From a virus: 30,864 bases of DNA. The translations under genes were made by a program, and so were the position numbers. The DNA lies in IMG/VR virus record IMGVR_UViG_3300009008_000168, positions 1 through 30,864 of that record. One strand, 5' to 3'. The notes under the pieces are model-generated. The model was not told the DNA's origin, did no database searches, and saw only the letters and a program-made list of their open reading frames with translations. Numbering within the stretch: the stretch's first letter is position 1; each line of letters opens with the position of its first letter. Below are positions 1 to 30,864 of this stretch, piece after piece.

Positions 1-594
1 ATCCCTGTCTATCTCTGGAGAAAGCCAACGAGAGTTTCTATAGACGATATGCGAGAGGACAAGAATGTTACTAGAGAAGGGTTCATGACTGTTTTAGATG
101 TTGCTCATGTTAAATCTAATGTTAGAGATTTATCGATGGCAATGATGTCAAAGCATGAAACCATATCAGATGACATGAAAATATTTAGCGCCAGTGAATT
201 ACCGTTTGAGCCATTCAACAACATCAGATATGAGGGTTTGCAAACTAACAAGACCCTTCTAAATACTATGAAATCTTCGAAAGCTTTCGTTTACCCGGCA
301 GAAATAGAGGGATTCCCGACTGGTTTAGTAGAAGCAGCTTTATTAGGGACGCCAATCATAGCAAAGAAAACTGGTATCACTGTAGAGATGTTTGGCAATA
401 ATAGTGACTTCTTATATGAGACTCAAGACGAGCTAGAAGAATTGTTAGAGAAACGAAACAATATGGATTCTTACGACTATGCTCAATTGAGAATGACAAC
501 AAGACATTTAGCAATGGGAGATAGCTCTCACATTAGTGAATCTACGAATTTACTAAATATCATATTTAACTTTATTGGGGATTACAATGGGTAA
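1..594 (+). CDS. Glycosyltransferase, GT-B fold (GT4-like), C-terminal part
   Basis: The reading frame is open from the first base of the window, so the gene starts upstream and only its last 197 codons are visible. The stretch around 280-380 encodes KAFVYPAEIEGFPTGLVEAA followed by LLGTPIIA. This is the typical C-terminal nucleotide-sugar binding segment of GT4-type glycosyltransferases: a Glu, GFP, then a second Glu about seven residues on, and a hydrophobic GTPII strand. The family transfers a sugar from a nucleotide-sugar donor. The acceptor here is unknown and could be phage DNA, a virion protein or a host surface glycan. The end overlaps the next gene by 8 bp. Two more glycosyltransferases lie at 2596-4423, so this is part of a glycosylation cluster. 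The fold is well supported; the substrate is not. Confidence 0.8.
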   Translation: MPVYLWRKPTRVSIDDMREDKNVTREGFMTVLDVAHVKSNVRDLSMAMMSKHETISDDMKIFSASELPFEPFNNIRYEGLQTNKTLLNTMKSSKAFVYPAEIEGFPTGLVEAALLGTPIIAKKTGITVEMFGNNSDFLYETQDELEELLEKRNNMDSYDYAQLRMTTRHLAMGDSSHISESTNLLNIIFNFIGDYNG

Positions 595-799
595 TGAAAA
601 GATAATCGAGTTAATGCCAGCATCAGTACCTGGTGAATTTCAAATCACGCTATTAAGTTCGGAAACAAGTAAACATATTGGTATGTCTACTAGATATTCT
701 GTTATAACATTCGAGACTGAGCAAGAGATTGATGAGTTAATTGACGCGCTTAAATTCGTTAGAGATAAAACATACAAGAACAAAGCGAGGATATCATGA
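587..799 (+). CDS. Hypothetical protein, 70 aa
   Basis: This is a small protein I do not recognise. The ATG at 587 is preferred to the in-frame TTG at 575: the GGGG run at 577-580 is correctly spaced to act as ribosome binding site for 587, and starting at 587 leaves only an 8-bp overlap with the glycosyltransferase. The sequence is mixed alpha/beta and has an acidic helix-like stretch (TEQEIDELIDALKFVRDK) near the C-terminus. No membrane segment or cysteine pair is visible. Its stop codon overlaps the next start as ATGA, which argues that it is really translated as part of the same operon. Confidence 0.65.
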   Translation: MGNEKIIELMPASVPGEFQITLLSSETSKHIGMSTRYSVITFETEQEIDELIDALKFVRDKTYKNKARIS

Positions 800-951
800 C
801 GATAAATTTCTACGACAGTTTGTCGGAAGCACAAAAGAAAAAAGTAGATGAGTTAGTTAAGTCTAGACTATTAGATGAAAACAATGACAAATCAAGAGAA
901 CAGTTACAAGAGCAATTATCTAAAGAACTATATAAATTAATCAAGGGATAA
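796..951 (+). CDS. Hypothetical small protein, 51 aa
   Basis: The ATG at 796 overlaps the previous stop (ATGA). The product begins MTINFYDSLSEAQKKKVDE and ends KELYKLIKG. It is very rich in Lys, Glu and Gln and predicted by eye to be almost entirely helical, with a leucine pattern that would allow a short coiled coil. I recognise no family. The tight coupling to the upstream gene and the lack of any competing frame support it as a real gene. Its stop overlaps the start of the ATGTTTACATT box that precedes thyX. Confidence 0.6.
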   Translation: MTINFYDSLSEAQKKKVDELVKSRLLDENNDKSREQLQEQLSKELYKLIKG

Positions 952-982
952 TGTTTACATTCCCAACGCTCTATATTATATT
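951..982 (+). promoter_or_regulatory. Sigma70-like promoter of thyX
   Basis: TTTACA at 954-959 is separated by exactly 17 bp from TATATT at 977-982. The upstream element sits inside the 11-mer ATGTTTACATT (951-961), which recurs before the ruvC-like gene at 22548-22558 at nearly the same distance from its -10. A start site about 7 bp below the -10 would fall at or next to the thyX ATG (989). Spacing and recurrence are seen directly; promoter activity is inferred. Confidence 0.6.
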
Positions 983-988
983 AGTTAA

Positions 989-1660
989 ATGGAACAAAAC
1001 ATCATAAAACAACACGTACAATTAGTAGACCACATGGGTAATGATTTATCTATAGTGAATGCAGCTCGCAAGTCGTACGGCAAGTCGAGTGAAGAATTCA
1101 ATGACAATGATAAAAAGTTATTACGATATCTGTGGGATCATGCACATACAAGCCCATTCGAGTTTGTAGAATTCACATTTCTAGTAAAGTGTCCGATACC
1201 TATTGCTAAGCAGTGGATGCGTCACCGTACTTGGAGTTACAATGAGATAAGTAGAAGATATACTGATACCAATCTTGAGTATTACACACCAGACCCATTT
1301 CGAAAACAGTCGGTAGACAATAAACAAGCAAGCATTGGTGCGCCCGCATTGGAAGACCAACAGTACCACCCTACATATTGGAAATACAAATTGGCAATAA
1401 AGTCTTGTTTCGAAGCTTACGACGCACTATTAGAAGATGGTGTAGCAAAAGAACAAGCGCGGTTCGTGTTACCGCAAGCAGTATATACTGAGTTTTACGC
1501 GAAAACAGATTTAAGTAATCTGTTAAAGTTTATCAGATTAAGACATGATTCTCATGCACAGTGGGAAATGCAACAATATGCAAAGCGATTGTTAGAGCTG
1601 ATAGAACCCATAGTTCCACATACTGTGGGATTATTCGAAGAGGAGATGAACAATGACTAG
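989..1660 (+). CDS. thyX: Flavin-dependent thymidylate synthase ThyX
   Basis: The 223-aa product carries the ThyX signature RHRTWSYNEISRRY at residues 78-91, matching the family pattern RHRxxSxNxxSxR. It also has the usual N-terminal motif (LVDHMGNDLSIVNAARKSYG) and a C-terminal RHDSHAQWE segment. ThyX makes dTMP from dUMP using FAD, NADPH and methylene-tetrahydrofolate in the cytoplasm, supplying thymidine nucleotides for phage replication. Length is typical. The start at 989 fits the family N-terminus but has no recognisable Shine-Dalgarno sequence, and the promoter -10 lies only 6 bp upstream, so the message may be leaderless. The end overlaps the next gene by 8 bp. Identification is secure. 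Confidence 0.96.
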   Translation: MEQNIIKQHVQLVDHMGNDLSIVNAARKSYGKSSEEFNDNDKKLLRYLWDHAHTSPFEFVEFTFLVKCPIPIAKQWMRHRTWSYNEISRRYTDTNLEYYTPDPFRKQSVDNKQASIGAPALEDQQYHPTYWKYKLAIKSCFEAYDALLEDGVAKEQARFVLPQAVYTEFYAKTDLSNLLKFIRLRHDSHAQWEMQQYAKRLLELIEPIVPHTVGLFEEEMNND

Positions 1661-1967
1661 TTTAGAGTATTGGTTCCTTGGTATAATAGTATGCTTATTT
1701 GGCATAGCTGTATCAGCCGCAATAATTTTGTGGGGTTACATTAAAGAAGAGAAGGAAGAATTTGACAATTACAAAGTTCGTAAGATTACTGGCCGAGAGA
1801 TTGAAGAGATCCGTAGAGTATTGGTGACACATGGGCTAAATGGTTTATTGAGAAGTAATGTAATGGACTTGGTATATACAATTAGAGCAATACAGCTTGG
1901 AGACTATGAGGATATGGACCCATACGTACCAGATGACCCATATGATGGGCTAGAGGAGCAAGAATGA
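1653..1967 (+). CDS. Small membrane protein, 104 aa
   Basis: The product has one clear hydrophobic segment at about residues 7-28 (FLGIIVCLFGIAVSAAIILW). A charged Lys/Glu-rich stretch follows, then a soluble, acidic C-terminal region ending in PDDPYDGLEEQE. This predicts a single-pass inner-membrane protein with the acidic tail most likely cytoplasmic. I recognise no family. It could be a host-takeover or membrane-associated accessory protein, but nothing in the sequence decides this. It overlaps thyX by 8 bp and the next gene by 4 bp (ATGA), so it is translationally coupled to nucleotide-metabolism genes. Confidence 0.7.
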   Translation: MTSLEYWFLGIIVCLFGIAVSAAIILWGYIKEEKEEFDNYKVRKITGREIEEIRRVLVTHGLNGLLRSNVMDLVYTIRAIQLGDYEDMDPYVPDDPYDGLEEQE

Positions 1968-2593
1968 TTAATGGCAATATAATTATTGGTGTAGATATAG
2001 ATGGGATCCTTCGTGATCTCGCTGCACAGATTACAGAGTTCATGGATGTTGACCACCCATACAAAGAATGGGATCGAGAGTTTTCACAGTGGGATTTGAC
2101 TAAGACTTTAGACATGTCCCAAGAAGAATTGGACGCGTGGATTTATGATGAAAGAGTATTCCACTTATTTGGCATGGCACCCAAAACATACAAAAAAGTC
2201 ATTGATGATTTAAACATGTTTGCCCAGGCAGCAGAAACGCATGGCTATTCTGTGGTGATATCTTCTGCACAAAAAGGTCGAGCAGTTACAGCAACTCTCC
2301 ACTGGTTATCCAAGAATGGTTGTAGAATTCAGAATTATCTTTTCTTTGATTCAATAGAAGATAAGTTGAATGGCCCATTTGACATTGTCGTCGATGACAA
2401 CCCATCGATGTTAGAGAAATGGGCAGCCAAACCACCAATAGTAAGAGAGAGTGGAGAAGAGATTCCACGAGCAATCGGCGTAGAATATAATTATAATGAG
2501 CACATGCAATTTACATCTTTAGATTTAGACAAAGATGGGCTAGACGAATTGCACGACATACTAGATGTAGAACGAATACTTAAAAAGGAGTAA
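1964..2593 (+). CDS. HAD-superfamily phosphatase, 5'(3')-nucleotidase-like
   Basis: The 209-aa product begins with a HAD motif I, GVDIDGILRDL, whose catalytic aspartates would be D11 (nucleophile) and D13 (acid/base). Motif II is represented by the serines in VVISSAQ (S100/S101), and motif IV by DIVVDDNPS with D144 and D145. This order and the overall length match small HAD phosphatases of the 5'(3')-deoxyribonucleotidase type, which are common in large phages. A role in nucleotide pool turnover fits its position downstream of thyX, although a sugar-phosphate or polynucleotide 3'-phosphatase role is possible given the glycosyltransferases that follow. The superfamily is confident; the substrate is a guess. 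Confidence 0.75.
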   Translation: MINGNIIIGVDIDGILRDLAAQITEFMDVDHPYKEWDREFSQWDLTKTLDMSQEELDAWIYDERVFHLFGMAPKTYKKVIDDLNMFAQAAETHGYSVVISSAQKGRAVTATLHWLSKNGCRIQNYLFFDSIEDKLNGPFDIVVDDNPSMLEKWAAKPPIVRESGEEIPRAIGVEYNYNEHMQFTSLDLDKDGLDELHDILDVERILKKE

Positions 2594-2595
2594 CA

Positions 2596-3675
2596 ATGGC
2601 TATAACGACAGAACAATTAGACAAAGTATATGAGGATCTTGAAAGCCAAGATTACACCATCTACTTTTATGTACCAGATTTTGATAAGCCCTCTGGTGGG
2701 GTTGGTTTAACATATGACCACGTTAGAATATTGAATGAAAATGGCTTTAGCGCTAAAATCTTACACACGAAGAAAGATTTTAAGCCAGAGTGGCTTGGTG
2801 AACGTGGGGAAGATATACCCACAATGTATCTTGAAGAAGATAAATTAGAATTGCGAATGCAAGATTTTATTTTCATACCAGAAGGATTCCCACAAGTAAT
2901 GGAGAATCTACATAAACAACAAGCAGCTTGCAAAAAGATAGTATTCTGTCAAAACTGGTATTACGTGTTGAATGCATTACAACCTGGCCAATTTTGGAAT
3001 CATTTTGGCATAAGTGATTGTATGTCTGTGTCTAATGTTCAGACTGAATACCTCAAAACAATTATGCCATTTCTGAAATGTAAACAAGTTGTAGGGTCGA
3101 TTGACCACGATAGATTCTTTCCACCTGAAGCAATGGAAGATAAGAAACCAGTTATCTCTTTCGTGAACAATCGAGATCCACAAAAAGCATACAACGTAAT
3201 AAAGACGTTTTACGCAATTTTTCCACATTTTAGATGGATACAATTCAATGAACTTAAAGATCTTTCTAATGAAGATTATGCGACTGCAATTCGTGAGTCT
3301 GCATTTTATGTACATTTTGATGAAGTATCATCTTGGGGAACAGCTCCAATTGAAGCGTATTTAAGCAAAACGCTTGTTGCTGGCTGGGATGGAATTGGCG
3401 GGAAAGAATATATGACAGAACATAATATTTGGGTTGCTCCGAATGGAGATATTTTCCGTCTTGCTATAGCAATAGGCCAAATGGTTGAGACTTGGTTACT
3501 TGACGAAGTCACAGAAGAAACTTGGGCTGATATGGAAAAAGCTACACTTATTTATACTAAAGAAGAAGAGAAGGATTCTATCATAAAAGCACATGCTGAA
3601 TATAGAGATGATCGCATGAAAGAAGTTGAAAGATTCCAGACAATGTTAAACGAACAGGAGCAAGACAATGATTAA
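2596..3675 (+). CDS. Glycosyltransferase, GT-B fold (GT4-like), 359 aa
   Basis: The N-terminal half has the glycine-rich loop FDKPSGGVGLTYDHVRIL after a YFYVPD strand, typical of the acceptor-side Rossmann domain of GT-B enzymes. The C-terminal half contains ISFVNNRDPQKAYNVIKTF (the usual 'donor domain start') and a donor-binding segment near residues 238-275, HFDEVSSWGTAPIEAYLSKT, with the two spaced Glu residues expected of GT4 enzymes. An acidic helical tail (about residues 310-359) follows. It probably transfers a sugar from a nucleotide donor to an unknown acceptor. The RBS is AAAAAGGAG at 2582-2590. It overlaps the following GT-A gene by 8 bp, suggesting the two act in one pathway. Confidence 0.8.
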   Translation: MAITTEQLDKVYEDLESQDYTIYFYVPDFDKPSGGVGLTYDHVRILNENGFSAKILHTKKDFKPEWLGERGEDIPTMYLEEDKLELRMQDFIFIPEGFPQVMENLHKQQAACKKIVFCQNWYYVLNALQPGQFWNHFGISDCMSVSNVQTEYLKTIMPFLKCKQVVGSIDHDRFFPPEAMEDKKPVISFVNNRDPQKAYNVIKTFYAIFPHFRWIQFNELKDLSNEDYATAIRESAFYVHFDEVSSWGTAPIEAYLSKTLVAGWDGIGGKEYMTEHNIWVAPNGDIFRLAIAIGQMVETWLLDEVTEETWADMEKATLIYTKEEEKDSIIKAHAEYRDDRMKEVERFQTMLNEQEQDND

Positions 3676-4423
3676 TATCATTATACCAGCACATGAGTAC
3701 ATCTGTGACATCGAGCAGGCAATCAATTCTGTGAACATCCAAGGTGAGAATTTCAAGCCTCATGTCGTTGGCCCACAAAAAGTTATAGACCAAATTAAGA
3801 ATATTGATGGCATTACACCATGTGTATATGTAGATGAAGACACTTCTTACGCTGCAATGGTCAATCATTGTATTAAGCGTATGCCAGATGAAAGTGGAGA
3901 CTGGGTGTCAATCTTAGAATACGACGATGAGTTATTGCCAAATTTTGTCGAGACTTTTGAGAGATATTCAAAATCTCACGAAGCTGACATATACTCGCTA
4001 ATGTCATTGAACTTAAAAGCTAGCGACGATAAAACTTTATTGGGTACAACTAATGAGGTTACATGGGCAGGAGGTATGGCTGAGAAACAGGGCTGGTATG
4101 ATTATAATCTTGCTATCAAGGGTCACTTCTCATTCATCAACTCAATGGTTATTAATCGTAAATGCTTTGAAGAGTTTGGATACTTCAAACCTTCAATGCC
4201 AATGTATGAGGATTACGAATGGTTCTTGCGAATGATTTACAACGACGTTAAGATATACGCAATACCGCAGATTAGACATTACCACTATGTTAGAGACAAT
4301 AGTAAGTCTATGTCTATTGCAAACGACGTCAGCGCTATTGAGCGTCAGTTTTGGCTTTCGACAGCTCGTAAGGAATATTTCTTTGATGAAGATAGGAAAA
4401 TTGAATATGAAGAAGAGGGATAG
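3668..4423 (+). CDS. Glycosyltransferase, GT-A fold (GT2-like), 251 aa
   Basis: The product opens with MINIIIPAHEYICDIEQAIN, the first strand and helix of a GT2-type nucleotide-sugar binding domain. WVSILEYDDELLPNF at about residues 79-93 supplies the metal-binding acidic motif (D86, D87). PMYEDYEWFLRMI around residues 178-190 supplies the downstream ED motif (E181, D182) that usually carries the catalytic base in GT2 enzymes. The family works with a divalent metal and inverts at the sugar. The acceptor is unknown. Downstream of a GT-B gene and overlapping it, it is likely to add to the same glycan. The C-terminus is short and acidic (EYEEEG), with no membrane helices, so it is probably a soluble enzyme. 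Confidence 0.82.
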   Translation: MINIIIPAHEYICDIEQAINSVNIQGENFKPHVVGPQKVIDQIKNIDGITPCVYVDEDTSYAAMVNHCIKRMPDESGDWVSILEYDDELLPNFVETFERYSKSHEADIYSLMSLNLKASDDKTLLGTTNEVTWAGGMAEKQGWYDYNLAIKGHFSFINSMVINRKCFEEFGYFKPSMPMYEDYEWFLRMIYNDVKIYAIPQIRHYHYVRDNSKSMSIANDVSAIERQFWLSTARKEYFFDEDRKIEYEEEG

Positions 4424-4426
4424 CAT

Positions 4427-5119
4427 ATGGGCAGAAAGAAGAAAAAGGCTAATATGTATTGGACTCAAGACCATGAAGATGCTATTGTAACTTTTTTAGA
4501 GTCTAAAGAAGCTGGAAAGCAAGATGACCGTTTATTTACTACGGTCATCTATCCAGCAATATATAAGCTGACTGAGAATATTCTATTCACTTATAAGTTA
4601 TCTATACCATTAGAAGACACTAGAGACCAGATAGCAGACGCTATCTCTTTTTTGTATAGCAAAATGGACAAGTTCAAACCAACAAAGGGTAAACGAGCTT
4701 TTGGATACTATGGGACTATAGTTAAACATTATTTAATGGGTAAAAAGATAAAATGGACCAAGGCACAGTCCAAGACTAAAGATATCTCAGACATGGTGGG
4801 TAAAGAAGAACAATATGAAATGCTAAATATTACTCCAGAAATCGAAGAACATTATGAATCATCTATTTACATGTTAGATTATCTTAGTACCGAGATAAAA
4901 TCAGAGCTATCTGCTAATATATGCTACCCATTCAACACGTATCTAGTTGGAGATGCTGTAGTTTACTTGTTAGAACATTACACGAGCATTCAGATTAACA
5001 ATAAAAACCAAGCTTATTTTTTACTAAGAGAAATGACTGGGTTAAATTCTAAAGAGATAACGAAAGCCCTCCTCGACATTAAGGGTCTTTATGGCATAAC
5101 AGTTGAAAAGTTTAAATAG
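4427..5119 (+). CDS. Late-transcription sigma factor, T4 gp55-like
   Basis: The 230-aa product has a sigma region-2-like core at about residues 40-108. It contains a helix ending IPLEDTRDQIADAISFLYSK, then MDKFKPTKGKRAFGYYGTIV and KHYLMGKKIK. The order acidic helix, then 'DKFxPxKGKxAFxYYxxIxxxYL', matches the small phage sigma factors that replace sigma70 for late transcription (T4 gp55 type). The very basic start (GRKKKK) is unusual. The C-terminal third is helical with no clear region 4, as expected for gp55-like proteins, which need a sliding-clamp co-activator (not visible here). RBS is AAGAGGG at 4413-4419. It sits just upstream of the first late structural unit and of the recurring GATATTTAT motif that it may recognise. 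Confidence 0.78.
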   Translation: MGRKKKKANMYWTQDHEDAIVTFLESKEAGKQDDRLFTTVIYPAIYKLTENILFTYKLSIPLEDTRDQIADAISFLYSKMDKFKPTKGKRAFGYYGTIVKHYLMGKKIKWTKAQSKTKDISDMVGKEEQYEMLNITPEIEEHYESSIYMLDYLSTEIKSELSANICYPFNTYLVGDAVVYLLEHYTSIQINNKNQAYFLLREMTGLNSKEITKALLDIKGLYGITVEKFK

Positions 5120-5121
5120 CG

Positions 5122-5135
5122 GATATTTATTATAA
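5122..5135 (+). promoter_or_regulatory. Candidate late promoter, copy 1
   Basis: GATATTTATTATAA lies in the 27-bp gap after the sigma gene and 25 bp upstream of the next ATG. The same 14-mer, or a near match, occurs at 6989, 18417 and 27306, each before a structural transcription unit. It overlaps the RBS region (AGAGGTG at 5136-5142), so a transcript from it would have a very short leader. Confidence 0.55.
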
Positions 5136-5146
5136 AGAGGTGAACG

Positions 5147-5587
5147 ATGACAGAAGAATTAATGCCTAACGGCCGACGCAAGTCAACGCCAGGCAAGAAC
5201 AAATTAGAGATGGATCATGCTAGCTTAATATATTTCATCAACTATATTCTTAAACAGTTGAAATATGATAGAAAGCTTGCGTTGGACAATTTCAAATCTA
5301 TAGACGGTGTTGTAGATTTAGGGTCTATGGTTGAGTCTGGCTCAGAAGCAATGATCATGGGTGACATCGTAGATTCTCAAATGAAGTTTTTAAACTCTTC
5401 CTCTAATTCGATAGACAAGATGATTAAGATGGCGAAAATAATGTCAGATACGCTCAATAAAGTAGTAGAAGACGATGGAGAGTTTGAGTTGTCAGACTTT
5501 GAGCGTGGAATAATACTTGATGCTGCAAACGACTTTACAGCAGAAGCAAGAAAAGCTAAAAAGGATGAGATAAAGCATGGCTCTTGA
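5147..5587 (+). CDS. Hypothetical protein, 146 aa, possibly virion or packaging related
   Basis: This is the first gene after a candidate late promoter, with a strong RBS (AGAGGTG at 5136-5142). The product starts with a basic, disordered stretch (NGRRKSTPGKNK), followed by helical segments: an amphipathic helix (ASLIYFINYILKQLKYDRK), a middle region, and SNSIDKMIKMAKIMSDTLNK, then a helical tail ending ARKAKKDEIKHGS. I do not recognise it. An all-helical protein of this size with a basic N-terminus could be a small terminase subunit, but no convincing helix-turn-helix is visible and no large terminase follows, so this is only a weak possibility. It overlaps the next gene by 11 bp. Confidence 0.6.
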   Translation: MTEELMPNGRRKSTPGKNKLEMDHASLIYFINYILKQLKYDRKLALDNFKSIDGVVDLGSMVESGSEAMIMGDIVDSQMKFLNSSSNSIDKMIKMAKIMSDTLNKVVEDDGEFELSDFERGIILDAANDFTAEARKAKKDEIKHGS

Positions 5588-5858
5588 TTCACGCACTCAA
5601 CAGTCTTGTGTAGATGCAATATACGATAAACTAACAGCTGTTGGTATCAGTATAGATACCAATTTAGAAGATGAAGCAGAATTAACCCCTACAGCTGTAA
5701 TGGTTAAAAGTATTGTAGAGGAGATTACTAAGATGATTGTTAATGATGCAGAAGTATTAGTTAAATTGCAATCTCCAGCAACAGCAGGTCCACCTGGTTC
5801 ACCTACTGTAATAAACCCTATGTCAGAGGGCAGTGGAAAAATGATGGGAGTAAAATGA
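5577..5858 (+). CDS. Hypothetical late protein, 93 aa
   Basis: The product has a helical N-terminal two-thirds (MALDSRTQQSCVDAIYDKL, and SIVEEITKMIVNDAEVLVKL). It ends in a low-complexity flexible tail rich in Gly, Ser and Pro (about residues 66-93, including PATAGPPGSP). The family is unknown. It overlaps the gene before by 11 bp and the gene after by 4 bp (ATGA), so it is translated as part of the late block leading into the baseplate genes. The disordered tail suggests a peptide that docks onto another structural protein, but this is inference. Confidence 0.6.
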   Translation: MALDSRTQQSCVDAIYDKLTAVGISIDTNLEDEAELTPTAVMVKSIVEEITKMIVNDAEVLVKLQSPATAGPPGSPTVINPMSEGSGKMMGVK

Positions 5859-6034
5859 GTTTTGAAAACTTAACAGAAGACCAACTAGTGAATTCATTGC
5901 GCACTACAACAGACCAACTTATACTGATATCAGGTAAGTTAGAACCGTTAATAGTTGAATACGATAAGCTTAAGGAAGAATTTAACAGCATACAAGAAGA
6001 ATTGCAATCTAGGTTAGGGTCTACAGATGGTTGA
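5855..6034 (+). CDS. Hypothetical small coiled-coil protein, 59 aa
   Basis: ATG at 5855 overlaps the previous stop (ATGA). The product begins MSFENLTEDQLVNSLRTTTD and runs through a continuous acidic helix (YDKLKEEFNSIQEELQSRL) to its end, with hydrophobics spaced every three to four residues, consistent with a coiled coil. Its stop overlaps the start of the OB-fold baseplate gene by 8 bp, a coupling repeated throughout this operon. The family is not recognised. Confidence 0.62.
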   Translation: MSFENLTEDQLVNSLRTTTDQLILISGKLEPLIVEYDKLKEEFNSIQEELQSRLGSTDG

Positions 6035-6395
6035 CTTTATAGATGTAGTACGGAACACAAAAGATGCAACACAAATAAAATATCACAAGACGATATACAT
6101 TGGTAAGGTTGTAAATAATCGAGTTAAAAGTGGCTTGATAGAATATGCTCGCAGAATCCAAGTTAGAATTGAGAACGTAGATGACATATTGTCAGATGAC
6201 CAACTCATATGGTGTTTTCCACTGGTACCACCACACAGCGATATATTTCCCGAAATAGGTACATCAGTTTTCATTATACCAGAAGATGTACAGAAAATAC
6301 ATGGCCGGAGATTTTATATTGGTCCAATTACTGTTGGCCATGGAGATTCTGGAGATGGTTATGACAACATTAAGGATATAGTGTATAATGACTAG
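6027..6395 (+). CDS. Baseplate spike/hub OB-fold protein, gp5 N-domain-like
   Basis: The 122-aa product has the layout of the N-terminal OB domain shared by T4 gp5 and VgrG-type spikes. A strand TIYIGKVVNNRV is followed by RRIQVRIENVDDIL, then LIWCFPLVPPHSDIFPEIGT and SVFIIPED. The 'xxGxV...VRI...W..P......P..GTSVFI' pattern is typical of phage baseplate OB domains that form the base of the central spike. It is much shorter than T4 gp5 (575 aa): no lysozyme domain and no repeat beta-helix are present in the same chain. It overlaps both neighbours by 8 bp and precedes a second putative spike protein. Confidence 0.6.
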   Translation: MVDFIDVVRNTKDATQIKYHKTIYIGKVVNNRVKSGLIEYARRIQVRIENVDDILSDDQLIWCFPLVPPHSDIFPEIGTSVFIIPEDVQKIHGRRFYIGPITVGHGDSGDGYDNIKDIVYND

Positions 6396-6981
6396 AGAGG
6401 GAAATGTAAAGTATCAAGGTAGATCTAAGAGTGGATTGCTGTTTAAGCATGATAACACAGTATTGCTGTCTAATAATTTTGAAATAGCAAGAATAGGTGT
6501 CCAGAGATATTCTACAATCGTTGATGCTTCTATTGGTTATTTATCTATATCACAGCAACCATGGCCAAAGGCCTTAGACAACGACCCTCTCAAGTTATTA
6601 CAGGGACACATAGACAATGACATACCGCTGAGTGCTGTTACATTGCCAAGACCCGATAACACGATAACGACATTAGATATATCTGCGCCGGTTATAATGT
6701 TGAGCAGCATGTATAGTGAAGCTCAGCATTTTAAGTTGTCTGGTGGCCAACATACTGAAGTTAAAGACCAAGGGATAGTATACGGTGACAACTTAGTTAA
6801 GCTTCTAAGATGGATGTTGGACGTATTACAGACACACACGCACCCGCCAAACTCTCCACCTACCACACCGGTTCCAGTTTTTGCTGATAAAATAAGCGGA
6901 GAACTAGCTGTTCGCAAAAAGCAAATGGACACAGTAGGGAGCGAATTCAACATTTTGAATTATTTTGTCCGAAGTAAATAG
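6388..6981 (+). CDS. Putative baseplate/spike-associated protein with THTHPP motif, 197 aa
   Basis: The product is beta-rich, with a long N-terminal region containing SIGYLSISQQPWPKALDNDP and a middle stretch DISAPVIMLSS. It then shows LVKLLRWMLDVLQTHTHPPN followed by a Pro/Thr-rich segment (SPPTTPVPV). The motif 'LLxWMxxxLxTHTHPPxxPP' is one I associate with T4-like baseplate proteins encoded next to the gp5 OB protein. The His-x-His-x pattern could bind a metal ion at a spike tip, which is inference. Its short C-terminal helix ends FNILNYFVRSK. It overlaps the OB gene and is followed by a candidate late promoter. Confidence 0.5.
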   Translation: MTREGNVKYQGRSKSGLLFKHDNTVLLSNNFEIARIGVQRYSTIVDASIGYLSISQQPWPKALDNDPLKLLQGHIDNDIPLSAVTLPRPDNTITTLDISAPVIMLSSMYSEAQHFKLSGGQHTEVKDQGIVYGDNLVKLLRWMLDVLQTHTHPPNSPPTTPVPVFADKISGELAVRKKQMDTVGSEFNILNYFVRSK

Positions 6982-6988
6982 TCACTAA

Positions 6989-7002
6989 GATATTTATATC
7001 AT
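6989..7002 (+). promoter_or_regulatory. Candidate late promoter, copy 2 (divergent end)
   Basis: GATATTTATATCAT shares the GATATTTAT core with the sites at 5122, 18417 and 27306. It lies in the 37-bp gap between the stop at 6981 and the ATG at 7019 of the gp25-like gene, with RBS AGGAG at 7008-7012. Its last four bases depart from the ATAA found in the other copies. Confidence 0.5.
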
Positions 7003-7018
7003 ATATTAGGAGAATTAT

Positions 7019-7429
7019 ATGAGAGTATCTGAGAAGATTAAGCGAGCTAATACTAAGCTTGGCATATCTGTGCCAATCAAACTGGCACGTAGTTCAGGTT
7101 TATTTGAAGCATCGACGACTAGTATAGACAAATTCAAATCTAATCTATATGTTGCACTGATGACTGGGTTGGGTTCAAGAATTATGAATCCAGACTTCGG
7201 GTCGATAATTCCAAATTTAATGTTTGAGCAGATGGAAGACGATGTCTATAGCAATATTACTTCGTCTATCAAGCATGTCGCAGCTAAATACACACCACAG
7301 TTGAATCTAGACAACATTGAATTCCGGGATAAAGAAACTAACCAAGACGACAATAGAATAGAAATTTCTATAGATATATCATTGATGAAAGATTCGTCTA
7401 TTACAGAGAATTTGAGTATAACCCTTTAG
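7019..7429 (+). CDS. 25: Baseplate wedge protein, gp25/gpW family
   Basis: The 136-aa product matches T4 gp25, the baseplate-wedge member of the gpW/gp25 lysozyme-like family (about 130 aa). The central motif NLYVALMTGLGSRIMNPDFG with SIIPNLMFEQ contains the hallmark 'GsRxMxPxFGSxIxxLxFE' turn, and a C-terminal strand region (NRIEISIDISLM) follows. In T4-type baseplates gp25 nucleates the sheath against gp6. It sits directly upstream of gp6, the same order as in T4. RBS is AGGAG at 7008-7012. Identification is strong. Confidence 0.9.
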   Translation: MRVSEKIKRANTKLGISVPIKLARSSGLFEASTTSIDKFKSNLYVALMTGLGSRIMNPDFGSIIPNLMFEQMEDDVYSNITSSIKHVAAKYTPQLNLDNIEFRDKETNQDDNRIEISIDISLMKDSSITENLSITL

Positions 7430-7438
7430 AGGAACAAC

Positions 7439-9286
7439 ATGGCAAGCCCACAGATAAATTATTTGAATAGAGATTATAAATCTTTAAAAGCAGACTTACA
7501 AGAATACATCAAACTATATTATCCAGACCAGTACGCAGATTTTAATGAAGCATCTATCGGCATGATGATGCTAGAATTGAATGCATATGTGGGCGATATA
7601 TTGTCTTATCATGTCGACTCAAAATTCAACGAGTTGTTCTTAGATACAGCTCAGTCTAGAAAGTCTGTGATACAGTTAGCAAAAAATCTTGGGTATAAGG
7701 TTAAGGGTAAGAAGGCATCTTCAGTTCTAATAGACTTATCAATTGTCGTTGGCCCAGAGGGAGATAGCCCCGACCCTGCATACTTGTTGCGATATGACGC
7801 AGGAATGCAAGTAAAAGCTATAAATGGTACTATCTTTGAGATATCAGACCCTATAGATTTTTCTAGTCATTATAGCGTTCATGGCACATTGAACAGAACG
7901 ATCGTTCCAAATTTCGATGCTGACAACAATATTGAGTCATATACGATAACAAAGCAAGAGCTAGCAACAGCTGGCAAATCAGAAGTGTTTAGTAAACAGC
8001 TAACATCTGACTTAATTAAGCCCTTCATGAACATAGCAATCTCAGATGACGTTTTAGAAATTCGAAACGCAGTCACTCTAGATACTTCATCTCCACCAAC
8101 ATCAGAGTCTGCGTGGTTAACATCTGGCAACGTTTGGTATGAAGTACCAAATCTATCAGACAGTAAAGTTTTCGTTGAGACTAATGAAAGTACACCGACC
8201 AATGTTGTTGGACATTGGTTAGATGCTGAGAGGCGGTTTATATCTGAGTATAATGAATTGGGGACTTGTAGCATTACGTTTGGGTCTGGTGAGCAAAACT
8301 TTGACATGTTCTCAAATTGGCTGAATGCTACAGACACTGCTCCAGATCTAACAGAGCTATTAAACGCTAATTCTTTAGGCGTAATACCAGCAACAAATAA
8401 GTGGTTACACGTGAGATACAGAACTGGTGGTGGTTCTGCGTCTAATGTAGCAATGAATACAATCAACAAAGTAACATATATGCCACCAATCACAACAGCT
8501 GGGAATCCCGTAGCATCAACGCTGAATAGTGTAATTTCGTCTTTAGTAGTAAATAATCCGATACCTTCTGTTGGTGGTGCAGAGTTTGAGACTGCAGACG
8601 AAATTAGATATAATGCATCTTCATATTTTGCAACACAAGATCGGTGTGTAACTCTTGAAGATTATAGGTCTAAAATAATGTCAATGCCTGCTAAGTATGG
8701 GAGTGTTTATCGGTCATATGCAACGGCGAATTCTGATACAGATTTGGGTGGCGTTAAATTATTTTTACTTACTAAAGATGCAACTGGTAGGCTTCAAAAT
8801 ACTGATAATGAGTTAATATATCAAAATGTTGCAAGTTACTTAGAGAAGTATAGAATGATAAACGACTTTATTACTTTAACTTCTGGACAAATCATCAATC
8901 TTGGTATAGATTTTACTGTACACGTCGAGAAGCATGTAAACAAGCAGCATTTAATTTCTCAATGCATTTTAGAACTCAAGAATTATATGGATATAGCAAA
9001 TTGGCATATGAATGACACTTTGTATATTAGCAACATTAGTGACATATTGAAGAGTATTCCCGGTGTAGTTAATGTAGTAGAAGTTAAGCTTAAGAACAAG
9101 TTTGGTGGCGACTATAGTAATTTCATTTTGCCATCAGTAAATAGCAAATTGTCTAACTATGCTGTTGCCACTAACATAAACAATGAGGCAGAAATTGTAC
9201 CAACGAATAACCAGATACATTCATCTCCAACATCGATGTTTGAGATAAAGTATCCAGAGCGAGATATCAAGGGGCGGATAGTTTAA
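7439..9286 (+). CDS. 6: Baseplate wedge protein, gp6/gpJ family
   Basis: The 615-aa product is close to the length of T4 gp6 (about 660 aa). It starts INYLNRDYKSLKADLQEYIK, then has DFNEASIGMMMLELNAYVGD and LSYHVDSKFNELFLDTA, followed by NLGYKVKGKKASSVLIDLSI. These are the recognised N-terminal helical motifs of gp6/gpJ-type baseplate wedge proteins. The C-terminal region SVGGAEFETADEIRYNAS, then ATQDRCVTLEDYRSKIMSMP matches the family's conserved 'GGaexEs.deir..ap..f.tqdR.VT.eDY' block. gp6 forms the inner iris of the baseplate. The RBS is AGAGGA at 7428-7433. The stop and the next start share a base (TAATG). Confidence 0.9.
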   Translation: MASPQINYLNRDYKSLKADLQEYIKLYYPDQYADFNEASIGMMMLELNAYVGDILSYHVDSKFNELFLDTAQSRKSVIQLAKNLGYKVKGKKASSVLIDLSIVVGPEGDSPDPAYLLRYDAGMQVKAINGTIFEISDPIDFSSHYSVHGTLNRTIVPNFDADNNIESYTITKQELATAGKSEVFSKQLTSDLIKPFMNIAISDDVLEIRNAVTLDTSSPPTSESAWLTSGNVWYEVPNLSDSKVFVETNESTPTNVVGHWLDAERRFISEYNELGTCSITFGSGEQNFDMFSNWLNATDTAPDLTELLNANSLGVIPATNKWLHVRYRTGGGSASNVAMNTINKVTYMPPITTAGNPVASTLNSVISSLVVNNPIPSVGGAEFETADEIRYNASSYFATQDRCVTLEDYRSKIMSMPAKYGSVYRSYATANSDTDLGGVKLFLLTKDATGRLQNTDNELIYQNVASYLEKYRMINDFITLTSGQIINLGIDFTVHVEKHVNKQHLISQCILELKNYMDIANWHMNDTLYISNISDILKSIPGVVNVVEVKLKNKFGGDYSNFILPSVNSKLSNYAVATNINNEAEIVPTNNQIHSSPTSMFEIKYPERDIKGRIV

Positions 9287-10593
9287 TGGGAACATTTAGA
9301 ATATATGCTGATAAGACTAATTGTATTTTAGAAGATCAGCCAACCAAGAACACTGGCAACAATGAAGTAGCAGAATTATGGTACGGTGAAAATGGCGTAT
9401 CACGTTTTCTTGTTCGTTTTGATTTGACGGATTATACCACTTATTTAGATTCTGGAATCATCCCGTCAGGTGCTACTGCGACTCTAAATTTGAAAAGCAT
9501 GCCAACTCTTGACACATTAGAAGCAGAGATGGCAACAAGCTTTGAGTTAGAAGTTTATTCTGCAGACACAGAATGGCATGAAGGAAACGGTTACGCATTC
9601 AATAATCCAGACAGTATAGCTGACTATTCTAATTGGAATTCAGCAACGACTGTTATTGCTTGGCAAACACCTGGTGGCGATTATTCTACATCGTTTGGAT
9701 CTCAAACGTTTGATAAAGGCGATGAAGACATTGCGTTAGAACTCCCTAGCGACCTCCTGAGCGAATCTTGGCAGACAAGTAATAATGGTATATTGGTAAA
9801 ATTTTCCGCCGCGCATGAGGCTTTGACGGGCTCCACACAGCAAATCAAAAAGATTTTCACAAGACATACTAATACTTTATATGACCCTTACATAGAATTA
9901 GAATGGGACAGCACTATTCGTGACAATTCTGATGAGATATATGAAGAGAATGCTGTAAAATTATTCTGTTACATTACAAGTGGCGGGGAACTGTCTGACC
10001 CATTTAACGTTGAATCTTGTAACGTTTACTCTGGCAATCCAATAGACTTGGTGAGTGGTTATACCTTTCCTGATATACAGAAACACGACATTGGGGTATA
10101 TTTTGTAGACTTTGTGGGTACAGACTTACCCGAAAATACCGACATTACGATATATTGGAATATTACACCACTAAAGAGTGGTGGACGATCTATTACTCTT
10201 ACATCTAGTACCACAACAATTGGTGACCCTTGGACTAATACATCGTCTCCATCGCACTCAGCTACAAACTATATGTTAACGATGCCAAACTTAGAGGGAT
10301 CATATACACAAGGTGAGAGACGGAATATCACAGTCTTAGCACGAGAACAATATCAATCGTCAACGACTGTTCTCAAAGATTTAGAATATAGAATTATCAT
10401 CAAGGATGGGACTATCACGCATGGCATTGTACCTTGGACTGATGTCAACTATTCGTCTGGTGAGAATTTTATCGCTCTTGATACGACTTGGATGCCAACT
10501 GGCCAGACATACAATCTTGAGTTACGGTATAATGGAAACGATATCATTTACAATGAAGATGCATTTACAGAGCGAAAGTTTAAGGTACTATAA
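9286..10593 (+). CDS. Putative structural protein with DNRLRE-like beta domain, 435 aa
   Basis: The first about 205 residues resemble the DNRLRE/disaggregatase-type beta-sandwich: FRIYADKTNCILEDQPTKNT at the start, FLVRFDLTDY, a 'SGATATLNLKS' strand, ELEVYSADTEWHEGNGY, and a terminal PYIELEWDS. The second half (residues 210-435) is a string of beta-strand segments with Ig-like spacing. This kind of protein usually caps or decorates surface structures. It lies between gp6 and the gp7-like gene, where T4 has no equivalent, so it may be a peripheral baseplate component or fibre adaptor. The domain call is from pattern only. Coupled translation with gp6 (TAATG) supports a virion role. Confidence 0.55.
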   Translation: MGTFRIYADKTNCILEDQPTKNTGNNEVAELWYGENGVSRFLVRFDLTDYTTYLDSGIIPSGATATLNLKSMPTLDTLEAEMATSFELEVYSADTEWHEGNGYAFNNPDSIADYSNWNSATTVIAWQTPGGDYSTSFGSQTFDKGDEDIALELPSDLLSESWQTSNNGILVKFSAAHEALTGSTQQIKKIFTRHTNTLYDPYIELEWDSTIRDNSDEIYEENAVKLFCYITSGGELSDPFNVESCNVYSGNPIDLVSGYTFPDIQKHDIGVYFVDFVGTDLPENTDITIYWNITPLKSGGRSITLTSSTTTIGDPWTNTSSPSHSATNYMLTMPNLEGSYTQGERRNITVLAREQYQSSTTVLKDLEYRIIIKDGTITHGIVPWTDVNYSSGENFIALDTTWMPTGQTYNLELRYNGNDIIYNEDAFTERKFKVL

Positions 10594-10595
10594 GT

Positions 10596-12350
10596 ATGCA
10601 CAAGTTTAGAAGTAAAGAATTGAACAAGATCATTTCATTTAATTTGAGTAAAAATTTTACTAGTTTTGTTAGTGATGCTGACAGCGTTTCTGACGATATT
10701 GCTAACTTAGATCTTGTACCGTTCAAAATAAAACTGCCAGAGTCTGCAGTTTCTATTGTGCTATTGATGAATGATTCAGGAGAGATCTTATCTGTATACC
10801 CTAAAGTTTATATGCAAGAGTATCTCACGATTACTGTTGATAAGGGTTTGAATGAGTTTATTCTGTATGTCGTGTCAAAGGACCATGATGATGGGTTCGT
10901 TACTAAGATTACTGAGATGACAGTTAACGCTAATGATGTACAATCAGGCGACATTATTGAGTTTCAACAATATGGCTTATCGTCTGCAGAAACAGATAAG
11001 CATAAATTTGATCCGGTAACACTGTTTGACACTCCAATTATAGATTTATCTAGTATGCATAAGCGAAAACTCGTACCAGATTACAATGATGAAACACAGT
11101 GGTACCCATATGTAGGTGCATATACTGGTGGCACTCTTCAGTGGGAAACGCGGAGGGATTATGCGTTTTTAGAGAATTTTTTCATTTTGATTAAAAAGCG
11201 GTATGTTTTGACGCAGTTGCAAGCTGCGTGGACATATACGCAGAGTAATATGCCTGTTGATAGAGTAACAGAAGATTATATGCATAGAATTAAAAAAAAT
11301 GCAACCAACTATGAAAATGTTGGTAGCATTTTTGATTATACTTTACCGTATTGGTGGGGTGCAAGAGCTCGCAAGTATATATTAACATTGATTGAGGCAT
11401 TGAACCGTTACTCACTTAAACATCATCGGTTAACTGTTGTAAATCCAAGTGGTGATACTAGTACATTGCTCCACAAGATAGAGTTAATAAATGGCGATAT
11501 AGATGTACTCTCGAAGATCGGTGAACTTCTACCTACATCATGGGACGCTCATCGAGCATCTAGATCTCATGAACTGATGGAGATGTATGCTTTAAACTTG
11601 TTCCCTATTCTATACCGTCGAGACAATTTTATGCATGAACATTACAGTGACGAACTGCGATATTCATATTCAGACGTATCTGAACCAAAGTGCTTTTTAT
11701 ACCCACACAACCACGCTGATGTACCGAAAGAGTGGGACGACCATGAAATTGACGTGTGTAAAAAAGCTGCGCATAGAACTGCATATCATCGCACCTTCAT
11801 CACGCGGCGTTCCCAATATAAAACACATTTACAAGATGCCGGAGATGAACATTTTAATGAGTATGGCATAAATGCCGACTTCTTTGAGGATTATAGAAAT
11901 GACGGTGGGGCAAATTATGATGGGTATAAACACCCAGGCTGGCTCTTATCCTATGCCCCGACCGTGAAATTTTGGACACTGCTGCACTCTATACCTCTGA
12001 TTTCGCATGACCCAGACAAAGACGTGGCAAGGGTGTCAGAAAATTGGTGGTTCTCTGGACGATTCAACGAAGCTGCAGCTAGCTATAGCTCGACACGAGC
12101 TTATTATTGGTCTAAAGTAGAGAAATTATCACAAGATATACTCGACTTAAATGACCAACCGATGGTTGCACACTCACAGTTGACACCAGATGATCCAGAG
12201 TATGCTTGGGGAGCATTTTGGCAAAAAGCTAGAGACATAGCCATACGAAGCTTGGAGATTAGAGATGTAATAAATGATGCTATAGAAAATATAGATATTG
12301 AATACGCAAGCTTTCAGACTGATATAGTGAGGGGTGTAGATAATGAATAG
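10596..12350 (+). CDS. Baseplate-region structural protein, 584 aa
   Basis: The function is not recognised. The N-terminal about 130 residues (HKFRSKELNKIISFNLSKNF and onward) and the motif WYPYVGAYTGGTLQW near residues 169-183 look related to the next gene's N-terminal region, which has WYEYAGDYSGTTLEW. The middle part is helical (ENFFILIKKRYVLTQLQAAW, YWWGARARKYILTLIEALNR) and rich in aromatic residues. A His-rich stretch (FLYPHNHADVPKEWDDHEID) follows. The C-terminus is helical again. Its length, its place in the baseplate operon and an 8-bp overlap with its paralogue suggest a peripheral wedge or fibre-attachment protein. The paralogy is seen by eye at low identity and needs an alignment. 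Confidence 0.55.
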   Translation: MHKFRSKELNKIISFNLSKNFTSFVSDADSVSDDIANLDLVPFKIKLPESAVSIVLLMNDSGEILSVYPKVYMQEYLTITVDKGLNEFILYVVSKDHDDGFVTKITEMTVNANDVQSGDIIEFQQYGLSSAETDKHKFDPVTLFDTPIIDLSSMHKRKLVPDYNDETQWYPYVGAYTGGTLQWETRRDYAFLENFFILIKKRYVLTQLQAAWTYTQSNMPVDRVTEDYMHRIKKNATNYENVGSIFDYTLPYWWGARARKYILTLIEALNRYSLKHHRLTVVNPSGDTSTLLHKIELINGDIDVLSKIGELLPTSWDAHRASRSHELMEMYALNLFPILYRRDNFMHEHYSDELRYSYSDVSEPKCFLYPHNHADVPKEWDDHEIDVCKKAAHRTAYHRTFITRRSQYKTHLQDAGDEHFNEYGINADFFEDYRNDGGANYDGYKHPGWLLSYAPTVKFWTLLHSIPLISHDPDKDVARVSENWWFSGRFNEAAASYSSTRAYYWSKVEKLSQDILDLNDQPMVAHSQLTPDDPEYAWGAFWQKARDIAIRSLEIRDVINDAIENIDIEYASFQTDIVRGVDNE

Positions 12351-14034
12351 ATTTAGCTATAAGAAGCGTATTGCCCTGCTCAACGCTTTTGGTAATAAGC
12401 AAATAGACTTCATGCTGTATAAATCTATGAACAGTTTCAAGAGCACGAATGAATCGATAGAGAATGATATAGCTGGCATGGACATCAATACATTGACTAT
12501 TAATGTAGGGGCAACATCATTAGATTGTGCAATCATCTTATTGCGAAATGTTGAAGAGTCATTAGAGTATGCTGATGTAGCATTTAACAAGAAAGATCAT
12601 GAATCTGACGTTAAGTTCGACATTTACCCAGGCGAAACTTATAGCGTCTATTACATAGCGAGAGGTGTAACTGTTGACGGCTTTTATAATTCTGGAGCCA
12701 CTATCAGTGGAAATCATAATCATGACATTGGTTTAGCGTTGTCTGGAGATACTGTAGATTCATGGTATGAGTATGCCGGAGACTATAGTGGGACAACACT
12801 CGAATGGGCAAATTCTGATACAATAACTATCCCGGACTACACATACAATGTAACATCTACATCCATAACGCATACAACCCAAGTAATTACTGACGTTGTA
12901 AGTGTGCAAATGACAGACTCGACGGACGACTCAGTATTGCAAATGATAAACACGTTCAACGTCAACATTGGTGACATATTGCAGATTGGCGACGAACAGG
13001 TAGGAGTTCTCAATATAATTGATGAAGGTGAAACTGGTTATCGTGAATATGGTATTTCTAGAGGGTGGGATGGTACGCTAGTAAGCGCTCATGTTGTTGG
13101 CACACCAGTTAGTGTTGTGAGTGATATAAACATCAACACTGGTACTTGGAGAGCTCAACACCTCATAGGCTTTAGCAATGGTACAAATGTTACGACTAAT
13201 CATAGTAGTGGCATCATCCATGGCAGCCAGAATCACCCATATATATCGCATGCCAACCGCAACGCAGACTATACGCAATCATATAGCGGATATATACGGT
13301 TAGATCCTGGAACACACAAGTTTGGAATAGCAACCGATGATACTGGAGAATTCAAAATTTTTGAGCATGGAGATTCTAACGACACAATTGTGCATTGTAA
13401 GATTATTGGCAATGGTGGCGTACCGAACCAGCCATCGACGCATATACCAGAGGTGATGGACTATATAAGAGTATCACGCCTAGAATATGAAGCTGCGCGC
13501 TATGGCGTCCATGTTGACAGTAACCTGCCACAATTATATCAGTATGAAGTAAGCTATACTGACATCGGTGGCCTCGAGTTCCTCGCGCTAACACACGGCT
13601 TATTAAATTATGGCTATTATGCCCCTTGGGCAATGATCCCAGCGACCGACTTTTATGTAGACGATTATAGTGACATCTTAGGAGAGTATAGTATACCAAC
13701 CGACTCGGTTATAACCGAACCGGGTTCCGAACCGGGTTCGGAACCGGGTTCCGAACCCGCTTGGTATCCTCTCACGCAGTTAATAGAAGACCTAGATGTC
13801 AATTCGACATCCATATCTTTTATTGGTCTAGATCCTTATAGGCAAGATCTTCTTCAAGGGCACATGAATTTAAAAATCGATAACGAAATTATGGCGATAG
13901 ACAGTCTAGATAAAAGCGATCCCACCGATATTACTGCGACAGTATCAAGAGGGATAGAGGACACTTTGGAAGTGCTGCACCTCCGAGGAGCTCTTATCTT
14001 TCTCGATTTGAACTCACAAGATCTCGGCGAATAG
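12343..14034 (+). CDS. Modular structural protein with EPGS linker, 563 aa
   Basis: Modules, in order: an N-terminal region shared with the preceding 584-aa protein (to about residue 155, ending in WYEYAGDYSGTTLEW); a small beta module with IGDILQIGDEQVGVLNI and YGISRGWDGTLVSAHVVGTP (about residues 190-260), a motif common in tail proteins; a beta region with YSGYIRLDPGTHKFGIATDD that weakly resembles a PA14-type carbohydrate-binding fold; a flexible linker of repeated EPGS units (about residues 459-472); and a C-terminal copy of the small beta module (MNLKIDNEIMAIDSLDKSDP, then TVSRGIEDT). It is probably a host-surface or fibre-docking component of the baseplate. The modular reading is confident as description; the fold names are tentative. 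Confidence 0.55.
   Translation: MNRFSYKKRIALLNAFGNKQIDFMLYKSMNSFKSTNESIENDIAGMDINTLTINVGATSLDCAIILLRNVEESLEYADVAFNKKDHESDVKFDIYPGETYSVYYIARGVTVDGFYNSGATISGNHNHDIGLALSGDTVDSWYEYAGDYSGTTLEWANSDTITIPDYTYNVTSTSITHTTQVITDVVSVQMTDSTDDSVLQMINTFNVNIGDILQIGDEQVGVLNIIDEGETGYREYGISRGWDGTLVSAHVVGTPVSVVSDININTGTWRAQHLIGFSNGTNVTTNHSSGIIHGSQNHPYISHANRNADYTQSYSGYIRLDPGTHKFGIATDDTGEFKIFEHGDSNDTIVHCKIIGNGGVPNQPSTHIPEVMDYIRVSRLEYEAARYGVHVDSNLPQLYQYEVSYTDIGGLEFLALTHGLLNYGYYAPWAMIPATDFYVDDYSDILGEYSIPTDSVITEPGSEPGSEPGSEPAWYPLTQLIEDLDVNSTSISFIGLDPYRQDLLQGHMNLKIDNEIMAIDSLDKSDPTDITATVSRGIEDTLEVLHLRGALIFLDLNSQDLGE
13706..13754 (+). repeat. GC-rich 12-bp tandem repeat with palindromes, inside coding sequence
   Basis: A perfect 12-bp palindrome, CGGTTATAACCG (13706-13717), is followed by about three units of a 12-bp repeat (GAACCGGGTTCC/G). 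These encode the protein linker EPGS x3 plus EP. The inverted repeat CCGAACC-G-GGTTCGG lies at 13727-13741. The region is much richer in G+C than its surroundings. Confidence 0.8.
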
Positions 14035-14046
14035 AAAAGAGAAAAA

Positions 14047-14874
14047 ATGACAATACAATTAGCACACGAAGCAACGCTTCAAAATATAAGATATCTGAAG
14101 AATTTGATAGAAGAATCAAATGAAGATTTATGGCTTCAAACTATAAACATGAATATGATGCTTAACAAGACTGTGGAAGCTCTAGACAATAGACTGATGG
14201 AGACACAGAGAAATAATAGTATAACTAACATTATACAGTCCTCTGTAGACGCGGAAGACATAGAAGTATTACTTAGATCGCAATCTGGCCAATGGGATGT
14301 GTTTGATGGTACAGTTAGTCTAGACCCAACGACAAAAATGTACTCACTTAACGCTAACTCACTTACGCTACCGGGCAATTACACAGTATTACTTAGACCA
14401 AAGCGTGAAACTTTTGATGTTATATCTGACACATACTCGATTGCAAACGATCTCATAGATACTATTATGTTTCGCAGTGATACTTTCAATAAGCCAACTG
14501 ATACGCTATACAACTTTACAATAGAGTTGTATAACGGAGATGACATTGTTGGAGAGAGTTTAATTACGTCTAATCACGACATAGGTATAAATTCTTATTT
14601 ACGCTTATCGCCGATGATATCTGCAGATGCTGTTACGTCATTTAAGTTATATGATAACAGCTTCATCCCTATAACGATTGATATTGAGATAACCAATCAC
14701 AGTGATGACACAATAGGGTATGCAATGTATGGCCGCAAAGAGTTCAATGCTGAGACTGGTCGAGTAGACATATATGACGACAACGGCAATGTATTTGCGT
14801 CTTACACAGTTGGTAAAGAGACGAACGAAGCAAAAGATATTGTAGAATTCAGAAGAAAAGCTACACACGAATAG
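14047..14874 (+). CDS. Putative structural protein, 275 aa, coiled-coil plus beta domains
   Basis: The N-terminal about 65 residues are helical and coiled-coil-like (ATLQNIRYLKNLIEESNEDL, then NMMLNKTVEALDNRLMETQR). A beta-rich body follows, with two segments that resemble immunoglobulin-like or jelly-roll strands (residues 80-120 and 150-230). The C-terminus contains RVDIYDDNGNVFASYTVGKE. No family is recognised. An N-terminal trimeric coiled coil with a beta body is the design of short tail-fibre or baseplate fibre proteins, and its neighbours are structural. It ends a few bases before a TTG-started gene, whose RBS AGAGGA overlaps its stop. Confidence 0.5.
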   Translation: MTIQLAHEATLQNIRYLKNLIEESNEDLWLQTINMNMMLNKTVEALDNRLMETQRNNSITNIIQSSVDAEDIEVLLRSQSGQWDVFDGTVSLDPTTKMYSLNANSLTLPGNYTVLLRPKRETFDVISDTYSIANDLIDTIMFRSDTFNKPTDTLYNFTIELYNGDDIVGESLITSNHDIGINSYLRLSPMISADAVTSFKLYDNSFIPITIDIEITNHSDDTIGYAMYGRKEFNAETGRVDIYDDNGNVFASYTVGKETNEAKDIVEFRRKATHE

Positions 14875-14883
14875 AGGATTATT

Positions 14884-17800
14884 TTGTCACCAAGATCATA
14901 TGACATGAACGATGAATTTGAGGGTACGAATCTTGCGGAGATGGAAACAACTTCTTCTACGTATTCGAATGTTATCGTGCAGACTGGTGAGGGTACTCCC
15001 GGGCAATACTTCTCATTGGAGACACTGTTATCTGGCGATACTTATCAAAATTCATTAGACAATTTAGAAGATGAACAGCTAAGTTTTAAGTTTAACTATA
15101 ACGATTATACTTCTATGGGTAAATTTGGCTCTGTGTACAGTAAGATTAGTTCACAGATAGAAAAGATTAAAGCTGAATATCCACCAAGCTTTAAGTCGCC
15201 AGTGACTTTTGCATCTGCCGGCACATTTTACATTGTGATTGCTGATATAGAGCAACACCAACCTCTGGTGGATTCATACTCAGCAACATTTATAGATCAT
15301 TGCGTTTACATTGACGACGAGTGTTATTCTATAACTGCGATTACTTCATCAGATACCAATTATGCATTGTCAGTAACACCCCCAGCACAAGAAATCGAAG
15401 ATCCAACTGAAGCATACATTATACCGTCTCAAGCGAGTATTAGTGACTTCAAGCGTGGTTTATCAGAATATGGTAAATACATTTTACGAAGCGATGAAAC
15501 GGGCGGCTGGCCAAGATACACTGGTACAAATGAATTAGCAATCAAGCGGTCTAGCACAGATTATGAAAGTTTCATAACGACTGAGTTAGCAAAGGGCTCC
15601 GAAGCAGATAATGTTAGCGGTTCAAATGTTCTATGGGGCAAATTATTCCCTTGGTCATTAGCAGAATACGACTCAGACGATAATCTATTACAGAGATTAA
15701 TATACACATACGGTCACAGTTTTGATAGAATTAAAGAGTATCAAGACGCGTTAGAATACGTGCACACTTGTAACCACAAAGAATTCGAACAAGTTCATCA
15801 AGATTTGTTACCAAGATTTGCGAAACATTTTGGTTGGGAAGTTGTAAATCATGTAGACGCTCAAGAGTATAACAAATTGCTTAACGCTCACTATCCCCAT
15901 TATCATTCAAACTTGTCTGGTATTTCTGACTACAACTTTAGTTCTGCTGACATTAGCTATGAGAGCAACAGAAGATTTCTTTCAAACTTGGTGCATTTTT
16001 ACAAACAAAAGGGAACTAAAGAGTCCATCTATAATCTGATGACTGCCTATAGCGTACCCGAACTCTTATTTAGAATTGACGAACTAGTTACAGTTGAAGA
16101 TGCTATCGGCCGGAGAAGTCATGAACCGTCATATTCAAACATCAGCATTTTGACCGGCAACACGTATCACTACATCTCTGGTGGGTCGATGGTCCCCCGA
16201 ACAGAAACGCGATTACGCAATACACGATTAGTCGATATTGGGATATTCCCTATCAGCGCAATCGAACATGACCAATGGGAGTGGGCGTCTGTTTCTGGCG
16301 CAAACGTTACAGGTTACAATGGTACGATAAGTGCAGTGACTGACTTTGATTCTTCGACTCAGCAAATTTGGGAGCAAGAACTAATACAATTTTTAATCCC
16401 ATCAGATGGATCTCATTTACATGCTGCCAATTATCCAAATCTGAGACAAATCGAGACTGACTACTTGTTAAACTCGGCGAATAAGTTAACTAAAAATAAG
16501 CTAGAAGTATTCTTGAGCATAATTGAAGATGTAACGCCAGAGTTAGTTAAAAAGTCTATCCCTGCTGGTTCGAAGTTGAGGACTTACGGCCGCACTTGGG
16601 AAAACGCTTGGTGGAGAAAGCAAAAGCATAATCATAAAGAAACTTACAATAACGCTGTAGCTTTACACCCATTCGACAAAGACATAGAGTTAGACGTTGC
16701 AACATTGGAAATATCAAAGCCATTCCAAGAAGAATCTATACTAGACGTCGTTGAGTTAGATGTTACACATAATAAGCAACATACAGCAGAGATTGAATCT
16801 ATAGACATTTCACAGTCTTTATATAGCCAGTATGCTGAAACAATAGACACCATTTCCCTTGAGCCTTCATTTTCCAGGGTTCCGGCGTGTAACGATATAG
16901 ATATTAGCTTAATTGAAGCAACATATGAAGTCCCATATGCTGCCGATTCGTCTGTGGTACATACAACATCAGGCCAATCTTATACAGCAATGACGCCGAC
17001 AGTAGAAGTACTTTCAGCAATCACTTCTAGTTATGGCACGACAAACTTTACAGCTATAACTGGTGCAGAGACTATAGTTACAAACACAAACACAGCAGAG
17101 ATCGCGTTGTCAGCAAACAATCTGTCTAACAACACAAGTAAATTGACAGTTGAGTTATATAAGCGACATACACGTGAAGAGTTAGACGAAATTGAGCATG
17201 AATTATACCCTATCAGTTGGGTGTTCATTGAAACAGATGAAATTGGCATATACAGATTATCTACTCACCAGTCGCCACGTACAGAATTAAAAGTTGGGGA
17301 CGAAATAAGATTAGACATGTTGGGATATATCGATGATAGCAACAGTAGTGCTTTGAAACAAGCAATTCTATTAGCTGGATTGGGTGTCACAGATCGAGTT
17401 ACAATTGTTGAGATTATAGCCAATGGCCAAGCAATTAAAACTTCCCCAGCATTCAACATAAGACAGTTGAGTATTTCTAATAGAAATATAATCCAAGCAT
17501 ATCGAGTCCCATCATACTTTGATTGGAATAGACCAGTCCAATCTACAGAATATAATATCTCTGGTGGAACAGAAAATAATGTTCAAGATGGCTTTAACTA
17601 TTATAGTGGTACTTCGCCAACAGCATCAGATTCATATATAACTGGGATAACAGCGCTTGGTGGAATAGATACAGACACAGCTGGTGGGGCACAGTCTAGA
17701 GGGTATGGGTCAGAACTTTTAATAGATAAGACTGAATATTTCTGGGCAACGAAGGTTGAGTCAACAGTTCCTTGGTATAATGGATTAAATTCTTACGAAT

Positions 17801-18387
17801 TAGAACATGATTCTTTAACGGCTCTAACGTCCAACTATTGTGTAACATCGCTGATGAATAGCGATATAGATTATATTGGTAGACATTTTACATATATTAA
17901 ATCTCCACGATCGCCAGAATTGACTGAGTATACTGACTGGACCGGTACAGCACGCACACAAGCAGTAAGTGTAACATTCATGGGAGTAGGCGATGCTGAT
18001 AGGTTGGAAGTTCAGTATTTATCATTAACTGGTGAACCAACTGGAGACCAACTAGACGAATCGTTAACTCCTTGGACTGGCTTAACTGGGTGGTCTGAAA
18101 ACGCTTCGACTATTGGTTTGTCTATTGTAGAGGGGTCGATAGCAGATTCAACGCAAAAGACTATTCGAGCTACATTAGAACCAGATATGTGGTATTGGTG
18201 GCGTGTTAAAAATATTCGCACATATACCGACATGTTCAATAGAAGTTTAGAGACATACACGTCGTCACAGCCAGGTTTACTAAAAACTGGCTCAGGAGAT
18301 ATTACTGAAACTATACCAGATGTTCAAGAAACTAGCTCACAGCCACCGAGTAAAGGTGGCAACGGTGGAGACCCAAATCCCAGCTAG
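14884..18387 (+). CDS. Large baseplate wedge/tail protein with gpI/gp7-like region, 1167 aa
   Basis: The start is a TTG at 14884, chosen because RBS AGAGGA (14873-14878) is 5 bp upstream; the first in-frame ATG (14905) has none. Residues about 265-400 contain LLQRLIYTYGHSFDRIKEYQ, then FAKHFGWEV and FLSNLVHFYKQKGTKESIYN followed by LMTAYSVPELLFRIDEL. The 'YKQKGTKESIxNLMxxYSVP' element is typical of P2 gpI/T4 gp7-type tail proteins that join baseplate wedges. The rest is beta-rich, including PFQEESILDVVELDV segments, domains up to about residue 1120 and a Gly/Pro-rich tail. It is similar in size to T4 gp7 (about 1032 aa). The gp7-like role is likely from order and motif, but not proven. Confidence 0.65.
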   Translation: MSPRSYDMNDEFEGTNLAEMETTSSTYSNVIVQTGEGTPGQYFSLETLLSGDTYQNSLDNLEDEQLSFKFNYNDYTSMGKFGSVYSKISSQIEKIKAEYPPSFKSPVTFASAGTFYIVIADIEQHQPLVDSYSATFIDHCVYIDDECYSITAITSSDTNYALSVTPPAQEIEDPTEAYIIPSQASISDFKRGLSEYGKYILRSDETGGWPRYTGTNELAIKRSSTDYESFITTELAKGSEADNVSGSNVLWGKLFPWSLAEYDSDDNLLQRLIYTYGHSFDRIKEYQDALEYVHTCNHKEFEQVHQDLLPRFAKHFGWEVVNHVDAQEYNKLLNAHYPHYHSNLSGISDYNFSSADISYESNRRFLSNLVHFYKQKGTKESIYNLMTAYSVPELLFRIDELVTVEDAIGRRSHEPSYSNISILTGNTYHYISGGSMVPRTETRLRNTRLVDIGIFPISAIEHDQWEWASVSGANVTGYNGTISAVTDFDSSTQQIWEQELIQFLIPSDGSHLHAANYPNLRQIETDYLLNSANKLTKNKLEVFLSIIEDVTPELVKKSIPAGSKLRTYGRTWENAWWRKQKHNHKETYNNAVALHPFDKDIELDVATLEISKPFQEESILDVVELDVTHNKQHTAEIESIDISQSLYSQYAETIDTISLEPSFSRVPACNDIDISLIEATYEVPYAADSSVVHTTSGQSYTAMTPTVEVLSAITSSYGTTNFTAITGAETIVTNTNTAEIALSANNLSNNTSKLTVELYKRHTREELDEIEHELYPISWVFIETDEIGIYRLSTHQSPRTELKVGDEIRLDMLGYIDDSNSSALKQAILLAGLGVTDRVTIVEIIANGQAIKTSPAFNIRQLSISNRNIIQAYRVPSYFDWNRPVQSTEYNISGGTENNVQDGFNYYSGTSPTASDSYITGITALGGIDTDTAGGAQSRGYGSELLIDKTEYFWATKVESTVPWYNGLNSYELEHDSLTALTSNYCVTSLMNSDIDYIGRHFTYIKSPRSPELTEYTDWTGTARTQAVSVTFMGVGDADRLEVQYLSLTGEPTGDQLDESLTPWTGLTGWSENASTIGLSIVEGSIADSTQKTIRATLEPDMWYWWRVKNIRTYTDMFNRSLETYTSSQPGLLKTGSGDITETIPDVQETSSQPPSKGGNGGDPNPS

Positions 18388-18416
18388 AAAAAATAAACCA
18401 TAAGTATATGAAAGAT

Positions 18417-18430
18417 GATATTTATAATAA
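18417..18430 (+). promoter_or_regulatory. Candidate late promoter, copy 3
   Basis: GATATTTATAATAA lies in the 63-bp gap between the large wedge gene and the tail-fibre-like gene at 18451, 34 bp upstream of its ATG (RBS AAGAGG at 18437-18442). It differs from copies 1 and 4 by one base. It marks the start of the tail-fibre transcription unit. Confidence 0.55.
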
Positions 18431-18450
18431 ACATGTAAGAGGTAACATAT

Positions 18451-18996
18451 ATGTCATTTATAGTTGATGATACTACGGCAACTGTCCACATCAAGTTGAC
18501 AGACAAGGGTCGTGAATTAATAACGCGGGGTACACTTGAGCAAGATTTTGACATTGTCAAATTTGCATTTGGAGATAGCGACATAGACTATCAATCTAGT
18601 CCAGAATCTGCAGTGATATCTTCACCACCAAGCAAGATAACAGATTTAACTAGTAAGCTGTTTCAATCTGGCACAATGCCAAAGGGTGACTTAGAAGATG
18701 CATATATATCTGTAAATGGGAGCATAGACAGTGCAAATTTGACATTGTCTACATTTTCAACGCCAACCATTGATAATGTTACGGTGAGTTCAACATGGTT
18801 GCCATTCACAGATTACCAAGAATCTTATACTTGGGAAAATCTTGGGCCACTAAACGATTGGGATTTCAACATAATTGTTTCAGCAGATAAGAAGTCTGCA
18901 AAAGTAGAATCTCTTGGTTTAACTGGCACAGCAAAAATTAAAATTAAAGGTTCAAAGACCAATAAGTATGGCATTTTGAATTTAACAATCGAATAG
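18451..18996 (+). CDS. Tail-fibre/collar-like protein, type A, copy 1 (181 aa)
   Basis: The N-terminus carries VHIKLTDKGRELI at residues 12-24 and then FAFGDSDIDYQ at about 38-48. The C-terminus is beta-rich with IKGSKTNKYGILNLTIE. The gene at 20685 shares both ends (KLTDYGKEMI, FAFGDSDIDY and HGDTTNKTKTFKVQY). The pattern 'xxLTDxGxExI ... FAFGDSDxDY' is reminiscent of phage tail-collar/tail-fibre N-terminal domains in which 'LTxxG' and 'VGDG' mark the attachment region. Together with the following gene it forms the first unit of an A-B pair that is repeated downstream. A role in fibre attachment or baseplate decoration is likely. Confidence 0.6.
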   Translation: MSFIVDDTTATVHIKLTDKGRELITRGTLEQDFDIVKFAFGDSDIDYQSSPESAVISSPPSKITDLTSKLFQSGTMPKGDLEDAYISVNGSIDSANLTLSTFSTPTIDNVTVSSTWLPFTDYQESYTWENLGPLNDWDFNIIVSADKKSAKVESLGLTGTAKIKIKGSKTNKYGILNLTIE

Positions 18997-19004
18997 GGAA
19001 TTAA

Positions 19005-20669
19005 ATGGCCACAGCATTATTTTCAATACCAAGTAATTCAAACACAGTCAATATAAACGAGACTATACAATTTACCAATTTATCTATTGACTATGCTTCA
19101 TGTATATGGGAGTTTGGAGATGGTTCAACATCTAATTCTATCAATCCTGTTCATGAATATTTATCTGATGGCGTATTCAACATAACATTGACTGTGTATG
19201 ACTCTATTGGCGCAGTTGCTGCAACAACCTCTCAGAATATAACGGTTACCATGGTATCGGGTGATGACCCAGTTACGACCGTTCAAATGCCATTAAACGT
19301 ATTCAAAAGATTCGACCCGTCTGAAGTTGGAGTTATTCATCGTGCATTAGCTGGATCTAATCTGACTAGCAACTATCCATACTCATCATCTACAGATTAT
19401 AATGAAGATATAAGTACCACCTCGATTGATACATTTCCTGCTGGTGAGATCTTATATTCTTCAACTACGACTGGCCACTATTTACGAGCATCAGTAGCAG
19501 ATGATGATACAGACAGAACATTACCAGACTCTGGCCAATCAGTCGACTATGCAGTCTTTACAGATGGCTACATACAAGACGGCATCGAAAATGATGATAC
19601 ATATACTGCTAACACTTTGAGAATGTTCAATTGTATGGATACATCTCACAACATTTATGGTACATTGATATCATCTTCAACAGTTGGAGTCCAAGGCCAA
19701 ATACAGAGATATGGTTATTGGGGCTCAGGGCAAGCATTGTCGTTCTTATATCCAAATTGGTCAGGCATGTCTGTTGCTGAGAAGTTTAATGCAGGCGAAA
19801 CATCGCTGACGTTACCTTGGGTAACTGATGTTGGTGGCAATCTTAGTATAACAGCTGATGACACACAAGACGACACACAGATTGACGCAGCGTCTGGTAG
19901 TAGATATAGACCATTGAGATTAACTGGGTCTTCTACGATGATTGGTAAAGTATTCTATGATGAAAAACGAATCATGTTAGATGATCCAGAGTATGCACGA
20001 ATCATGTGTTATAATGCTAATAGGTCAAAGATATTGCCAAGACATTCTTTAGCTTTACACACCTTAGACCAAGAATACATCGGGGACCCCGTAGTATATT
20101 ACGTTACATATTGGGTTCATGATAACACAGATGCAGTTAACATTAAACCAGCACCATGTGCATATACAGAAAGAATTGTAGACACGAGAGCTGCTTCTGG
20201 TTTAACTGTGTCAATTCCAGCAAGATCATATACTGGAACTAATGTTGATGTAATTTTCGCAACTGGGACGACGTCAACAGACTATCCGGCAAGCGGCCCA
20301 TATTATGTTGCAAACGTCGAAGCATCTACAGACGCAATAACTGTTGACATAGACTTAACAGCTGCCACGACTGGATTCACAGCCGGACATTATGTACCTG
20401 GTGGAGAAATTGGGTCTGAGTGGTTGGGGTGGGGCTATTTAGATTACAGTTTAGAATCTGACATGTACACTATGATGGCTGTATGTATTGGCGACCAGGG
20501 AGAGTTTAACCAAACTCAAAATCCGACATATATTGTGGGTTCAACTTATGTGACAGAGGTTGGACTATACAATGAGAATGACGACTTAATTATGATAGGT
20601 AAGCTAGATTCGCCTATTGAAGTAGACCAGACAAAATATGTTACAGTAAAGTTAGAATTAGACTTATAG
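19005..20669 (+). CDS. Tail-fibre-like protein, type B, with N-terminal PKD domain, 554 aa
   Basis: Residues 2-82 form a PKD domain: VNINETIQFTNLSIDYASCI, then WEFGDGSTSNSINPVHEY and FNITLTVYDSIG show the family's 'WxFGDGxxS...PxHxY...G.FxVTLTVxD' framework. The middle region is long, beta-rich and unrecognised. The C-terminus YVTEVGLYNENDDLIMIGKL, then DSPIEVDQTKYVTVKLELDL matches the last about 40 residues of the gene at 21396. PKD domains mediate binding to proteins or polysaccharides on cell surfaces, so a role in host-surface binding is plausible. PKD domains in phage tail proteins are less common than Ig-like ones. The RBS is weak (AGGGAATT at 18995-19002). Confidence 0.65.
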   Translation: MATALFSIPSNSNTVNINETIQFTNLSIDYASCIWEFGDGSTSNSINPVHEYLSDGVFNITLTVYDSIGAVAATTSQNITVTMVSGDDPVTTVQMPLNVFKRFDPSEVGVIHRALAGSNLTSNYPYSSSTDYNEDISTTSIDTFPAGEILYSSTTTGHYLRASVADDDTDRTLPDSGQSVDYAVFTDGYIQDGIENDDTYTANTLRMFNCMDTSHNIYGTLISSSTVGVQGQIQRYGYWGSGQALSFLYPNWSGMSVAEKFNAGETSLTLPWVTDVGGNLSITADDTQDDTQIDAASGSRYRPLRLTGSSTMIGKVFYDEKRIMLDDPEYARIMCYNANRSKILPRHSLALHTLDQEYIGDPVVYYVTYWVHDNTDAVNIKPAPCAYTERIVDTRAASGLTVSIPARSYTGTNVDVIFATGTTSTDYPASGPYYVANVEASTDAITVDIDLTAATTGFTAGHYVPGGEIGSEWLGWGYLDYSLESDMYTMMAVCIGDQGEFNQTQNPTYIVGSTYVTEVGLYNENDDLIMIGKLDSPIEVDQTKYVTVKLELDL

Positions 20670-20684
20670 AAAAGGAAGAACAAT

Positions 20685-21386
20685 ATGGGATTTTTAACTG
20701 GCACAAGTGGTACAGTTACAGTACAAGCAAAACTTACCGATTATGGTAAAGAAATGATACACGCACAAATCGATGGCACAAGTATGTCTGATGCTATAAT
20801 GGCAGCAATGAACCCTGGTGAAAAGTTAATCAATGCTTTCGCCTTCGGCGATAGTGATATCGATTATGAAGCTATTGATGCCGCGGACGGTGGAATCCCA
20901 GAAGTGAATCATATTCCTGAAGCTTCAGCATTTTCACCATATGTTAGAAGCTTTGCGCTACAGTCTGGCACATATAGACCAGGTCATCCAATAGTATTTA
21001 TCGATGGAAATTCTGGGCCAGACCCACTATCAGTAACATTTAGAGTACCAGATAACCCACCAGATTCTATTGAGGTTGGGGCATATAGTATTACTACAGA
21101 ATGGCCAGAGAACAGTGCATATGACGATATCTTTGAAGCTTCGATTGAATCGTCTGAGGGAAGCGTAATACACAATTCAACAGCTAAAAAAGCGTTTGAG
21201 GTTGTATGGGTTCAACCAAATAGTGAGTTCAAGATTGTATATAAGAGGTCGCAACTAAGCGCTTCTCAACAGCAAGCAATTGAGACTGTTGACACATCTT
21301 CTGATGTTAATGTCATGATTCATGGCGATACGACTAACAAGACAAAAACATTTAAAGTTCAGTATCAAGCTGGTACTGGAGAATAG
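20685..21386 (+). CDS. Tail-fibre/collar-like protein, type A, copy 2 (233 aa)
   Basis: The product has VQAKLTDYGKEMIHAQ near residue 13, followed after an insertion by FAFGDSDIDYEAIDAAD at about residue 52. The C-terminal segment includes VNVMIHGDTTNKTKTFKVQY. These match the start and end of the 181-aa protein at 18451, so the two are paralogues; the extra length sits between the LTD and the FAFGD motifs and in the beta body. It is probably a structural attachment protein. RBS is AAGGAAG at 20672-20678. It is followed by a type-B gene, repeating the gene order upstream. Confidence 0.6.
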   Translation: MGFLTGTSGTVTVQAKLTDYGKEMIHAQIDGTSMSDAIMAAMNPGEKLINAFAFGDSDIDYEAIDAADGGIPEVNHIPEASAFSPYVRSFALQSGTYRPGHPIVFIDGNSGPDPLSVTFRVPDNPPDSIEVGAYSITTEWPENSAYDDIFEASIESSEGSVIHNSTAKKAFEVVWVQPNSEFKIVYKRSQLSASQQQAIETVDTSSDVNVMIHGDTTNKTKTFKVQYQAGTGE

Positions 21387-21395
21387 GGATAGATT

Positions 21396-22493
21396 ATGGC
21401 AATACAAAGATTTAAGACACTAACTGGTGAAGACAGTTTTGCTGGGCGTGTAAAAACATATGGTAATACTGTTACCAAAGCTGGCGAAGATATATCATTT
21501 TATTATGTTACAAATCCAGGTGGAACAGATTATAGCACAGAAGATATGAGAGGATTATATCATGCTTTTGGTCTAGCTGGCGACTCTGGAGACTGGTACA
21601 ATTCTTTTAATATTTCAGACCACATTAATGCTGGAGACATGGTTGTTGGGTCTTTTGCGACTGCAGAAGATCTCGGTACATATGTCCAAGGTAACACTGT
21701 GCAGATAACAGTACCAACGGGCACTAGTGGCACTGACTTGGTAAAGTATTATGGTTCTACATGGAATTCAGCTTCTGTTGACACAACAGATGAACAATTG
21801 GCATCTGAGTTTCATCCAGTGCATAGAGATCATGGTTCAGCAATTGCATTCTTGTTTAGTGGAGATAGGTGGACAGGCGAAACAAGTGATTCATCAATGA
21901 ATCCAGCAGTAAATACCTGGGAACCAGCAACTCCGACCACTTTGCATCACAAAGCAACTCTTAAGCATAACGCTGCAGACGGAGTAGGGGATATACCAGA
22001 GGGTATCTGTTTCCTAGAAAAGGGTTTATTCTGTATATTTGATAATACGAATAGAGAAACGACAGCAGTATCAAGCGGCATGTCATCTGACAGCATGTGG
22101 TCTAGTACTAATGCCAATTTCATAGCTACAACATTTACTGGTGGATCTTCAGAACAAAATACTGATGGAGCTCACCGTGACAATATAGTATTCACAGGAA
22201 CTGGCGCAGAGTCCAACTGTATTGTTTCATATAACACTGTAGAAAAAGAACACAAGCTAGTTTACTTCTGTCATGCGAAACCTTCAGAGTTTAATAGTAC
22301 ATCAAACCACACATACGATCATCAAAAAGCATTTTATCGTCCAGATGAAGCAGACCCATTGTACATAACAGAGGTTGCGCTGTACAATACTAATTTGAGT
22401 AAGCATAAGCCGATTGCTTATGCTAAACTGTCGGAACCAGTTGAGAAAACTAAATTCGATACGTTAACTCTTAAGGTTGAGATTGTAGTTTAA
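21396..22493 (+). CDS. Tail-fibre-like protein, type B, without PKD, 365 aa
   Basis: The C-terminal about 40 residues, DPLYITEVALYNTNLSKHKP, then IAYAKLSEPVEKTKFDTLTL, match the end of the PKD-bearing 554-aa protein at 19005. The N-terminal region is different: it starts IQRFKTLTGEDSFAGRVKTY and has no PKD domain. The 'ITEVxLYN...xIxxxKLxxPxxK' signature resembles the C-terminal strand of tail-fibre and collar-type domains. It ends the tail-fibre unit and is followed by an intrinsic terminator. Function beyond 'virion surface protein' is not supported. Confidence 0.58.
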   Translation: MAIQRFKTLTGEDSFAGRVKTYGNTVTKAGEDISFYYVTNPGGTDYSTEDMRGLYHAFGLAGDSGDWYNSFNISDHINAGDMVVGSFATAEDLGTYVQGNTVQITVPTGTSGTDLVKYYGSTWNSASVDTTDEQLASEFHPVHRDHGSAIAFLFSGDRWTGETSDSSMNPAVNTWEPATPTTLHHKATLKHNAADGVGDIPEGICFLEKGLFCIFDNTNRETTAVSSGMSSDSMWSSTNANFIATTFTGGSSEQNTDGAHRDNIVFTGTGAESNCIVSYNTVEKEHKLVYFCHAKPSEFNSTSNHTYDHQKAFYRPDEADPLYITEVALYNTNLSKHKPIAYAKLSEPVEKTKFDTLTLKVEIVV

Positions 22494-22517
22494 CGTAAAC
22501 AATAGCTAAACTAAGTT

Positions 22518-22547
22518 GGGCCAAGATGAAATATTCTTGGCCCTTTT
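22518..22547 (+). terminator. Intrinsic terminator after the tail-fibre block
   Basis: A 9-bp perfect stem, GGGCCAAGA (22518-22526) pairing with TCTTGGCCC (22535-22543), encloses an 8-base loop and is followed by TTTT. It lies 25 bp after the stop at 22493 and directly before the promoter of the ruvC-primase unit, so it separates late and earlier transcription. Confidence 0.9.
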
Positions 22548-22579
22548 ATGTTTACATTGTGAGAGTCCTATTATATTAT
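22548..22579 (+). promoter_or_regulatory. Sigma70-like promoter of the ruvC-primase unit
   Basis: ATGTTTACATT (22548-22558) contains TTTACA (22551-22556). TATTAT at 22574-22579 follows after a 17-bp spacer. The same box and spacing precede thyX. It begins right after the terminator T-run. Confidence 0.62.
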
Positions 22580-22606
22580 ACAGTTATATGGAAAGAGGTA
22601 TATTAT

Positions 22607-23140
22607 ATGATCTTAGGTTTAGATGTTAGTACGTCTGTGATTGGTATTAGCGTTATTCAGAAAGATGGCGCATTAGAAGCATTAGAATTTGTCAATCTTA
22701 AAAAAGAAAAAGATCTGTTTATGAAAGCGTTGATATTCGCTAATCTTATAGACAAGTATAAGACGATGGGTGTTACAGATATAGTTATAGAAGAACCACT
22801 AGTTATGTTTCAACAGGGCATGTCAAGAGCACAGATCATTTCTAAATTGTCAATGTTCAATGGTATGATCCAATACGCATGTTATTCAGTGTTTGGCATT
22901 TTGCCTACTCTCATTCATGTGTCGACTGCTAGAAAACTAGCATGGCCAGGTTTGAAGTTCCCAAAGGGTTCAGATCGTAAACATTTAATTTGGGAGCAAG
23001 TAGACAAGATGCATCCAGATATAGAGTGGAAGTTTTCTCAGCGTGGCAAGCGTGAGGGTTTACCCGCTATGGAATGTTACGATATGGCAGATGCATTTAC
23101 CGTGGCCAGAGCAAGAAAAGTACAATTAGAGAATGAGTAG
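22607..23140 (+). CDS. RuvC-like Holliday junction resolvase
   Basis: The 177-aa product begins MILGLDVSTSVIGISVIQKD, the RuvC/RNase-H-fold first strand with catalytic D6. A second strand has DIVIEEPLVMF (acidic E62/E63), a middle helix follows, and near the C-terminus ECYDMADAFTVARAR provides D159 and D162. These four acidic positions are the expected metal-binding set. The enzyme would cut four-way junctions in replicated or recombined phage DNA before packaging. T4 uses the unrelated endonuclease VII (gp49) for this. The start at 22607 is preferred because RBS AAAGAGG lies at 22592-22598; an upstream in-frame ATG at 22526 sits inside the terminator. It overlaps the primase gene by 8 bp. 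Confidence 0.8.
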   Translation: MILGLDVSTSVIGISVIQKDGALEALEFVNLKKEKDLFMKALIFANLIDKYKTMGVTDIVIEEPLVMFQQGMSRAQIISKLSMFNGMIQYACYSVFGILPTLIHVSTARKLAWPGLKFPKGSDRKHLIWEQVDKMHPDIEWKFSQRGKREGLPAMECYDMADAFTVARARKVQLENE

Positions 23141-24044
23141 AGTTGTAAGTATACTCAATGAAATCTTTGGGTTCTCTAGGTCATATGATTCTGGAGATTC
23201 AGCAGTACAGTACAATTGCCCACATTGCGATAAGGGCCGAAACAAGTTTAATCTGTCGATAAGTTTAGAGAAGCAGATTTTCCACTGTTGGTCGTGCCAT
23301 TATAAGGGTCGAGTATCAAAGCTGTTATATGATTTTGGTTCTGCCAACCACAAAGAACTCTATTTTTCTGAGCAGAAGATACAAAAGCCAAAGAAGCTGG
23401 AACCAGTTCTAGAACCAATAAATATCGGCCCAGTTAGAAGTATGAAGCATGACTGGGGTAGCATTCATTATTTGAACGCAAAAGCATATCTTAATAAGCG
23501 CGGGATAAACCAAGCTATGATAGAGAAGTGGGATATGTGTTATGCAGAAAAAGGCCCAAATGCTAATCGGATAATTATACCAACGAAGTCAGAGAACAAT
23601 GAGTTGGAATTCTTCTTAGCTCGTTCATTTTATGACTATGTTAAGCCGAAGTACCGTAACCCAAAGACTCCAAAGTATGACATGATATTTGGCGAACAGT
23701 TAGTAGATTGGAATAAGACAGTCGTGTTGACAGAGGGCATTTTTGATTCTATTATTTTGTGGAATAGTGTACCATGTTTAGGTACAGATTTAGTACCATA
23801 CCAAAAACTGGTACAGAAAATTGTAGATAATGACACACCAATCATAATAGCTTTCGATAGAGATGCTTGGGCTAAAGCAAGAATTGCTTATAAGCATTTA
23901 GAAGATTTAGGCGTCAATGTTAAGATAGTCAAGCATGAGAAAGTAAACGATTTATCTGATGGATATGAGCTTTATGGTAAAGAGTACATTGTAGATCTAC
24001 TCAAGTCAGCAACAACAATAAGTGAGTTAGATCATTTGTTCTAA
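23133..24044 (+). CDS. DNA primase, zinc finger plus TOPRIM (T4 gp61-like)
   Basis: The 303-aa product has an N-terminal zinc ribbon: C29-P-H-C32 and, after a short strand, H51-C52-W-S-C55 followed by HYKG. The C-terminal TOPRIM domain has VVLTEGIFDSI with E201 and D205, and IAFDRDAWAKARIA with D242 and D244, the metal-binding residues of the fold. This is the layout of the T4 gp61/DnaG-type primase that makes RNA primers for lagging-strand synthesis at the replication fork. The length is close to T4 gp61 (342 aa). It overlaps the resolvase gene by 8 bp and shares its promoter. A helicase partner (gp41-like) is not in this window. Confidence 0.85.
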   Translation: MSRVVSILNEIFGFSRSYDSGDSAVQYNCPHCDKGRNKFNLSISLEKQIFHCWSCHYKGRVSKLLYDFGSANHKELYFSEQKIQKPKKLEPVLEPINIGPVRSMKHDWGSIHYLNAKAYLNKRGINQAMIEKWDMCYAEKGPNANRIIIPTKSENNELEFFLARSFYDYVKPKYRNPKTPKYDMIFGEQLVDWNKTVVLTEGIFDSIILWNSVPCLGTDLVPYQKLVQKIVDNDTPIIIAFDRDAWAKARIAYKHLEDLGVNVKIVKHEKVNDLSDGYELYGKEYIVDLLKSATTISELDHLF

Positions 24045-24056
24045 GCTGTCTAGACT

Positions 24057-24085
24057 TGAGCGTGAGACACTTTTACAGTATATTA
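24057..24085 (+). promoter_or_regulatory. Sigma70-like promoter of the Mre11-Rad50 gene
   Basis: TTGAGC at 24057-24062, then a 17-bp spacer, then TATATT at 24080-24085. It lies in the 67-bp gap after the primase gene, and the RBS (AAGGGGTAA, 24097-24105) is 6 bp before the ATG at 24112. There is no full ATGTTTACATT box here, only TTTACA at 24073-24078 within the spacer. Confidence 0.5.
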
Positions 24086-24111
24086 ATGGTACAACAAGGG
24101 GTAACAGATAA

Positions 24112-27100
24112 ATGGCACGCATAGCACACATGGCGGATATACATATTCGCATAAATTCACGACACAAAGAGTATCGAGAAGTATTTGAGAGAGTATACGA
24201 TAAGCTTATTGAAGAAGAAGTAGACCGCATAGTAATAGCTGGAGATATTGTCCACTCTAAGAACAGAATGTCTCCTGAGCTTACAGACTTAACAGCTGAG
24301 TTTTTTACTCGACTAGCTATGATAGCACCAGTAGATATTATTCCTGGGAATCATGACACAATCATTTCTAACCAAGACCGATTAGATGCATTATCACCAA
24401 TTGTAGAGTTAGTAAAAAAAGATAAAAAGTTACACAGTATAACTTATTTTACTAAAACTGGTTTACACGAAATAGACGACACAGACATTGTGTATGGAGT
24501 ATGGAGTGTTCTTGATGGTGATATTCTCAGATTAAAGCCCACAGAAAAGCAAGATGACAAAACATACATAGGTCTTTATCATGCACCAGTTTGGGGATGT
24601 GTAACAGACGTCAACTATTCAATGACAGATGATACTGTTACGCCAGTTTCAATCTTTGCTAATTTCGACATAGTCATGTTGGGTGACATCCATAAGTATC
24701 AAACATTTAGAGATGATGAAACTATAGTATACCCTGGTGCACTTTTACAGCAAAACTTTGGAGAGTCATTAGATAAGGGCTTCGTTATCTGGGACACCGA
24801 AGAGAAAACTCATGAAAGAGTCATAGTCCCGAATGATTATGGCTTTTATACTGTATACTTAGATGAGTCATTAGAGATTCCACGATTATCAGATGTTCCA
24901 CCCAAATGTAAAATGAGAGTTATCGCAGAGACAGAATCAGTTTCAAAGTTAACACTATCAAGAATCACTACAGAGATAAAAGCTAAATACAGTCCAAGAT
25001 CTCTCACTGTAAACTTCAAACCCAAGCATGTTGAAAATGAGTTTGGAGAAATGGCACTTTCTGGCATACAAGATGTTAGCTTATTAGAGGTTCAACAAGA
25101 GTTACTACAAAAGTGGTTAGAAGCTAAAGCGACAAACGCTGAAACAGCAGATGCTGTGATTGGTTTAGACCATAAGATCTATGAAATATTGGGAAATTCA
25201 AAAGAAGCAGAAGATTTTACTAAAGCAACATGGTCTATAGATAAACTAGTAATATCCAATTTTTTATCATATGGTGAAAATGAATGTTTAAACTTCAAAA
25301 GTAAGAATGGAGTAATTGGGCTATTCGGAGATAATGCAGTTGGTAAGAGTTGTGTTTTCGACGCGATACTGTACGCACTATTCAACAAGACAACGCGAAA
25401 CGTTAAGAATTCTGAGTTGATAAATAAATTCAACAAAGCGAAACAATGTACAGTTGAGTTAGATGTATGCATTAACGGTGAATTATACAAGATTGTTCGA
25501 GAAACCAAGAAAAAGTTTAGAGCAAGATCTAATGAGTATGTTGGAGTAAGAACCTCTGTAGAATTTAACAGATATGAAGATGATAAGTGGGTTAACTTAT
25601 CAAGCACTCAACGAAGAAAAACAGAGAGAATCATACGAAATGCAGTTGGAGTTTACGATGACTTTTTGACAACGACTTTTTTAGCTCAAAGTGAAGACTC
25701 CAATCTGATAGGCCAAAAAGCTGGAAATTTGACTGAAAGTATGATTACTATCTTGGGTCTAGACGTGTTCTTGAGGAAGAACGATATAGCATCATCTGAG
25801 TTAAGAGATCTTGTTTCACAAGCTAAGAATGTTAACATCGCAGAACACTCTACCATGCTAGCAGAATTAGTGAAACAGAAGCAGACCCTATTGTCTAAGA
25901 CTAAGAACATAGAAGCTCAGAGAATAGCAACAAGAGAAACATTAGACACCATTACAACGTCTATTTCAAATTTGCAGTCCTCTATGAATAGGGAGTACAA
26001 TGTAGATTGTACACATGAGGAGATTGTCAATAAGATGATCGCAGTTGAAGCAGAAATAGAAATTGCTGAAGCTGATGTTGCTAATCTAGAAAATGCTATA
26101 GAAGATATAGACAATAAATGCAGTAAAGCAACAAAGCTATTGTTATCAGCTGATGAACTTGCAAATGCTCAAAAGACAGCTAAAAAGCACACATGGTATC
26201 TAGATCGTATTGGACAATTGACTGTAGAATTATCAGCTCTCACTACAGAAAAGCAAACTCTAGAATTAGAAATTGAACAAAATAAATGCCCAATTTCTGA
26301 GCATCTCGGTACTAAGACTTGTGCTTTATTAGACTCAATCTACAAGAAGAAGTTAAGGTTAAGTGATGTTATAGATAGAATACAAGCAATTGAGTCTGAT
26401 ATTCGAGCATCTGAGACTGGCAAGCTTCTATCACGACAATCACCGCTAGTAGTCGAAACACAAGAAACTATTCGCGGAAAGATAGCATCTGTTGCTCCGG
26501 TTAGAAAAGAACATGTTACAAGGTGTGAACGTATTAAGTCTATGCTTAAGACTAAACGTGTTGAGGTTCAACTATTACAACAAAAGCGAACTATGATAGA
26601 AGCCAACATAGACATTGTAGAAAACAACCAAAGGGTATCTACAGAGATTAACGAGTTAGTAAAGAAGCAACATGTCATAACTGTCGAGTTAGACCAGTTA
26701 GACTCAGATAGATTAGCTAAGAACAGTGCTTTAGCTGTTTGTGAGGATAATCTTGCGACAACAACAAGCGAGCTAGAGACTATCAAAACGAATCAAAAGA
26801 AGATAAAGATTTACGAGATGTATACCTCAGCAATGAACCGCGATGGTATAGTATTGTCTGTGCTTAGACAATACATCCCAATTATCAATTTTGAGTTGAA
26901 TAAAGTGATAAGCAACATTTTCGATTTTGGTATATACTTCAAAATGGGTGAATCTGCTAAAGATATACGCATAATTCTAAATTATAGTGAAGGCGATGAC
27001 AGACCAATTTCTATGGGTTCTGGGATGGAAAAATTGATTGCCAACGTCGTTATCAGATCTATTCTAATTTCACATAGCAATCTGAGTAAGTCAACGATGC

Positions 27101-27306
27101 TCTTTATAGACGAGGGCTTTGGAGTATTAGACCCTGAGAATATCTACGCTATACAGAAAATGTTTGAAGAGTTGAAGATAATGTTTAAGAATATAATCAT
27201 CATTACGCATATCGACGCAATGAAAGATTTAGCAGACCACTCAATCTTGGTGTCGAAAGACAATCATGTGTCGAAATTGAACACAGACAATTTCATATCT
27301 CAGTAG
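24112..27306 (+). CDS. Fused Mre11-Rad50 (SbcD-SbcC; T4 gp47-gp46) recombination nuclease
   Basis: One 1064-aa chain carries both subunits of the end-processing nuclease that in T4 are separate proteins gp47 and gp46. The N-terminal part (about 1-370) is an Mre11/SbcD phosphoesterase: D9-I-H11, G44-D45, G79-N-H81-D82, H157 in LYHAPVWG and G-D192-I-H194-KY. The C-terminal part (about 380-1064) is a Rad50/SbcC ATPase: Walker A GDNAVGKS (406-413), a Q-loop FLAQSED, long coiled coils with a central hook near C726, a signature SMGSGMEK (967-974), Walker B LFIDEGFG (D1000, E1001) and H-loop ITHID (H1033). The reading frame is unbroken. The zinc hook is not CxxC. The enzyme makes 3' single-stranded ends for recombination-dependent replication. 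Confidence 0.9.
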   Translation: MARIAHMADIHIRINSRHKEYREVFERVYDKLIEEEVDRIVIAGDIVHSKNRMSPELTDLTAEFFTRLAMIAPVDIIPGNHDTIISNQDRLDALSPIVELVKKDKKLHSITYFTKTGLHEIDDTDIVYGVWSVLDGDILRLKPTEKQDDKTYIGLYHAPVWGCVTDVNYSMTDDTVTPVSIFANFDIVMLGDIHKYQTFRDDETIVYPGALLQQNFGESLDKGFVIWDTEEKTHERVIVPNDYGFYTVYLDESLEIPRLSDVPPKCKMRVIAETESVSKLTLSRITTEIKAKYSPRSLTVNFKPKHVENEFGEMALSGIQDVSLLEVQQELLQKWLEAKATNAETADAVIGLDHKIYEILGNSKEAEDFTKATWSIDKLVISNFLSYGENECLNFKSKNGVIGLFGDNAVGKSCVFDAILYALFNKTTRNVKNSELINKFNKAKQCTVELDVCINGELYKIVRETKKKFRARSNEYVGVRTSVEFNRYEDDKWVNLSSTQRRKTERIIRNAVGVYDDFLTTTFLAQSEDSNLIGQKAGNLTESMITILGLDVFLRKNDIASSELRDLVSQAKNVNIAEHSTMLAELVKQKQTLLSKTKNIEAQRIATRETLDTITTSISNLQSSMNREYNVDCTHEEIVNKMIAVEAEIEIAEADVANLENAIEDIDNKCSKATKLLLSADELANAQKTAKKHTWYLDRIGQLTVELSALTTEKQTLELEIEQNKCPISEHLGTKTCALLDSIYKKKLRLSDVIDRIQAIESDIRASETGKLLSRQSPLVVETQETIRGKIASVAPVRKEHVTRCERIKSMLKTKRVEVQLLQQKRTMIEANIDIVENNQRVSTEINELVKKQHVITVELDQLDSDRLAKNSALAVCEDNLATTTSELETIKTNQKKIKIYEMYTSAMNRDGIVLSVLRQYIPIINFELNKVISNIFDFGIYFKMGESAKDIRIILNYSEGDDRPISMGSGMEKLIANVVIRSILISHSNLSKSTMLFIDEGFGVLDPENIYAIQKMFEELKIMFKNIIIITHIDAMKDLADHSILVSKDNHVSKLNTDNFISQ

Positions 27307-27319
27307 ATATTTATTATAA
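27306..27319 (+). promoter_or_regulatory. Candidate late promoter, copy 4
   Basis: GATATTTATTATAA is identical to copy 1 and begins on the last base of the Mre11-Rad50 stop codon. It is 35 bp upstream of the GTG at 27341, whose RBS is AGAGGT (27330-27335). It precedes the unknown protein/long tail-fibre unit. Confidence 0.55.
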
Positions 27320-27340
27320 GCACAATAATAGAGGTATGAA

Positions 27341-27994
27341 GTGAGTAAACAATACAAATCCATAATTCATGATTTGACTGTTTTTGGAGTAACAAGCATT
27401 TCAAAAGCCATGGTCGTTGGAGAAGTAGACGATGACATAGTCATGAAAGTTTCTTTCAATGGTGGGGCATCATATCGTGATGTTCAACTTTACAACCAAT
27501 TCTCAGTAACTGGTAACGGCAAAATAAGATTTACTCTCGATTTTCCAGAATCTACTAGCGCAGATCCATACATGATAAGATGTACTGGTAAATATGAGCA
27601 GCTTGGCATAAGTACACCATTAGTATTTGTCAACCAAACAACCCAGCAAGAATTTCACACGGTGATAACTGCTGGTGGATTTTATAGCGTCAATTTACCA
27701 CGTGGACTATACATTGTCTATCACGTTAACTCTCGTTTAGAGCGTGTCGAGTTAACGCCATATTTTAACACAGACAACATGTCGACCCATCGTGCCAATC
27801 AGGCGCGGTCCAAGGAGCTTGCGGTCGATTTAGAATTAAGAGATAACGATTGGGCAACATATGCGATAGTTGACGATTTTGGCGATGGAGAGAAAGCAGA
27901 CATGTCGTCGACTGTTGAGTATGATAGAGATGGTAATATTTACGATGGCATTACAGATAGAAAAGCAAAATATATAGGGATCTTATTCGCATGA
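27341..27994 (+). CDS. Hypothetical virion-associated protein, 217 aa
   Basis: The start is GTG at 27341 with RBS AGAGGT at 27330-27335; the nearby ATG at 27336 is out of frame and closes after two codons. The product is beta-rich: QYKSIIHDLTVFGVTSISKA at the start, RGLYIVYHVNSRLERVEL in the middle and DITDRKAKYIG-like acidic turns near the end. I do not recognise it. Its place after a late-type promoter and its 4-bp overlap (ATGA) with the long tail-fibre gene suggest a fibre-proximal structural or assembly protein. No coiled coil or signal peptide is visible. Confidence 0.55.
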   Translation: MSKQYKSIIHDLTVFGVTSISKAMVVGEVDDDIVMKVSFNGGASYRDVQLYNQFSVTGNGKIRFTLDFPESTSADPYMIRCTGKYEQLGISTPLVFVNQTTQQEFHTVITAGGFYSVNLPRGLYIVYHVNSRLERVELTPYFNTDNMSTHRANQARSKELAVDLELRDNDWATYAIVDDFGDGEKADMSSTVEYDRDGNIYDGITDRKAKYIGILFA

Positions 27995-30864
27995 AAATAG
28001 ATAAACTTAAACATGGCGAGTATACGCTATTAAAGAAAACAGTTACAGAAGAGCAAATATCTCATAGTTCATTAGACAATTTATTAGCTGACGATCATCC
28101 TCAATATGCACTAAGAAGTTATGTAGAAAGCTTGTTTGAGACGATGACACCAGAACAGCAACAAGCAAGCGGAGAACAGTTTGTCGACGAAATATCTCAA
28201 ATTATTTCAACAGAAATAAATTCAAATATTCAAGGTATTACAGTAACTGATGTAAATCCAACAGACAATCAAATTTTGCAATATGATGCAGAATTGAATA
28301 AGATTATCTGGGAAGATATTGTAGCTGATGAAATAGATGATGAGCATATTTTAGATTTGATTGCCACATATGATTGGGGTGATGCTATTCCGACTCACAC
28401 TCATACGCATCAAACTTTACAGGGTGCTGGCGTATATCCCCATAAGGGTAATGGCATTACGATAGATAGTCACATTGACGACGCAGATATTCACTTCACT
28501 GAAGCATCTATAGATATTTCTAACATTACTTCTGCACATACACACTCACCGGAAGAGCTAGAATATGGTGATTGGGATAATTCTGGTTATGGAATAACAG
28601 CAGATACTTTACATTTACATACTGGGTTAACCATAACAGATGACGTCATCATTAATGAGAATATAAGTTTAACCGGAGACCTATCGGTCACGAATCTATA
28701 TACAACCGGAGAACACCGGATAACTGGTACTACTTACATGTCTGGCACATTACAGCTGCAAAGAGATGGTGCAGAACACGCGTGTATTTTATCTGACCAC
28801 GCGGACGGACAACTTAGAGTACAAAGTGATGCTGGTTATGTAGACATTGCACCAGCTAATTCAGGTTTCTGCCATTTTCATACAGATAGAGGTAAATACT
28901 ATTTCAATAAGCCTATATATGTTGATGATGGTATTGTTGCTGCATATTTTCATGACTTACAGTTGGGAACTCACACCGAAGATGGAGTCTATGAACCTGG
29001 TCTTACGATAGATGAAGATACTAGAAATGTTAATATTCCAAATGATTTAACTGTAGATGAAGAATTATATATGTATAGCGGTTATAATTTAAGAGATCAT
29101 CTATTAGTTACATCTCAAGTCGGAATTTATGACGGTTTAATGACATATGGCTTAGATACTGGCAACCAAGATGCAGTTGATAGATTTTGGTACCACAATG
29201 ATTATGTTACGTACTCATTGACTGGTCACAATGGGAATCCATGCTATGTTCTATCACGCAGTGCAGCAACAATATATAACCTATCGAAAGATTTTATACC
29301 AGTTGATACTAGTGAACCATATAAGCTAAAGGTATCGCTAAGGTCTGACCAATATGACACCAAGCTGTATGTTGGTGCCTTGTGTTACGATTCCGATAAA
29401 ACTTTTATCGGTTCACCGTCGACGAGAGTTTTTGACGATACACTCTCTACAGTTTGCTCTGCAATTACAGCTGGAGATGATTACGTTATCTTTAGTGGGT
29501 CAGACCCTAGTATGTGGCATTTTTCCGAAGATGAATCATCAGTCCAGACGTACAATAGGAAGCTGGCGTTTTATGATTACACAAACAGTAACGGGTATAC
29601 ATATCCTGCTGGTACATATTATGGCAATAGACATACAGACCAAGTGGATTACCCAGGTTGTGAGCACTATGGCGACAATGGAACCTGGGCAACTGGTGCT
29701 ACATCGGGAGCTTCTGGCTGGGAAGTTGAAGAAAGTACAGGGTTCATAAAACTCAAACTAAGCCGGTTATGGCCATCTGGTGGTGACCCAATACCAGTAG
29801 GGACCAAAATGGCGAATGGTTCAGCAGGTGCATCTTGGAATTACTTTGTTTTGAGCAACGAGTACTTAACTGCGGCTACTGAAACAACTGGTTGGACTGA
29901 GTATGAAGCTGTAATTAGTGGTGAGGCTACATATAGTGGTAACCAATTCAGGAGTGGGACCAAATATGTTCGACTCGGCATATTGTGTACACAAAAAGAT
30001 ATACTTAGAACTGTTTATGTTTCCAATATGTCATTTTCACAACAACCGAAAAACTTTTACACAGACATGTTGGTAGATGGAGATATCACATCAGACAATA
30101 TGTACGTCGGAGGAGAGATAACTGGTAGTACACTAGATATCACTGGCAGTTCTACTATGACTGACTTAACAGTATCGAATAATATTACCACAAAATCTCT
30201 AACTGTAACAGCAGCTTCTGGCCTAAAACTAATGGGATCCGACCATGGCTATATGGAGTTTTGGGATACAGACCATCCCGGCCGGAGGGGCTATTTTGGA
30301 ATCCCTGGTTCGGACTCACAGAGTTTAAGAATTGGTAACCAATATTCTGGGGCAGAATTTGATGTAATATTAACTGGGAATACGGTGCTAAATGTAACTA
30401 CCGGCATCACGTCCATACGCAACGATTTAATTGTAACTGGTGATACAGTTTTACAAAATCTTACCGGAGAGACTGTACAGTTTACAAACGCATATATAGG
30501 TGCAGATTTGACAGCCTCTACTCTTGAGACTACTGGGATGATAAATGCTAACACAGCAACTATTTCTGGTGGTAGTTTTGTTACTGGCCCCAATGGTACT
30601 GTTCAATGTCAAGCCTTAACATCGTCAACTGCGTTGATAAATGGCCAAATGACATTTGATGAAAATGCAGCAGCAAGCTTTTTGGCGGTCAACAAGATAA
30701 CTGGTGTAGATAGTAATGGGGCTCCAGATAATCACGCCTTGACTGGTTATTTTCACACTATATATTCTCACAATGCAATCGAGGGCGTAGACTTACAAGT
30801 TGGACAGTTCAGGGTAACGGGTCAGTCAGAATTTGGAACTCAGCAGGGTAGTGCATCAGCACTA
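27991..30864 (+). CDS. Long tail-fibre protein, N-terminal 958 aa (runs off window)
   Basis: The frame is open from ATG 27991 (overlapping the previous stop) to the last base, so the C-terminus is missing. The N-terminus has LDNLLADDHPQYALRSYVES, a common tail-fibre linker element. A metal-binding-type HTHTHQ (H136, H138, H140) and DIHFTEASIDISNI (about 166-179) follow. Residues about 430-680 form a jelly-roll-like, carbohydrate-binding-like module (DTSEPYKLKVSLRS, YVGALCYDSDKTFIG, later FRSGTKYVRLGILCT). The rest is beta-repeat sequence with many 'LTVTxxSGL'/'LIVTGDTVLQNL'-type segments, typical of trimeric fibre shafts. It probably binds the host surface; the receptor-binding tip is beyond the window. 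Confidence 0.8.
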   Translation, partial: MKIDKLKHGEYTLLKKTVTEEQISHSSLDNLLADDHPQYALRSYVESLFETMTPEQQQASGEQFVDEISQIISTEINSNIQGITVTDVNPTDNQILQYDAELNKIIWEDIVADEIDDEHILDLIATYDWGDAIPTHTHTHQTLQGAGVYPHKGNGITIDSHIDDADIHFTEASIDISNITSAHTHSPEELEYGDWDNSGYGITADTLHLHTGLTITDDVIINENISLTGDLSVTNLYTTGEHRITGTTYMSGTLQLQRDGAEHACILSDHADGQLRVQSDAGYVDIAPANSGFCHFHTDRGKYYFNKPIYVDDGIVAAYFHDLQLGTHTEDGVYEPGLTIDEDTRNVNIPNDLTVDEELYMYSGYNLRDHLLVTSQVGIYDGLMTYGLDTGNQDAVDRFWYHNDYVTYSLTGHNGNPCYVLSRSAATIYNLSKDFIPVDTSEPYKLKVSLRSDQYDTKLYVGALCYDSDKTFIGSPSTRVFDDTLSTVCSAITAGDDYVIFSGSDPSMWHFSEDESSVQTYNRKLAFYDYTNSNGYTYPAGTYYGNRHTDQVDYPGCEHYGDNGTWATGATSGASGWEVEESTGFIKLKLSRLWPSGGDPIPVGTKMANGSAGASWNYFVLSNEYLTAATETTGWTEYEAVISGEATYSGNQFRSGTKYVRLGILCTQKDILRTVYVSNMSFSQQPKNFYTDMLVDGDITSDNMYVGGEITGSTLDITGSSTMTDLTVSNNITTKSLTVTAASGLKLMGSDHGYMEFWDTDHPGRRGYFGIPGSDSQSLRIGNQYSGAEFDVILTGNTVLNVTTGITSIRNDLIVTGDTVLQNLTGETVQFTNAYIGADLTASTLETTGMINANTATISGGSFVTGPNGTVQCQALTSSTALINGQMTFDENAAASFLAVNKITGVDSNGAPDNHALTGYFHTIYSHNAIEGVDLQVGQFRVTGQSEFGTQQGSASAL

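Follow-up and report, generated by a model that had tools for sequence, protein, structure and literature searches.

Separate Mre11 and Rad50 proteins assemble as an M2R2 complex, so the 1:1 stoichiometry of a fused form is nothing new. Phage T4 (gp47 and gp46) and bacteria (SbcD and SbcC) encode the two proteins in separate genes, as the first-pass annotation of the present DNA had noted and as the T4-type and bacterial pairs examined here bear out. Fusions of Mre11 with Rad50 were described in 2011 by Yoshida, Claverie and Ogata in Mimivirus, Bacillus phage 0305phi8-36, plasmids, bacteria and eukaryotes, in a sample of 13 proteins (PMC3175470). That study described the same architecture, proposed the same kind of role as considered below and gave evidence that such fusions abound in aquatic viruses (PMC3175470). 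No later studies of phage Mre11-Rad50 fusions were found in the open-access literature. The arrangement has been known since 2011 and is not new, and the novelty that the first-pass annotation implied is contradicted both by that publication and by relatives in hundreds of IMG/VR contigs.

The window, a viral fragment of 30,864 nt (IMGVR_UViG_3300009008_000168), contains baseplate wedge genes at 7019–9286. These genes bear out the proposed phage origin and indicate a contractile-tailed phage. An ORF on the plus strand at 24112–27306 starts with ATG and encodes 1064 aa with no internal stops. Pfam searches assigned residues 3–196 to Metallophos (5e-13) and residues 376–1053 to AAA_23/SMC_N, while PHROGs searches matched residues 1–357 to the SbcD-like phrog_100 (1.3e-29) and residues 332–1060 to the SbcC-like phrog_77 (2.9e-53). 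Searches of the PDB, by profile and by single sequence, matched Mre11 and Rad50 structures, each over the corresponding half. The Mre11-Rad50 fusion in this phage is confirmed: as had been claimed from the letters alone, one unbroken frame encodes a complete SbcD nuclease followed by a complete SbcC ATPase, with homologous fused ORFs in related contigs.

Domain boundaries were taken from an AlphaFold2 model built on a 38-sequence alignment, with a mean pLDDT of 80.2 and a pTM of only 0.50, which leaves the relative placement of the domains uncertain. Foldseek with this model gave Mre11-Rad50 complexes as the best PDB matches. All features of the gene are on the plus strand. The Mre11 phosphoesterase domain (residues 1–238; 24112–24825) is supported by the Metallophos match, the model and conservation, and contains D9, H11, D45, N80, H81, H157, D192 and H194, with D9-H11, G44-D45 (GDIVH), GNHD at 79–82 and H157 forming recognizable motifs. 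A putative capping (DNA-binding) domain at residues 240–302 or thereabouts (24829–25017) is placed by predicted secondary structure, position and the usual Mre11 domain order. The model also predicts a C-terminal helix-loop-helix at residues 325–362 (25084–25197; helices 325–338 and 343–362), the putative Rad50-binding element, which in Mre11 contacts the root of the Rad50 coiled coil. Lobe I of the Rad50 ATPase starts at residue 373 (25228–25761) and is supported by AAA_23, the model and conservation, with Walker A at G406–S413 and the Q-loop at Q526. Lobe II (residues 910–1064; 26839–27303), supported by the model and conservation, carries the signature S970-G971, Walker B D1000-E1001, the D-loop L1006-D1007 and the H-loop H1033. 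The two lobes enclose a coiled coil (residues 551–908), in which model helices give an ascending arm at 551–724 (25762–26283) and a descending arm at 738–908 (26323–26835) around an apex at 726–737. The Rad50 motifs lie where the first-pass annotation had placed them. Its Mre11 residues were also all at the positions given, but D192 is noncanonical, the final motif being GDIH rather than the GHxH of Mre11/SbcD and T4 gp47. Catalytic residues are near-invariant among 188 distinct fused sequences, a family set in which each protein has at least 900 aa and the window protein is included.

The two halves are joined by a linker of about 10 residues (363–372; 25198–25227), defined by the model and by spacing in the family alignment. 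Between the same alignment columns the spacing was 9 residues in 165 of the 188 fused sequences and 11 in the window protein. In the Thermotoga maritima complex, the Mre11 C-terminus lies about 28 Å from the Rad50 N-terminus, a gap that 9–12 residues bridge (PMC3175470). The order helix-loop-helix, linker, Rad50, and a linker length that matches this 28 Å argument, are most simply read as keeping the known architecture. According to the model, the join should preserve the Mre11-Rad50 arrangement and fix the pairing of the two halves. The earlier suggestion that fusion changes assembly is unsupported, since the M2R2 complex is already 1:1 and the join sits where the Mre11 C-terminus docks by Rad50.

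Two positions depart from the canonical proteins. In the metal motif GHxH, the first His is replaced by Asp (D192-I193-H194; 24685–24693) in 188 of 188 fused phage sequences, but the His is kept in six separate proteins (T4, S-SM2, A9, EalM132, Moorella and Paenibacillus), the seventh protein compared having no alignment there. The same Asp is present in Mimivirus R555 (PMC3175470). An Asp at this position could still bind metal, and the swap is a naturally occurring change in the Mre11 active site that lends itself to testing. The second departure is at the hook apex, C726-x10-C737 (CPISEHLGTKTC; 26287–26322), a noncanonical zinc hook identified from the sequence and the family alignment, with pLDDT below 50 at 726–736. 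The canonical CxxC is absent from the window protein, in which both Cys are kept at x10 spacing. Two hook Cys are retained in nearly all family members, and among 189 family rows the spacing was C-x2-C in 128 and C-x6-C in 51, with x3, x4, x7 or x10 in the rest. The x10 form is common to the window protein and its nearest relative, L006. Hooks with x6 spacing ('PCGxxFPxC') form a large second class.

The GDxH motif and the C-x10-C hook might make the enzyme a poorer nuclease or tether. It is conceivable, though on balance doubtful, that the phage fusions descend as a single ancient lineage and make up a Mre11-Rad50 class of distinct function, marked by the Asp in the nuclease site and by a hook that has drifted from CxxC up to C-x10-C. 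If so, with the nuclease and the ATPase covalently paired, demands on partner recognition and tethering may have relaxed, altering metal preference or end-bridging. The GDxH motif and the variation in hook spacing are less-described features, and neither makes the finding categorically new.

Because the family is divergent, close relatives turned up in neither viral nor genome contigs when the single 1064-aa sequence was the query; alignment queries succeeded. An alignment-query scan of IMG/VR gave at least 562 relatives, and in the best 80 of these a profile search placed both halves in one ORF (80 of 80), with unbroken full-length frames in 78. Since this set of 80 is biased to full-length matches, each half was also scanned alone. 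The fused form accounted for 78 of the best 80 viral-contig matches to the Rad50 half and likewise 78 of the best 80 to the Mre11 half; the four nonfused matches all run off contig ends, and no complete unfused close relative was present among the best 80 matches to either half. Identity to the window protein is mostly 25–36 % among the 188 fused sequences. A scan of genome contigs gave eight fused matches, every one in a MAG and most on short contigs of possible phage origin; it also gave separate Paenibacillus pairs and, from a Bacteroidales MAG, a lone Mre11 half that is truncated. Plasmid tblastn gave half-length matches only. Within a large aquatic lineage, made up mostly of uncultured phages, the fused form is thus the rule and not sporadic, and it adjoins a primase gene. 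The survey agrees with the view proposed in 2011 that the Mre11-Rad50 fusion has its natural home in viruses.

Some relatives have interrupted frames. In L006, the closest relative among those collected (36 % identity), the reading frame shifts within the Mre11 half at around 6680–6738 (locus 6001–9316), and in a second relative, L029, the frame is broken in the coiled coil; both breaks are inside a half and not at the junction. In the huge phage LR756508 (L004:3671–4588), a 305-aa homing-endonuclease-like ORF interrupts the fused gene within the Mre11 half, which suggests an intron or intein-like insertion.

In a phylogenetic tree with a small unfused sample (seven separate pairs), several long branches and R555 left out, all sampled fused proteins were split from the separate ones by a branch with SH-aLRT support of 100 %. 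In this grouping, the window protein falls with the fused proteins outside the canonical separate ones. The tree is compatible with one origin of the phage fusions but is weak evidence on their origin; in the wider but sparser 2011 sample, fusions were scattered and formed no single clade (PMC3175470).

Such a fusion could be mimicked in assembly or sequencing if the loss of a stop or a one-base indel merged two separate genes, and artefacts of this kind exist. The 'fused' gene of Listeria phage LMTA-57 (AID17555.1; L260:2908–5937) has 3030 bases against 3031 in near-identical relatives, in which mostly two genes are annotated; it is probably the product of a one-base indel due to sequencing error and was not counted. 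For the window protein, however, the same junction is present in 188 distinct fused sequences from independent contigs, mostly only 25–36 % identical to it and with the 9-residue spacing in 165, the half-only scans gave no complete unfused close relative among the best 80 viral-contig matches to either half, and codon-position composition is even across the junction. An assembly join at about 25180–25290, which the first-pass annotation had raised as a check, is in practice excluded, and an artefactual origin is effectively refuted. A real fusion might still work as two proteins, through proteolytic cleavage of the linker or an internal Rad50 start. The linker is exposed and short, and an in-frame GTG (codon 349) and TTG (codon 359) lie near the junction, but neither has a clear ribosome-binding site, no in-frame ATG occurs between codons 314 and 543, no internal Met before Rad50 strand 1 is conserved across the family, and the length of the linker is conserved. 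Separation into two proteins is accordingly judged quite improbable, and the product is taken to be a single chain.

The gene is flanked upstream, on the same strand, by a DnaG-type DNA primase gene (23133–24044; phrog_47, 2e-43) and a RuvC-like Holliday junction resolvase gene (22526–23140; phrog_159, 2e-4). The resolvase probably starts at about codon 28, homologues aligning from residue 28. A strong GC-rich inverted repeat followed by a T-run (22518–22543, plus strand), terminator-like by consensus match only, sets the resolvase-primase-fusion block apart from the preceding gene block. Of the 171 fused loci whose upstream sequence was long enough, 168 have a primase homologue no more than 2.5 kb upstream, most commonly overlapping the fused gene by 4 bases, and a resolvase homologue was found in 80 other fetched fused loci. 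Further upstream in the window, a PKD-domain protein (554 aa; 19005–20669) and its neighbour (21396–22493) have a common C-terminal segment of about 55–90 aa. In many related phages, long proteins encoded ahead of the fusion end in the same segment, which is perhaps a self-processing or attachment tail. A long ORF that runs off the window end (27991–30864) has a weak bactofilin-like match (1.4e-4), below the cut-off.

These data make it very likely that the product is a DNA-end-processing enzyme, a single-chain Mre11-Rad50 (SbcDC), in a myovirus-like tailed phage, probably serving recombination-dependent replication and repair. Two fused chains would probably form the usual M2R2-type complex, in which the Mre11 parts would dimerise, the ATP-bound Rad50 heads would clamp DNA, and the helix-loop-helix and short linker would tie each nuclease to its own Rad50 head. 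The coiled coils would extend to a hook able to join two complexes. Double-strand ends would then be resected or opened, probably to feed the phage RecA, with the enzyme acting alongside the resolvase and primase in the manner of T4 gp46/gp47. Ten phage records of 145–267 kb, including Mel-JY01, each gave no SbcD match and no strong SbcC match other than the fusion; RecA was also present in ten of ten of these large records, the window itself being a 31 kb fragment. The combination of fusion, RecA and resolvase matches the T4 toolkit (gp46/47, UvsX and a resolvase), and by this analogy recombination-dependent replication and repair is the most likely role. A specialised nuclease for counter-defence or degradation of host DNA could be proposed instead, as T4 gp46/gp47 also help host DNA degradation (T4 record annotation) and the GDxH motif might alter specificity. 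Such a function is unlikely, given that primase and resolvase adjoin the fusion in nearly all loci, that no other SbcCD-like gene was found in the large phage records and that RecA co-occurs with the fusion there. No biochemistry for this fused branch was found in the literature. A single-chain Mre11-Rad50 enzyme is convenient to work with: it comes from one gene at a fixed stoichiometry, its partners do not exchange, and nuclease and ATPase mutations can be paired in one chain.

Among described systems, the closest in architecture are Mimivirus R555 and the twelve other proteins of the 2011 study, which have an N-terminal Mre11, a short linker and a C-terminal Rad50 in one chain (PMC3175470); the window protein, likewise, is encoded by one ORF with Mre11 first and a linker in the range of about 9–12 residues. 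The 2011 fusions also resemble it in their occurrence in viruses and aquatic viral metagenomes, with primases on the same metagenomic scaffolds (PMC3175470). By its 2011 description, R555 differs in being 1351 aa long, in having a more extended coiled coil and in a change of the third Asp of GDxxD (PMC3175470). Microcystis phage Mel-JY01 encodes a full-length fused homologue downstream of a primase (WWT39521.1; 1066 aa, 99 % coverage), annotated 'AAA domain containing protein' with the fusion unremarked; it differs in having 26.5 % identity and a hook of canonical spacing (CKHC). Metallophosphoesterase and Rad50 parts also lie together in one long frame in the uncultured huge phage LR756501 (735 kb) and in Tenacibaculum phage pT24 (BAV39141.1, annotated only 'DNA repair'), but these proteins are 1202 and 1310 aa long, respectively, with 22–24 % identity. 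T4 gp47/gp46 and bacterial SbcD/SbcC have the same two domain families, the same nuclease-then-ATPase order and the same expected activity, whereas they are encoded by separate genes, carry GHxH rather than GDxH and, in the case of T4 gp46, are much shorter.
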